A stretch of 56,105 nucleotides of DNA, from positions 1 through 56,105 of the forward strand of contig QIAN01000494.1 in assembly GCA_003225005.1 (NCBI GenBank). The letters are read 5' to 3'. Origin of the DNA: Acidobacteriota bacterium. GTDB lineage: Bacteria; Acidobacteriota; Terriglobia; Terriglobales; Acidobacteriaceae. Below are positions 1 through 56,105 of this stretch, one piece after another (the stretch's first letter is position 1; each line of letters begins with the position of its first letter). The notes below the pieces were generated by a model. It was not told the origin of the DNA. It was given only the letters and a program-made list of their open reading frames with translations, and searched no databases. A program made the position numbers and the translations under genes.

Positions 1-155
1 TACATGTAGACAACATATGATTACATAGCTGTTAAAGTCAACATAATAATGCACAATACATGACTACACTGGTACGTTAAAACTCGCGCAAATCGATGCA
101 ATCAAAAGAACTCACATGCGACCAGAGGGGAACTTCGGATTAAACTGGGAGCCCG

Positions 156-623
156 CTAAGCTGCCTGCCGTTTTGGCGCAACGGGAAATCCAGCGTCCTG
201 CCATGCTTGGAATCCGCCTCGAAGAGCCCCCACGTTCTGGTAACCGCTTTCCCGAAGTTTCCGCGCCAAACTGGCGCTAGAGCCTTCGTCTGGTCAAGTG
301 CAGTACACCACGACAGGTCTGTTCTTTGGGATTCTGGGAAGGTTTTCTTCGAGTTTGTCCGGCAGTACTCGGATCGCTTCTGGCAGCATGGTGTCCGATT
401 CCGCCCAAGCCTGAGGATTACGAACGTCGATCAGCGTGAAGTCTTCTCCGGTTTCCATTCGCCTCTTCAGTTCGTCAACGGTGATTCGCGGAGCGCGGGA
501 ATCACCGCTCCAAAACGGAAGAATGCTTCGGACTTGTGTTGCAAGCGGATTCCCGGTTCGTCTCGATTGCGTCAGGGCGAAGGGTTCGACGCCAGCCTCG
601 TTTGCCTTTATCCAAAGCCTCAA
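156..623 (-). CDS. Rhodanese-like sulfurtransferase with in-frame TGA (candidate selenoprotein or nonsense mutant)
   Basis: A single rhodanese domain is seen: RITVDELKRRM, then TLIDVRNPQAWAESD, then the active-site strand VVVYCT. A TGA at 294-296 follows at once. Reading through it continues the domain in the same frame for 45 more residues (PDEGSSASLARKL, then GGFQAWQDAGFPV) to a TAG at 156-158. From memory, relatives read C-T-C-P-x-E here, so the TGA sits at a normal Cys position. A two-part hairpin lies just downstream of the TGA (see 253-288). Readings are a UGA-encoded selenocysteine, as known for some rhodanese-like proteins, or a Cys-to-stop mutation. The start is unsure: the ATG at 623 overlaps the upstream gene and the conserved domain begins near 490. 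Low-molecular-weight rhodaneses move sulfane sulfur to thiophilic acceptors in the cytoplasm. Confidence 0.7.
253..288 (-). other. SECIS-like hairpin downstream of the rhodanese TGA
   Basis: On the minus strand, a perfect 6-bp stem GCGCCA/UGGCGC encloses the loop GUU (263-277). Below it, after an internal loop, CGAAG pairs with CUUCG (284-288 with 253-257). The loop begins 22 nt after the TGA, and its first base is G. Bacterial SECIS elements lie directly after UGA, with a G in the first positions of a small apical loop roughly 16-37 nt downstream. The geometry fits, but a hairpin this size can arise by chance and the bases also code for protein. Confidence 0.4.
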
Positions 624-720
624 TCAGTTCTTGAACCAGCGAACTCAGCTTCGTGGTGTCACTTTCATTTGCCACCGCAGCACAAAGTTCGCGCCAGTCC
701 CTTTGCATGCCGTCAGCCAT
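502..720 (-). CDS. Small conserved protein upstream of the rhodanese
   Basis: This encodes 72 residues beginning MADGMQRDWRELC. The ATG at 720 was chosen because GGAGGTG lies just upstream at normal spacing; a longer frame to 789 lacks such a site. The N-terminal 50 residues are acidic and helical (KLSSLVQELIEALDKG) and look like a short acidobacterial family I have seen as an unnamed hypothetical. No catalytic motif is visible. The stop falls within the region where the rhodanese domain begins, so the two genes are probably co-transcribed and may be translationally coupled. The function is unknown. Confidence 0.6.
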   Translation of the reverse strand: MADGMQRDWRELCAAVANESDTTKLSSLVQELIEALDKGKRGWRRTLRPDAIETNRESACNTSPKHSSVLER

Positions 721-957
721 ATTCACCTCCGATATTCCGGTGCGAATCCTTGCGAATGCTGCGGTAGTAGGGAGCATGTTTGGTGCCACAACGTCAAGTG
801 GTTCTATTACCAGTAGTTCACCATACCGTGCGTGTAGTTTTCATCTCTGGGTTCGGAACACTATTCTCGGTCACCTATCAATAGGCTGAACCTTGCGGCA
901 GATAAATTGCTTACTGGCGTGAATTGGCGAGATCGAGTGTAAGGCAGGAGCCACAAT

Positions 958-1176
958 ATGCCAGCACCAACGGGCACCCTCAAGGAACGACTCGCCCGCT
1001 ACCACCAGATCAAGATCAGCGTCATCGGCAGGAAGTCCGGGCAGACAATTCTCATTCCGATGCGGCGTCTGTCCAATGCGGATTGCCGCTCCAATCTGCC
1101 CGGAGGAAGGAGGTTGTGCCCCCGTGAGGAACACTCGCCAGACATTGAAGAAGTGATAAAAGGGTTTAAACCGTGA
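958..1176 (+). pseudogene. Truncated deazaflavin-dependent nitroreductase-family gene
   Basis: The first 35 residues (PTGTLKERLARYHQIK, then ISVIGRKSGQTILIP) match the start of the small deazaflavin/FMN-dependent nitroreductase family (DUF385-like, about 130 residues). After the IP the sequence no longer resembles the family, and the frame ends at 72 residues. The start is convincing: AGGAG lies about 9 nt before the ATG. No other frame resumes the domain, so this is a 3' truncation by rearrangement rather than a simple frameshift. An apparently intact member of a related family sits at 26555-27025. Confidence 0.55.
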
Positions 1177-1690
1177 AACTCTAGTACGAACCTGATAGAT
1201 CCTTCACCTTCTTCGAGAGTGAGTCGGACCCCTCCTCGTGCGCGTTCGCGTTCTTTGTTCAACCGCTGGCAGCACGATGGACAGGTTTCCCATTTTGCTG
1301 GTTTCCCCCTCGGCTGAGATGTCCTAGCTCAATAGTCGCTGATTCCCACTGACTGAAATGGGCCGAGCGGTTCCGTTGGTCAGTTCGGAAAAGAGCGATG
1401 CGATGGTGTTGAGGTCATCCTGCGCTCAAGAGGATTTTACGGGCCGTCAAAAGGGGCGTGCATCTCTGCACACTCCTCACCCACTCTCCAACCCTGTCTC
1501 GGCAATTCTCAATTACGGAAGAGATTAAGATTCGTGTGGAGGGATTACCGCAGTATCCATCAACAGGTGACGATAGTTTGGCTCGCGTAACACGACTGGG
1601 CCATCGCGCTGAACCCTGAGCATGGCTAGACTACAGATCAGCACCGAATGTCAGTCTTGCGAGGCAATTCGATATCACGGGAGGAACGCA
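1177..1690. other. Intergenic region without recognisable gene
   Basis: I see no coding frame with family resemblance, no tRNA and no clear repeat in this stretch of about 500 bases between the truncated nitroreductase gene and the next start codon. Confidence 0.5.
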
Positions 1691-2077
1691 ATGGGCATCG
1701 TGCCAAACTCGGCTTCGCAAATCCTTGAGGAGACGTTGGACAAGGTGAGGCTCAGGGCAAATGCTGATGGCGAGTGTTTCGGCGGCGAGATTATGGATGC
1801 GATGCGCGAAGCTGCCGCAGGTCTTCGAGCAGATCGATTGGAAGTGCTACTCACTAGGGCCGTGCTCGTGCAAACCATGGAATCGTTGGGAGAGAGCTAT
1901 CCAGCAGAGGTGCTACAGGATTACGAGAATCGGATGCCCGTCTCAAAAGCCCTTAAATATTTGAGCGAGGCGATAGAGTGGACTCGACACCTAAAGCAGT
2001 CTGATGACGTGTCGAGAGCGAACGAGACTGGCGCTCTTGCTGAAAGGCCAACCGCACCTCTTACGATGCAGGGCTGA
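1691..2077 (+). CDS. Hypothetical protein, 128 aa
   Basis: The ATG at 1691 is chosen over the upstream ATG at 1622 because GGGAGGAA lies 5-7 nt before it. The protein is mostly alpha-helical and acidic, with the segment DAMREAAAGLRADRLEVLL and a tail rich in Ala and Thr. It has no signal peptide, membrane span or metal motif. It is followed almost at once by a tiny zinc-ribbon gene (2085), so the two probably share a transcript. I do not recognise the family. Confidence 0.5.
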   Translation: MGIVPNSASQILEETLDKVRLRANADGECFGGEIMDAMREAAAGLRADRLEVLLTRAVLVQTMESLGESYPAEVLQDYENRMPVSKALKYLSEAIEWTRHLKQSDDVSRANETGALAERPTAPLTMQG

Positions 2078-2084
2078 AGCGAAG

Positions 2085-2213
2085 ATGCCGAGAGAGAAAA
2101 AGCCGCGTTGTCCTTATTGCATCCTTGGGACTGAATTCAAGGCAATGCACGTTCTAGAAAACGGACGCCAAATTTGTGAGCACTGCGGCCATATAGTATT
2201 TCCTACAGAGTAG
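2085..2213 (+). CDS. Very small zinc-ribbon protein, 42 aa
   Basis: The frame MPREKKPRCPYC...CEHCGHIVFPTE contains two CxxC knuckles about 22 residues apart, the spacing of a treble-clef or zinc-ribbon fold. The start at 2085 follows the preceding stop by 8 nt and has an AAGCGAAG purine stretch as a weak ribosome-binding site. Such mini zinc ribbons often bind nucleic acid or act as subunit clips, but nothing here fixes a role. At least four other short cysteine-rich proteins occur in this window (7112, 10916, 12706, 13594). Confidence 0.55.
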   Translation: MPREKKPRCPYCILGTEFKAMHVLENGRQICEHCGHIVFPTE

Positions 2214-2361
2214 GCGTTCTGGTGCCCTTGTCAAAAATGCGTGGAAGTCCAATTCTCGTTGAAGAATGCAAAGTTGTTCCCAAGCCGACCGGAGTTTGCT
2301 GTTGACTAGGTGTTCCCCTGTAGTGCACGGCGACCCCCGCTAAGATAATCCTGCGTCTACT

Positions 2362-2712
2362 ATGAACGTCGAAAAAAGAGAGCATACACGGGTAAAGGTT
2401 AGTGTCCCGCTTGAACTAACGCCAGAGGGAAGCAAAACGCCGCTTTGGATGGAAACTGCTGATTTGAGCGTCAGGGGATGCTATATCGAAACGTTGTTCA
2501 CTCTCCCCCTTGGTACACAGGTGCAGGTCGTTCTCCAAGCTGGCAAGTCGAAGCTTCTTACGACTGGAAAAGTTGTCACTCGCGACCCGAATGTCGGAAA
2601 TGGCATCGAGTTTACAGGCATGGCCGATAAAGATCGCGAAACACTTCGCCAGTTCATCGACGCTGTTGTGGCACAACAGAAGAAAAACATACCACCGCAA
2701 GATCAAAGTTAA
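2362..2712 (+). CDS. PilZ domain protein (c-di-GMP binding)
   Basis: A stand-alone PilZ domain of 116 residues. The two c-di-GMP contact motifs are visible: RxxxR in KREHTRV (residues 6-10) and D-x-S-x-x-G as DLSVRG near residue 36. The rest is the expected beta-barrel, and the tail after residue 105 is polar. Stand-alone PilZ proteins act as cytoplasmic receptors that switch motility or polysaccharide machinery. A second PilZ module sits at the end of the large c-di-GMP enzyme at 21636-25519. The downstream neighbour is a Ser/Thr kinase; nothing in the sequence ties the two together beyond proximity. Confidence 0.88.
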   Translation: MNVEKREHTRVKVSVPLELTPEGSKTPLWMETADLSVRGCYIETLFTLPLGTQVQVVLQAGKSKLLTTGKVVTRDPNVGNGIEFTGMADKDRETLRQFIDAVVAQQKKNIPPQDQS

Positions 2713-3167
2713 GAAGGAACCCTTCTCGTTCCTCTTCCCCGATGAAGACCGTACCAATCGGGTCTGCTCTCGTGACAGCACAACCACTGCCTCGATCACA
2801 AATCACCATCGTGTCTTGGTTAGCCTCAGAAGGTATACGTCTGCGCCAGCGACCCCACCCCCATTACTAAGCAGTAACTGCCGCGTTGAAAGAGCGGCAC
2901 TTGCGGGCTCCCGAACAACCTCGAAAACGCAGCCTTGCGGGCCAACGTTGGATTTTGTGCTTTAGCCGAGTCTGCCGCTGTGCACTGTGCAGCTATTCGG
3001 TTCCTTCTGCAAAATGGCACCAGTTCGATTTCGGTGAGTTAACACCAACTTCCCCTCCCCTCGTGGAAACAGATTCACGTCCCTTGGCGTTTGCCCGGCG
3101 GCTTCCGGCGGCTTGCGTTCTGTTGACTTGCCTCATGAGCCTCCCTAACATTGCAGCCCTAAGCGCC

Positions 3168-5596
3168 ATGATCGGCCAAACCATCTCGCACTACCGCATC
3201 ATAGAGAAGCTGGGCGGCGGTGGGATGGGTGTCGTCTACAAGGCCGAGGACATAACCCTCCATCGGTTCGTCGCGGTGAAGTTTCTGCCCGATGAAGTAT
3301 CCAAAGACCCCCAAGCACTGGCTCGGTTCCAGCGAGAAGCCCAAGCCGCGTCGGCACTGAATCACCCTAATATTTGCACGATCCATGAAATTGGACAGCA
3401 AGACGGCCATCCGTTCCTCGTCATGGAGTTTCTGGATGGCCTGACTCTGAAGCATCGGATCGCTGGGCGTCCTCTAGAAATGGAAGTCCTTCTCCCGCTC
3501 GCAATCGACATTGCCGATGCACTGGACGCGGCTCACTCGGCTGGGATCGTTCATCGGGACATCAAGCCCGCAAACATCTTTGTCACCAAGCGTGGGCACG
3601 CCAAGATTCTGGATTTCGGTCTGGCGAAGGTCAGTCTTGCAGGCAGTTCTTCAAGTAACATTGCGTCTCTTAACACGCTGACGGAAGTGGACGCGGAGCA
3701 TCTGACCAGTCCGGGCACCATGGTGGGAACGGTGGCTTATATGTCGCCGGAGCAGGTGCGGGCGAAAGAGTTGGATGCGCGTACTGATCTTTTTTCGTTT
3801 GGCTCAGTGTTGTACGAGATGTGTACGGGCGATTTGCCGTTTCACGGAGAAAGCTCAGCGGTCATTTGCGAAGCCATCATGAACCGTGCCCCGGTGGCGG
3901 CCGTGCGACTGAATCACGACGTGCCGCCCAAGCTGGAAGACATCATCAACAGGGCGCTGGAGAAAGATCGAGACCTCCGTTATCAACACGCTTCCGAGAT
4001 GCGTTCCGAATTGATGCGACTGAAGCGAGACACGGATTCCGGCAGGTCGGCGGTTGTGACTGACTCTGCACCCGTTTCTCGCAGAAGACGGCTTCCATGG
4101 GCCGCTGCGGGTGCTGTTGGGGTTATCGCCGTAATCGTGATCGCACTATTTCTCTGGCATTCTCAGCATCCCGCCGTCACTCCAGTGGATTCTGCAAACC
4201 CGACGGCGATTGCGGTGCTGCCGTTTCAGAATGCGGGCTCTGACAAGGATGCAGATTTTCTGCGACTCGCCTTGCCAGATGAAATTGCGACTGCTCTGAG
4301 CTACGTGCCGTCGTTCTCGATCCGTCCATTCGCCACGACAAGCAAGTACAACGGCTCAAATTTGGACTTGCAACAGGCTGGGCGAGAGATGGGTGTGACC
4401 TCCATTGTAACGGGACACTACCTGAAGGAGGGCGAACAGTTGGAGGTAACACTGAGGGGGTGGATGTTTCGAATAACCGTAGCGTTTGGCGAGACACCAT
4501 CAATGTTGCTGCGTCGGACAAAATTGCGATGCGTGAGCAGATTACGTCGAGGGTTCGGCAAGGTCTTGTCCCCGTGCTTGGAGGGTTATCGGCCTCTGGG
4601 GAGGTCGGGACTCGACCCAAGAGCGAGGAGGCCTACGACTTGTATTTGCGCAGCATTGCCGTTCCTCGTGATGTTGCTCCCAATAAGGACGCAATCGCGA
4701 TGCTGGAGCGTTCCGTGGGTATCGATCCCAGCTACGCGCCTGCTTGGGAAGCTCTGGGTTTGCGGTATTACTTCTACGGTACCTATGGCGACGGCGGAGA
4801 ACAAATGCTAAAGCATTCGGACTCGGCCTTTGAACGCGCTACCGCGCTTGATCCAAACCTGACTTCTGCGGCCGGGGAGTTGATCACAAACCGGGTAGAC
4901 GAAGGTGAAACCGGGAACGCCTATGCGGAAGCCTCAGCTTTGGTGAAGCGACGACCTCAGAGCGCCATAGCCCACTTCGTTCTGGGCTACGTCCTGCGCT
5001 ATGCCGGATCGTTGGAGGACGCGGCCCGAGAATGCGATACTGCCTTGACGCTGGATCGGGGAAATTATCAATTCCGTTCGTGCGTTTGGGTTTTTGTGCA
5101 ACTAAATCAGCAGCAGAGGGCAATGGACTTTGTGCGCCTCGATGCGGGTTCGGAATGGGCCAAAGAACCAACCGCTCACATTCTTCTGCGCCAAGGCAAG
5201 CTGCCCGAGGCTAGACAAAGCATCGAAAACACTGCGGCGAATGTTCTGATTGGTCGCGACCTGCTACAGGCCGACCTGCTACAGGCCTGCCGAGAGCCCT
5301 CGAAGACTCCCACTCTGGAGAAAATTGCGCACGAGATGGAAGCTGCCGCGCTGGCGGACGGTGATGCGGAGGTTCGCTATCTCGCCGGAACTACACTGGC
5401 ATATTGTGGTCAGAACGATGCCGCCTTGCGGTTGCTTAAAAGTGCCGTTGAACACAATTACTGTTCCTACACCGCCTTGCAAACCGACCCGTTGCTTGTG
5501 AAGCTCCGGGGAACTCCCGAGTTCAGCGGATTGCTATCGGCAGCGAAACAGTGCCAGAACAGGTTCTTGGCACAGCGAGACCAGAATCCACAATGA
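3168..5596 (+). pseudogene. Membrane Ser/Thr protein kinase with C-terminal TPR repeats, frameshifted
   Basis: The ATG at 3168 opens directly into a Hanks-type kinase: glycine loop [13 protein letters not shown] (about residues 15-27), VAVKFLP, catalytic HRDIKPAN (about 130), DFGLAKV (about 150) and [11 protein letters not shown] single membrane span ([19 protein letters not shown]) lies near residue 315. Beyond it are a FlgO-like segment ([24 protein letters not shown]) and TPR-like helices ([25 protein letters not shown]). The frame breaks at the G5 run 4456-4460: adding one G restores [19 protein letters not shown] and joins the second part ending at 5596. Acidobacteria carry many such kinase-TPR receptors. 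This one is either a fresh pseudogene or a homopolymer sequencing error. Confidence 0.85.
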
Positions 5597-5597
5597 A

Positions 5598-5657
5598 AGA
5601 GCCGACCCCTACATCCCCATCCTGAAGCAAGCCAAGGAGGAGTACGCGAAGCTGCAA
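5598..5657 (+). pseudogene. Out-of-frame remnant of a kinase-TPR C-terminus
   Basis: Just after the kinase-TPR stop, in another frame, the sequence reads ADPYIPILKQAKEEYAKLQ. This is the terminal peptide found on many acidobacterial kinase-TPR proteins. Either the preceding gene has a second frameshift near 5590, or this is the tail of a recombined paralogue. After the peptide the frame runs on without family resemblance. Confidence 0.5.
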
Positions 5658-6096
5658 ATGAACACTGCTCTCCGCGAGAGAGTTTCTCATGTGTGTGGAG
5701 CGCGGTACGTCTTGGATTACGGCACACCGCCCCTGCAATCGCATTTCGTGAACAGTGCCGCATTCTCGGGTTTCCGGACCCACGTAGTTCGTCCGCGCAC
5801 GCCCATCGACGTGAGCGACAAAGCTGGCGGCGGGCTCGACCACGCCTTGAACGCGGGAGTTGAGTGAACCAAGTTTCAAAATCGCCGATTTGGGGAACAA
5901 TTTTCCTCCTCATACCTAGGGCTCGGAAAAATCGTCCCGAAATGAGAATAGCCCTTCATTAGGCGGTCTCCTGCGAAGCGGAGAACGAGAAATTTGATTA
6001 GGTGGTCTTGTGACATTCCATCCCGCGTAGGGACGAAGAAATCATCGCTCACGTAAGACAAAAGTGGCAGCCCAGAGATGATGGACTAAACCCTTT
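5658..6096. other. Intergenic region without recognisable gene
   Basis: Short frames exist on both strands (5658-5867 plus, 5523-5900 minus), but none resembles a known family or has a good ribosome-binding site. Confidence 0.45.
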
Positions 6097-6125
6097 CTCG
6101 CTCGATTGTCGATAACAATAGCGAG
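6097..6125 (+). terminator. Stem-loop just upstream of the group II intron
   Basis: CTCGCT (6097-6102) pairs with AGCGAG (6120-6125), and ATTGT (6105-6109) pairs with ACAAT (6115-6119), with a CG bulge and the loop CGATA. The 11-bp hairpin ends 22 bases before the predicted intron start. It lacks a following T-run, so terminator function is only a guess. Some group II introns (class C) home to the foot of such stem-loops. Confidence 0.4.
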
Positions 6126-6147
6126 GATCAATGAAATGGGGATATTG

Positions 6148-6984
6148 GTGCGCCGGGCTAGTGCAGTGAAGCTAATTGATGATCTAGCAGGTGAAAGTCC
6201 TGCCAGTGCAGATTACCCAGTTGGCACTGTAGTGATATCCGGCGACGGCGCGGGCGACCAAACCGTCGGAAGCCCGGATGTAAACGTCCTCGTTGGCTGG
6301 ACGCAAGTCTGGTCAGCTCCGACAGGAGGGCAAGCAAAACAACAGGTCGTAGCGAAAGCGAACCGTAGTCAAGCCTCGAAAATGCACACCTCACCAGAAT
6401 CGGAGTGTGAGGATGAAGGGAATGCCGAAACTGTTAGCCCAAGTTGAAGGCCAGAGTCTTCGGTGAAGTACTGGGTAAGGGCAGCCGAAGAGTTCCCCGT
6501 GGTCTCAGAGGACGACATGTTGTGAAAGAGCATCAATGAAAGCTCAGAACCAGTCGCGGGTTGCCTAGGCCTATGCGAATGGGCACAGCAATGGCATCTC
6601 GTATAAGCCGCCAGGCGGCGAAGTCGAGATGTGCCGGCGAGTGGGGCGCATGGGGCCGACTAAGTGAGGATGGACCGGGACAGCATAACCCGGACCGGAG
6701 CGAGGGCCCCTGGGGTAGAGCAGCGAGACTGCTCGAATGGCGGTGCTCAAGCGCACAACTGCCCCGACACAGTGCGGGGCTGAACAGGTTTGAAAGCGGC
6801 GGGCACGAAGGAGGGATGCAAACCAGATGGGCGCGACCATGGTGCGCCTTGTGCTGGGAAGGCACCTTTCGATAAGCCAACCTTGAAGCCGTACTGGGGA
6901 AAACCCGCCGTACGGAATTTTAGGGGGGACGATGGAAACGTCGGCATCATTCGAAGCCCGGTCCGCGCCATCGCCCTACCCGAC
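6148..6984 (+). mobile_element. Group II intron, about 0.84 kb, without an intron-encoded protein
   Basis: The 5' end GTGCGCCGGGC is a typical bacterial group II intron start. Domain I-type pieces follow: the hairpin AGCAGGTGAAAGTCCTGC, GGTCGTAGCGAAAGCGAACC, and the conserved stretch around 6500-6580 (GTGGTCTCAGAGG, GAAAGCTCAGAACC, CGCGGGTTGCC, GCGAATGGGCACAGC). Domain V is at 6885-6919. Domain VI follows as a long stem that closes with CCCTACCCGAC, which puts a bulged A (6978) seven bases from the 3' end at 6984. No reverse transcriptase or maturase frame is present. The frames 6106-6447 and 6561-6875 are noncoding shadows. If active it would need a maturase supplied in trans. The boundaries are inferred from motifs. 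Confidence 0.75.
6885..6919 (+). ncRNA. Group II intron domain V hairpin
   Basis: AGCCGTAC pairs with the GTACGG strand, the upper stem is GGG-GAAA-CCC with a GAAA tetraloop, and a two-base GC bulge lies on the 3' side. The AGC triad is at the expected position. The lower 3' arm reads GGAATTTT rather than the usual GGTTCTG, so this copy may be partly degenerate. Confidence 0.7.
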
Positions 6985-7111
6985 AACCGGGGACGGGAGT
7001 CACGCCCGCTGAAGTCCAGCACCTTTCACGGCGCACTTTTCCGACAACTATCCGAGTTTCTGTGCAAGATTGACTATTTTCCTTCTTCCGATTACCGCAT
7101 CATCAACACCC

Positions 7112-7258
7112 ATGAAGGCCAAGACGCCTACCTTAAAACAGGTACAGGCTGTCCGTTGCCCGACTTGTGGGGCGGGGCCGGACGAGAAGTGCGAACTCAG
7201 CACGGGACAGCCCCGTACAGAGCCTCATCGTGACCGACGCTTGATCGCCGCAGATTGA
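7112..7258 (+). CDS. Small zinc-knuckle protein, 48 aa
   Basis: The protein starts MKAKTPTLKQVQ and carries CPTCGAGPDEKC followed by a His-rich, Arg-rich tail (EPHRDRR). The C-x2-C-x7-C pattern with a nearby His suggests one small zinc site. The ATG at 7112 is preferred to the one at 7070 because the conserved part begins here, though no strong ribosome-binding site is seen. It lies 127 bases downstream of the group II intron's 3' end. Function unknown. Confidence 0.5.
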   Translation: MKAKTPTLKQVQAVRCPTCGAGPDEKCELSTGQPRTEPHRDRRLIAAD

Positions 7259-7317
7259 TCTTTTCGCGACCAATCTGATCATGAGTGTGGGTTGCGGCGT
7301 TAGATTATATTCAGCAG

Positions 7318-7731
7318 ATGCGCCACGTTGTCGGATCAAAGACGACAGGATTCACTGCGATAGGCGTTTTCTTGTTCTTTGGTGCGATGATGGCAAGTCT
7401 CGCCGCTGCTACTTTGCTTTGGCGAGGCTCGGCTCTGGATCGTATCTGGGCTCTCAATCCGAGAGCGTACAAGCAACTAGCGCCTTTGGGCAGGACGGTT
7501 GGGATTCTCTTCCTGTTGCTTGTCGCGGCCCTCGCCACGGCAGGAATCGGGTGGTTCAGACGCCGCCTTTGGGGATGGAGACTCGCGGTTGTGATCATCG
7601 CCACACAGCTTCTCGGGGATGTCGTTAACTGCGTCAGAGGCGACTTGCTGCGTGGCGGAATTGGCGTCATCATCGCGGGTGCACTGTTGCTGTTTCTTGT
7701 GCAGCCAAAAATCAGAGCCACGTTTACCTAG
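7318..7731 (+). CDS. Conserved four-helix membrane protein
   Basis: A protein of 137 residues with four hydrophobic helices: GFTAIGVFLFFGAMMASLAAATLL, then PLGRTVGILFLLLVAALATAG, then WGWRLAVVIIATQLLGDVV, and finally GGIGVIIAGALLLFLV. Its length and helix spacing resemble an unnamed family common in Acidobacteria. The ATG at 7318 starts shortly before the first helix; a GTG at 7285 is possible. It ends four bases inside the converging gene 7728-7949. No catalytic residues can be proposed. Confidence 0.65.
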   Translation: MRHVVGSKTTGFTAIGVFLFFGAMMASLAAATLLWRGSALDRIWALNPRAYKQLAPLGRTVGILFLLLVAALATAGIGWFRRRLWGWRLAVVIIATQLLGDVVNCVRGDLLRGGIGVIIAGALLLFLVQPKIRATFT

Positions 7732-7949
7732 AATCTTTTTCGAAGAAATTCAAAGAGGACATAACCGATGAGCGCGGCTATCAGGGCAATTTCAAAATTG
7801 GCAGCGGTAACAATATCTCCGATTGCCCAAGCTACACCCCTCTTCAGCCCCATGCCTGAGCGCTCAAACTCTCCCATCAAAAGATTGGAGTAAAACAGGA
7901 AAATGATAAAACCTACCTCGATCACCGCTTCCCAGAGATTTTTCTTCAT
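7728..7949 (-). CDS. Small membrane protein, 73 aa, two helices
   Basis: The protein starts MKKNLWEAVIEVGFIIFLF and has two hydrophobic segments (GFIIFLFYSNLLM and FEIALIAALIGYVLFEFL) separated by a short polar loop (GEFERSGMGLKRG). The C-terminus FLRKRF is positively charged, as for a cytoplasmic tail. It converges on and overlaps the end of the 7318-7731 gene by 4 bases. I do not know a function for this family. Confidence 0.6.
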   Translation of the reverse strand: MKKNLWEAVIEVGFIIFLFYSNLLMGEFERSGMGLKRGVAWAIGDIVTAANFEIALIAALIGYVLFEFLRKRF

Positions 7950-8188
7950 GGCAAAAATCGACTCCTTGGTCGCTTCGAGTGAGCTGGCACGAGAAGCTTT
8001 TCTGTCAACGTGGGTAGAGCGGCTGGGAGGGATGCACCGCTGCTCGTTCCTTTCGTGAGAATACTAGCCATAAGGAACAACGAACAACAGGAGTGGAGTT
8101 GAAGACAGAACCGACTACGGCCACGGAGAGAAATGCCGCTGCCCCGTGCAACTGTGATCCGCTCGGCATGCTCTGCTAGCGTATTGTC

Positions 8189-8383
8189 ATGCAGAATCCA
8201 GTCAAAGATCGCATCGCGAAGTTGCGGGACGAAATAGCGCAGATCAGTGAAGCGAACCGACTGCACTTGCATGGCGGCAAAAAGAAGCCACAGGGCGCAG
8301 CGGGGGATCACGAACGTCGGCTTCAAAGATTGCAGGAAATTCTGGACGAATTAGTGGCGCTGACCGACTGGAAAAAGCTATGA
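8189..8383 (+). CDS. Small coiled-coil protein, copy 1
   Basis: A 64-residue basic, helical protein: KDRIAKLRDEIAQISEANR, then a Gly-Lys loop HGGKKKPQGA, then HERRLQRLQEILDELVAL. A nearly identical copy is at 27060-27254, and the similarity extends about 20 bases upstream of the ATG (GCTCTGCTAGCGTATTGTC here). No Shine-Dalgarno sequence is visible before either ATG. A TAnnnT box about 8-13 bases upstream could make these leaderless transcripts. Function unknown. Confidence 0.6.
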   Translation: MQNPVKDRIAKLRDEIAQISEANRLHLHGGKKKPQGAAGDHERRLQRLQEILDELVALTDWKKL

Positions 8384-8607
8384 ACCAAGGTTGCTGGGGA
8401 AATCGCGGTGTCTTCTGGTGATTCCCTGCCGCTCAGAACCCGGTCAATCAGCGACATCGCGATTTATCGCCAACTGCCTCTACGACGCGCTGCGAAGCAC
8501 CAAGAAAGTAGTGCCAGCACAGCGATACTCAAAATCCACGCTAGAGGCGACTGCGGGTGCGGTGCATTAACGACGGTTGCCCTGACGAAATAGCCGAGGA
8601 ACGTGGA

Positions 8608-9660
8608 CTACCGCCTTCGACCAGTACCAATGTCCTCACTTGTCTGAGTAGTTTCGTCAAGCCAATAGCTCGCCCGCGCCGCAACTGCGAGGCGAGGGTG
8701 TTGCCCGACGATCTGGACCATGATCGTGTGGAACCCCTCTTGATGAGAACTAGGGTAAAAGTTGAGTGTGTAGCCGTTGTGAATGTCACGCGCCAAGATC
8801 GAAAAGTTATGTTCTAACTCTTGTTCATCATGGAACCGCAACTGTTCTCCACCAGACAGTGCCGCGACCTCGGCAGCCGTGTCCACTCGCATCGCCTTCA
8901 CGATCCCCAGCGGTATTGAACGATCAGGTGTGTTACTAAAAATGGGGTTATCCGACGACACAGAAATTGGACTCCTGCGAACGTGTCTGGTGGAATGGCT
9001 CTTCAATGGCGTCTTTTCGGTCGAGAACGTAAGACTGTAGATCGTGGTACCGCTCTCAGCCAGACTCCGCACTACGTCTTCCGCGTGGGCTGTGCTTCCG
9101 TCGTCCAGCGACTGGCTGAGTAGGAGGATGATGCGACGAAAGCTCGCCGATTGCAGTTTGAGCAGACCCGTCGCGCACTTCACCGCATCTATAATTGCTG
9201 CTCCATGGTCGCCGCCTTCTTGATGCGTTAAGCCGTAATAGAGGCCATCGACTCTGGGAGGGAAGTTCCAAATCTGTTTGGGGCGACTGTCGAACGTCAC
9301 TAGAGCGACCGTGCGAGTTGAATTACCCAGCGCGGATTCGAACAAAGTGTCGAGTTTGCCATAATTCTGAAGCTCGCTGGAGGCCGCCCCGCCAGTTTGC
9401 AATAGAACCACCACGGCAAGTGGTTGATTCCCCACCTCCTCGACAAATACTTTCTGCTCAATTCCGTTGTCCAAGAGTCGAAAATGACTCGCATCAAGAT
9501 TTGCAACAAGCTCGCCTGACGCGGATCGAACCAATGTCGGAACGATCACCAATGTTGACGCAGACCTGATTGTAGGGTTGGAGAGTTCGTCCGAGGAAGT
9601 CGCGCTTTGTCCAAGGGCGACGTGGGCTACCGCAACCAGTATCGCGAAATATACGGCCAT
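8608..9660 (-). CDS. Secreted VWFA-related domain protein (acidobacterial type)
   Basis: The start at 9660 gives a signal peptide (MAVYFAILVAVAHVALGQ) and a 350-residue protein; AAGTGAAG precedes it. The body has the layout of the acidobacterial VWFA-related family: an N-terminal beta region with VPTLVRSASGELVANL and HFRLLDNGIEQKV, then the VWA core starting PLAVVVLLQTGG, in which the usual MIDAS DxSxS is replaced by LQTGGAAS, then RRIILLLSQSLDDGS. The lost acidic MIDAS residue suggests metal-independent binding or loss of function. The C-terminal domain (NGYTLNFYPSSHQEGFHTI) is typical of the family. The role is unknown, probably extracellular protein-protein contact. Confidence 0.8.
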   Translation of the reverse strand: MAVYFAILVAVAHVALGQSATSSDELSNPTIRSASTLVIVPTLVRSASGELVANLDASHFRLLDNGIEQKVFVEEVGNQPLAVVVLLQTGGAASSELQNYGKLDTLFESALGNSTRTVALVTFDSRPKQIWNFPPRVDGLYYGLTHQEGGDHGAAIIDAVKCATGLLKLQSASFRRIILLLSQSLDDGSTAHAEDVVRSLAESGTTIYSLTFSTEKTPLKSHSTRHVRRSPISVSSDNPIFSNTPDRSIPLGIVKAMRVDTAAEVAALSGGEQLRFHDEQELEHNFSILARDIHNGYTLNFYPSSHQEGFHTIMVQIVGQHPRLAVAARASYWLDETTQTSEDIGTGRRR

Positions 9661-9986
9661 CTTCACTTTTGTGTTCCTGATCGCCACAACCAAGACGAAG
9701 ACCCGAAGGACCCACTCAGATACTCCATAAGGTAACGCGCAGGATTCTTGAATGTAAACATCCGATTTGCGGTGCGCCGTGAAAGGCGCTTGAAGGAAGC
9801 TGGATCGCTCCACCAGTAGCAATCGGAGCGGCGGTGGAGGCAGCCGGGGTCGGCTACGTGGCACCAGATCGTTGCGTCATCCCTCGACTTCATGTCACGA
9901 TTCGGCCGATGAGCGCCAAGGCGATTTTGCGCCAGTCTTTGATTGTAGAATTATCCGCAACGACAACGAAGATCGGAGAACAAATC

Positions 9987-10526
9987 ATGCCTGAAGAGAT
10001 TGCAGCGCTGCATCGGCGGATATTGCAGCTAAAGAACTACGTCGTGGTTCTTGCTTTGTTGTGGGCAGGCACAATAGGAGTATGGTTCATGAAAACGTCC
10101 CCTTATCTTGCCCGAGCCGCTCAGCCGGAAAGCCTCACAGTGAAACGGCTGGCTGTGGTCGATGAAAAAGGGACAGAACGAGTTGTGATTTCAGCGCCTT
10201 TGCCTGAGCCGATGATCAACGGGAAACGCGAGAAGCGCGACAGTCCGGTATCTGGAATGCTGATCTACGATCCAAAAGGTAACGAACGCGGCGGCTACGT
10301 AACTTCTGACGGTGGAGATTTGGCGGCACTTCTCACGTTGGATTCGGAAAACGATCAAGTGTTTACCGCATATGCGAATGCTGGTTCAGGCGCAACCGTT
10401 TGGGTCGCAAATGAGAAGCATCAGAATGTGGTCATGAGCACACATAACACTGCCGTGCTTGAGATTACTGACGGCAAGAAGGTCGTTTATAAGCAGCCTC
10501 CTGACGCTGCCGCTCTGAAACAATAG
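9987..10526 (+). CDS. Membrane-anchored conserved protein, 179 aa
   Basis: The ATG at 9987 follows GGAGAA by about 8 bases. The N-terminus has a short cytoplasmic helix and a single membrane span (NYVVVLALLWAGTIGVWFM, residues 17-35), so most of the chain is exported. The exported part (LTVKRLAVVDEKGTERVVI, GMLIYDPKGNERGGYVTSDGG, VFTAYANAGSGATVWVANE) looks like repeated beta-hairpins with a DExGxER pattern. I recognise this as a recurring acidobacterial hypothetical family but not as anything with a known activity. It is divergent from the VWFA gene, with about 320 bases between them. Confidence 0.65.
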   Translation: MPEEIAALHRRILQLKNYVVVLALLWAGTIGVWFMKTSPYLARAAQPESLTVKRLAVVDEKGTERVVISAPLPEPMINGKREKRDSPVSGMLIYDPKGNERGGYVTSDGGDLAALLTLDSENDQVFTAYANAGSGATVWVANEKHQNVVMSTHNTAVLEITDGKKVVYKQPPDAAALKQ

Positions 10527-10690
10527 TCACGCTTAATCGGTATGGAGCAGTGCTCATCCGCAACCGCGCAACTCAAAGACTCCATGACCTGCCCTTATGC
10601 GTGCGAGAAACAATCTTGCTTGCGGATAACTGTCGCAATCAGGCGTGTGCGCTCATTGTGACTCGCTGGCGCTTTGCTGTACTCCTCTTG

Positions 10691-10870
10691 CTACTGCTTG
10701 CCGTATGGCGAATCGCCGATGAACGTCTCTGTCGTGACCGTTCCGGTGTTGCGGTCGCGGGTGCTGACAATCGTGACATCGTGGATTCGGTTGATCGTGA
10801 TGCTCGTGTCGCTCGACACAGCATGGGTCAGCGATCCGATCTTTTCACCATGATTGTTGATGATGTCCAT
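10691..10870 (-). CDS. Small conserved-looking protein, 59 aa
   Basis: This short frame has a strong GGAGGA about 8 bases before its ATG and lies 45 bases after the stop of the next gene upstream on the same strand. It starts MDIINNHGEKIGSLTH and is rich in Thr, Ile and Asp (SITINRIHDVTIVSTRD). It has no Cys, no membrane span and no signal peptide. It appears to be the last gene of the 14058-to-10691 leftward operon. Its G-x-IGS-x-T start vaguely recalls the RRIIGSVTTGF of the divergent small gene at 14148. Confidence 0.5.
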   Translation of the reverse strand: MDIINNHGEKIGSLTHAVSSDTSITINRIHDVTIVSTRDRNTGTVTTETFIGDSPYGKQ

Positions 10871-10915
10871 TGCTTCATTCCTCCGGTGTGATTTTGTGCG
10901 TAGAAGATAGCGTGA

Positions 10916-11338
10916 TCACTGCTGCTCAAATTCGGGCGAGCCTTGATGTTCTCCGTGTGCGCCCGCGTGTTCATCGCACAGCGTCTTAATCCAACCGCCT
11001 TCCCGCCGCTGTCCCGGCTGGCCGCAAACCTCGCAGGTGCGATATGCTTCCTCCTTGGCGACTCCGATCCGCTCGCGAATGGCGTCGTTTGCATGATTCA
11101 CGTGGATGCGTAACTCTCCGAACTTTTCCTTCACTTGCAGAATTTCAAACTGGCACCCGGCTGCCTGCTCGAATTCGGCGACCAGCGGTTCCAAGTCCAC
11201 GCATAGCCGCCAGAGGATATCGAACCAGCCGTCCCCGTGCTCGAAGCCCCGTGGCATCGCTGTGTCGCGAACGTCGCCCTCGGTGTTGAACCAGTTGGGC
11301 CATCGCTCGATTAGCTTTTGCTCAAGTGCCTTATCCAT
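10916..11338 (-). CDS. Conserved hypothetical protein with a C-terminal zinc knuckle, 140 aa
   Basis: The N-terminal 90 residues are a globular alpha/beta region rich in Trp and acidic residues (LIERWPNWFNTEGD, EHGDGWFDILWRLC, FEILQVKEKFGELRIHV). The C-terminus holds CEVCGQPG and, about 20 residues on, CDEHAGAHGEH, which together could bind one zinc. It sits 6 bases downstream of the AAA ATPase gene and is surely co-transcribed. From memory such proteins occur sporadically in bacteria, often near mobile genes, without an assigned function. Confidence 0.65.
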   Translation of the reverse strand: MDKALEQKLIERWPNWFNTEGDVRDTAMPRGFEHGDGWFDILWRLCVDLEPLVAEFEQAAGCQFEILQVKEKFGELRIHVNHANDAIRERIGVAKEEAYRTCEVCGQPGQRREGGWIKTLCDEHAGAHGEHQGSPEFEQQ

Positions 11339-11344
11339 TCGGCG

Positions 11345-12715
11345 CTATTTCCGGCTGCCAGAAGGCTCGGAATGGCGTACAAATCCCGAGGCGGCGACCG
11401 ATGTTTTCAAATCGTAGGCTCCCGCGGCCTGAAGCGCGATGGCCTCAACGACATCTTCGACCGTGATCTCTCGACCGTGCTCGAATGCTGACTGAGCCCC
11501 GAGGATGTAGGTTTCCCGTAACTGGGCGAAGGAGAATCCTTCCGTCTCTTCGATGACGATCTCAAACTGTTCTCCGGTGAGAATCGGACTGAGCCGCCTG
11601 TAATACTCGCGTCGGAGGTCGGCATCCGGATTTCGGAACTGAACCACACGGTCGAACCGGCCGGGGCGCTTCAAAATCGCGGGATCGAGGCAAGTCGGAT
11701 CATTTGCCGTGGCGACCACGATGACGCCATCGTGCGTTCCCACGCCGTCTAGGCAGTTGAGCAATGTTTGGAAGCTCACCCTCCCTTCCTGTGTCCGCTT
11801 CCCTTCAGTTGGAAAAGCGCGGTCGAGGTCTTCCAAAATCACGAGTGCAGGCGTGTTCTCGGCAGCTTTTTGGAACAGGTGGAGAACGTCGCTGCTCTTT
11901 TCCTCCGCGTCACTGAGGTCGAGTGCGTAAGGCCGGATATATGGATGTGCCGCCATCACCCTGAGGGTGGCGCTTTTGCCATTCCCCGGCGGCCCCCAGA
12001 AAAGATATCCACGGCGATACGGAAGGTTATGCTGGCGAAACCAGTCTTCCCGTTGGAAGAAAAGCTCGAAATCCGTCCTCACCATGCGGCGGGTCGTCGC
12101 ATCCAGCACGACGGCATCCCAGTCGTATCGGCCTTGGAGCCGAGTCCGGCTGTACATAGTTTCGAGATAACGCTCCGTCTGATCCTGTACCTGTTCTTTC
12201 AGCAGGAGAACTTTTGCGGCGTCCTCGCGGTGGGCGATGAACCAGTGCTGGTCGGACGACGGCGGGAGTATGGGCATGTCGCCGGGCGGAAATACCAGCG
12301 GTACTTTGACGCTGATCACGTGCCGCGAGAGACCGCGCAGCCTGAACGCCACAGGGGAGTCTTGCCAATCCAGTTCCCATACCGGGAGGGGCGCTGCACT
12401 GGGCTTGCGCTCGCGCTGGAGGGACGCAGCAATTCGGGGACTCACGCCGGGGGGAAGTGTCCAGTCCTCAATCAGTGCTCGCCAATTACTGTTTCTCGCT
12501 CGGGTCGCCGAGACGACGGGGAGCCCGTGCAAAAGTTCCTCTGCCACGACATCGGCGGGATTGGCGTCCACGTCGAGGGTCACGGACTCACTCAGAGGCG
12601 CGTCCAGCATTTGTTCGATCCATTTTGCATAAGGCTGGAGCGAGGCGAGGATCGACTCCACCGAGGACGTGAGGCGAATCTGGAGCTTCTCGGGAATGTT
12701 TGGCTTTATTGACAT
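11345..12715 (-). CDS. BCS1-like AAA ATPase
   Basis: This 456-residue protein has a C-terminal AAA core: Walker A GPPGNGKSAT (near residue 245), Walker B ALVILEDLDRAF (near 295), sensor-1 VVATANDPTCLDP and the arginine-finger segment RPGRFDRVVQF. The layout RGYLFWGPPGNGKS is that of the BCS1-like clade. The N-terminal 220 residues form a separate substrate or partner domain with no membrane span. It overlaps the small cysteine-rich gene 12706-12933 by 10 bases, suggesting translational coupling, and lies in one operon with a serine recombinase. Bacterial BCS1-like ATPases are largely uncharacterised; remodelling of a partner encoded beside it (10916 or 12706) is my inference. Confidence 0.8.
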   Translation of the reverse strand: MSIKPNIPEKLQIRLTSSVESILASLQPYAKWIEQMLDAPLSESVTLDVDANPADVVAEELLHGLPVVSATRARNSNWRALIEDWTLPPGVSPRIAASLQRERKPSAAPLPVWELDWQDSPVAFRLRGLSRHVISVKVPLVFPPGDMPILPPSSDQHWFIAHREDAAKVLLLKEQVQDQTERYLETMYSRTRLQGRYDWDAVVLDATTRRMVRTDFELFFQREDWFRQHNLPYRRGYLFWGPPGNGKSATLRVMAAHPYIRPYALDLSDAEEKSSDVLHLFQKAAENTPALVILEDLDRAFPTEGKRTQEGRVSFQTLLNCLDGVGTHDGVIVVATANDPTCLDPAILKRPGRFDRVVQFRNPDADLRREYYRRLSPILTGEQFEIVIEETEGFSFAQLRETYILGAQSAFEHGREITVEDVVEAIALQAAGAYDLKTSVAASGFVRHSEPSGSRK

Positions 12716-12933
12716 GTTTGATGTTTAGGTACGGACTTCGATCCTCGACCCGTAACGATTGCAAGGGGCTGCTCTGGTGATGGCTGGCACCGCGCTCCGC
12801 AGTGTGCTCGCGATTCTTCGCGGCTAAATACTCCACCGCACACCATACATTCGCGCAGGCGCATCGGGTTCATGGGGAGGTCGCCGTTGGTCGAGAGTGC
12901 GATAAAAATCTTTCCAACCGTGTCGTTCATCAT
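12706..12933 (-). CDS. Small cysteine-rich protein, 75 aa
   Basis: Two ATGs open the frame at 12933, with GGAGC about 10 bases upstream. The centre carries CMVCGGVFSREES and HCGARC, a C-x2-C...H-C-x3-C arrangement that could form a zinc finger. The first 22 residues (KIFIALSTNGDLPM) look like a beta-hairpin. Its stop lies inside the start of the AAA ATPase, a 10-base overlap. No family is recognised. The context suggests an adaptor or regulator for the ATPase, which is inference. Confidence 0.5.
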   Translation of the reverse strand: MMNDTVGKIFIALSTNGDLPMNPMRLRECMVCGGVFSREESRAHCGARCQPSPEQPLAIVTGRGSKSVPKHQTCQ

Positions 12934-12946
12934 CTTGACTAAGCTC

Positions 12947-13588
12947 CTATAGCAGGACTTGCGTCACGAAGTCTGCCCCAGAGGCCAACACTGCCGCTTG
13001 GGAATTCCCGTTGAACTCCTTCATCAAGCGGCACACAGAAGCCCTCGAAATGTTGTGGCGCGTTGCTGCCTGCGTCAGCGACATACCCGTGCGGCGGTCA
13101 ACGACAACCTGCTCTCGATTGATGTCCAGCCGCGCTCGCCCAATTTGTCTGCCCTCCAGCCGCGCTCGGCGCATACCACTTTTCACGCGCTCCACGATCA
13201 ACGACCTTTCCAACTCGCTAATCGCAGCGACGATGACGATCATGGCGCGACCCAGCGGGCCGCCCGTATCTATGTTTTCGCGGAAACTAATTAGTCCGAT
13301 GTTCAAGCGATTGAGTTCGTCCAATACTTCGAGGAAGTGTTTCACCGAGCGGGCCATCCGGTCGAAGGCCCAGACCAGCACCACGTCGAATCGCCCGCGC
13401 CGGGCGTCAGACATAAGCTTGTCCAGACCGGGTCGCTTGGCTTTTGCTCCGCTGATCGTGTCCGTGTACTCGCCGACAATCTCGTAACCGCGAGCCGTTG
13501 CCAACGGACGCAGATCGCAAAGCTGGCTCTCGGGGTGCTGATCGCTGCTGGAAACTCGGGTGTAGACGGCGACTCGTTTCACTGGCAA
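12947..13588 (-). CDS. Serine recombinase (resolvase/invertase family)
   Basis: The TTG at 13588 was chosen because AGGAGGT sits 6 bases before it and it starts 5 bases after the preceding stop. The protein (213 aa) has the catalytic segment VAVYTRVSSSDQ, the helix region YEIVGEYTDTISGAK, DVVLVWAFDRMARSVKHFLEVLDEL, LGRAMIVIVAAISELERSLIVERVKSGM and a C-terminal helix-turn-helix (SLTQAATRHNISRASVCRLM). Length and layout fit small resolvases and invertases that cut DNA with a 5'-phosphoserine link. It is embedded in an operon rather than flanked by transposase genes. It may drive a local DNA inversion or be the mobility gene of a small island. Confidence 0.9.
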   Translation of the reverse strand: MPVKRVAVYTRVSSSDQHPESQLCDLRPLATARGYEIVGEYTDTISGAKAKRPGLDKLMSDARRGRFDVVLVWAFDRMARSVKHFLEVLDELNRLNIGLISFRENIDTGGPLGRAMIVIVAAISELERSLIVERVKSGMRRARLEGRQIGRARLDINREQVVVDRRTGMSLTQAATRHNISRASVCRLMKEFNGNSQAAVLASGADFVTQVLL

Positions 13589-13593
13589 AAGTG

Positions 13594-14058
13594 TTACCTC
13601 CTGAGTGATTCCGTGTACCTGCATTTCGCAAGGACACATTCCAGAAAATCCGGCTCGTCGATGCCGTAATGCAGGAGCCTTTCATTCCCGCACTTCGGGC
13701 ACGCGGATCGCTGCCGCTGCTTCTCGATATCTTGCTCCGTGAACTTCCCGCCTGCCGAGCGGAAGAGCCGATAGGTGGCTTGATTGCAGATCATCGTCTC
13801 CGGTCGGAGGATCGACAACTGGTCTGCAACCACACCGAACATCAATTGCCCGATCTGGCGATCTGTTAAATGTGCTAGACGTTGCCCCAGCATCCCCGCC
13901 GCCCACAGCGTCCCAACGAGCCGCTCAAACGGGTCGTCGGACTCCGCCAGCATGCGTTGGATTTCAATCAGTTCGCTGACCGTGGCGTCTCCTTCGTCCT
14001 GCCCCAAGTGCATCTCCGGCGACTCAGGCTCAATATACAAAGCTATGGGCGGAAACAT
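13594..14058 (-). CDS. Hypothetical protein with C-terminal zinc ribbon, 154 aa
   Basis: The ATG at 14058 has AGGAG about 10 bases upstream and opens the leftward operon. Residues 28-105 are helical (VSELIEIQRMLAESDDPFERLVGTLWAAG, then RQIGQLMFGVVADQL). The last 40 residues contain CPKCGNERLLHYG and later Cys residues (LECVLAKC) that can complete a zinc ribbon. The next gene, the serine recombinase, starts 5 bases after its stop. I do not recognise the family. Confidence 0.6.
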   Translation of the reverse strand: MFPPIALYIEPESPEMHLGQDEGDATVSELIEIQRMLAESDDPFERLVGTLWAAGMLGQRLAHLTDRQIGQLMFGVVADQLSILRPETMICNQATYRLFRSAGGKFTEQDIEKQRQRSACPKCGNERLLHYGIDEPDFLECVLAKCRYTESLRR

Positions 14059-14147
14059 CCAGAGAGTACTCCTTTGATATCAATGGCTTAGAAGTGGGCG
14101 TTTCGGCCTTTTGCTTTGTATATTGAGGGTGGGATAAGGAGGGCACA

Positions 14148-14363
14148 GTGTCACTGGAAAAGAAATACATCCGCGATGGCAAACGCCGAATCATCGGTTC
14201 GGTCACCACGGGTTTCTCGGACGAGTCTTCAGTGGTTCGTGATGACCAGAACCAATTCGCTGGCCGCACGAGTGACAGATTCGACACGACCCGCGACGAC
14301 CACGGGAATTTGGTCTCCATCAACACGAGCGACCCCGGTCTTCTGATCAACAAGAAAAAGTAG
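14148..14363 (+). CDS. Small basic hypothetical protein, 71 aa
   Basis: The frame starts with GTG at 14148 behind AAGGAGGG at good spacing. The protein is highly charged (MSLEKKYIRDGKRRIIGS, RTSDRFDTTRDDHGNLVSIN, ending LLINKKK) and seems built from short beta strands. It is divergent from the recombinase operon, with 90 bases between the two starts, so the two directions may share regulatory DNA. No known family comes to mind. Confidence 0.6.
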   Translation: MSLEKKYIRDGKRRIIGSVTTGFSDESSVVRDDQNQFAGRTSDRFDTTRDDHGNLVSINTSDPGLLINKKK

Positions 14364-14497
14364 TCATCATCTATCCTCCCCCAAATTCCACCCTACCTCG
14401 CTCAATTTTTGTGGATACATCAGGTATTGATGAATTGGGTTCACAACGCAATCTTGCGCAAGGTTCTCTTGCTCGCCGAAATGGAGTGCCATCAGCC

Positions 14498-15598
14498 ATG
14501 ACCACAGAAGCATCCGTTGAGACCGAGACAATCGAATGCCCGCTGTGCTCGGGGGCGGGCAAACTGAAGAGAACTGAAGTACTGGATCGCCATGGGGTGA
14601 AGGACTTTGCACGGGTCGCTCAGCTTAGCGCAGAGGAAGCCTTCCGGTTGCTCCAGCAGAAGCACACTCTCGACCACCAGACTGCATGGGCTCGTTTCGA
14701 GGCCGAACTGACGAAGCGGACCGCCGAGATCGAGCAGCGCCATCGGGACGAGCTTGGGACGCTTGGTTCCCGGATCAGGGAACTGGAATCCACCGCAGAG
14801 ATTTCAGGCAAGCAGAAGGCGCTCGAAGTCCAGCGCGTCCGCGCCGAACTGGAGGGCAGGCTGCGCTCGGAGGAATTGGAAAAAGAACGGGCGAATCGTC
14901 GGGCTGAAGACCACCAGCGCGAAATCGAGCATCTTCGAGAACAGAGCAGCAGCTTGGAAGCGGAACTTTCAAAGGTCGCCCGCATCGGCAAGCGGGAGGA
15001 AATCGACTTCTCCGAAGAGGCGCGGGCTTGGGCGGGCATCTGCGTCAGTGAGAAGCTCCCCCGAAACGGCGATTTCATCTTGGCGTACCGCGATCCGAGC
15101 GGTACACCGCTTGAGCCGCGCATGCTGGTGGACAACAAAGACAAGGCCGTCATCTGTGAGGGTGATATCGGCAAGCTGGTGCGAGACGCAAGGGAACGCT
15201 CGATCCCGGTCGCCATTTTGGTTACACGCGAGGAAGCTCAGCTTCGGCAGATTGACAAGGATGACCGTTGGGGATGCAAGGATGGCATCTGGGTTTTGCG
15301 CACCACGCGGCAGTGGTTTCCCCGTGACCTCGATGTATTGAAGCCCCTCTTTGAAACGATGCGTGTTCAAGGGTTTGATTTCTTGGAAAAGAACGCTGTT
15401 ATCGCAAAGGAAGTCCGCCGTACGTTTGCCGATCTCGACCGGATTGAGAACGAGTTAAAGAAGGCGACGAAGGCGATCACTTCGGCGTCGGGGTTGGTCA
15501 CGAAATACAGGGGTAGATTGCAGGGCCTCTGCGACAATGCTCCCGCACGGAAGATGCCCACGGCATCGTGCGGAGTCGCTGTCATCAATAGGAAATGA
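14498..15598 (+). CDS. DUF2130-family coiled-coil protein
   Basis: A 366-residue protein. It begins with a CPLCSG zinc-knuckle-like start (residues 13-18), then a long coiled coil (residues 50-155: FEAELTKRTAEIEQRHRD, ERANRRAEDHQREIEHLREQ). A globular domain follows with KREEIDFSEEARAWAG, DFILAYRDPSGTPLEPRMLVDNKDK, and RSIPVAILVTREEAQLR with WVLRTTRQWFP. This coiled coil plus alpha/beta domain matches DUF2130, which is related in layout to RmuC-type proteins and may share a nuclease-like fold; the activity is unproven. The start at 14498 has GGAG 12 bases upstream. It stands alone on the plus strand beside the recombinase/AAA operon. Confidence 0.75.
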   Translation: MTTEASVETETIECPLCSGAGKLKRTEVLDRHGVKDFARVAQLSAEEAFRLLQQKHTLDHQTAWARFEAELTKRTAEIEQRHRDELGTLGSRIRELESTAEISGKQKALEVQRVRAELEGRLRSEELEKERANRRAEDHQREIEHLREQSSSLEAELSKVARIGKREEIDFSEEARAWAGICVSEKLPRNGDFILAYRDPSGTPLEPRMLVDNKDKAVICEGDIGKLVRDARERSIPVAILVTREEAQLRQIDKDDRWGCKDGIWVLRTTRQWFPRDLDVLKPLFETMRVQGFDFLEKNAVIAKEVRRTFADLDRIENELKKATKAITSASGLVTKYRGRLQGLCDNAPARKMPTASCGVAVINRK

Positions 15599-16059
15599 TC
15601 CGTCATGCCGGACAGGTCTTCATGCCAAGTCTGTCAACCGTGTACACACTACATTGATAGGCTTTGCCTTTGGGCCCCGGTCCCGTCTGGTCAGCCGTCT
15701 CAGTCGGAACGGTCGGCGGCTCGGGCTTCGTGGCCGGGACCCCGGAAGCGGAGGGGACTGTCAAAGGGTCGCGGTGTTGCGGAGGGTGGGGATCAAAAGC
15801 TTTTGTATGGCGCGAGAGGTCCTCCGGGAGTAGATGCGCCGAGCACTTGGGCGCGGTCATAGAGACTGGTGATTTGTCATCAACTGCTGGCTTCCCTCGT
15901 GCACCGTCCGCATGGTCACCTAAGCTTGCTCTTGAGTTGGTTCTGAGGTATTAATCAGTACGCAGTTGCTTCTCAAGTGAGCTGAGATTCCGAAGCTCGA
16001 TTCCCGAACTCACTTCCCAAGCACCGCCATCCAGCCAGCTGACCCTTTTGGAGACCAAA
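15599..16059. other. Intergenic region without recognisable gene
   Basis: A minus-strand frame (15603-15860) encodes a Pro/Thr-rich chain, and two plus frames overlap it. None has a family match or a ribosome-binding site that I trust. The last 50 bases serve as leader for the PEGA gene. Confidence 0.45.
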
Positions 16060-16650
16060 ATGTCCAATCGTAGAATGATGCCAATCGCACTGATTTTGTT
16101 GATAGGCGTGGTGGGCGCCGAAGACCGGGTACAGTCCGAGTTGCGATTCGCCGCTCACACCAAAGACGAAAAGACCGCCGGAGTATGGGTAGACGGGCAA
16201 TACGTAGGCTTTGTAAAAGAACTTGCAGGTGACAAGAAGCTAATGCTCTTGCCCGGCAAGCACGAAATTGTCATCCGCCAGGCCTGGTACAACGAGTTTG
16301 TCAAGCAGGTCATCCTGGAGCCTGGGCAGATCGAGCAAATCAACGTCGCGTTAGTGAAATCGGCCCGATTGCCGACCAAGGACGCTACGGGCGAACTAAA
16401 AATAGCCGCCACCCCATCTCGGGCGGCGGTCTTTGTCGACGGTCAATACGCCGGACACGTAGACGAGTTTGATGGCGTGGGCAAAGCCATGCTCCTTACT
16501 CCCGGACAGCACCGCCTGCGTATCGCTTTACCCGGCTACCTGCCCTTCGATACCATGGTGGACCTGCGCCCGCAGCAGAAACTCAAAATTCAAACTGATC
16601 TCGTAAAAGGCAGCATCACCGAGGCCGGATCGCAGGTCATAAAGCAGTAG
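16060..16650 (+). CDS. Secreted protein with two PEGA repeats
   Basis: The ATG at 16060 follows TTTTGGAG and gives a signal peptide (MMPIALILLIGVVGAEDR). Two PEGA-type repeats follow: GVWVDGQYVGFVKELAG...LLPGKHEIVIRQ (about residues 42-75) and AVFVDGQYAGHVDEFDG...LLTPGQHRLRIALPGY (about 125-165). Each is followed by a beta strand segment. PEGA domains are surface-exposed beta folds thought to bind other envelope proteins or carbohydrates. The two repeats are close copies, suggesting an internal duplication. About 670 bases of noncoding DNA with strong palindromes follow. Confidence 0.8.
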   Translation: MSNRRMMPIALILLIGVVGAEDRVQSELRFAAHTKDEKTAGVWVDGQYVGFVKELAGDKKLMLLPGKHEIVIRQAWYNEFVKQVILEPGQIEQINVALVKSARLPTKDATGELKIAATPSRAAVFVDGQYAGHVDEFDGVGKAMLLTPGQHRLRIALPGYLPFDTMVDLRPQQKLKIQTDLVKGSITEAGSQVIKQ

Positions 16651-16700
16651 AAGATCCGTCAGCCCAGAAATCCCAACTGGGAAACGGACGTACGGCTGTT

Positions 16701-16741
16701 GTAAACACGTTTACACTCGAAACCCCCTGTCGTGAGTGTAA
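16701..16741. promoter_or_regulatory. Palindrome pair, candidate operator
   Basis: GTAAACACGTTTAC (16701-16714) is a 6+2+6 inverted repeat. Overlapping it, TTACACTC (16711-16718) is mirrored by GAGTGTAA (16734-16741). The GAGTGTAATCG half-site is repeated exactly at 17100-17110. The size and shape are those of TetR-type operators. No regulator gene lies next to it. Confidence 0.45.
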
Positions 16742-17075
16742 TCGCGAGTTTTGACAGTTACGATACCGCCCCGAAACCGGGTGACCGATTCCTTAGCTGG
16801 GCGTGCTTTCGTCACTATCGAAGGGAACTGTCGCTGGGACCGCTTGGAAGCTCCCGAACAGAGATGTCGATACCGTGGGCTTTCACAGCTTGGAAATCGA
16901 TTGTCCTAGGCCCTTTATATTTATATGTAAGCTCCAGATGGGTTGGACTCAACCACTTCAACCCGACACTCTAGGCGACCGGGTCGTCTTCGGACCGTCA
17001 CAGCTGGACGCTGACACACATACCCCGAAAATTAGAACCCAAATTGTCTTACGCATCGTAGTTACTGTTAGCAGG

Positions 17076-17110
17076 CGATTACACTCACAACCGAATTGTG
17101 AGTGTAATCG
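17076..17110. promoter_or_regulatory. Perfect 15-bp inverted repeat upstream of the FAD oxidoreductase
   Basis: CGATTACACTCACAA (17076-17090) and its exact reverse complement (17096-17110) flank the 5-base spacer CCGAA. It lies about 215 bases before the oxidoreductase start. The half-site ACACTC/GAGTGT is shared with the palindrome at 16711-16741, so the pair may be two binding sites for one repressor, or the two ends of a small 400-base insertion. Confidence 0.5.
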
Positions 17111-17323
17111 ATTTTCGCCAACTAGCGGTTCTGCGTGACGACAGCAATGATCTCAGCAACATCCTGGAATGGGACATCCGCATCTACCGTTTTAAAAAGC
17201 CGTGCGTTGATCTAAGCCATCCGCCATTGACTCCTTGCCGGTTCCTGCAGCACAATTTCGTCTATTTGCGGCTGCTGGCCGTTTTCGCGCGGTTGCCATC
17301 AACTTGTCCGCAGGGGATTGCTC

Positions 17324-18529
17324 ATGTACGACGTCATTGTTGTCGGCGCTCGTTGCGCTGGATCACCGACTGCCATGCTTCTTGCTCGAAAGGGCTATCG
17401 CACATTGGTAGTGGACCAGACACTTTTTCCGAAAGACACGATCTCGACTCACATAATTTGGCAAACGGGCACGGCGAGTCTGAAGCGTTGGGGCCTTCTT
17501 GAGAGAGTAGCGACCTCTAATTGCCCCCTTATTTCCAAAGTGACATTTGATTTCGGCGACTTCGCCTTGAAAGGGTTGGCACCAGCACCTGACGGGGTCA
17601 CCGAGTGCTATGCGCCGCGCCGCACGGTACTCGACAAGATTCTCGTGGATGCCGCAGTCGAAGCAGGAGCTGAACTGCGTGAGCGTTTCACCCTCGAGGA
17701 GGTCCTTACGGAAAACGGCCAGGTAGTCGGGATTCGCGGACATAGTCAAGGGGGATCAGCGATCGTCGAGAAGGCTCGTCTTGTGGTTGGAGCTGACGGA
17801 GCTCATTCCGTCGTAGCACGCTCGGTCGGCGCTGCGATGTTTAACGCCAGACCTGCGCTCACTTGTTGGTACTACTCGTACTGGAGCGGGGTGACCCTCG
17901 ATGGAGCCCAGCTATACTCACGCCCACAGCGCGCGATAGGTGGTCCTCCGACCAACGATGGACTTGTCCTCGTTGCCGCTGGTTGGACGAATAAGGAGTT
18001 TCATCATTTTCGCAGCAACATTGAAGCGAATTTCTTCAAGACGCTGGAACTTGCTCCAGAATATAGTGAGCGCGTCCGCGCCGGAAAACGCGAGGAACAC
18101 TTCCGCGGCACAGCGGACATACCCAATTTCTTTCGCAAGCGGCATGGCCCCGGGTGGGTCCTTGTCGGGGATGCCGCGTATCACAAGGATCCGATCACCG
18201 CACGGGACATTTCTGACGCTTTTCGCGACGCTGAGCTGGTCTCCGAAGCCATTGACAGGAGTTTTACTGGTCGCCAACCACTTGAGCAGTCACTTGATGC
18301 CTATGAACAGCGGCGCAATCAGGAGGTGTCGGCGATGTATGACTTCACCTGCGACTTTGCGACGCTCGCTCCTCCTACGGAAGAGACTCGCTTGTTGTTG
18401 ACGACCATAAGTAAAGATCGAGAGGAAACGAATCGCTATTTGGGTACGATCGCGGGTACGGTATCGATACCCGAGTTTTTCGCCCCCGAAAATGTACAGC
18501 GCATCCTCAGCAAAGGAGCTGCGGCTTAA
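17324..18529 (+). CDS. FAD-dependent oxidoreductase / monooxygenase family protein
   Basis: A 401-residue flavoprotein. The N-terminal dinucleotide motif is YDVIVVGARCAGSPTAMLLARKG followed by a Val-Val-Asp strand end (residues 3-32). The second FAD motif is LVVGADGAHSVVARSVGA (near 155), and the third is VLVGDAAYHKDPITARDISDAFRDAELV (near 285). This is the glutathione-reductase-2 type layout of p-hydroxybenzoate hydroxylase and geranylgeranyl reductase relatives. The ATG at 17324 has AGGGGAT 6 bases upstream. The substrate cannot be told. The long palindrome-bearing leader suggests control by a TetR-type repressor responding to the substrate; that is inference. Confidence 0.85.
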   Translation: MYDVIVVGARCAGSPTAMLLARKGYRTLVVDQTLFPKDTISTHIIWQTGTASLKRWGLLERVATSNCPLISKVTFDFGDFALKGLAPAPDGVTECYAPRRTVLDKILVDAAVEAGAELRERFTLEEVLTENGQVVGIRGHSQGGSAIVEKARLVVGADGAHSVVARSVGAAMFNARPALTCWYYSYWSGVTLDGAQLYSRPQRAIGGPPTNDGLVLVAAGWTNKEFHHFRSNIEANFFKTLELAPEYSERVRAGKREEHFRGTADIPNFFRKRHGPGWVLVGDAAYHKDPITARDISDAFRDAELVSEAIDRSFTGRQPLEQSLDAYEQRRNQEVSAMYDFTCDFATLAPPTEETRLLLTTISKDREETNRYLGTIAGTVSIPEFFAPENVQRILSKGAAA

Positions 18530-18820
18530 AAGCGTGGGGACATATTACCCTGCATGACCCAAAAATCCGCCCAACTCCACCTCAAAAAAATCAAGGAGAT
18601 CGCCAGAGTCGGCGCTGTTCGGCAGCAATCGCAGATCACCAATGCGTCACTGGACGGCTACTCGCTGAGAGCCGCCAATATCCAGAACGCTAAAGTGGTC
18701 CGTTGCGGTTCTGGCCTGTGCAAAAGTGACCATTCTTAGGGCGGCTTCAAGATTAGAGTGGCACTTGACGCAGAGACCTTTTGAGTACTGAAGCAGCGGA
18801 AGCAGCAACAGGAGAAGCCT

Positions 18821-18943
18821 ATGTCAAAGCATGATTCGGTCACCAAGCGCAAACGACGCCCGAAGTCGGACAAGCGTGTGGACTACACCGCACGCACCAT
18901 GGCGATTGTGAAGCAACTGTCGGAGGCGGCGAAGGTAAAGTGA
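18821..18943 (+). CDS. Tiny basic protein, 40 aa
   Basis: AGGAGA stands about 6 bases before the ATG at 18821. The protein (MSKHDSVTKRKRRPKSDK, ending QLSEAAKVK) is Lys/Arg-rich with a helical end. It may bind nucleic acid, but no family is recognised. It lies 190 bases upstream of the bS21 gene on the same strand. Confidence 0.45.
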   Translation: MSKHDSVTKRKRRPKSDKRVDYTARTMAIVKQLSEAAKVK

Positions 18944-19133
18944 ATCTCAGTGTGTGCTCCCGAAGAGTGTGTAATTGCTGCACCTCACTTCTGGGTGATG
19001 CCCCGCCTCGTGACGAGGTAAACCGCAATTTCTCCTCGCCCATCGGCTATTTGGCAATCGGCTCGCCGGAGCGGGCAACAAAGGGCGTAGACATTGGTGT
19101 GTCGAATTTAGAACGGGTCGGGAGGTGATGAGT

Positions 19134-19331
19134 TTGGCAGAAGTTCGGCTGCAAGAAGGCGAGTCAATAGAGAACGCTCTCCGTCGATTCAAGCGCAAGG
19201 TTCAGACGGAAGACATCATTAAGGAAGTGAAGCGCCACTCCTTCTACCTGAAGCCGGGCGCAAAGCGCCGGGTGAAGCAAGCCTTGGCGCGAAAGCGTGC
19301 TCGAAAGAAGATTCGCAAAGAATCCGAATAA
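19134..19331 (+). CDS. rpsU: 30S ribosomal protein bS21
   Basis: The sequence AEVRLQEGESIENALRRFKR, then RHSFYLKPGAKRRVKQAL and the Arg/Lys tail RKRARKKIRKESE, is a standard bS21 of 65 residues. The TTG at 19134 is chosen as start because GGGAGGTGATG lies directly upstream at 7 bases, and the product then begins M-AEVRLQ as in homologues; the ATG at 19128 is too close to that site. bS21 binds the 30S platform near the anti-Shine-Dalgarno region. It stands alone here without dnaG or gatB neighbours, so it may be one of several copies. Cold-shock protein lies 1 kb downstream. Confidence 0.93.
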   Translation: MAEVRLQEGESIENALRRFKRKVQTEDIIKEVKRHSFYLKPGAKRRVKQALARKRARKKIRKESE

Positions 19332-19683
19332 GTGAAGTACTCCTGCAACGATCCATAAGAAAGACGCCCCTGCGAGCCACGCTGCAAAGGAAGAGACGAA
19401 GAGACCAGTTCCACGGCTGCTAGGCTCGCCTGCGTGACAGTGGTCGGCGATAGCTCGGCGCAAATTCGGTCGCAGCTAGTTCCATGCCCATTCCAATCGC
19501 GCCGGATGTTCGGGATGTTCAACCAAACTCAAATAGACGGCGGCTTCTGCGAATAGGCTACAAGCGAGCACAGCAACGAATTCAGCAATCTGACGCATCG
19601 ACCTTGATAACGACGAAAACAACGACGGCTACTCGGAGTGAGCATCGCCAAGTCCGTTCGCTTTGATAGCAGGTCGTAGCGAG
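19332..19683. other. Intergenic region without recognisable gene
   Basis: Between bS21 and the converging gene at 19684 I see only short shadow frames and no tRNA, repeat or clear terminator. Confidence 0.45.
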
Positions 19684-20157
19684 TCAAGACAGCCGCAGAC
19701 TCTTGAGCGAGGCGCGAGCCGCTCCTCGACTGATGCTAGGCACGATGACCAATTCAAGAACCGTGACACCAGAGAGTTCAACCCGATAGTCCTCGATCTC
19801 ACGCGCTGTTTTAGGGGGACTGAAATTCCACTGCTGTCGCACAATTTCTCGAAACGAGAGTCCTTTATCCGGAGACCAGCGCAAGACAAACTCTTGGGTA
19901 CGCTCTGTCTCGGTTTCTTCGAAGACGAGCGCGATACGTATGAGCCTTTGCGGCTCGTCGAAGATTAGCCGGATGGTTTGAGTTCCCGGACTACCGGCAC
20001 GCCAGCCCCGCATTTCTCCTGAGACCAGCGCAGCCTCCACCGGATAATCCTTGTCTTCCGATGTGACTTCGACCACAGCTGCACGTTCGAGGTCCAGCCA
20101 ACCTTCGTCGAGATGCGGAGCATCCTGCGAAATCGGCGTGATTATGCGCTTGCGCAT
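19684..20157 (-). CDS. Conserved hypothetical protein with carbohydrate-binding-like fold, 157 aa
   Basis: The pattern ITPISQDAPHLDEGWLDLER, AAVVEVTSEDKDYPVEAALV, WRAGSPGTQTIRLIFDEP, LIRIALVFEETETERTQEFVLRW and RVELSGVTVLELVIVPSI is that of a discoidin-like beta sandwich: an exposed loop, then TIRL-I-F and QEFVLRWS strands. It has no signal peptide, so it is probably cytoplasmic. It is common among Acidobacteria as an unnamed family, by memory. It is divergent from the cold-shock gene, with 210 bases between. Confidence 0.6.
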   Translation of the reverse strand: MRKRIITPISQDAPHLDEGWLDLERAAVVEVTSEDKDYPVEAALVSGEMRGWRAGSPGTQTIRLIFDEPQRLIRIALVFEETETERTQEFVLRWSPDKGLSFREIVRQQWNFSPPKTAREIEDYRVELSGVTVLELVIVPSISRGAARASLKSLRLS

Positions 20158-20243
20158 ACAGCTAGTTTACCTGTGGTCGTCCGCTCGTGATCGCCGATTT
20201 GGGACGGATCCGGGGCTTGGAGCCGTTTTCTCTGCTTAGGGTG

Positions 20244-20249
20244 TATAAT
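20244..20249 (+). promoter_or_regulatory. Candidate -10 box of the cold-shock gene
   Basis: A perfect TATAAT lies about 120 bases before the cold-shock ATG, with no convincing -35 hexamer at 16-18 bases. The implied leader of about 110 nt would match the long structured leaders of other csp genes. Confidence 0.4.
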
Positions 20250-20367
20250 TACTACAGCTAAGTTTGACTCACGCAGTTGAAAGTCGGTACCGCCAACCAG
20301 CGTCACCCCTTCTCACCCGCAGCGATTCTTCTCGGCACAATTCAAGAAAAGGAAATAGGAATATCAA

Positions 20368-20571
20368 ATGGCAGAACAAGGAACAGTGAAGTGGTTCAAC
20401 GACGCAAAAGGTTATGGCTTTATCAGCCGTCAAACTGGCGAGGATGTTTTCGTGCATTTCTCCGCTATTCAGGCAGGCGGCTTTCGTAGCTTGCAAGAAG
20501 GGCAAGCGGTGCAGTTCGACGTGACGAAAGGCCCGAAGGGCTGGCAAGCTGAGAACGTTCAGGCCGTCTAA
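20368..20571 (+). CDS. Cold-shock protein (CspA family)
   Basis: A 67-residue single cold-shock domain. RNP-1 is KGYGFISR (residues 14-21) and RNP-2 is VFVHFSAI (27-34). The ends [11 protein letters not shown] and [10 protein letters not shown] are typical. It binds single-stranded RNA and DNA and melts secondary structure in mRNA. The ATG at 20368 has AGGAAATAGGA upstream. A long leader and a downstream stem-loop suggest a stand-alone transcript. Confidence 0.95.
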
Positions 20572-20586
20572 AGTGGCAACCAAGAG

Positions 20587-20628
20587 TGCCCGTTATCCGA
20601 AACGATTTCGGGCATTCGTGTTTATTTT
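20587..20628 (+). terminator. Candidate rho-independent terminator of the cold-shock gene
   Basis: TGCCCG (20587-20592) can pair with CGGGCA (20609-20614), or CCGAAA with TTTCGG around the loop CGA. The T-rich run TTTATTTT (20621-20628) follows after a short gap. Confidence 0.5.
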
Positions 20629-20660
20629 GGTAAGACCATTTCTCGAACTCGTCGGTGCAT

Positions 20661-20941
20661 TCAACCGAGCGGCCCGGATGCTGGCTGTTCAAACGATGCG
20701 CCCCGTGACTCCGTTGAGCCCGGGCGCTTTCGTTCCTTCAGAATGAGATTCTGTGCGATGACGGTCTTCGCCTTCTGTTGAGTCACTTCCGACTCCGCTT
20801 GCAGCCAATCGCCTAGTTCGTGTCCCGTTGCTCGTACAGTCCGTAGGCACGAAGACGAATTTGCTCTTGAAGGTCGGGTGTGAATTTCGTCACTGTTGTT
20901 GGTGTTTGATTTGAAATAGCTGCGGTGCTCGTATGTTTCAT
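20661..20941 (-). pseudogene. DUF2934 protein, frameshifted
   Basis: The ATG at 20941 has AAGGAG upstream and opens MKHTSTAAISNQ, then TPDLQEQIRLRAYGLYEQR. In the other frame the motif continues as GHELGDWLQAESEV. Joined, this is the DUF2934 signature (IR-x-RAY-x-LYEQRG...DW-x-xAE). One extra G in the GGG at 20824-20826 (CCC on the plus strand) restores the frame and extends the protein to 20661. DUF2934 is a short family of unknown function. The gene follows 21004-21213 on the same strand. Confidence 0.7.
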
Positions 20942-21003
20942 GTGCGGTACTCCTTCTAATATGATCGTTGGGCTTCGGTGGCGTTCTTGTCTCAGCACAA
21001 ATG

Positions 21004-21213
21004 CTAGGCACTAACCCGTACGGATTCCAACTCCGGGATGCAATGCGAGTTTTGCAGAGATTTGACAGCATCTTCGGCCGCGAATCTGCCCATGACAAGT
21101 GCCAGCTTGCGATCGGCTGTCATGTGGATTGGTGTCGGATCGACCCGCTGCACGTATTGAGCAGCGCGGGTACCGCCGCGGTTCACTTTCACAACAAATT
21201 TGATGTTTGTCAT
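21004..21213 (-). CDS. Small conserved hypothetical protein, 69 aa
   Basis: AAGGA precedes the ATG at 21213. The chain MTNIKFVVKVNRGGTRAAQY, then RVDPTPIHMTADRKLALVMGRFAAEDAVKSL, reads as a small alpha/beta protein without Cys clusters or hydrophobic spans. It lies 62 bases upstream of the DUF2934 gene on the same strand, so they probably form a two-gene operon. Function unknown. Confidence 0.55.
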   Translation of the reverse strand: MTNIKFVVKVNRGGTRAAQYVQRVDPTPIHMTADRKLALVMGRFAAEDAVKSLQNSHCIPELESVRVSA

Positions 21214-21356
21214 AATTTATGTCCTTAGTTGGGAACGACTAGGAGGATCGCGAGAACAGCAGCCATTTCTTGGTCCACCGTCACCAGAATCAACAGACCG
21301 AAGCAAATACTCGTTGCGCTCATAAAAGCGACCCTTACTTGGCGAGTGCTGCACCA

Positions 21357-21398
21357 TCGAGTTGTGCCCACCATCTCTGCCAACGTTTCCTGACTGAT
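21357..21398 (-). pseudogene. Remnant of a Crp/Fnr-family DNA-binding domain
   Basis: The peptide ISQETLAEMVGTTR is the recognition-helix region seen in acidobacterial Crp/Fnr regulators (usually followed by SRVSFFMNKFRKLGF). Here the sequence diverges right after TTR, and the upstream cNMP-binding domain is not recoverable in any frame. It is a short relic of a regulator gene. Confidence 0.45.
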
Positions 21399-21635
21399 CC
21401 TCGGAATCGCAATGGCGGCCGACGTTTTGAGTGATCTGCTTTGCTCTTCTCGTAAATATGCCATTGGTAGTCTGGTACCTGTAGGTGAACAAAACTGGTG
21501 GAGAAATCCTCGGTTTTCTCAGTCCCGACGAGCGCCAAATAGCTCTCTCAGTACTGGAGCGCCTGCGAACGCCCGTTTTCAAATCGACCGCTCGTACCGG
21601 ATGTGAACCCTGTCCGAAGGTGTTTGTTCGTGTTG

Positions 21636-24600
21636 TCATTTAGAGCAAAGTTCTGCGAATTGTCCGGCAACGAATTCCGGAAGTGTCTCTTCCAGCTTTT
21701 GGGATAGCCAGACCTGTAGTTCGGACGTTTGCTCGTCAGAAATAGACACGAAGCGAATTCCAAGCCGACCTGCTTTTCCCCAGCAGATCGTCGATTCTGC
21801 CGAGCAGGTTGCTTCGTGGTCGGGTAGAGTGAACTGAACGCGGACGCTTTCTCCGGCAACGAGCGGAACGAGCGTGCTCAAGGCCATTCCCCCTTGACTG
21901 ATGTTGACGCTGTTGCACCAAACATCCTGCATGCTCTCCCTCCGGATGATGACCGGAATAGAGACCGGGTAACGGAAATAGCGTCTCCGCTCTCTCAGGA
22001 TGAGCCCATATGCGGGCTTGAGGGTTTTGCGGATTGACTGCGCAGAAAGCGGTCTCTCGAAAACAAACTGCGACTTCTTGCGGAAAGCTGCTGTCACTTC
22101 CGCATCATCGTCGCTGATGCCGAACGTCACCGCGGTCCGGTTCGACGAGGAGAGACGGACCTCGTCCAGAACCAGCCCTGACTGCTCTCCTAGTTGGAGG
22201 TCGACGATAACGGCATCGAACTTTCGGCGCTTCAGGAGGAGCCTTGCGCTTGCCGCGTCCTGACATGCATCGGGCGAAATGGACAATTCTCGCAGGGCGA
22301 GGCTGAACTGCTGAATTGTAGCTGGATCAGCGGACACCATGAGTGCAACTCCTATCGACATAAGTGAAACACGCACCGCATACGGTTTGCTGTCAGGATT
22401 GTCTCCCGCTGGCTTGCGCTCGGCTTGCGGTTCGGGAGAGTCGCCTCGCAGTTTGTCGGCAACTTTGTCGACCGTTAAGGGCTTGCTGAAGTAGTGGCCT
22501 TGAATCTCGTCACAATGATGTGCCCGCAGGAATGACAATTGTGCTTCGTTTTCGACCCCCTCGGCAATCACTTTGAGACGCAGGCTTTTTGCCATGTTGA
22601 TGATTGCGGTTGTGATCGCTGCGTCATCGGGATTCACGGCGACATCTCGGATAAACACGCGGTCGATTTTGATCTTGCTAACCCGGAAGTGTCTCAAGTA
22701 GGCGAAGCTGGAATAGCCAGTTCCGAAGTCGTCAATCGCCAGCGTCGACCCCATCGCCGTTAATTCCTGAACGACTGATAACATCAGGTCCGCATTGGAT
22801 AGGAGTAAGCTTTCTGTTAGCTCCAGTTCAAGGTATTGTGGGGCGAGGCCAGTTTCGTGGAGGACTCTTCTGACGAGTTCGCAGAAGTTCTTTTGGCGAA
22901 ACTGGATCGCCGATACGTTCACTGCTACCGTCACCGCAGGAAGACCTTCATCTTGCCATTTCCGGGCTTGAGAACAGGCTGTCCTGAGCACCCATTCGCC
23001 AATTGGCAGGATCAGGCCGCTGTTCTCAGCGATTCGTATGAACTTATCAGGTGGCACAAGACCCAGGTCCGGATGCTGCCAACGAAGGAGCGCCTCCAAC
23101 CCGGTGATCCTTCCCGTGGAAGTATGCATCTGTGGCTGATACACCAAGAAAAGTTCTTCTTTTTCTAGTGCCAATCGCAAGCTGTTCTCCAAGATCATTC
23201 GTTCCACAGCTTGAGTGTTCATGTGCTCTGTGAAGAATCGAAAGTTGTTACGTCCATCTTCTTTGGCGCTATACATGGCCGCATCGGCTCGGCGGATCAG
23301 GGTTTCGCCGTCTGCACCGTGTTCGGGGAAGATGCTGATACCGATGCTGCAACTAACCTTGCGGGAGTGCCCTTGGACGACGAATTCAGCCGTCATTGCA
23401 TCGATGAGCCGCTGAGCGGTGACCGCCGCGTCGGGCACGTCCTTTATGTCAGTCAGCATGATGAGGAATTCGTCGCCGCCTAGCCGGGCGATGGTGTCCT
23501 CTTCACGCGCCCCCATGTCTTAAGTCTTTCTGCAACTTCTTGCAGGAGGAGGTCGCCGACCGAGTGCCCCAGTGAGTCGTTGATGTCTTTGAACCTATCG
23601 AGGTCGAGGAACAGAATCGCGACTCTGCATTCTTGCCGACGGGCGCCAGCGAGGGCCTTGGCCAAGCGATCCCGAAAGAGAGTCCGATTGGGTAGCCCCG
23701 TAAGAGCATCGTAGTAGGCTAGAAATTGGACCCGTTCCTCAGCAGTTTTGCGGGCCGTGATGTCCTCGTTCGTTCCCTCATATCCCACCAGTACGCCATC
23801 TTTGGAGACGGATCGCACATTCGCGGAGAGCCACACCTTGCTGCCGTCTTTGCGGTAGACCGCACATTCAAAGTTCTTAACCATTCCCTGCTCTCTCAGC
23901 AGCCGTTTGAGTTCCTCCCAATTGGGATCGGCATAAACCTGCTGGGAAATGTCAGTGAATCTCGCCAGCAGTTCCTGGGGCGATTCGTAGCCCAGCATAT
24001 GGGCCATCGCCGGATTCACGTTGGTGTACCGCCCGCCGGGCGTGCTCTGAAAGATGCCGATGACAGCATCTTCGAAGATAGCCCGGTAGTTTTCTTCGGC
24101 TTGCCGAAGGGCTTGCTCAATCTGCTTCCGCTCAGTAATGTCTTGTTTGATGGCAATGAAGTATCTATTAGCCGGATTGCTAACGTCTCGTGTTACAGGT
24201 GTAATCGTCATCTCTTCGGTATAGGTGGATCCATCTTTCCGCCTGTTGACAAGCTCACCTTGCCAGACCTTGCCTGATGAAATGGTTGACCAAAGAACGG
24301 CATAGAAGCTTTCGGGCTGCTTTCCGGATTTCAACAAGCGAGGGTTCTTGCCCAAGACCTCTTCCTTGCTGTAGCCCGTCATTGTCGTGAACGCGCCATT
24401 TACCCATAGGATCGCGCCGTGCGAATCCGTAATCACGATGGAATTAGCAGCCACTTCTAGCGCGGCTGATTGCAATTTCAATTGCTCTTCAGCACGTTTC
24501 CGCAGAGTGATGTCCCGAGCAATCGTCGAAGCCCCCGTGATTCGTCCGGTTCCGTCCTTTATCGGCGAAACGGACACGGACACGTCTAGAACGGAGCCCC

Positions 24601-25519
24601 CCTTCGTGATTCGCTGAGTTTCAAGAGCCTTTACGGGAAGTCCATTCTGTACACGTTCCATGATGACCTGTACTTCCGCTTGTCTTTCCGAGGGCGACAA
24701 GAGGGACATGTCTCGGCCTATGACTTCTGTGCTCGTATAGCCGTACATCCTTTCTGCTGCTCGGTTCCAGCTTGAGATCACGCCTTCCGTGTTTTTCCCG
24801 ATAATGGCATCTTCCGAGGACTCTACGATGCTTGCTAGCCTCTGTACCGTTTCTTCTGCCTTCGTGCGCTCCGTAACGTCACGCGCTGCTATCAACTCTG
24901 CTTCGATTCCATGAAAATACAGGTCATGACCGAAAATTTCGACATCTATGATTGCGCCGTTCTTCTTCCGATGTCGCCAAATCGTTGCTTCCTGAAGTCC
25001 GTGAATTGGTTTTGAGATGGGCTCTGAAAGAGGAGGAAGGTCCTCGGGCCTAATGTCCGCGATTGTCATCGTCAGAAATTCCCGACTTGAAAAACCATAT
25101 TGTCGAGATGCCGCCTCATTGACCGCCAGAAACTTAAGAGTCTTGCGTTCGAAGACCAACATCGGTAGCGGATTGCTGTCAAATAGAAGCCGATACTCTG
25201 TCTCTGACTGGTGCAACGCATCTTCAGCTTCCGTCTTGAGAACGGCGAAGGTCACAACGGCAGCCGCTAACATGGTGAACAGAATTGTGATGGTATGAGA
25301 GGTCCAGACCGACGTTCTGGGATAAAGAGCCTGCTTGGCTACTTCAAAAACAAACATGATGCAGCCAGTAGCCGCTGTCGCTTTTATCGCTCGCATGTGA
25401 GCGCTTAGCGCGGTGCTATTGTGGAGGATAAGTTGTCTAAATCGCTCAAGACCAACCGCGAGAACCACCGCAATCGCTGCGCAGCGAAGTGCTCGAATCG
25501 TGGGATACTGCTTGAACAT
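21636..25519 (-). pseudogene. Membrane PAS-GGDEF-EAL-REC-PilZ protein (c-di-GMP turnover and sensing), frameshifted
   Basis: The protein reads about 1295 residues if one frameshift is mended. The N-terminus has hydrophobic segments (AAIAVVLAVGLERF, ITILFTMLAAAVVTFAVL), then four PAS domains with the usual DITERK-type exits. The diguanylate cyclase follows: YYDALTGLPNRTLFRDRL, FLDLDRFKDINDSLGHSVGD and an intact GGDEF. The EAL domain has GLEALLRWQHP, DDFGTGYSS and IAEGVENEAQL, so its catalytic set looks present. C-terminal to it are a receiver-like domain (FDAVIVDLQLGEQSG) and a PilZ domain (RRRYFRYPV; NISQGG). The frame breaks in C5/G5 at 23510-23514 between RLKTW and AREEDTIARLGGDEF. The fusion puts synthesis, breakdown and a c-di-GMP receptor in one chain. 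Confidence 0.85.
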
Positions 25520-25959
25520 ATGTACAACAGAAGAAAAGCCTTAGGTCCATTATGAGCCTTCATATCCCATGGCAGTGAGATTCAATTGACACTGTCGTTA
25601 CCAACGTAAGGCCGTATTGTCTGCGCTATTGAAATGCGTTGGCCGCGCCCGCGAGAGACAAACTGTATATTTGTCCCTTAATCAGCCTGAAGGACAGGGA
25701 GAGGCCGAGGAAGACTGGTTAAACAACCATCCGGTGGCCCAAGGTATTCCGGGCTGACCAGATGGGGCGCGAATTTCTCGGGCATTAGATTCACTCACTT
25801 GCGGCTGCTGCGGAACAACCCTTTTTGACCACTGGCTGCCACAACTTCGCCACAGCCCCTTGCAGACCCAACAGTAGCCCGGAACGTCCTGCTTACATAT
25901 AATTCAGCGGATTGCGGCACTGGCAGCGAGGCTGAGCAATTATTACCCGGAGAAGACGG
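25520..25959. other. Intergenic region, divergent promoter space
   Basis: This stretch separates the leftward c-di-GMP gene from the rightward Coa1-like gene. I see no coding frame or repeat in it that can be supported. Confidence 0.45.
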
Positions 25960-26474
25960 ATGAACTGCCATGGATGCGGAGTCGAACTCGATCCCTCTCA
26001 AGAGGAGGTCAACACTACCATTGACCAGATTCTGGAGACTTCTCTTAACGCGGAAAAGAAAGGGAGTGTGCCCGCGTTGTGGCCATTCCAAGGAGGTGCC
26101 TTACTCGCATCGCAGGGCCGTCCTATTTGGTTTGCTGTTGGCCTGTTTGCTCGTTAGCATCGTCGTGGGAATCGGGGTTCAGAGATCGCGACGGACCGAC
26201 CGTGCAGCACTCGCAGAGGAGGCGGTGGCACGGATGGGCACCAATGCGGAGGTTGTCCGGCTCATCGGGAAGCCGATCACTATCGAACCCGGTCTGCAAG
26301 GAGAAATCAAACAAGACGAAACCGGATGGAAACAAGCGCATTTAACGATTCCCGTGCAGGGTCCCAACGGTGATGCGACGGCACACGGGGTCGGCGGTAG
26401 GGGTACGGGTCCCCTGGGGCTTTCACGACATTCGCGTCGTGCCTTGGCTAGGTGCGGAGGGTACGCACTTTTAA
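25960..26474 (+). pseudogene. Coa1-like membrane protein with N-terminal zinc knuckle, two frameshifts
   Basis: The ATG at 25960 gives MNCHGCGVELDPSQEEVNTT. In a second frame the chain continues GVCPRCGHSKEVPYSHR and a membrane span (AVLFGLLLACLLVSIVVGIG), then AVARMGTNAEVVRLIGKPI, EIKQDETGWKQAHLTIPVQGP. A third frame supplies PWGFHDIRVVPWLGAEG to the TAA at 26474. This is the Coa1 family layout (cytochrome oxidase assembly protein 1). The two CxxC knuckles can form one zinc ribbon. The breaks are at GGG 26062-26064 and CCCC 26411-26414, both simple homopolymer length changes. In Bacteria the family is common but its function is untested. Confidence 0.65.
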
Positions 26475-26554
26475 ATGCATCAAATATCGCGATGCTGACA
26501 GGAGAATGCCGGAGTTATTGACGGCCAGTGCGAGATTTGGCAGCTATAAGTGAA

Positions 26555-27025
26555 ATGAGGGTGATCGCAGTCGTCATCTCGCTTCTCGCAATCCTGCTGG
26601 CTCCCATCCTCCTAATCCGATTCCGCAAACGCTGGGTGGCAGCCTTCAACTTGGCTGTTACGAACCGGATCACGAGCCAATTTGCCGCCCGATTGCCCGG
26701 CTTCGGCATTCTCACGCATGTAGGTCGAAAGTCAGGCAAGCTCTACCGGACGCCAGTGAATGTTTTTCGAGCGCCGGAGGGATTCCTTATCGCGCTCACC
26801 TATGGGCGGGAAAGCGAATGGGTCAGGAATGTGCTAACCGCTGGGGGATGCGACCTTGAGACTCGCCACGTGCTGTATCAACTCTCCGCACCCACCATCG
26901 TGCATGACCCCACGCGGCGACGATTTCCGCTTCTTGTGCGGATCGTACTTCGACTCATTGGCGCGAACGAGTTCCTGCAGCTTTCAACTTCTCCCGCATA
27001 CGGCGTTACCTCCAAATTCAGATAG
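26555..27025 (+). CDS. Nitroreductase/quinone reductase-family (deazaflavin-type) protein with membrane anchor
   Basis: This 156-residue protein starts at the ATG at 26555 after AAGTGA. The N-terminus is a membrane helix (VIAVVISLLAILLAPILLIRF). The rest has the split-barrel nitroreductase pattern: GFGILTHVGRKSGKLYRTPVNVF, GFLIALTYGRESEWVRNVLTAGGCDLE and the terminal APTIVHDPTRRRF. Relatives bind F420 or FMN and reduce quinones or nitro compounds at the membrane. It starts 80 bases after the Coa1-like stop. A truncated member of a related family is at 958-1176. Confidence 0.75.
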   Translation: MRVIAVVISLLAILLAPILLIRFRKRWVAAFNLAVTNRITSQFAARLPGFGILTHVGRKSGKLYRTPVNVFRAPEGFLIALTYGRESEWVRNVLTAGGCDLETRHVLYQLSAPTIVHDPTRRRFPLLVRIVLRLIGANEFLQLSTSPAYGVTSKFR

Positions 27026-27059
27026 GCTCTGGTGCTTTGCGCTCTGTTAGCCTATCGTC

Positions 27060-27254
27060 ATGCAGAATCCCCTTAAAGAACGCATCGCAAAATTGCGAGA
27101 CGAAATAGCGCAAATCAGTGAAGCGAGCCGACTGTACCTGCATGGCGGCAAAAAGAAGAGACCAGGCGCAGCGGGGGATCATGAACGTCGGCTTCAAAGA
27201 TTGCAGGAAATCCTCGACGAGTTGATGGCGCTGAGCGACTGGAAGAAACTGTGA
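27060..27254 (+). CDS. Small coiled-coil protein, copy 2
   Basis: A 64-residue chain that differs from the protein at 8189-8383 at about ten positions (KERIAKLRDEIAQISEASR, HGGKKKRPGA, HERRLQRLQEILDELMAL). The DNA is also closely similar, including the 20 bases before the ATG (GCTCTGTTAGCCTATCGTC). As in copy 1 there is no visible ribosome-binding site. Two close copies 19 kb apart suggest a recent duplication or selection for dosage. Confidence 0.6.
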   Translation: MQNPLKERIAKLRDEIAQISEASRLYLHGGKKKRPGAAGDHERRLQRLQEILDELMALSDWKKL

Positions 27255-27449
27255 CTATGCATCGGACACCACATTTAGGTTGCTCCCCCGATCTTTCTCC
27301 GCCCTCCTTATTTATGAACTACTTACTTCATTCCTCGTATGTGATTGTTGTGCCACCCAGGAGCGTGATCACTCCTGCTCGAATTCTGGACAACCCCTGA
27401 TGCTCGAATGTGAGGAGTCCGGCGGTATCCAGTCACGCTGTCCGGATGC

Positions 27450-28040
27450 TTACCGGCAAGTGATGCTCGGATTGTCCTTCGCCAATTCCAGACAAGCCGT
27501 ATGTTGCTTCGTGCTCTGCTGCTGATCAGCGACCGAAGTTGGAGTGGAAGCGGGAGCAACTGCTGCTAGAGCAGGAGTTGAAGTTGAAATGTGCGCACTC
27601 GAATTGGGACCTTTGTCTAGCATCGCTTGAAATGCTGTAATCTCCTCTCGCTGGCTCCATATCAACTCCAGAGTTTGCGTTTTGCAGTAATCATCCGGAT
27701 ATTCCCAGACAGGCTGCACAGTCACCTTTGTCATGCCATTGAGTTCGGCCAGCGTGTATGACCATACTTTTTTGGTGGTCATGCCCGTACATGCACTTGA
27801 AGCCATGAAAAGCGCACCTATGACGGGCATCTGCGCTGCCTTCGAGAATCGGAACTGGAACTGGTTGTCGGAATCGAGGGCGTATCCTTCTTTTAGATTG
27901 CTTTGGACGATTAGCACCTTGAGCGTTTGAGCAGAAGCTTTGCTTGTGAATACATACGGTCCCGGCGGAGCTTTTGATTTCTTATCCCGTGCCGCAGCCA
28001 AGGTCGTTATCGCCAGAATTAGAATCAGAACTCGCTTCAT
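27450..28040 (-). CDS. Secreted hypothetical protein, 196 aa
   Basis: A signal peptide (MKRVLILILAITTLAAARDKK) leads a mature chain with beta strands (GPYVFTSKASAQTLKVLIVQS, YALDSDNQFQFRFSKAA, VTVQPVWEYPDDYCKTQTLELIW). The tail is rich in Ala, Ser, Thr and Pro (SAHISTSTPALAAVAPASTPT), like a linker or wall region. Four Cys residues fit disulfides outside the cytoplasm. No enzymatic motif and no lipobox are seen. I do not recognise the family. Confidence 0.6.
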   Translation of the reverse strand: MKRVLILILAITTLAAARDKKSKAPPGPYVFTSKASAQTLKVLIVQSNLKEGYALDSDNQFQFRFSKAAQMPVIGALFMASSACTGMTTKKVWSYTLAELNGMTKVTVQPVWEYPDDYCKTQTLELIWSQREEITAFQAMLDKGPNSSAHISTSTPALAAVAPASTPTSVADQQQSTKQHTACLELAKDNPSITCR

Positions 28041-28097
28041 ACTTTTACCCCATTGTGACTTTAGCGGGATAATCCCGCGAACCGTTAATTACCGGAG

Positions 28098-28247
28098 TCA
28101 TCTCAACAATTCCACGGCACTAATGCTGATCGGAAACGGCTTTTGAACGACCTGAGCCGACGCGAAAGCCCATGCCGTCGAGGTCGCGACCAGCAACAGG
28201 AGGTCCACGAAATGCCGTCCAACTGTTCCTTTGTTCTTCATTCGCAT
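28098..28247 (-). CDS. Short secreted peptide or truncated secreted protein, 49 aa
   Basis: The frame MRMKNKGTVGRHFVDLLLLV then ATSTAWAFASAQ is a clear signal peptide with an AxA-type cleavage site, followed by only 18 residues (VVQKPFPISISAVELLR). The mature part recalls the start of larger acidobacterial secreted proteins, so this is probably a truncated gene. A second ATG two codons on is also possible. Confidence 0.4.
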   Translation of the reverse strand: MRMKNKGTVGRHFVDLLLLVATSTAWAFASAQVVQKPFPISISAVELLR

Positions 28248-28315
28248 GTCTCGTTCGCAGCGCCATTCCAAAATCTATTGCCCACTTTCCTGCAAGTCGA
28301 AAATAGCAAGTAGTT

Positions 28316-28522
28316 TCACTCACCATTTATGAGAACAGTTGTAGTATCGGCACCGCTCAGCGTGGTGGTTTTACCATCCTTGGAAACCGTCGCATCGAAT
28401 TTCGATGTGACCTTTCCCGCTTGTTTTCGTGACGAATTCTATTTTCGCGCTCGTTCTCGCCACGCAGAGATACGGGAAACGGACACAGTTAGCATCACAA
28501 GGAGTACCCGCAGGAAACGCAT
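28316..28522 (-). pseudogene. Small secreted protein with an in-frame TAG
   Basis: GGAGGAAGAAA precedes the ATG at 28522, which opens a signal-like peptide (MRFLRVLLVMLTVSVSRIS). A TAG follows at 28439-28441 after 27 codons. The same frame then reads on to 28316 as KVTSKFDATVSKDGKTTTLS and GADTTTVLINGE, a regular beta-strand sequence that looks coding. Most simply it is a nonsense mutant of a 68-residue exported protein. Confidence 0.45.
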
Positions 28523-28795
28523 TTTCTTCCTCCCGAGATTTGGGATAGTAGCAAAAGCGGAAGAATTGAACGCCTGGTCTCGATTGGTGCAAAATTGCTG
28601 CCCATTTGAGATGGGTTACAGCGTAATCCTTCCAAGGTCGGGCGGAATGATCCGTGCCCCCTTCGGCTCCGGGAACACGGGCAAGTGGTGCGGGAGCAGG
28701 ACGACGCGAATTGTGCTCGCTGCTTGATTCCTCGAATAGAAGCGTCACCAACCCGAACTGCGATAGTATGGCGCGAGAAGTCTAGGGGAATCTCA

Positions 28796-29794
28796 ATGAC
28801 TTGGTTTCTTGCACTGACGCTCATTTTCGCGGGCCTCTTAACGCCAATTGTCGCCGCTCCTTCAACTTCACCGACTGGCCTGCTGCTCGTCGCCAATAAA
28901 GGAGACCAGACTCTCGGTCTGATTGACCCGGATACCGGGCGGCAGGTTGCAACCGTCGCCGCGGGAGGCACTACTGGGCATGAAGTTGTCGGGTCTCCCG
29001 ATGGCAAGCGGGCATTCGTACCAATCTACGGCAACTCTGGAGTCGGTATGCCCGGCACGGACGGAAGCACGCTGGTTGTGATCGACCTCGGTGACCGCAA
29101 GGTAATCCATACCATCGACTTCGGGCACGGCGTCCGTCCCCATTGCGCTGTCTTTGGGCCAAAGGACGGTCTGCTCTATGTCACCACCGAGCTAGACAAA
29201 TCTGTAGCCGTCATCGACCCGCAATCCCTAAAGATTGTCGGGAGCGTTCCGACCCAGCAGGCTGAATCCCACATGCTGGCGATCAGCCCAGAGGGGCGCA
29301 AGGGCTACACGGCGAATGTGGGGCCGGGGACGGTATCGGTGCTCGATCTCGCAGGACGAAAAACCCTCACCGTGATTCCAGTCGCGGGACACGTGCAGCG
29401 CGTTTCGGTCTCACCCGACGGCCGCTGGGTGTTCACCTCAGACACAGAGAAGCCTCGGCTCGCGGTAATTGATACCGCAACGAATAAAGTTGATCGTTGG
29501 ATCACACTGCCCGGCACGGGATACGGGACCGCCCCCACGCCGGATGGCAAATGGCTGCCGGTTGCGATCCCGAGCACGAATGAAGTTGCGGTGGTTGATA
29601 TCCCTACTATGCGGGTGGTGAAGACGATCAGGGTGCCAGCATCACCTCAGGAAGTGCTGATACGACCAGACGGCAGGTTCGCTTACGTTTCGTGCTCCGC
29701 TAGCCACCAGATTGCCGCGATCCAGACCAACGATTGGAGTGTGAAGCTGATCGAAGCCGGGCGCGGGGCTGACGGTCTGGCGTGGGCTAAGTGA
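28796..29794 (+). CDS. YncE-like seven-bladed beta-propeller, secreted
   Basis: The ATG at 28796 has AGGGGAA upstream and a signal peptide (MTWFLALTLIFAGLLTPIVAA). The mature 310 residues are repeats of the YVTN/YncE type: LLLVANKGDQTLGLIDPDTG, GLLYVTTELDKSVAVIDP, KGYTANVGPGTVSVLDLAG, WVFTSDTEKPRLAVIDTATN, IPSTNEVAVVDIPTMRVV and FAYVSCSASHQIAAI. Each blade has the x-V-I-D-x-x-T pattern. Such propellers bind DNA, metal or small ligands at the cell surface. No partner gene lies beside it, so the ligand is unknown. It matches the usual length (about 330) of the family. Confidence 0.85.
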   Translation: MTWFLALTLIFAGLLTPIVAAPSTSPTGLLLVANKGDQTLGLIDPDTGRQVATVAAGGTTGHEVVGSPDGKRAFVPIYGNSGVGMPGTDGSTLVVIDLGDRKVIHTIDFGHGVRPHCAVFGPKDGLLYVTTELDKSVAVIDPQSLKIVGSVPTQQAESHMLAISPEGRKGYTANVGPGTVSVLDLAGRKTLTVIPVAGHVQRVSVSPDGRWVFTSDTEKPRLAVIDTATNKVDRWITLPGTGYGTAPTPDGKWLPVAIPSTNEVAVVDIPTMRVVKTIRVPASPQEVLIRPDGRFAYVSCSASHQIAAIQTNDWSVKLIEAGRGADGLAWAK

Positions 29795-29841
29795 AGTTCG
29801 ACTCGACGCAATGCTTGCAAAGTTGGGCTTAACCAGCCGTT

Positions 29842-29898
29842 GAGTGCGGCTCCGGCAAGAAATACAAGCGGCGCTGCGGCGGGGCGACGGTGAACTGA
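29842..29898 (+). pseudogene. SEC-C zinc motif remnant
   Basis: The codons read ECGSGKKYKRRCGGATVN then stop. This is the C-terminal SEC-C zinc-binding motif (CxCGSGKKYKxCC) with its first Cys and one of the last pair lost, and a TAA lies a few codons upstream in frame. It is a scrap of a SecA-like or SEC-C domain gene. Confidence 0.4.
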
Positions 29899-30135
29899 GC
29901 CCAGCTGCTTGCGCTTGAACTCGATGTCTGCACTCCGCAATCTTTCTTGGTGGTGGATTAGAGGGGGCAGCACTGCCGACCCAGAAAGCTACAAAAAGCT
30001 ACACGTGGGCATATATTAGTTCGCCAAAGTTGACGGCAAATTTCCAAGCTAGCTCCTGCGATGACGTCTCCACTACATTCTGACTGCTTTGGGGCAACTC
30101 TATCACTCGATCCTGATAGCAACCCTGGTCGGGAT

Positions 30136-30222
30136 GGCGTTGCCGGCGCGGTCAAGTGGAGGGGGAAAAGGCTGAGCTGCCGAAAAAGTGACACCGATCT
30201 CATCGGCGAGCACGTCGATGTC
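30136..30222 (+). pseudogene. Possible IS481-type transposase C-terminal remnant
   Basis: The frame contains GVAGAVKWRGKRL and then DLIGEHVDV, which resembles the beta-rich C-terminal domain of IS481-like integrases (x-I-KW-GK...L-GE-VGL). Nothing of the DDE domain is present. This is weak, by pattern only. Confidence 0.25.
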
Positions 30223-30658
30223 GCGTGCATTCCGAGAAGTGGGGGATTTTAGCTGAGCAGTGCATGGCGGTCAAATGCAGCTGATCCAAGCCCTCGGCGG
30301 CGGATGGGACAGGTCGAGACTGCCGGAGCGACCGGAGTGCTGCGGCACACTGGTGAGCAGCAGTGGCCATTGATGACTCGCGAATTTCGATCTTCTTCGC
30401 GGTCCAATGATCGAGCGCATGCGAACCATGACCGCTGACAGAACACCACCAACCTCTTTTGGGGAAGGTGGTGCGCGAGCAGGCGCTTCCGCCCCGTGGC
30501 GCTTGACAGCCCAGCGTCGTCGGTACCTGCTTATTTCCGACGGCGGATTTACTTTCGCGCTCTGCCTTGCGGCTACGCTGTCGCGCGTGCTGCACACTCC
30601 AGTTCGAACGACCGGGACAGGCCCTCACAAACCACAACCCTAAAGCGGAGACAGGTTT

Positions 30659-31954
30659 CTAAGCCGTGGCCAGATAGACGTAACGCAGAATGAATAGGAT
30701 TGTGAGGATCCAGATGAGCGCGTTTACTTCACGAATCCTCCCGGCCGCAATTTTTACGACGGTGTAAGAGATTAATCCCAGGCTGAGGCCGGTTGCGATG
30801 CTGAAGGTAAGAGGCGTGGCCAGCATGGTGATGAATGCCGGGACGGCCTCACTGAATTCCTGCCAGACGATTTGTGCAATGGATTGCGTCATCAGCACGC
30901 CCACCAAGATCAGCGCGGGAGCGGTTGCATAGGCGGGAATCGCGGTGGCCAGCGGTGAGCAGAACGTGGCCAACAGGAAGAGACCGGCGACGGCAATATT
31001 GCTCAGACCGGTACGAGCGCCGGCGGCAACTCCGGCTGCGCTTTCGATGTAACTAGTCACCGTCGACGTTCCTGTCAGGGAGCCGAAAATGGTTCCCACG
31101 GCATCAGCAACCAGAACCCGGCCTACGCGGGGAATCTTGCCGTCCTTGATGAAGCCGCCCTGTTCGCACACTCCCACCAGAGTACCGACGTTGTCGAACA
31201 GATCCACAAACAGGAATGCGAACAGGATTTCGAGTAAGCCGAAGTGGCTAGCGCCGCGAAAATCAAGCTGCAAGAAAGTCGAGGAGGGATGCGGCATCGC
31301 GAAGATTGCCGCTGGCCAGTTCGTGATCCCGCGAAGAATTCCGAGCAGCGCGGTGCCAAAGATGCCGATGAGGATGGCGCCGTGGAACTTTCGTGACATT
31401 AGGATCAGCGTGAGGATGAGGCCAAAGCAGGCGGTCTGCACTTCTTTGTCGGCAAAGCTGCCGAGGCCTACGTATGTAGCCGCATTCGCCACCACAAGCT
31501 TCGCGTTGCGCAGTCCTACAAAAGCGATGAACATCCCAATTCCTGCTGCGGTCGAGTGCTTCAGGCAGTCGGGCATGCCGTTGACAATTTGCTCGCGGAC
31601 ACGCGTCACCGTCAGCACCAGGAAAAGGACTCCTGAACAAAAAACTACCGCAAGCGCCGTACGCCAGGGGACATGCATGGCGATGCAGACGGAAAAAGTG
31701 AAGTAGGCGTTCAGGGACATTCCTGGCGCCAACGCGATGGGATAGTTGGCATAGAGTCCCATCACCAGCGTAGCCACTGCGGCCGAGACGCAAGTGGCAA
31801 ACACCACGCCTTCTGCCGGCATTCCTGCCTGAGCGAGAATCTGTGGGTTCACCACGATGATGTAAGCCATCGTAACGAAAGTGGTGAGGCCACCGAGCAT
31901 CTCCTGTTTAATGGAAGTTTGATTCTCGGCGAGTTTAAAGTGGCGATCGATCAA
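30659..31954 (-). CDS. AzgA-family purine permease (NCS2-like)
   Basis: A 431-residue integral membrane protein with about twelve hydrophobic helices. Family marks are the start EMLGGLTTFVTMAYIIVVNPQILAQ, then APGMSLNAYFTF, GIGMFIAFVGLRNAKLV, LFVDLFDNVGTLVGV and the segment GTSTVTSYIESAAGVAAGARTGLSN. These are the AzgA/GhxP hypoxanthine-guanine-adenine proton symporters. Usual length is about 430-450. It is downstream of guanine deaminase on the same strand, 38 bases after its stop, so uptake and deamination of guanine are likely co-expressed. The exact purine cannot be told from sequence. Confidence 0.92.
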   Translation of the reverse strand: MIDRHFKLAENQTSIKQEMLGGLTTFVTMAYIIVVNPQILAQAGMPAEGVVFATCVSAAVATLVMGLYANYPIALAPGMSLNAYFTFSVCIAMHVPWRTALAVVFCSGVLFLVLTVTRVREQIVNGMPDCLKHSTAAGIGMFIAFVGLRNAKLVVANAATYVGLGSFADKEVQTACFGLILTLILMSRKFHGAILIGIFGTALLGILRGITNWPAAIFAMPHPSSTFLQLDFRGASHFGLLEILFAFLFVDLFDNVGTLVGVCEQGGFIKDGKIPRVGRVLVADAVGTIFGSLTGTSTVTSYIESAAGVAAGARTGLSNIAVAGLFLLATFCSPLATAIPAYATAPALILVGVLMTQSIAQIVWQEFSEAVPAFITMLATPLTFSIATGLSLGLISYTVVKIAAGRIREVNALIWILTILFILRYVYLATA

Positions 31955-31992
31955 TCATCCCCCGGGATGAGAATTGGTGGGCTCGAACACGA

Positions 31993-32460
31993 TCAATACG
32001 CGATCTTGTTGGGTTTGTTTTCCCACGCCCGAAACGCCGCCAACGCTTCTTCGCGCATGATCTGAATCATCGGAATCTTGCGCTGCGAATGCGGCTGCGC
32101 GAGTTCGCGGTAGATCAGTGAATCGTCAAATCCGATCTTGGAGGCATCTGCATCCGCATTGGCAAAATAAACGCGAGAGAGCCGGGCCCAGTAGATTGCC
32201 CCCAAGCACATGGGGCACGGCTCACATGAGGTGTAGATCTCGCAGCCCTCAAGATCAAAAACGCCAAGCTTCTTGCACGCGTCGCGAAGGGCGAGCACTT
32301 CCGCATGCGCGGTGGGATCATTCCTGGAAGTGACCTGATTGGTGCCCTCGGCAATAATCTCGCCGTCTTTTACCACAACCGCCCCAAAGGGCCCGCCGCG
32401 GTCAGAGAGGACGTTGTCAATGGATAGCTGAATGGCGCGGGCCATGAAAGGATTGTCCAT
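31993..32460 (-). CDS. guaD: Guanine deaminase (cytidine-deaminase fold)
   Basis: A 155-residue CDA-fold deaminase. Zinc ligands and the catalytic Glu are visible in TAHAEVLAL (His, Glu) and EPCPMCLGA (two Cys). GPFGAVVVKDGEIIAEGTNQV is the usual start. The C-terminal IYRELAQPHSQRKIPMIQI is typical of the domain-swapped Bacillus GuaD type, which converts guanine to xanthine plus ammonia. It is divergent from the allantoinase operon, with 235 bases between, and precedes the permease. Other CDA-fold specificities are less likely given these neighbours. Confidence 0.88.
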   Translation of the reverse strand: MDNPFMARAIQLSIDNVLSDRGGPFGAVVVKDGEIIAEGTNQVTSRNDPTAHAEVLALRDACKKLGVFDLEGCEIYTSCEPCPMCLGAIYWARLSRVYFANADADASKIGFDDSLIYRELAQPHSQRKIPMIQIMREEALAAFRAWENKPNKIAY

Positions 32461-32695
32461 GTTTTCGCTCTATCTATGCGCAAATCGTCAGGCGCGTGCC
32501 GGCATTAGCAACCCGCGCCAGGCAAATCAGTCGACATCGACTTTCTCGCAGCCGCTGAGCTGAGAAGGGAGTATAAGCCGAGGCTCAGAAGCTCGTAAAA
32601 TGCTGCTTTGATTTCGGTGAAGTGTGCATCGTAAAAAGTGGAGCGATCTCGATAACCTTTATCTCTAGGCGCCAATCTTACAAGGAGCTGACATT

Positions 32696-34072
32696 TTGAG
32701 TTTGCAAGCCTTCGTCGCTCGCAGGGTAATCACTCCCGACGGAATTCGCTCGGCCGCCGTACTGGTTAAAGGCGAGCAAATCCAGGCTATTGTCTCCCCT
32801 GATCAAGTACCTGCCGAGGACTGCAAAGTTCATGATTTCGGCCAAGCGGCCATTCTTCCGGGGCTCGTCGATTCGCACCTGCATATCAACGATCCCGGTC
32901 ACGCAGAGTGGGAGGGATTCGAAACTGCAACCCGGGCCGCGGCGGCAGGTGGATACACATTGCTTGTCGATATGCCCCTGAACTGCCTTCCCGCGACTAC
33001 GACTGTCGCCGCGCTTGAGGCCAAGCGTGCGGCTGCACAAGGCAGATGCCTCGTCGATTGGGCGGCGTGGGGCGGGGTCGTCCACGATAACCAAAGTGAC
33101 ATCGAAGCTCTCGCTACTTCAGGTGTTCGTGGGTTCAAATGCTTTCTGGTCAACCCTGGTATCGATGGCTTCACCATGGTCACGGAGCCGCAATTGCGAT
33201 CGGCCCTACCTCACGTCGCCCGGGCTGGCCTGCCGCTCCTGGTGCACGCGGAACTTCCCGGTCCCATTGATCGGGCGACGGAGGCGTTGGCTAGTGCCGA
33301 TTGGAGCTGTTACTCGACGTATCTTCAGTCGCGGCCCGACGATGCGGAACTGGCTGCCATCCGGTTGATGCTTTCGCTGTGTCGCGAATACGGCTTTCGT
33401 TTGCACATCGTCCATCTCTCGACCAGTCAAGCACTTCACGAACTGCGCGTTGCGCGGTCCAACGGACTTGCGGTAAGCGTGGAGACCTGCCCGCACTATC
33501 TGCACATGTGCGCGGAAACCATCGCGAACGGAGCGACGTTGAGCAAATGTGCGCCGCCGATTCGCAGCCGTGAAAATTGCGAGAGATTGTGGCAGGGCCT
33601 TAGAGATGGGACGATCGATCTGGTGGTGACCGACCATTCTCCGTGCCCTCCGGCTTTGAAGCGTCTCGCGGAGGGCAATTTCCGAAGCGCCTGGGGCGGT
33701 ATTGCAAGCCTTTCAGTAGCTCTGCCGCTGATGTGGAGTGAGGCAAGCCGGCGAGGATTCACATTGTGCGATGTGGCACGCTGGATGGCAGCGGCCCCGG
33801 CCCGACTGGCCGGTTGTGACACGCGCAAGGGCCGGATTGCCGCGGGGTGTGATGCAGACTTCGTCGTGTTCGATCCCGACCGCGAATTCATTGTGACAGA
33901 AGATAGATTGCACTACCGGCATCCGGTCTCTCCCTACCTGGGAGAAACGCTACGCGGGGTGGTGAAGGCTACCTATCTGCGAGGGAGTCCCGTCTTTGCT
34001 GAAGGAGAATTTCCCGGTGAGCCTGGCGGACGTGAATACGCCGCGAATACAAGTCGGCAATCAACCACGTAA
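32696..34072 (+). CDS. allB: Allantoinase
   Basis: AAGGAG lies 8 bases before the TTG start at 32696. This 458-residue amidohydrolase opens the operon. Metal and catalytic residues are DSHLHIND (His 60 and 62 by count), the carboxylated Lys in GFKCFL (about 147), VHAE (about 185), HIVHLSTS (about 240) and VVTDHSPC (about 312). It hydrolyses (S)-allantoin to allantoate. It stands first in the operon although it acts late, and is followed by the three xanthine dehydrogenase genes after 133 bases. Dihydropyrimidinase relatives differ at the GFKCF and DHSPC segments, so allantoinase is the best reading. Confidence 0.9.
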   Translation: MSLQAFVARRVITPDGIRSAAVLVKGEQIQAIVSPDQVPAEDCKVHDFGQAAILPGLVDSHLHINDPGHAEWEGFETATRAAAAGGYTLLVDMPLNCLPATTTVAALEAKRAAAQGRCLVDWAAWGGVVHDNQSDIEALATSGVRGFKCFLVNPGIDGFTMVTEPQLRSALPHVARAGLPLLVHAELPGPIDRATEALASADWSCYSTYLQSRPDDAELAAIRLMLSLCREYGFRLHIVHLSTSQALHELRVARSNGLAVSVETCPHYLHMCAETIANGATLSKCAPPIRSRENCERLWQGLRDGTIDLVVTDHSPCPPALKRLAEGNFRSAWGGIASLSVALPLMWSEASRRGFTLCDVARWMAAAPARLAGCDTRKGRIAAGCDADFVVFDPDREFIVTEDRLHYRHPVSPYLGETLRGVVKATYLRGSPVFAEGEFPGEPGGREYAANTSRQSTT

Positions 34073-34205
34073 GCCTTTTCTATTTTCCTTCACAACACTT
34101 CCACTCCATTGTGACCCAGTCTGTCATACACTATCCCATCCGCGGGTCTTGCCCCTTCTCCAGTCACAGGCGTCGGACAGATTCTCACGGATCCAGGGAG
34201 TCGAA

Positions 34206-36485
34206 ATGAGCAGCGATCGGATCGTTGGCAAGTCGGTTCCGCGCAAAGAGGGACGCGACAAGGTAACCGGAAGATCTAAGTACGTCGATGATATGGTTCT
34301 GCCAGATATGCTGTTCGGAGCAACCGTTCGCAGCCAGATTCCCCGCGGCCGGATCAGAAAGATCACGTTCGCTCCTGGAATTGCCTGGGATGAATTCGTG
34401 ATCGTTTCCGCGAAAGATATTCCGGGGAAGAATTGCATCGCGTTGATCGGGGACGATCAGCCATGCCTGGCGAATGAATTCGTGAACCATCCCGAGGAAC
34501 CCATCCTGTTGTTGGCTCATCCCGACTGCCATGTTCTCCCCAAGGCCGTTGAAGCGGTATCGATCGAATACGAGCCTTTGCCCGCCATCTTCACAATTGA
34601 ACAAAGCGAGCGCCGATCCGAAATTATCTGGGGCGAGGACAACATTTTCAAAACCTATTTGATCGACAAAGGTGATCTCGATGGCGTGTGGGACAAGGCC
34701 GACCACATCGTGGAAGGCGAATATACGACCGGGGCACAGGAGCAACTTTATATCGAAAATAACGGGATGATCGCGGCCTTTGATGCCGCCGAGGGAATCA
34801 CGGTATGGGGCTCGCTGCAGTGCCCTTACTACGTTCACAAGGCACTGATGACTCTGTGCGATTTGCCCGCGGAAAAAGTTCGTGTGGTGCAGATGGAGAC
34901 CGGAGGAGCTTTCGGCGGGAAGGAAGAATATCCGTCGATGATCGCCGCTCATGCTGCGCTGCTGGCGATCAAGTCCGGAAAACCCGTGAAGATTATTTAT
35001 GACCGCATGGAAGATATGGCGGCGACTACCAAAAGGCATCCCTCGCGCACGCGCCACCGGACGGCCGTCAGCAAGGACGGCAAGATTTTGGGCGGAGAGA
35101 TCGACTTCACGATTGACGGCGGAGCGTACCTCACGCTGTCACCCGTCGTGCTTTCCCGCGGGGCAATTCACGCGGGTGGGCCGTACTACTGGCCGAGTGT
35201 TCGTATTCACGCGAAGGCAGTTGCGACCAATGCGCCGCCCCATGGAGCTTTTCGTGGCTTTGGAGCGCCGCAGAGCCTGTTTGCAGTGGAGCGGCACATG
35301 GATCGCATCGCCCGAGCGCTAGGCCTTTCTCCCGTTGAGATCCGCCGCCGGAATTTTCTGCAGCCGGGACAGGACACCACCACAGAACAGGTTGTGCGCG
35401 AACCGATCGATCTCGGGAAGCTCCTTGATCGCGCACTGGAGTTTTCCGACTATCACGCCAAGAAACAGCGCTTCGCAAACGAGAGTCGAGTCGGCGCAAC
35501 CAGGAAAGGCATGGGCATTGCTGCGTTTCTGCACGGTGCAGGTTTCACAGGTTCAGGCGAGCGCTATCTGAGTTCCGTAGTCGGTGTAGAAGGTTGTGCC
35601 GACGGCCATGTGCGCGTGCTGGTTTCGAGCACAGAATTTGGTCAGGGAACAAAAACTGTTCTCAGCCAGATTGCGGCTGAAGCTCTCGGCCTGCCCTACG
35701 AGAACGTCACCATGGCCCAGCCGGATACTTTGGAAGTTCCCAACAGCGGTCCGACCGTAGCCTCGCGCACGGTAATGGTGGTTGGGAAATTGGTGCAGTC
35801 CGCGGCTTTGGGGATTCGGCAAACACTGATTTCGTCCAACTTGCTACGTGAGGCCTATACCGCAGACGAGTTTCGCGCCGCCTGTCAGCACTATGCGGCT
35901 GCGCATGGCGAATTCCGGTCCTGGTCGCGCTACGAGGCGCCCAGCGATATTTTCTGGGACGATCAAAAATATCGAGGAGAAGCCTACGCGGCGTTTGCCT
36001 GGGCGGTCTACATTGCGGAAGTCACGGTTGACCTGACGACGTACAGCGTATCGGTGGACGACTTCGTGGCACTCCAGGAAGTTGGCAAAGTTCTGCATCC
36101 GCTTCTGGCGAGGGGACAAATCATCGGCGGCATTGCCCAAGCGATCGGATTCAGCCTTTATGAGAAGGTGGTTTGGCAAAACGGACGCATGCAAAACAGC
36201 CAGATGACCAATTACATTATGCCAACTTCGACCGACCTGCCTCCGACTCGGGTGTTCTTCGAAGAGCTAGGGAATGTCTACGGAGCGTATGGTGCGAAGG
36301 GCATCGGCGAGCTTCCGATGGACGGTCCTGCCCCGGCAATTGTTGGCGCGGTGGAAGACGTGCTCGGAGTTCCCTTCGATTCCATTCCACTGCTTCCGGA
36401 AGACATCGTGGAGGCGCTGGACAAAGATGCGCTCGCCGCTTCGGCGCAAGATAGCCGCGTGACTTCCACAGGCGTAGTGCGATGA
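34206..36485 (+). CDS. Xanthine dehydrogenase, molybdenum-binding subunit
   Basis: AGGGAG precedes the ATG at 34206. The 759-residue chain has the N-terminal fold-a/b domain (DKVTGRSKYVDDMVLPDMLFG) and the molybdopterin region: METGGAFGGKEEYPS, APPHGAFRGFGAPQ, STEFGQGTKTVLSQIA and the C-terminal active-site loop GAKGIGELPMDGPAPAI with its Glu. It catalyses hydroxylation of hypoxanthine and xanthine to urate, with the [2Fe-2S] and FAD subunits encoded next by 4-base ATGA overlaps. The subunit order Mo, FeS, FAD is unlike the common FAD-first order. No XdhC-type cofactor-loading chaperone is in the window. Confidence 0.92.
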   Translation: MSSDRIVGKSVPRKEGRDKVTGRSKYVDDMVLPDMLFGATVRSQIPRGRIRKITFAPGIAWDEFVIVSAKDIPGKNCIALIGDDQPCLANEFVNHPEEPILLLAHPDCHVLPKAVEAVSIEYEPLPAIFTIEQSERRSEIIWGEDNIFKTYLIDKGDLDGVWDKADHIVEGEYTTGAQEQLYIENNGMIAAFDAAEGITVWGSLQCPYYVHKALMTLCDLPAEKVRVVQMETGGAFGGKEEYPSMIAAHAALLAIKSGKPVKIIYDRMEDMAATTKRHPSRTRHRTAVSKDGKILGGEIDFTIDGGAYLTLSPVVLSRGAIHAGGPYYWPSVRIHAKAVATNAPPHGAFRGFGAPQSLFAVERHMDRIARALGLSPVEIRRRNFLQPGQDTTTEQVVREPIDLGKLLDRALEFSDYHAKKQRFANESRVGATRKGMGIAAFLHGAGFTGSGERYLSSVVGVEGCADGHVRVLVSSTEFGQGTKTVLSQIAAEALGLPYENVTMAQPDTLEVPNSGPTVASRTVMVVGKLVQSAALGIRQTLISSNLLREAYTADEFRAACQHYAAAHGEFRSWSRYEAPSDIFWDDQKYRGEAYAAFAWAVYIAEVTVDLTTYSVSVDDFVALQEVGKVLHPLLARGQIIGGIAQAIGFSLYEKVVWQNGRMQNSQMTNYIMPTSTDLPPTRVFFEELGNVYGAYGAKGIGELPMDGPAPAIVGAVEDVLGVPFDSIPLLPEDIVEALDKDALAASAQDSRVTSTGVVR

Positions 36486-36979
36486 CCGATTCTCGCGAGG
36501 GTCGTGCCAAGGCCGAGATTTCATTTGCGGTCAACGGTGAGCCGAAGACCGTGCATGCTTATCCCATGGAACGCCTGCTCGACGTGTTACGGCAACAACT
36601 CCAATTGACCGGCACGAAAGAAGGGTGCGGAGAAGGAGAGTGCGGTTCGTGCGCAGTGTTGATGGACGGCATACTCGTGAATAGCTGCCTCGTGCCTGTG
36701 CTTCAGGCTGCAGGTTCGAGCGTGATTACGATCGAGAGACTTGCGGCGGGGGGGACGCTGCACGTCCTGCAGAAGGCCTTTCTGGAATGCGGCGGGGCGC
36801 AGTGCGGAATTTGCACGCCGGGGATGATTCTCGCGGCCGTCCACTTATTGAACAAAACACCTGAGCCCACGACGGAAGAAATCCGGGAAGGCCTTTCCGG
36901 CAATCTCTGCCGCTGCACCGGGTACAGCCAGATTATTGACGCTGTGGCGGAAGCGGCGCGCCGCGGGACATCGACATGA
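36482..36979 (+). CDS. Xanthine dehydrogenase, [2Fe-2S] subunit
   Basis: A 165-residue protein with two [2Fe-2S] sites: the plant-ferredoxin-type GCGEGECGSCAV with a later Cys (NSCLV), and the helical-domain pair CGICTPG and CRCTGYSQI. It passes electrons from the Mo site to FAD. The start overlaps the Mo-subunit stop as ATGA, and its own stop overlaps the next start the same way, so the three subunits are coupled in translation. Length and motif spacing are standard. Confidence 0.95.
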   Translation: MTDSREGRAKAEISFAVNGEPKTVHAYPMERLLDVLRQQLQLTGTKEGCGEGECGSCAVLMDGILVNSCLVPVLQAAGSSVITIERLAAGGTLHVLQKAFLECGGAQCGICTPGMILAAVHLLNKTPEPTTEEIREGLSGNLCRCTGYSQIIDAVAEAARRGTST

Positions 36980-38391
36980 GATCGAATCCCTCTGAGTACG
37001 AAATGGTCGCACCCGGCAGCTTGCATGCCATTGTCTCGCTGCTGGCAAAGGAACCGGGCGTGTGGCTTCCAATTGCCGGAGGCACCGATGTGATGGTGCA
37101 ATACGCGGCGGGAAAGCTCCCGGCACGAAGGCTGGTCAGCATCTGGAATCTTCCCGAGTTGCGTCATATTGAGGTCACGGCTGAAGAAATTCGGATCGGT
37201 GCGGCATGCACGTATACCGATCTCCGTAAACACGAGATTGTCGGAAGCGAGTTTCCTCTCTTGCAGAGTGCCGCGAGGTGGACCGGTGGGGTCGCGAACC
37301 AGAATCGCGGAACGATTGGAGGCAATATCGTCAACGCGTCGCCCGCCGCGGACTCGCTACCTGCGTTGCTCGTGTACGGCTCCGAATTGATTCTCGTGTC
37401 GGTCCGAGGCGAGCGGCGTCTGCCCTATGCAAGCTTTCACACCGGTTACAAAAAGACATTGCTGGCGACTGATGAGTTGCTTCAAGCCGTGTGCCTGCCG
37501 CGTCGATTCTCGGGATATTTCACCCATGCCCGCAAGGTGGGAGCCCGCAATGCTCAAGCTATTTCCAAAGTGTGCATCGCCGCTCTGGGTCGCATGGTGG
37601 ATGGTGTGGTTGAAGATGTTCGCATCGCTCTGGGAAGCGTGGCGCCCGTTCCGCTTCGGCTGACTGAAACTGAGCAAACCGTGAGAGGAAAAGCTATTGA
37701 TTCCGAGCTCTTGCTTTTGGCGAGAAAGGCCGTTGCTGCGGAGATCCGGCCGATTGACGATATTCGATCCACCGCGAGGTACCGTGCAGTAGTGGCTGGC
37801 AATCTTGCAGCTGAGTTCTTGAATCGCTTGCGTTCGCAGCGGACGGGCGCGGAACGCGTTGGAGTGCAGGATGTCCTGGCACGATGGAATCGTCTTCCGA
37901 TCGACGAAGCAATGAGAGCGATTCTGCCTTGTTGCGGATCCCAAGCCTGGACGCAGAGGATAGTTGCTCGAAGACCATTCATGGACGAAGCTGCGCTGGT
38001 CGTTGCGTCGGACGAGACGTGGCGCAATCTGACGCGATCAGATTGGATGGAGGCGTTCCACAGTCATCCGCGAATCGGGGAGTCGCGCGCGTCTCAATCT
38101 CTACCAGGTCAGTCTCCGCCAGCCCAGTCTGTAGCCTGGTCGGATCGGGAGCAACGGAGCGTTGAGGGCGCCGACGCTGACACAAAGATTGCTCTGGCGG
38201 ATGCAAATCGAGAATACGAGCGGCGCTTCAATCGTATCTTCATTGTGTGCGCAACGGGTAAGTCCGCACCGGAGATTCTGGAGAGTCTTCGGCGACGCCT
38301 CAAGAACGACGCAGAAACCGAACTTCACGAAGCAGCCGAGCAGCAGCGGCAGATTACAGAAATCCGGCTACGGAAATGGCTTCAAGGATGA
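36976..38391 (+). CDS. Xanthine dehydrogenase FAD subunit fused to OHCU decarboxylase
   Basis: Residues 1-285 are the FAD subunit: LPIAGGTDVMVQY, then NRGTIGGNIVNASPAADSLP and the CO-dehydrogenase flavoprotein C-terminal domain (KVGARNAQAISKV, DVRIALGSVAPVPLR). Residues about 295-471 are 2-oxo-4-hydroxy-4-carboxy-5-ureidoimidazoline decarboxylase: LPIDEAMRAILPCCGSQAW, FHSHPRIGES with the catalytic His, and NREYERRFNRIFIVCATGKS followed by AEQQRQITEIRLRKWL. The two enzymes act two steps apart: xanthine to urate, and OHCU to (S)-allantoin. The linker carries no frameshift. In Bacillus this decarboxylase is instead fused to urate oxidase (PucL). I know of no characterised fusion to a xanthine dehydrogenase subunit. 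Confidence 0.9.
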   Translation: MRSNPSEYEMVAPGSLHAIVSLLAKEPGVWLPIAGGTDVMVQYAAGKLPARRLVSIWNLPELRHIEVTAEEIRIGAACTYTDLRKHEIVGSEFPLLQSAARWTGGVANQNRGTIGGNIVNASPAADSLPALLVYGSELILVSVRGERRLPYASFHTGYKKTLLATDELLQAVCLPRRFSGYFTHARKVGARNAQAISKVCIAALGRMVDGVVEDVRIALGSVAPVPLRLTETEQTVRGKAIDSELLLLARKAVAAEIRPIDDIRSTARYRAVVAGNLAAEFLNRLRSQRTGAERVGVQDVLARWNRLPIDEAMRAILPCCGSQAWTQRIVARRPFMDEAALVVASDETWRNLTRSDWMEAFHSHPRIGESRASQSLPGQSPPAQSVAWSDREQRSVEGADADTKIALADANREYERRFNRIFIVCATGKSAPEILESLRRRLKNDAETELHEAAEQQRQITEIRLRKWLQG

Positions 38392-38732
38392 AACGCATTT
38401 CAACCCACATTGTGGACCTCGTGCTCGGCAAGCCTGCCAAGGACGTGTCTGTGCGACTGGAGAAACAGAATACACCCGCAGATTGGCGGCTGTTGACCTC
38501 GGCACGTACCGATCAGGATGGCCGGTGTGCTCAATTGCTGCCGGAAGGCGAGGATCTCTCCGCGGGAGTTTATCGCTTGAGTTTTGACACCGGGAGTTAT
38601 TACGCGCTGCAAAAAATCGACGCACTGCATCCGGTGGTGGAAGTTACGTTCCTGGCACGAGATGGAGAATCGCATTTTCACATTCCGCTGCTCCTGAGCC
38701 CGAACGGGTATACGACTTACCGGGGAAGCTGA
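38388..38732 (+). CDS. 5-Hydroxyisourate hydrolase (transthyretin-like)
   Basis: A 114-residue transthyretin-fold enzyme. It has the N-terminal STHIVDLVLGKPAKDVSV, a middle LTSARTDQDGRC, SYYALQKIDALHPVVEVTF, HFHIPLLLSPNGYTTYRGS and the diagnostic C-terminal YRGS. The His, Arg and C-terminal Ser expected for catalysis are present. It opens the ring of 5-hydroxyisourate to OHCU, the substrate of the decarboxylase fused to the gene just upstream. The ATG at 38388 is chosen because it overlaps the preceding stop as ATGA, as elsewhere in this operon; an ATG at 38376 is possible. Confidence 0.93.
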   Translation: MKRISTHIVDLVLGKPAKDVSVRLEKQNTPADWRLLTSARTDQDGRCAQLLPEGEDLSAGVYRLSFDTGSYYALQKIDALHPVVEVTFLARDGESHFHIPLLLSPNGYTTYRGS

Positions 38733-38764
38733 ATTCAACCGCTTTCAGCGATGGAGTTGATAAG

Positions 38765-39583
38765 GTGACCTCCTCAATCCGCGAATGGCTCAACCTCCTA
38801 GTGCGCTGGGTCCACGTTTTTGCAGCGATCATGTGGGTCGGCCAAACCTACTATTTCACGTGGCTAGACGGCCAATTTGGCAGGCTTGAGAAGAACGCCG
38901 CCGCTGACGGTACAAGCTCGTCGGTATGGATGGTCCACAGCGGTGGTTTCTATACTGTCAACAGGCAGAAGGCCTTGACGGTCGGGCCCGAGCAAGTTCG
39001 TTGGTTCCGCTGGGAGGCGTTGATGACCTGGCTGAGCGGAATAATCCTGCTTTTTCTTGTCTACTATTCCAGCAGAGGACTTATTGACGCGGACGTGGCG
39101 AACATTTCTCAGGGGGTCGCCATCGCCATCGGACTAGCTGTGATGGCTGGCGGATGGGTCGTCTACGATCTGGCGGTACGGTCGGCTCTGGGCAGGTCGG
39201 AAGCCGTGTTCGCTCTATTCTCTCTTGTGATGATTGCCGTACTCGCCTTCGGGTTGATGCGTGTGTTCAGCGGACGCGCGGCGTACATCCACCTAGGAGC
39301 CATGCTGGGGACGATTATGACCGCCAACGTCTGGTTCCGGATTCTTCCTTCCCAGCGCAAAATGATTGCTGCGGCGGCAGCCGGGGCCAAGTTCGACGCG
39401 TCCCTGGGCGCCCAAGGCAAGCTGCGCTCCAAACACAATACTTTTATGGCAGTCCCGGTTGTCTTTATCATGATCAGCAATCACTTTCCCGTTGCGACCT
39501 ACGGGAACCGATATGCTTTGGAAGTCCTTGTCGCCCTGGTTCTCATCGGCTGGGGAGCGGCGAAGATTATCCGCGAGGCCTAG
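38765..39583 (+). CDS. puuD: Membrane urate hydroxylase (PuuD type) without cytochrome c domain
   Basis: GGAG stands 8 bases before the GTG at 38765. The 272-residue protein has seven hydrophobic helices, with His-bearing ones such as WVHVFAAIMWVGQTYYF, IHLGAMLGTIMTANVWFRILP and MISNHFPVATYG. KLRSKHNTFMAVPVVFIM is typical of PuuD. PuuD oxidises urate to 5-hydroxyisourate and passes the electrons to cytochrome c rather than to O2. Known PuuD proteins from proteobacteria carry a C-terminal cytochrome c domain (total about 400 residues). Here it ends after the seventh helix, so a separate cytochrome must serve as acceptor. No CxxCH is visible nearby. Confidence 0.88.
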   Translation: MTSSIREWLNLLVRWVHVFAAIMWVGQTYYFTWLDGQFGRLEKNAAADGTSSSVWMVHSGGFYTVNRQKALTVGPEQVRWFRWEALMTWLSGIILLFLVYYSSRGLIDADVANISQGVAIAIGLAVMAGGWVVYDLAVRSALGRSEAVFALFSLVMIAVLAFGLMRVFSGRAAYIHLGAMLGTIMTANVWFRILPSQRKMIAAAAAGAKFDASLGAQGKLRSKHNTFMAVPVVFIMISNHFPVATYGNRYALEVLVALVLIGWGAAKIIREA

Positions 39584-39586
39584 CGC

Positions 39587-40888
39587 GTGGATAAAGCGCG
39601 AATTCATCGCCAGAACCAGAATCTAGTGCAAACAACTGGAACCACAAGTCGCGCAGAGGAAGTCATCGCTCGCTGTAAAAGGGTAGCGTCCTTTACTGAA
39701 GATCCAGATGGCACGCGCCGGACTTTCCTGTCTCCGCCTATGCGTGACTGCCATGGGGAAATTTCCCGATGGATGGAACCTCTCGGTGTTCATGCGCAAC
39801 TGGATGCTGCGGGAAACATCCGCGGAATTTATCCGGCCGCGGCGCCGAACGCGCGGCGCCTCCTGATAGGTTCACACCTTGATACGGTTCCCAACGCCGG
39901 TGCCTACGATGGGGTTCTGGGGATTGTTCTTGCCGTCGCGTTGCTGGAAGAGTTGCATGGACGGAGGTTTTGTTTCGGCATCGAGGTGGTTGGCTTTTCC
40001 GAGGAGGAAGGAGTACGCTTTGGCACCCCATTCATCGGCAGCCGTGCGCTGGTTGGCAGGCTGGATCAGGAACTCCTGGATGCCCGGGATGCGCAAGGCA
40101 TTTCCGTGCAAAAGGCGATCGAAAACTTTGGGCTGAATCCCGAAAAACTTCCTCAGGCTGAACTCGAGAACAATACGCTTGGATACCTTGAATTTCATGT
40201 CGAACAGGGACCGGTCTTGGAGAAACTGAATCTGCCGCTCGCCGTGGTAGAGGCCATTGCTGGTCAGAGCCGATTAGAGTTCACGTTTCGCGGCCGCGCC
40301 AACCATGCGGGCACAACACCCATGCATCTTCGCTGCGACGCGATTGCAGGCGCGGCGGAATGGATCGGCGCAGTGGAGCGCGTGGCTCAGAGAGTCCCAG
40401 GCTTGGTCGCCACTGTCGGAAGGATCAGCGCCAAACCCGGAGCGGCGAACGTGATCGCGGGCGAAGCGTGGCTGACCCTCGACCTGCGTCATAGCTCCGA
40501 CGAGATTCGAACTCGTGCCGTGGTTGATCTCATTCGCCAGGCTGAAGGAATTGCGGCACGACGCGGATTGTCTGTGCGGGAAAATACGCTGTTCGGCCAG
40601 CACGCCGTCGCAATGGATGCGTTCCTCAATGATGAAATAGAACGGGCAATCCTCAAGACAGGATGCAAGCCGCATCGGATGGTGAGCGGCGCCGGTCATG
40701 ATGCCATGATCATGGCGGAAAAAGTCCCTAGCGCAATGATTTTTCTGCGCACTCCCGGCGGCATCAGTCACGATCCCGGGGAATCGGTCGCAGTTGAGGA
40801 CATAGAGAAGGCAATCGAGTGCGGATTGCATCTTCTCGATCAGCTGGCTGCTTCGCCCGAATTTCAAAGAAGGATAAACCGTGCATAA
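39587..40888 (+). CDS. allC: Allantoate amidohydrolase (M20 family)
   Basis: A 433-residue amidohydrolase of the carbamoylase-type M20 family. Metal-site motifs are IGSHLDTVPNAGAYDGVLG, GFSEEEGVRF and FHVEQGPVLEKL. Substrate-loop motifs are GRANHAGTTPM and VSGAGHDAMIMA, followed by the Arg/Ser loop. It hydrolyses allantoate to (S)-ureidoglycine plus CO2 and ammonia. GTG at 39587 starts 3 bases after the PuuD stop. A second M20 gene (41624) shares the fold but is closer to ureidoglycolate amidohydrolase, so assigning which gene does which step rests on motif feel and order; the cupin lies between them. Confidence 0.85.
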   Translation: MDKARIHRQNQNLVQTTGTTSRAEEVIARCKRVASFTEDPDGTRRTFLSPPMRDCHGEISRWMEPLGVHAQLDAAGNIRGIYPAAAPNARRLLIGSHLDTVPNAGAYDGVLGIVLAVALLEELHGRRFCFGIEVVGFSEEEGVRFGTPFIGSRALVGRLDQELLDARDAQGISVQKAIENFGLNPEKLPQAELENNTLGYLEFHVEQGPVLEKLNLPLAVVEAIAGQSRLEFTFRGRANHAGTTPMHLRCDAIAGAAEWIGAVERVAQRVPGLVATVGRISAKPGAANVIAGEAWLTLDLRHSSDEIRTRAVVDLIRQAEGIAARRGLSVRENTLFGQHAVAMDAFLNDEIERAILKTGCKPHRMVSGAGHDAMIMAEKVPSAMIFLRTPGGISHDPGESVAVEDIEKAIECGLHLLDQLAASPEFQRRINRA

Positions 40889-41627
40889 TCTTGGCCGCAC
40901 ACGAAGCTCCCAACAAGCGAATCATTTACTGTTGACTGCCGACGCTCTTGTACGTACGACTCTGCCGGGAATGAAGACGTGCTCCGCAATTGTGCATGTC
41001 AGTCCAGCATTGGGTGCCGGGTTCACGGAGTACACCGCCGAGTTTGAAGCAGGAGGAGAGCTCGGCAGCACGCCGGCGCAGCGCGTCATTTTCGTGATCG
41101 AGGGTGGCGTGAACGTGGAGGTCGGTAGCAAATCAAGCAAATTGGATGCGCGCGGTTACGCCTTTGTTCCCCAGGGATTGCGCCACCGAGTGGTCGCCAC
41201 GAAAGCGAGCCGTGTCGCCGTCATCGAGAAACCTTATCAGACGCTCGATTCGGTCGCGTCGCCACATTTAATAATTTCGAACGAAGATGTGGTTTCCTCC
41301 CATGCGCTCACCGACGATCCCAGCCTGCAGGTCAAATGCCTGCTCCCCGACGAGATGAGTTTCGACTGCGCAGTGAACACCATGGTCTACCAGCCGGGGG
41401 CCTCGTTGAGCATGGTCGAAATGCACGTGATGGAGCACGGGCTCATCATGCTAGAAGGGGGCGGAATTTACCGGCTCGGCGATTCCTGGTATCCGGTGAC
41501 AGCCGGAGACTTCATCTGGATGGGACCATGGTGCCCACAGTGGTTCGGAGCCATGGGCAAGGTGCCGGCAAAATATCTCATATACAAAGACTGGAACCGG
41601 CATCCCCTGGCTGGCCCGCAGCGATGA
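40881..41627 (+). CDS. allE: (S)-Ureidoglycine aminohydrolase (bicupin)
   Basis: A 248-residue bicupin. The first cupin has AEFEAGGELGSTPAQRVIFVIEG and FVPQGLRHRVVA. The second has YQPGASLSMVEMHVMEHGLIMLEGGGIYRLG with the Glu and two His metal ligands, and GDFIWMGPWCPQWFGAMG. This is the AllE type, which releases ammonia from (S)-ureidoglycine to give (S)-ureidoglycolate using Mn2+. GTG at 40881 overlaps the allC stop by 8 bases, and its stop overlaps the next start as ATGA. Length matches the family (about 260). Confidence 0.92.
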   Translation: MHNLGRTRSSQQANHLLLTADALVRTTLPGMKTCSAIVHVSPALGAGFTEYTAEFEAGGELGSTPAQRVIFVIEGGVNVEVGSKSSKLDARGYAFVPQGLRHRVVATKASRVAVIEKPYQTLDSVASPHLIISNEDVVSSHALTDDPSLQVKCLLPDEMSFDCAVNTMVYQPGASLSMVEMHVMEHGLIMLEGGGIYRLGDSWYPVTAGDFIWMGPWCPQWFGAMGKVPAKYLIYKDWNRHPLAGPQR

Positions 41628-42862
41628 GTTTGACCATCGACCGAGATCGCCTGCTGTCCGAAATCGATGAGCTAGCTTCATTCTCTGATGCCGAAGCTCC
41701 TGCCGTTACACGCATCGTTTTCACGCCGACGGATCTTAAGGCCCGCGCATGGGTGAAGGGGCGTTGCGAGAATGCCGGACTCACGGTGCGCCAGGATGCC
41801 ATCGGAAATACTTTCGCCCGCTGGAATGGCTCTGATCCGGCCGCGCCGGTTGTCGGCACCGGCTCGCATATTGACGCCATTCCGAACGCCGGGAAATTCG
41901 ACGGTGTTGTAGGGGTGATGGGAGGGCTGGAAGCGATAAGAGGTTTACAGCAGAGCGGATTTCGTCCGAGGCATTCGATTGAGTTGGTCATTTTTACCTC
42001 CGAAGAACCCACGCGTTTTGGAATCGGATGTCTTGGAAGCAGGCTGCTGTCTGGCTCTCTTTCTCCGGAAGCGGCGAGAAAGCTAACGGAGAACGATGGC
42101 GTCACACTGGATGAGGTCCGCCGTGCGGCTGGTTTCGGAAGCGACCTTGAACGGGTGAAGTTGCCAGGTGGTTACTATGAAGCATTCATCGAATTGCACA
42201 TTGAACAAGGACCGCTGCTGGAGCGCCAGGAAACTCCTCTCGGCATTGTCACGAAAATCGCTGCCCCGGCGAGTCTTCGTATCTTGATCGAGGGCTCTGG
42301 CGGACACGCCGGGGGTGTTTTGATGCCCGACCGTCGCGATGCTCTTTGCGCCGCCGCCGAACTGATTCTGGCGATTGAGAGCGCAGCACGCACCAGCGGA
42401 GCACTTGACACGGTTGCAACCGTCGGTATATGCGAAGTGTTTCCCGGCGCGGTCAATAGCATTCCGAGCCGGGTCCGCCTTAGCGTGGACGTCCGCGACA
42501 CGGATCTTCAACGGCGCGACATAGTAATGCGTGCGATTGAAACCACATGTGATTTGATTTCAGCCAAACGGCAGGTCTCGGTCCACGGCGAGTTGCTGAA
42601 CGCCGACGCGCCCGCGGACTGTGCTCCCGCCGTAGTCGAAGCACTTTCTCAATCCTGCCGTAAGCACGAACTGAACTCTATTCCGATGGTCAGTCGCGCT
42701 TATCATGACTCGCTTTTCATCGCGCGCATCGCCCCGGTTGCGATGTTGTTCATCCCCTGCCGCAATGGATACAGCCACCGTCCCGACGAGTACGCAGCCC
42801 CGGAAGATATCGTGCGAGGAACACTCGTGCTCGCGGAGACTCTGGCGGTATTGTCTAGTTGA
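41624..42862 (+). CDS. Ureidoglycolate amidohydrolase (M20 family)
   Basis: A 412-residue M20 enzyme that starts at the ATGA overlap at 41624. Motifs are GTGSHIDAIPNAGKFDGVVG, IFTSEEPTRFGIGCLGSR, IELHIEQGPLLERQ, GSGGHAGGVLMPDRRDAL and MVSRAYHDSLFIAR. The paired allC-like gene at 39587 differs in these loops. Ending the pathway after the AllE product, it most likely releases glyoxylate, CO2 and ammonia from ureidoglycolate, as the plant and some bacterial UAH enzymes do. No ureidoglycolate lyase is present, which supports this. It closes the operon; the next genes converge from the right. Confidence 0.82.
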   Translation: MSLTIDRDRLLSEIDELASFSDAEAPAVTRIVFTPTDLKARAWVKGRCENAGLTVRQDAIGNTFARWNGSDPAAPVVGTGSHIDAIPNAGKFDGVVGVMGGLEAIRGLQQSGFRPRHSIELVIFTSEEPTRFGIGCLGSRLLSGSLSPEAARKLTENDGVTLDEVRRAAGFGSDLERVKLPGGYYEAFIELHIEQGPLLERQETPLGIVTKIAAPASLRILIEGSGGHAGGVLMPDRRDALCAAAELILAIESAARTSGALDTVATVGICEVFPGAVNSIPSRVRLSVDVRDTDLQRRDIVMRAIETTCDLISAKRQVSVHGELLNADAPADCAPAVVEALSQSCRKHELNSIPMVSRAYHDSLFIARIAPVAMLFIPCRNGYSHRPDEYAAPEDIVRGTLVLAETLAVLSS

Positions 42863-42884
42863 CGTTCTCAGAACCTGGCTTTGA

Positions 42885-43959
42885 CTACGGTACATGAGGA
42901 ATGGCGGACTCTCGTTCCGACCAGTGCTCCACGAGGTCTCGTACCACCTTGTCTGCGACGATCTGGGCCGCCTCCAAAGCTGGCATATAAGCCGAGTAAT
43001 TGCCGGAAACCATCTCTTGCAGACTTTCAGCCGCGGTCACGCCTGGCGCCTCACGATCATAGTTACTGACGGTGCGCAGCACCAGAACAGGTCCGAAATC
43101 GACGCGCTTGGCTTGACTCAAGAACCTGAGGGCTTGCAGCGTGCCCGAATCTTCCATGGCTGCGACTATGTAATTACCTTTGCTGGCTGTGTAGTAGCGA
43201 GTCCAAGCGTTGGCCCACTCATCCATCTTCGAGCCGTGCCAGAACGTACTTGCCGACAAGACATCGCCTCTCGCTACGAACGCGCGGCTTCAGAGCATTC
43301 GGGAAGCCCGCGAACCGTGCCCGCGACTTGCGCAAGGAGTCGGAGTCAGTAAGCGACAAATCTTGCGTGAGATGAAATGCCCAGCCAACCAGTTCCTGGT
43401 TCAGTGTGTACGCTTCACTATAGAAGTCGCTGGCCGGCTGCTCGTAGGGACTTCCTTTTTGTAATGGTACATAACCAGTCGGCCAGCTTTCTGGAATTTG
43501 TCTCGCATCGATCTCAAAGGCCAGATCGCCATCAACCACGTGATTCGCCCAAACCACCGACCCAACCGATACGTCCGCCGGGTCTCCGCCGCCAATACCG
43601 GCAACAATCCAATAGGCTTTCGAGAGTTCGAATCTGGGGTCGAGACCCAATGCCATTACGGATGCGGCGGCCTTGGCAGTTCCCACTCCAGTGACCATGC
43701 CGAGCACCCCGTTCTTGTTCAGGCGCACGTGGTGATAGCCGGAAGGGAGCGGAAGAATCTGGTCGAGATGCTCACGTTCCACCCAAAGCTGAAATTCGCC
43801 AGGAGTGTCATCGATGTCTTCTCCGCGCTCAAACATCGTTACGATGACGACTTTGATACGGATCGGACCATCCGCCGCACCCCTCTGAGCGGAGAGATAG
43901 GCAGAACCGAGCCCGGATACCGCGAACGTAAGGACCAACTGCCTGGCAAGACTGCACAT
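42885..43959 (-). pseudogene. Purine nucleoside permease (NUP)-family protein, frameshifted
   Basis: The start MCSLARQLVLTFAVSGLGSA is a signal peptide. The body IRIKVVIVTMFERGEDIDDTPGEFQLWVERE, then GVLGMVTGVGTAKAAASVMALGLDPRF and YWIVAGIGGGDPADVSVGSVVWA is the NUP family (nucleoside phosphorylase-like fold, secreted). In another frame the C-terminal half resumes with GDVLSASTFWHGSKMDEWAN, TASKGNYIVAAMEDSGTLQAL and VLRTVSNYD. The break is at CGCGCG 43279-43286: dropping one base or adding two restores the frame. NUP proteins take up or cleave purine nucleosides, fitting the island. The 3' end converges on the operon with 22 bases between stops. Confidence 0.8.
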
Positions 43960-43981
43960 GAAATCTCCAACGTGTGACTAC

Positions 43982-45079
43982 CTACATGTCAGACCGACAT
44001 CTTTGTCCCGATCGATTCCCAATCCTGGCGTAGCCAGGCTTGATGGCGGAATAAATGAAATGAATACGCTCCTTGTAAGGCAGGAAAGAGCTCTTCATTG
44101 CATTGATCGTGATCCTCTCAAAGTCGTCCAGAGAGAGCCCAAATGTTTCTGCGGCTGCCTCAAACTCCTGGCTCATGGTGGTGCGGCTCATCAGGCGGTT
44201 GTCCGTGTTCAGCGTGACGCGGAACTTCTCCTGATAGAGAATTTTGAAAGGATGCTCCGCCAAACTGGGCGTGGCGCCGGTGTGAACGTTGCTCAGCAGG
44301 CAAATCTCGAGGGGGATGCGCTTGTCGAGGACGTATTGAGCCAGGTCGCCCAACTTCACTGCTTTGCCGTCCACGACGGCAATATCATCGATCAGCCGCG
44401 TGCCGTGCCCGATGCGGTGCGCCCCGCAATACTGAATCGCTTGCCAGATCGATTCTTTTCCGTACCCTTCGCCGGCGTGAATCGTGATGTTGAAGTTCTC
44501 GCGCTGGATGTAATGAAAAGCATCCACGTGCTTCTTTGCGGGATACCCGCCTTCTTCTCCCGCAAGATCAAAGCCCACCACGCCGCGTGCGCGGAAATCG
44601 ACAGCCAGTTCCGCCATCTCCAACGAGGTATTCATGTTGCGCATCGCGCAAATGATTAAACCGGAGGCGATCCCGAAATCCTTTCGTCCCCGTTCCAATC
44701 CTTTCAAAACCGCCGAGACGATCTGCTGATGGGTCAATCCTTTCTGCGTATGAAAGACCGGAGCAAAACGAGTCTCGAAATAAACAACCCCATCTCGACT
44801 CAGATCTTCTGCCTGTTCGTACGCTACCCGCTGCAGCGCCTCTTCGGTTTGCATCACCGCGATCGTATGGGCAAAGCCTTCCAGATATTTCGCGAGACTC
44901 CCTTGATTCGCTCCGCGAAAGAACCATTGAGAAAGGGCATCAGGATCGTTCGTGGGCAGACCCGTGTATTTGACATCCCTGGCCAAATCTGTGATGCTTT
45001 GCGGCCGCAACACGCCATCCAAATGCTCGTGCAAAAGGACTTTGGGAAGACTTACCAGTAGATCTTTATCCAGTTTCAC
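43982..45079 (-). CDS. add: Adenosine deaminase
   Basis: An adenosine deaminase of the amidohydrolase type. It has LPKVLLHEHLDGVLRPQSI (first His pair), ITIHAGEGYGKESIW (His and catalytic Glu), GAHRIGHGTRL, CLLSNVHTGAT and RVTLNTDNRLMS (Asp ligand). It converts adenosine to inosine, which after phosphorolysis feeds hypoxanthine to xanthine dehydrogenase. The GTG at 45079 is preferred because homologues start just before KDLLVSLPKVLLHEHLDG; another GTG at 45151 would add 24 uncharacteristic residues. It lies upstream of the NUP-family gene on the same strand with 22 bases between, so both probably form one operon. Confidence 0.88.
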   Translation of the reverse strand: MKLDKDLLVSLPKVLLHEHLDGVLRPQSITDLARDVKYTGLPTNDPDALSQWFFRGANQGSLAKYLEGFAHTIAVMQTEEALQRVAYEQAEDLSRDGVVYFETRFAPVFHTQKGLTHQQIVSAVLKGLERGRKDFGIASGLIICAMRNMNTSLEMAELAVDFRARGVVGFDLAGEEGGYPAKKHVDAFHYIQRENFNITIHAGEGYGKESIWQAIQYCGAHRIGHGTRLIDDIAVVDGKAVKLGDLAQYVLDKRIPLEICLLSNVHTGATPSLAEHPFKILYQEKFRVTLNTDNRLMSRTTMSQEFEAAAETFGLSLDDFERITINAMKSSFLPYKERIHFIYSAIKPGYARIGNRSGQRCRSDM

Positions 45080-45268
45080 GAAATGCGGCTTTCTTTGCAG
45101 CAGCGGCCGTGTCCCACGAAGCAGGTGAGGCGTTGAAAAATGATACACCACTGGCGAATCCGATTCGCTTTGAAATCACCAGACAGCCCGTGTTGTACAA
45201 TCCCAGCCCAGTCGAGATTGAGGGTAGCGCGCTGTCACGGCGCAAACCGCAGAGAAAAGTGTCCAGAA

Positions 45269-45646
45269 AGCGAATTATGCTTTGCGCCGGGCGCTTTTAA
45301 CGGCGCGATCCCTTCCAATGATCCGTACGAGACGAACTTCATCGACGACGGCCAGCGTAGTATTCTCCGCCAGTCCTGGCAGAGGCGCGCGGACATTTTG
45401 CTGACGAAGATAACGGAAATAACCGAGCGCTCCTCCCTGAAGTTCACGTTCGATATCTTCAACGTGACTAACACCGCGAGTTTCGATATCCCGATTGACG
45501 ACGTGACCCAGAACATCAACTTCAACGGCTTTCCGGCTGCAGGTCAATCTCTATACGTCAGCCCGACGCTGAGCGGCTTGGGCATCACGAACAAGACCAT
45601 CGAAAGCCCGACACAGATCCAGATGTCGTTGAGCTTCATGTTTTAA
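45269..45646 (+). pseudogene. C-terminal remnant of a TonB-dependent receptor
   Basis: The frame carries CFAPGAFNGAIPSNDPYETNF, IDDGQRSILRQSWQRRADIL, SLKFTFDIFNVTNTASFDIP and a last strand ending QIQMSLSFMF with the terminal Phe of an outer-membrane barrel. This is the end of an acidobacterial CarboxypepD_reg/TonB receptor (normally about 1100 residues). No plug or upstream barrel is in the window, so it is a 5'-truncated relic. Such receptors take up large substrates; it may once have served this island. Confidence 0.6.
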
Positions 45647-45787
45647 TTCCATCGCTAACGGGAAAGGGAATGGCAGGACATTTCGCTCCCTTATCTTCAT
45701 TTTTTGGGATGGCAGGCTGAACATCAGCGACAACTTTTCGAAAGCCTGGAGGGCAGTCCTGGGCCATGTGCCGCAGAGACTCAGCGG

Positions 45788-46240
45788 TCACCCTAGCCCA
45801 ATATCTTCGTTCCACACGGCAGGATTCGCGCGAATATACTCTCTCAACAGCGAGACGCATTCCTGTGAGTCGAGATCGATCACCTTGACCCCGAGCGAGC
45901 GCAGCCAGTCGACGCCGCCTTGGAAATTTCGGCTCTCTCCCACAATCACCGTGCTAAAGCCAAACTGTCGCACGAGCCCGCTGCAATACCAGCAGGGCGC
46001 CAGCGTCGTGACCATGATGAGCTTGCGATAGCTGCCCTGACGTCCCGCATTGCGGAAGGCGTCGGTCTCGCCGTGCAGCGAAGGATCGCCATTTTGTACG
46101 CGGCGGTTATGGCCGGCGCCTACGAGTTTGCCGCTTCCGTCAAAAATCGCAGCGCCGATGGGAATGCCCCCCTCCGCCAGACCCTTGCGAGCTTCCGCGA
46201 TCGCCACTTCTAGCATTGCTGAATAATCGGAACTGGACAT
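45788..46240 (-). CDS. Cytosine deaminase-like nucleobase deaminase (CDA fold)
   Basis: A 150-residue zinc deaminase. The zinc site is LHGETDAF (His, catalytic Glu) and LAPCWYCSGLV (two Cys). GGIPIGAAIFDGSGKLVGAGHNRRVQNGDPSLHGETD resembles yeast-type cytosine deaminase more than guanine deaminase, and the C-terminal NFQGGVDWLRSLGVKVIDLD is also of that type. It probably deaminates cytosine or an allied base; the exact substrate is not certain. It stands alone between two receptor relics at the right edge of the purine island. Confidence 0.78.
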   Translation of the reverse strand: MSSSDYSAMLEVAIAEARKGLAEGGIPIGAAIFDGSGKLVGAGHNRRVQNGDPSLHGETDAFRNAGRQGSYRKLIMVTTLAPCWYCSGLVRQFGFSTVIVGESRNFQGGVDWLRSLGVKVIDLDSQECVSLLREYIRANPAVWNEDIGLG

Positions 46241-46329
46241 CGTCCTTGAATTATATGGGCAAGCCTGAAAGCTCGAACATTACCCACGGATATTGCCGAG
46301 CGGAGTGACTTCCACAGGAGAGGAGACCC

Positions 46330-46446
46330 ATGCGGACAAAGCCATCTTCAGCCTCAGGCAGGAAAGTCTCCGGCACGGCCGGAGCAATTACCAGCATCTC
46401 GACAACCTCGCGACAGATTCAGTTTGGATTGAAACCGATTTGGTAG
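46330..46446 (+). pseudogene. Second TonB-receptor C-terminal remnant
   Basis: The 38-codon frame ends GAITSISTTSRQIQFGLKPIW, a typical last beta strand of acidobacterial TonB-dependent receptors (S-RQIQ-x-L-K-x-x-F/W). The ATG at the start is accidental. It differs from the remnant at 45646, so two receptor genes have decayed here. Confidence 0.45.
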
Positions 46447-46752
46447 AACCCGCAACAATCGGGGCTGCAGATACCCGACGCCTCTCTACGCGGTCCGTGG
46501 AAAATTGAATACCGTAGTTGTGGAAACATTAGCAGGGAAGGCCGGCGCGTAACTTCCCCCACAGAGCGATTCGGAGCCCACGCCGCATCATAATTCGAAT
46601 ATGACACAACTACGGGTGAGGCGATGACGTATGGCACAAGGGAAAGGCAGCGCAAAACCTGATTTCAGGAACGGATTTCCGATGGGCCGATGTTCCTGAT
46701 GGTGGGATGGCTTTGGGGCAGGCTGATGGCGAAGATGTGATCCTGGTGCGCT

Positions 46753-46818
46753 GGCAAGCTGGCAGTCGTCATCGGGGAATCCAGGGGTATCGGGACTGCG
46801 CGGCGCCAAAATCTTTAA
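46753..46818 (+). pseudogene. Possible short-chain dehydrogenase N-terminal scrap
   Basis: The codons read GKLAVVIGESRGIGTARRQNL then stop. GKxAVV-x-G-x-SRGIG is the nucleotide-binding start of short-chain dehydrogenases. A stop lies just upstream in frame. By pattern only. Confidence 0.3.
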
Positions 46819-46933
46819 CGCGCGGAGATGCTTCCGTGACGATTGCTGTTTTCTTGTCTGACATACATAACCGTTCGTTTGAAACTTCGTATCTAAGACA
46901 CACTTGCGCAGCTGGCGCCCTCTCAGAGCGGCC

Positions 46934-47945
46934 TCATCCAGTGCGCCGCGTCAGGAATCGTTCGCGTGAAGAAACGACAAATCCTCGTACCAATGCGGCG
47001 ATCTCATCTGCAGCCGTATCCAATGCGAAATGACCGGCGTCGAGAATGTGAACTTGAGCGTTCGGCAGGTCCTGCCGGTACCGCTCCGGTTCGCCGAGGT
47101 CAAACGACAGATCGTACTTGCCCCAGATCACCAGCAGGCGCGGCTTCTTCTCGCGCATCCAGGCCTGCCATTCCGGGTAGGAGTCCACATTGGTTCGATA
47201 GTCGTAGAACAAATCACTTTGAATGTCGGGCTGGCCGGGCCGGTTGAGAAAGGCAAATTCGTCGGTCCAAAGATCAGGGTCGTAGCGATCCACGTTCGGA
47301 TCGTTTCCGACATGACGGGTGCGCGTCGTTGCTAGAGAGCAGGTTTGTGCGAAGCGCGCTTTCGTTGGCAGCGCGATCGGCCCAAAAGGCCCGCCGTGCC
47401 TTCCAATTTGCCCCCAGGCCTTCGTTGTGCGCCACCGCGTCCTGGACGATGAGAGCCTCGACCCGGTCGGGATGGGCCAAGGCCATGCGGAAACCCACCG
47501 GGCCACCATAATCTTGCATGTAAAGCGTGTAATGCGAGAGCCCGAGGGCTTCGCTGAAGTGATTCATGATGTCGGCGTAGTGATCGAACGTATATGCAAA
47601 TTGCTTCGGGTCTGGCCAGTCGCTGTGTCCGAACCCAGGGTAATCGGCTGCGACCAGGTGATAGCGATCGGAAAGCCGGGCGAAGAGCGGCTCGAACATT
47701 CGCGATGATGACGGAAGTCCGTGCATCAAGAGAATCGTTGGAGCGTCTTTCGGGCCGGCCTCTCTGTAGAAAATGGAGAGCCCATCTACCTGTATCGTGC
47801 GATGAAGAGTCGGGTACTTCATGGGACGTTCCTTTCCATGGGCTTGGGCCAGCAATTGAAATGATGTGGGCATCGCAGAAACCACCAATGCCATGCAGAG
47901 AACCTGCAAGCATCGGGTCCAACGGGGCAATTTAAAAAGACGCAT
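46934..47945 (-). pseudogene. Alpha/beta hydrolase (haloalkane dehalogenase-like), frameshifted
   Basis: The start is a signal peptide (LQVLCMALVVSAMPTSFQLLA). The hydrolase core follows: ILLMHGLPSSSRMFEPL (oxyanion HG), YHLVAADYPGFGHSDWPD, YTLYMQDYGGPVGFRMAL with the nucleophile in MQDYGGP, hence Asp as in dehalogenases and epoxide hydrolases. In the second frame the sequence continues LWTDEFAFLNRPGQPDIQSDL, RLLVIWGKYDLSF and ILDAGHFALDTA with the catalytic His. The break is at CTCTCT 47333-47340 (two bases lost or one gained). Homologues are exported hydrolases of unknown substrate. Confidence 0.82.
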
Positions 47946-48030
47946 CGTTCAGTTCCTCTTATGGCGAGCTCGTAGACCAGTCCTCGCTGTGCTTCTCGAT
48001 TGCGTTGTTGGCCTACATTGTCCGCCAACC

Positions 48031-49065
48031 TCACATCGTCAGAACGACGCGGAACTGTGCCTTGCCGCTCATCATTCGCGCGTAAGCTTCGGCCGCCTTT
48101 TCGAGCGGATATGTTTCAATCATGGAACGCACGCCGGTTAGTTCGGCGAAGCGCAGTGTGTCCTCGGAATCGGCGGGTGTTCCCGCGGCCCAGCCTTGAA
48201 TCGTTCGGCTTCCGCTAATGAGCTGTATTGGTGTGACCTCAATGGGATCAAATGTTGCACCCACAACCATGAGCTTGCCGTTCGGCCCCAGACCGTCGAT
48301 CAGCTCGGACATCGCTTTCGAGCTTGGGGCCGTCGCTAGAATTACGCGCGCGCCGCCAAGCTCTTGCAATGCCTCCGCTGCGTTCGTCGATGTGCTATCG
48401 ATGTACACGCTCGCTCCGAGTTTCTTGGCGACCCCCGCGTTTTCGGAGCCACGCCCGATCGCCGCCACCTTATAGCCAAACTTGTTCGCGAATTGAATTC
48501 CGAGGTGGCCCAGACCGCCGATACCCTGCACCGCAACCAGATCGCCTGGGAACGCGCCGCTGTGGCGCAGGGCGTTGAAGGTGGTAATTCCGGCGCAGAG
48601 CAGCGGCGCTGCTTCGGCGTCACTTAGACTCTCCGGCATCGCGACCAGTGCTTCGATGGGAGCCACCATGTATTCCTGGTATCCGCCGTCATAGCTGATG
48701 CCCGCAATTTTCAGATTCCGGCAATTGCGAAAATCCCCGCGTCGGCATTCGCGACAGGTGCCGTCCTGGCCGCCGTGCCAGCCAACACCGACGCGCTGCC
48801 CCTTTTTCCACTCGGAAACACCGGCACCCACTTCATCGATGATGCCCGCGACTTCGTGTCCTGGAACGCGGGGATACTGAATTCCGGGCCAAGCGCCTTC
48901 TTTCGTGAGCACGTCACTGTGGCAAACGCCACAGGCCTGCACCTTGATCCGGACGTGTCCCGCACCCGGCTCGGGAATCTCGCGCTCGACGATCTGGAAA
49001 TCCGATCCGGGATTGGAGACTTGCGCCACCTTCATCGTTGCTACTGCGACTGTTGTCGTTGCCAT
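48031..49065 (-). CDS. Zinc-dependent alcohol dehydrogenase (MDR family)
   Basis: A 344-residue medium-chain dehydrogenase. It has the catalytic-zinc region ACGVCHSDVLTKEGAWPG and VPGHEVAGIIDEVGAGV, the structural-zinc Cys cluster GTCRECRRGDFRNC and the Rossmann motif VQGIGGLGHLGIQFANKFG. GYQEYMVAP and LLCAGITTFNALR are as in AdhP-type enzymes. Cofactor is probably NAD(P)H. It lies about 85 bases upstream of the alpha/beta hydrolase gene and 78 bases downstream of the RidA gene, all on the minus strand, so the three may be one operon for a small organic compound. Confidence 0.9.
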   Translation of the reverse strand: MATTTVAVATMKVAQVSNPGSDFQIVEREIPEPGAGHVRIKVQACGVCHSDVLTKEGAWPGIQYPRVPGHEVAGIIDEVGAGVSEWKKGQRVGVGWHGGQDGTCRECRRGDFRNCRNLKIAGISYDGGYQEYMVAPIEALVAMPESLSDAEAAPLLCAGITTFNALRHSGAFPGDLVAVQGIGGLGHLGIQFANKFGYKVAAIGRGSENAGVAKKLGASVYIDSTSTNAAEALQELGGARVILATAPSSKAMSELIDGLGPNGKLMVVGATFDPIEVTPIQLISGSRTIQGWAAGTPADSEDTLRFAELTGVRSMIETYPLEKAAEAYARMMSGKAQFRVVLTM

Positions 49066-49143
49066 AAATCCTCCTGTGAATTTCAGCGTTGTTGAAAGAA
49101 CGTACTGCCACTTGGCGAGGCGACGACGCCACTCGCCGCGCCT

Positions 49144-49656
49144 TTACGCTGCTACCTCGAAAATGACTTCCAGTTCGACTGGGGTGCCGAGCGGAAGGCT
49201 TGCGACGCCATATACCAGGCGGCAAGGGCTCTTGTCTTTTCCGAAGACGTCTTGCAGCAATTCGGAAGCGGCGTCGGCGACTTTCGGCTGATCGCGGACA
49301 TCTCCCGAAGTGGCCACCGACACTCCCAGGCGGACGATCCGCTTCACTTTGTCGAGCGATCCCAAATGCCGTCTCGCGACAGCGAGGACGTTGAGCGCCG
49401 CGAGGTGAGCTGCTTTGCACCCCGCTTCCACATCGAGCTCCGCGCCGACGCGCCCAATGAATTTCGCACCGTGGCCTTCCGTGGGAAGCATCCCGCTCAG
49501 AAAAAGCAGATTGCCCGTCTGCACCGCTTCCACATAGGTGCCGAACAGCTCAGGGGGCGCCGGGAGGTTAATGCTAAGTTCTTTCAACCGCCGTTCGGCG
49601 TTGGATGGCCGAGCGTTTTCGAGGGTTACTGGGTGCCCTTTCGAATTTACGTTCAT
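49144..49656 (-). CDS. RidA-family protein
   Basis: GGAGAGG precedes the ATG at 49656, giving 170 residues. The pattern LPAPPELFGTYVEAVQTGNLLFLSG, AAHLAALNVLAVARRHLGSLDKV and KSPCRLVYGVASLPLGTPVELEVIFEV is the longer, atypical RidA (YjgF/YER057c) subgroup, which keeps the trimer fold. The usual active-site Arg in the RxxxxV-x-LP segment appears here as CRLVYGVASLP. True RidA enzymes hydrolyse reactive enamines and imines; longer members may act elsewhere. It is first of a probable leftward operon with the alcohol dehydrogenase. Confidence 0.82.
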   Translation of the reverse strand: MNVNSKGHPVTLENARPSNAERRLKELSINLPAPPELFGTYVEAVQTGNLLFLSGMLPTEGHGAKFIGRVGAELDVEAGCKAAHLAALNVLAVARRHLGSLDKVKRIVRLGVSVATSGDVRDQPKVADAASELLQDVFGKDKSPCRLVYGVASLPLGTPVELEVIFEVAA

Positions 49657-49745
49657 TATCCCTCTCCTGTCCGATTGAAATCGATGTTGCCGCGCGTGGC
49701 GTGGAAATACGCGCACACAGCGTGTGTCCGTATTCCCACTCTCCA

Positions 49746-50279
49746 TTAGCGCAGTGATCTGAACGCCATTCGGATCTCGTTACTGAACAGTCCCGGCTGT
49801 TCCCACGCTGCGAAGTGACCGCCCTTGTCTACCTCGTGGAAATAAATGAGCTTGTGATAATTGCGCTCAGCCCAGCTTCGCGGCGCGCCATATATCTCGT
49901 TTCGCTCCACAAGTTCTCTAACTAACTTGAGCTTGGCTGCACGGTCCTCTTCGTAGGTGATGTCGAAGAAAGAAAACTCTCGCAGTTCAGCTTCCGTATA
50001 GCCCACCATGTTCTGAAAGACGGTGCTTGCGGCGAGGTAGTGACCGTCGAGATCAGCCATCGTGATACCGATTGCCGAGCTCTCAAAGGCGGTACGCCAC
50101 CGCTGTGCGCGCGTGAAAAAATCATACCTCTTATGTTGCTGGTTTGCAGGAGAGATCTGCTTGGTCGAAATCGTCACGGGAGCCTGGTGTTCTACGGCGA
50201 AGTCGGCTTTACCCTCGTTCGTGTGCTTTCTCGACGTTGGCTGTAGCCGAGGTGCCATCCTGACTGCCTTCCCGCTCAT
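49746..50279 (-). pseudogene. In-frame chimera of a PAS domain and an epoxide hydrolase C-terminus
   Basis: Residues about 60-125 are a PAS domain (FESSAIGITMADLDGHYLAA, FQNMVGYTEAELREFSFFD). From about residue 129 the chain is the end of a bacterial epoxide hydrolase: EIYGAPRSWAERNYHKLIYF and EVDKGGHFAAWEQPGLFSNE with the catalytic His, ending MAFRSLR. The hydrolase core (nucleophile Asp, HGXP) is missing and the PAS domain has no output domain. A deletion seems to have joined two unrelated genes in frame near 49890. It is unlikely to have either activity. Confidence 0.65.
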
Positions 50280-50621
50280 GACCGGCGTAGGACACGGCGC
50301 AATCCTGCCAGAATTCTGAGGGAAACGGTGTCGAGGTCAAGTCTGAGCAAGGCACTTATGCCCACAAGTTTGCATTGGGGTGGCAAATCTTGTCAATAAA
50401 CCTACTATCCAAGGTGGGGACAAGAATCCGGGAAAAGACTTTGCCTAGTTCAGAGCCTTTCGGTCTGTTCATTCGATGCAAATACCAACCGGGAAACTAC
50501 TTCATTCGTGGACACAAGGGTTTATTGGGACCAATGCGGATGCATTAGTTCCGGATTGCTCCGCCGCCCCTAACAGCGCAGCACGCAACCCCCCCATGGG
50601 CGCTAAGAGCGGCGCCACTCT
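50280..50621. other. Intergenic region without recognisable gene
   Basis: Nothing coding is supported here. It lies between the chimeric gene's start and the end of the metallo-beta-lactamase-fold gene, both on the minus strand. Confidence 0.45.
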
Positions 50622-52532
50622 TCACTTGGTCGAAGTCATCTGCGGCGTTTGTTCCCTGATCTTTCCAGAGTAGATGATGAATTTGAACGGGTCGGTATTC
50701 TGGTGCTTCTCCATCAGCTTGAGGTATACAAGCCGTTTGACATTTGCTACAGAGCTGCTGCGCTCGAACCTGTCTCCGGCCGATTCAAGCAGAGAGGCTG
50801 CGAGCTCGTACTTGCCGTCCGCGGTCAATCGTTCCACTGTCTTGACCAGCTGTCTTTCCGACACGCCGAGGTAGTCGACCATGAGCTCTGCGTGGTCTGC
50901 ACGGGTGAGATGTTCGAGGCCTTGCAAGTCCGGCTGCCAATAGCCGACGTTCTGATCATAGAGACGGTCGATGACGTGTTCGCGCAGGATAAGGTATGGC
51001 TGGTAGACATCGGGCTGGTCGTTGAGCAGGCCCGGGGGAATCAGGTTTGCCTGATGTATCGCGCCACGCTCATCGCCTTGGCGCGTCGCGGTCAGGACCT
51101 GCTCGCGCAACCATGGCAGATCTATTTTGAGTTGCGCCAGCATAGAGGCAGAGGCAAAATTCCGCGTCAGCGGCTCGTGGCCATGAAGCAGATACCGCGG
51201 ATTCTTTTGTACCACGATATCGATCGCATCCATCAGCCCCTGAAGGTCGCCCTCCTCGACGAACGGTGCACCCAGATAGGGCATGATGAAGTCGCCGACA
51301 AACAGGACGCCTTCATCCGGCAGGTAGATGAACATCGCATCGTGAGTTTCGCCTCCTTGCACAGGAATGAGCTCGATGCGTGTTCCCCCGATCTTCAGCT
51401 CGGTGCGGCGATCGATGATGAGGTCCGGCTTGAAGCTCCGTACGTTGTCGAGGCTGAAGGCTTCGCCGAAGAATTGCTTGTCGAACACGCTCGGCGCACT
51501 GAGTTCGTGGGCGATCTCTTCTCCGTAGTTGCTCCTTGCGTAGAAGTGCAAGCGGGGATTTAGGGCACGGAAATACGTGTGTCCGCCAACGTGATCCCAG
51601 TGGGAGTGTGTGATGAAAACCGTCGTCAGTTCCGGCAAGTTAGGCGCATACGCTCGCAGTGCCTCGTAGGCGGCCTTGGCAGAGTCCGGGCGCGTACCCG
51701 CATCGATGCCGATTAGTTCTCGCCGATCGTCCGACACCACAAAATAGTATTCGGTGAACTCGAAACCCGAGAGCGCATATACGCGGCCCGGCACGATCTC
51801 GGCGATGCGCCGCGGGGAAAAAGCGTGCCCGGATGCGACCTCCTCCGAAAAAGGAGTTATCAGCGTAATCGACCGATTAAAGTCCTTGTAACCAGTCCGC
51901 CGCAGATAGTCCTGTGCTTTGACTTGCTCTCCGTCTGCGAGGGCCAGCTTTCCAAGGTAGTAGTAAACTTCTCGTAACCACCCTGAGTGTGGCGCGTTGT
52001 CAGCGTTCGCCACGCACCATGCCAGCTCGTCCTGCGCTGCGTTCTTCTGATGGAAGCGGCCTGGAAGCTGAGCATGGACGATGCCGGATATCCAGTTCAC
52101 CGCGAAAACTCGCCCTCCGGAAAGCTGCTTGGCTTGTTCCAGTATCGCGATGACGTCTTTCACGTAACCCACTCGATGGAGTAACGGGACGGAAGATGCA
52201 TGCTGAGCTCGCAACAATCCGATGGCGCTCAGATAGAGCGCCTTTTGAACGTCCGTCAGGCGAGGTCCGAATTCCTTCAGCCGCGCGGAGAAAAACTCTG
52301 CACCCTCGCCCTGCAGGTTCGCGTTCGAATACTGCGCCATGAGCAGAAACAGCAATTGTGGATCTCGCGGCGGTGCCATGCTATTCACAGCTTTCAAGTA
52401 TTCGAGTTCCGGGCGAACGGAGCTTGCCCCACCGTGATTCCCGGGGCCTGGGCGAGCGGGTGTCACTCGCAGCTTGGCTAGGAGAACTCCGAATACCAGC
52501 AGCGCGGCCAACAAATAGATAGCAGTTCGCAT
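50622..52532 (-). CDS. Exported or membrane-anchored metallo-beta-lactamase-fold hydrolase
   Basis: A 636-residue protein with an N-terminal membrane anchor or signal (MRTAIYLLAALLVFGVLLA), a helical region (about residues 45-230) and an MBL domain: TTVFITHSHWDHVGGHTYF (HxHxDH, near 310), IPVQGGETHDAMFIYLPDEGVLFVGDF (His and Asp) and LLHGHEPLTRNF. The tail after residue 500 is helical. The layout recalls alkylsulfatase and other large MBL hydrolases, but the substrate cannot be told. An 18-bp palindrome 42 bases upstream of the ATG (52574-52591) matches the one before the marR gene, so the MarR regulator probably controls it. Confidence 0.8.
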   Translation of the reverse strand: MRTAIYLLAALLVFGVLLAKLRVTPARPGPGNHGGASSVRPELEYLKAVNSMAPPRDPQLLFLLMAQYSNANLQGEGAEFFSARLKEFGPRLTDVQKALYLSAIGLLRAQHASSVPLLHRVGYVKDVIAILEQAKQLSGGRVFAVNWISGIVHAQLPGRFHQKNAAQDELAWCVANADNAPHSGWLREVYYYLGKLALADGEQVKAQDYLRRTGYKDFNRSITLITPFSEEVASGHAFSPRRIAEIVPGRVYALSGFEFTEYYFVVSDDRRELIGIDAGTRPDSAKAAYEALRAYAPNLPELTTVFITHSHWDHVGGHTYFRALNPRLHFYARSNYGEEIAHELSAPSVFDKQFFGEAFSLDNVRSFKPDLIIDRRTELKIGGTRIELIPVQGGETHDAMFIYLPDEGVLFVGDFIMPYLGAPFVEEGDLQGLMDAIDIVVQKNPRYLLHGHEPLTRNFASASMLAQLKIDLPWLREQVLTATRQGDERGAIHQANLIPPGLLNDQPDVYQPYLILREHVIDRLYDQNVGYWQPDLQGLEHLTRADHAELMVDYLGVSERQLVKTVERLTADGKYELAASLLESAGDRFERSSSVANVKRLVYLKLMEKHQNTDPFKFIIYSGKIREQTPQMTSTK

Positions 52533-52573
52533 AAATGAGTTCCTTTCCGGAGGGTTTCAATTTCCCATCTCAC

Positions 52574-52591
52574 TAGATGTATATACATCTA
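52574..52591. promoter_or_regulatory. MarR operator, palindrome TAGATGTATATACATCTA
   Basis: A perfect 18-bp palindrome in the 75 bases between the marR stop and the hydrolase start, 42 bases before the ATG at 52532. Its 12-bp core ATGTATATACAT recurs exactly at 53075-53086 before marR. Repetition of a palindrome at both genes is the usual sign of a local repressor. Confidence 0.7.
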
Positions 52592-52607
52592 TAATCGATA
52601 CAAAAAT

Positions 52608-53069
52608 TTACGCCGCCATCGCGGCTTCTGTTATTCGCGAGACCGTCTGCTTCATGCTTTTCCAACCCTCGTTACCAAGTTCTCTCCGCAGTCGCCGTTC
52701 CGCACGCTCCCAGTACCATTGAGCCTCTGCCATTTTTCGCTTGCCTCCTTGCGTGAGACGGAACAGGCGCTCCCGCCTGTCCTTTCCGCGCCTCACGCGA
52801 ACCCAACCCTGCTTCAGCAACAGCCCCAGCGTCCGCGTCAACGTCGTACTATCCATGGTAAAGCCCGCGCTCAGCCGCTTTTGATTGGCCTCTTCAGTCG
52901 CAGCCAGCGCTGTAAGCAGGCCGAATTGCGTGATTTCCAGTCCTGCCTTCCTCAGTTCCTGGTCATAGATCCGCGTTACCACTCGAGTGACGCGCCGCAG
53001 GTTCTGACACGCGCAGGGCAAGTCAAAGAGCGCTGCTGCCGGGTGCTTTTCAAGTGCCTCTGGGATCAT
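52608..53069 (-). CDS. MarR-family transcriptional regulator
   Basis: A 153-residue winged-helix regulator: LEITQFGLLTALAATEEANQ, KRLSAGFTMDSTTLTRTLGLL (recognition helix) and GWVRVRRGKDRRERLFRLTQGGKRK (wing with the family DxRxR), then a dimer helix. The N-terminus has ACQNLRRVTRVVTRIYDQEL. The ATG at 53069 is used; an ATG at 53126 behind GGGGAG is possible but would place the operator inside the coding sequence. It precedes the hydrolase gene, and matching palindromes at both promoters imply it represses itself and that gene. The ligand is unknown. Confidence 0.88.
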   Translation of the reverse strand: MIPEALEKHPAAALFDLPCACQNLRRVTRVVTRIYDQELRKAGLEITQFGLLTALAATEEANQKRLSAGFTMDSTTLTRTLGLLLKQGWVRVRRGKDRRERLFRLTQGGKRKMAEAQWYWERAERRLRRELGNEGWKSMKQTVSRITEAAMAA

Positions 53070-53074
53070 AGTAT

Positions 53075-53086
53075 ATGTATATACAT
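53075..53086. promoter_or_regulatory. MarR operator core ATGTATATACAT at the marR start
   Basis: The same 12-bp core as at 52577-52588, six bases upstream of the ATG at 53069 (CAGATGTATATACATATA in full, minus strand). Bound repressor here would block transcription or initiation of marR, that is, autoregulation. Confidence 0.65.
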
Positions 53087-53122
53087 CTGTTGTTTCCTTT
53101 GTCAAACCAGGATTGCGTTCCT

Positions 53123-53599
53123 TCATTGGAGCGAGACTCCCCGAAAGAAGACACTTTTGCACGGTTCGCAATTCGTCTCATCGATGATTCCCGACGGTTT
53201 GTCCGGCGATCCGGTAGTAATTAACTGCCAATCGTTTCTCATCAAGGTTTCCCACTCGCTACGGGTGCGCACCACTTCGGCAGCATCACTGCCAAAGAAT
53301 GTCAAATCGTTTGATTTGGTGAGCATTTCCGACGTTGTCGCGAGGTCCTTTCGTTCATAAGCTTGCCAGAACCAGACTGACGTGCGAAAGACCTCCGCTT
53401 TGTCTCTTTCAAGGTCCTCCGCGCTTCTCCTGTGAGTTGCGCAGGAAATCAGAAATATTAAAGTCGAGCGAAGCAGGATCAGCTTGGTCGTAAAGAACGT
53501 CTCGCCTTTGGGTCGCTTCGATTTTCTCAAGCAGGATTCCAGTCGTTGCGTCCTGCGATCCTCCCAGATATTCGCGACCTCGTGGCTGTGAGACAGCAA
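53123..53599 (-). pseudogene. Truncated SnoaL/DUF4440-like gene
   Basis: Residues about 60-125 (ERDKAEVFRTSVWFWQAYER, DLATTSEMLTKSNDLTFFGSD and VRTRSEWETLMRNDWQ) match the first half of a SnoaL-like NTF2-fold domain. The second half is missing: the frame runs into unrelated residues and stops. The first 55 residues are Arg/Lys-rich and do not look coding. Probably a decayed gene; NTF2-fold proteins of this size serve many roles. Confidence 0.45.
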
Positions 53600-53647
53600 A
53601 CTAGGCTTTCCGTTCGGGCATTCAGCCTGTTACGCCGCAGGCGTGCA

Positions 53648-54331
53648 TCATAGTTGCAAACCGAACAGCCGCCCGAACTCAGTTCGTCCTAAAATAGTTA
53701 CGCGCACCGCACGAGAGCCGCGCGTCAGCGCTATCCACTTCAACTCCTCGAACTTGGAAAGCAAAGCGGCTCCTAATGCACCTGCCACATGAGGCCGACG
53801 CTCGCTCCAATCGAGGCAGCAGCGCGCAACAGGGCGCCTTCGCGTCCGAAGCGCCTTTAGATCAATGCCAATGGAGTCAAGAAAGGCTGCGCTCTTGGAT
53901 GTGGGGGGGAACTCGGTACCGCTTAAAATCAGCACTCCGTTGGCTATCATCTTGTCAGCTATTTCTACGGACAGACGACCGGCCAGATGGTCATAGCAGG
54001 TGCGCGCGAATTTCAGAGCTGGCAGTTGCGTAGCCCGGCCAGTGGCTTCGGGGAAGACACAGACCCGTGTCATCGCTTCAATAAATTCGGCTACTTGCGA
54101 GCCGGACAGCTTGAAATATCTGTTGCGTCCCCGTTTCTCCACCTGCAACAGTCCGCCCTTGACGAGTTGTGCTAGATGAGCGCTTGCAGCCTGCGGGGAG
54201 ACGTTTGATTGGAGCGCCAGTTCCCCTGCTGTCAATACTCGAGCATCCATGAGCATCATCAGCATGGATGCACGGGTCGGGTCAGCGAGTACACGCGCCA
54301 GTTGGTGCAGAGGGATGTTCATGAGGTGCAT
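53648..54331 (-). CDS. ArsR-family transcriptional regulator
   Basis: A 227-residue protein. The N-terminal 95 residues are an ArsR winged helix: LHQLARVLADPTRASMLMML, LTAGELALQSNVSPQAASAHLAQLVKGGLLQVEKRGRNRYF. The C-terminal half (LKFARTCYDHLAGRLSVEIAD, VARCCLDWSERRPHVAGALGAAL) is the extension seen in many soil-bacterial ArsR proteins, with a Cys-Cys and His that might bind metal or thiol. An alternative ATG lies three codons on. The small secreted-protein gene at 54458 is divergent, 126 bases away, and may be its target. Confidence 0.85.
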   Translation of the reverse strand: MHLMNIPLHQLARVLADPTRASMLMMLMDARVLTAGELALQSNVSPQAASAHLAQLVKGGLLQVEKRGRNRYFKLSGSQVAEFIEAMTRVCVFPEATGRATQLPALKFARTCYDHLAGRLSVEIADKMIANGVLILSGTEFPPTSKSAAFLDSIGIDLKALRTRRRPVARCCLDWSERRPHVAGALGAALLSKFEELKWIALTRGSRAVRVTILGRTEFGRLFGLQL

Positions 54332-54457
54332 TAAACCTTCCGCGCCAACAGCAATGTTTCAGGCAACGCTGAACAATCCCGATTGGTTTCAGCAGTAAGG
54401 TATGTCGAGAGCTGTACACCGCGACAGCCATTAACGTATTGAGGAGGCACGCACACC

Positions 54458-54874
54458 ATGTCCAGTCGAAGGGTTGGCACGATGATCGTCGCCGGCACCG
54501 TGGGTGTCGCTTTGCTATGCCACGCGCAGAAGTCCGAGCCGATTCCGCCAGACATGATGGGTAGTCCCGGCACAATCGTCGGATTTGTGCGTGATACGGC
54601 CTGCCTCTTGCGCAACAAGAGCGCTTCCGTGGCCAAAGATGCGGAGAGCCGGAAGTGCATAGTCCAGTGTGTCCGGGCGGGGTCCCCGCTGGCGATTCTC
54701 ACAAAATCAGGGGAGCTGTACATGCCGCTCTCTGCTCAGCTTCCAGATCGCGACCAACGCCGCCGATTGCTGCCCTACGCAGGTAAGTATGTACGAGCAA
54801 CGGGACGACTGTTCGAGCGCGGTGGAACCCACGCAATCAGTATCGAAAAAATCGAAATCGTACCGGGTTGGTGA
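54458..54874 (+). CDS. Secreted hypothetical protein, 138 aa
   Basis: GAGGAGGCACGCACACC precedes the ATG. A signal peptide (GTMIVAGTVGVALLCHAQ) leads a chain with FVRDTACLLRN, ESRKCIVQCVRAGSPLAILTKSGELYMPL and KYVRATGRLFERGGTHAISIEKIE. The last part is an OB-like strand set. Four Cys residues fit exported disulfides or heavy-metal binding. I recall it as a common acidobacterial hypothetical without function. It is divergent from the ArsR gene. Confidence 0.65.
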   Translation: MSSRRVGTMIVAGTVGVALLCHAQKSEPIPPDMMGSPGTIVGFVRDTACLLRNKSASVAKDAESRKCIVQCVRAGSPLAILTKSGELYMPLSAQLPDRDQRRRLLPYAGKYVRATGRLFERGGTHAISIEKIEIVPGW

Positions 54875-54920
54875 AAACCACTCCGCTGGGCACAAACAAA
54901 GTCCCGACACGAGAGTTGCT

Positions 54921-55759
54921 TCAACCCTCATGCGGGAGTTTCGTGGTTTTTACTTGCTTCCATCCTTCCGCATACAAGTCGGCTCTCGTTGCGAGGTAAC
55001 CCGGATATCGGCGTCGCGCTTCTTCGATAACTGTTCGATGAAGCGTCACGAGCGCAATCGGCTCAGTCGTCTCTGCGAGAACCTCACCGGTCGGCGCAAC
55101 CGCGAAGGATGGCCCGCCAAGTGGCACGCCCGATTCGGCGTGCGGTCGGGCCACGGAGAGGACGTACGCACAGCTCGTGATCGCGTTGGCCATTAAGATC
55201 GTCTTCCACCGTTCGAAGGTTGCTGCTTCCGTGGCGCGAGGAGCGACGATTATCTCTGCCCGAGTGCGCCGAGAAGACGCGAGCCTTCCGGGCGGTTGAC
55301 ATCGGAGCAGATCTGAAGGCCGATGCGCATCGAAAAGGCTTCTACGACAGATGGAAGGGCATCACCTGGCTCGTAATGACGAGTCTCCCAGAAGCCGGGT
55401 TCCTCTGGGAGGTACAGCTTGCGGTACGAAGCGACGAGCACACCCGATCGATCAAACACCAGTGCCGTGTTATGTCTTCGTCTCGACTTGGGGTCCCGGA
55501 CAATCGCGCCACCGATAATGGCGATGCCAGCGGCGCGTGCAGCGTCGCTCAATGCCTGATGTCGTGGGCCACCTGGTGCCTCCGCGTCATCTTCTTGCGG
55601 TGTCTCGGTTGCCGGCGACCAGGGGTTCAGCGGCAGCTCCGGCAACACCGCTAGGTCCGCCCCTTGTGATCGCGCGCGTATCAACGAATCGCCGAGTCGG
55701 CGGGCATCGGCGGGGTATGTGAAAATGTCGCTGATTAAGGCAACCGATAGGCTGACCAT
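54921..55759 (-). pseudogene. Nitrilase-superfamily amidohydrolase, frameshifted
   Basis: GGAGGG precedes the ATG at 55759. The first frame has VALISDIFTYPADARRLGDSL, ADLAVLPELPLNPW (catalytic Glu), SYRKLYLPEEPGFWETRHYEPGD (catalytic Lys) and IGLQICSDVNRPEGSRLLGALG (catalytic Cys). The second resumes as AEIIVAPRATEAATFERWKT, then LMANAITSCAYVLSV. One more G in the GGG at 55259-55261 (CCC on plus) joins the two. The Glu-Lys-Cys triad is complete, so the enzyme was or is active on an amide, nitrile or carbamoyl substrate. It follows the class V aminotransferase gene by 24 bases on the same strand. Confidence 0.82.
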
Positions 55760-55783
55760 GGCAGGATCGCCCTCCCATTCTGC

Positions 55784-56105
55784 TTATCTGGCATTGCGCG
55801 TGACCCCCGGTGAAAGTTCCCGTAATGCTGCAACCAGGTGGTCGATGTCTTCAAAGGTGTTAAAGATGTGCACTGACACTCGCAAGCCCCTTCCTCTAGC
55901 AGAAACAATAATCCTCTTCTCGGCCAAAGATTTCACAACATCTGGCGCGTTGCACATTTCGATGATTGTAATGCCGGAGCGTTGCTCCCGCGCTCGTGGT
56001 GACGCGACTCGCAGGCCTTCATCGTCGAGCCGCTGATGCAGGTAGTCGGTCAGTTCGTGAATGCGTTGTTCAATCCGAGCTGCGCCTACCTCCTCAAAGA
56101 GCGAG
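55784..56105 (-). CDS. Class V aminotransferase, C-terminal part (runs off the window)
   Basis: Only the last 107 codons lie in the window. They read EEVGAARIEQRIHELTDYLHQ, RSGITIIEMCNAPDVVKSLAEKRIIVSARGRGLRVSVHIFNTFEDIDHLVAALREL. RxSxHxFNTxEDID is the small-domain end of class V PLP enzymes (SufS, cysteine desulfurase-like or isopenicillin-N-epimerase-like). The PLP lysine is outside the window. The stop is 24 bases before the nitrilase start, so the two form an operon. Confidence 0.8.
   Translation of the reverse strand, partial: SLFEEVGAARIEQRIHELTDYLHQRLDDEGLRVASPRAREQRSGITIIEMCNAPDVVKSLAEKRIIVSARGRGLRVSVHIFNTFEDIDHLVAALRELSPGVTRNAR

Follow-up and report, generated by a model that had tools for sequence, protein, structure and literature searches.

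Why would the enzymes predicted to begin and to complete the conversion of xanthine to allantoin be made as one protein? The question is raised by a gene in the window (i.e., the whole 56,105-nucleotide stretch of acidobacterial DNA that was analyzed), where a single uninterrupted frame joins a xanthine dehydrogenase (XDH) FAD subunit to a full-length OHCU decarboxylase, as the initial annotation had proposed. The gene and its parts are as follows:

36976..38391, + strand: XDH FAD subunit-OHCU decarboxylase fusion gene, one frame from ATG to stop, 471 aa
36994..37503, + strand: FAD_binding_5 domain, residues 7-176 (Pfam, 2.2e-41), with AGGTD and TIGGN motifs
37528..37827, + strand: CO_deh_flav_C domain, residues 185-284 (Pfam, 6.5e-22)
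37828..37875, + strand: linker, residues 285-300 (~16)
37864..37866, + strand: GTG codon (V297) where split relatives have their start codon, a probable fossil start
37888..38373, + strand: OHCU_decarbox domain, residues 305-466 (Pfam, 1.8e-41)

All three Pfam domains scored above cut-off and were nearly full-length. The OHCU_decarbox family (PF09349) matched at 142.7 bits (cut-off 24) over positions 1-155 of its 155-position profile, so that the C-terminal assignment, on which the proposed fusion depended, held over the whole domain. The C-terminal half also exceeded the NCBIfam cut-offs of PRK13798 (169.6 bits; cut-off 124) and UraD_2 (164.7 bits; cut-off 139.4), and its relatives in the PDB included OHCU decarboxylases (5uou, 3o7h, 2q37, and 2o70), in all of which a His is aligned with H364. 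H364, E392, and Q393 were kept in 27/27 fused and 24/24 split rows of the alignment, and we take H364 and E392 to be the conserved active-site His and Glu of OHCU decarboxylase, with a catalytic role. For the first half, PDB relatives included CO dehydrogenase and XDH flavoprotein chains. Its best NCBIfam match was the XdhB equivalog model NF043083, yet the score of 199.3 bits fell under the cut-off of 310, and so this half is classed as XDH-like by context and not as an XdhB equivalog. From its domains and gene context, we name the N-terminal 284 residues as the probable FAD subunit of a xanthine dehydrogenase built from three subunits. It shares FAD_binding_5, CO_deh_flav_C, and neighboring Mo and FeS subunit genes with FAD subunits of the XdhB/PucC type (and the FAD half of XdhA, 1jro_A) but differs from them in its extra C-terminal enzyme domain and in lying under the XdhB cut-off. 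An AlphaFold model of the fusion (mean pLDDT 61.3, 10 sequences) was too poor to inform on assembly.

The FAD subunit part is encoded beside the genes for the other two subunits, within a cluster of purine genes:

32696..34072, + strand: allantoinase (TIGR03178, over cut-off)
34209..36485, + strand: XDH molybdopterin (Mo) subunit, taken from an ATG (frame listed from 33996)
36482..36979, + strand: XDH 2Fe-2S (FeS) subunit, with 4-nt overlaps with both the Mo subunit gene and the fusion gene
38376..38732, + strand: 5-hydroxyisourate (HIU) hydrolase, 16-nt overlap with the fusion gene
38765..39583, + strand: PuuD-type urate oxidase, 272-aa membrane domain (positions 3-260 of the 295-position Urate_ox_N profile)
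39587..40888, + strand: allantoate amidohydrolase (NF006775, over cut-off)
40881..41627, + strand: (S)-ureidoglycine aminohydrolase (TIGR03214, over cut-off)
41624..42862, + strand: second M20-family hydrolase, probably for the ureidoglycolate step

The opposite strand at the cluster holds a permease gene and a deaminase gene. The Mo subunit aligns with solved XDH and with related hydroxylases, and the enzyme is putatively a xanthine-oxidizing XDH. The overlap of the HIU hydrolase gene with the stop of the fusion gene, which had also been pointed out, was confirmed, with the ATG at 38376 lying 16 nt before the end of the stop. A cytochrome c domain was searched for in the PuuD urate oxidase of the window and none was found; the match was likewise absent in the PuuD of G014 (L078) and of L042. 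All full-length PuuD members are stated to carry such a domain (PMC4562309).

The fused domain was the sole OHCU_decarbox match in the genome of the window (G000, listed as 99.73% complete). Both halves appear to be under purifying selection, in fused and split genes alike: dN/dS was 0.11 (FAD) and 0.17 (OHCU) over 45 pairs of the window clade and 0.10 and 0.14, respectively, over 21 pairs of split sisters, all of them rough values from a simple pairwise count with dS near or above 1. The initial annotation had further suggested that the fusion tethers the decarboxylase to XDH, and this is a fair reading, since both domains are full-length and appear to be kept by purifying selection, and no second OHCU decarboxylase was found in the genome.

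How the two genes came together is indicated by relatives in which they are separate. In 22/27 split adjacent pairs, the FAD and OHCU genes overlap by 4 nt, with the OHCU start lying across the FAD stop. In split genes, the FAD tail and OHCU head together amount to 14-21 residues, and the linkers of fused genes are 12-27 residues long; the range is 20-26 for the window clade and 17-19 for the sisters of that clade that are split (G031, G014, and G756). At the position of the old start codon, an NTG codon occurs in 15/27 fused genes, while at the eleven other linker positions (-12 to -1) NTG was found in 0-6 of the 27. Three fused genes added later had no NTG at the old start, giving a total of 15/30. 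In a concatenated FAD+OHCU tree of 51 rows, there were 8 changes between the fused and split states (bootstrap, 8-8; 8 forced by starred branches), and in a 60-row tree, where 30 fused rows fell into 10 groups, there were 10 (10-10; 7 forced). Single-domain trees gave 8 changes each, with starred branches forcing only 4 (FAD) and 2 (OHCU). These counts come from parsimony on an unrooted tree, by which alone gain and loss are not separable; the shared 4-nt overlap together with the NTG codons favors repeated gain over loss. We infer that the fusion arose repeatedly and convergently from split ancestors. The trees left out relatives whose OHCU gene is not adjacent to FAD (G051, G190, G455, and G1037), and rows were dropped as duplicates (L032 and L033, the same loci as G614 and G677), for a damaged FAD gene (G029), as fragmentary (G566, G621, and G750), for a start motif that was not found (G1102), and for want of an OHCU gene in the stretch (G067, G260, G524, G692, G723, G746, G1070, and G1097). 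Families f1 and f7 are interleaved on the tree, which suggests operon transfer or misbinned contigs.

Taken together, the gene probably encodes a bifunctional subunit, FAD subunit plus OHCU decarboxylase, with fixed stoichiometry and co-localization as its effect. The ancestral state would have been split genes with the 4-nt stop/start overlap, and in each fusion a small indel near the overlap would have removed the FAD stop and placed both genes in one frame. The chain would be made as one protein and join the Mo and FeS subunits, so that the decarboxylase would hang on the xanthine dehydrogenase complex in a 1:1 ratio, the ~16-residue linker holding what is predicted to be the cell's OHCU decarboxylase, the maker of (S)-allantoin. 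The likely benefit would be that the enzymes opening and closing the route from xanthine to allantoin are kept together in fixed proportion.

A considerable alternative, to which we give real weight without preferring it, is that the fusion is neutral, i.e., that, given the 4-nt overlap and tolerant termini, a single indel readily joins the genes in frame and that the fused enzymes perform no better than separate ones. The similarity of the fused linkers to the combined split tail and head, with little added, is what would be expected in this case. Moreover, many lineages (30/60 rows) are still split, and OHCU decarboxylase is elsewhere fused to other partners, namely allantoicase (6/49 OHCU genomes) and allantoinase (G211 and G968). 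Other junctions of the same operon, however, speak against mere ease of joining. In our survey of 66 loci (L032 and L033 counted twice), the FAD/OHCU junction was fused in 29/56, a fraction that includes L033 and the G029 fragment and is inflated because the choice of loci favored fused ones. The FeS/FAD junction was fused in 0/63 loci, and this is a telling control, since the same 4-nt overlap occurs there in 43/63 and natural FeS-FAD chains are known (1jro_A; TIGR02963). Fusion was also found in 0/59 loci at the OHCU/HIUH junction, in 0/30 at UGAH/M20b, and in 0/27 at AAH/UGAH; at Mo/FeS, a single case in 64 (G756) had undetermined bases where the Mo match ends and was not counted. Furthermore, the fused state has lasted, persisting in clades of 10, 7, 3, and 3 rows of the 60-row tree.

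It is unlikely that the gene yields two products, with a start codon inside the linker giving rise to free OHCU decarboxylase as well as the fused chain. ATG, GTG, or TTG does stand at the old start in 9/27 fused genes, GTG being the codon in the window; however, the start is not conserved, since GTG is present in only 3/10 members of the window clade and the others have GCG, GTA, ACA, GAC, or CTG. An internal start was therefore rejected as a conserved feature.

A role in substrate channeling, by which unstable HIU and OHCU would be converted before they racemize, had been offered in the initial annotation as a possible consequence of the fusion, and it is improbable on the present evidence. 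The intermediates are indeed short-lived (half-lives of 7.2 min for HIU and 9.6 min for OHCU are given in PMC4562309), and in 59 loci the gene after the OHCU part encodes HIU hydrolase (for which there was no match in L055, L057, L061, and L062). However, urate oxidase and HIU hydrolase, which act in between, are encoded by separate genes, and the OHCU/HIUH junction, where the enzymes are consecutive, is fused in 0/59. Fused rows also differ in their urate oxidase, which is membrane PuuD in 13/27 and the unrelated soluble uricase in 14/27, and elsewhere OHCU decarboxylase has other upstream neighbors as its fusion partner. Since two enzymes intervene and either type of urate oxidase accompanies the fusion, intermediates are unlikely to pass directly from one fused active site to the other. 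A link of the fusion to one type of urate oxidase was considered and not seen, the split rows having PuuD in 8 and uricase in 13, with 3 too short to tell.

An assembly or sequencing error that joined two adjacent genes is almost certainly not the explanation, and was rejected: many source records are titled MAG and the split genes directly adjoin one another, but the open frame is common to the window and nine related species (75-81% identity) and is found in few-contig genomes of other genera (e.g., G096, about 10 contigs), so that independent genomes carry it. The same frame was present in 8/36 congeners at 62-80% identity, full-length in further genera of the family (398 genomes searched), and, among 200 genomes of the class, in two more families (f5 and f7), which disposes of the assembly join that had been the initial caveat. 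In an evenly drawn class sample of 200 genomes, 6 were fused (G000, G096, G253, G1053, G1103, and G1112) and, among those examined, at least 8 were split and adjacent (G014, G1013, G1058, G1085, G1094, G1100, G1102, and G1114), the latter count excluding some FAD-bearing genomes (such as G1043, G1049, G1061, and G1079). Outside the phylum, the search for the fusion covered plasmid records and the phylum of G773 (L036, record titled Polyangiaceae) only. Among 578 matching plasmid records, none matched over 80% of the query at one place. Of 187 genomes in the phylum of G773, 47 carry OHCU decarboxylase, and the FAD-OHCU frame was seen in 0/21 loci examined (20 plus L146, mostly picked for long frames). 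Two further records are of note in their own right. L030, titled Betaproteobacteria, has the same operon, including a fusion of 68% identity, and represents a mislabeled record or a transfer. In G029 (L084:2864-6785), a segment is missing from both the Mo gene and the FAD gene, each of which also changes frame, while the OHCU part is intact, reflecting decay or an assembly fault.

OHCU decarboxylase has become fused to several of the genes that precede it. It occurs in 49/396 genomes of the window's phylum, and the frames longer than 400 aa in these 49 comprised 3 FAD-OHCU, 6 allantoicase-OHCU (by Pfam), and 1 allantoinase-OHCU (G211) fusions. The last (L067:3423-5522) is 700 aa long and has a one-frame relative, 52% identical, in G968. 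In the phylum of G773, 15 of the 21 loci examined, mostly picked for long frames, had allantoicase and OHCU decarboxylase in a single frame. Separately, in G051, a relative from the same class and the sole genome of its family in the sample, the FAD subunit and allantoinase form a single frame of 772 aa (L077:4986-7301).

Naming PucL as the known fusion, as the initial annotation did, was incomplete, for plant TTL and allantoicase-OHCU decarboxylase also exist. Bacillus PucL, an OHCU decarboxylase-urate oxidase with the OHCU domain N-terminal and a partner that acts two steps earlier, resembles the window fusion in that OHCU decarboxylase is joined to another enzyme of the urate pathway. Allantoicase-OHCU decarboxylase (NF010371/PRK13797, listed as allantoicase) likewise has a C-terminal OHCU part on the product of the upstream gene; its partner, however, is allantoicase, a later step of the pathway, and not the XDH FAD subunit. 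Plant TTL, an OHCU decarboxylase-HIU hydrolase fusion according to PMC2834698 and PMC3646786, is also a natural bifunctional OHCU decarboxylase, but in it, as described in PMC2834698, consecutive enzymes are joined and the OHCU domain is N-terminal. In an open-access library, we found no paper on an XDH FAD subunit-OHCU decarboxylase fusion, although its absence in print is not thereby established.

Relatives of this decarboxylase dimerize. A more speculative idea, which we hold only tentatively and think rather doubtful, is that selection has repeatedly docked OHCU decarboxylase onto XDH, some 8-10 times in one class, to give an XDH-centered, allantoin-forming assembly in which the decarboxylase, if it dimerizes as well, could link XDH complexes into larger arrays. 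In any event, the same overlapping pair of genes has apparently been joined many times, which makes this operon a natural replicate experiment in gene fusion. Its split relatives and its unfused overlapping junctions serve as controls, so that adaptive and neutral origins may be tested against each other for enzymes that are not consecutive. Fusion of two pathway enzymes need not imply channeling between them.
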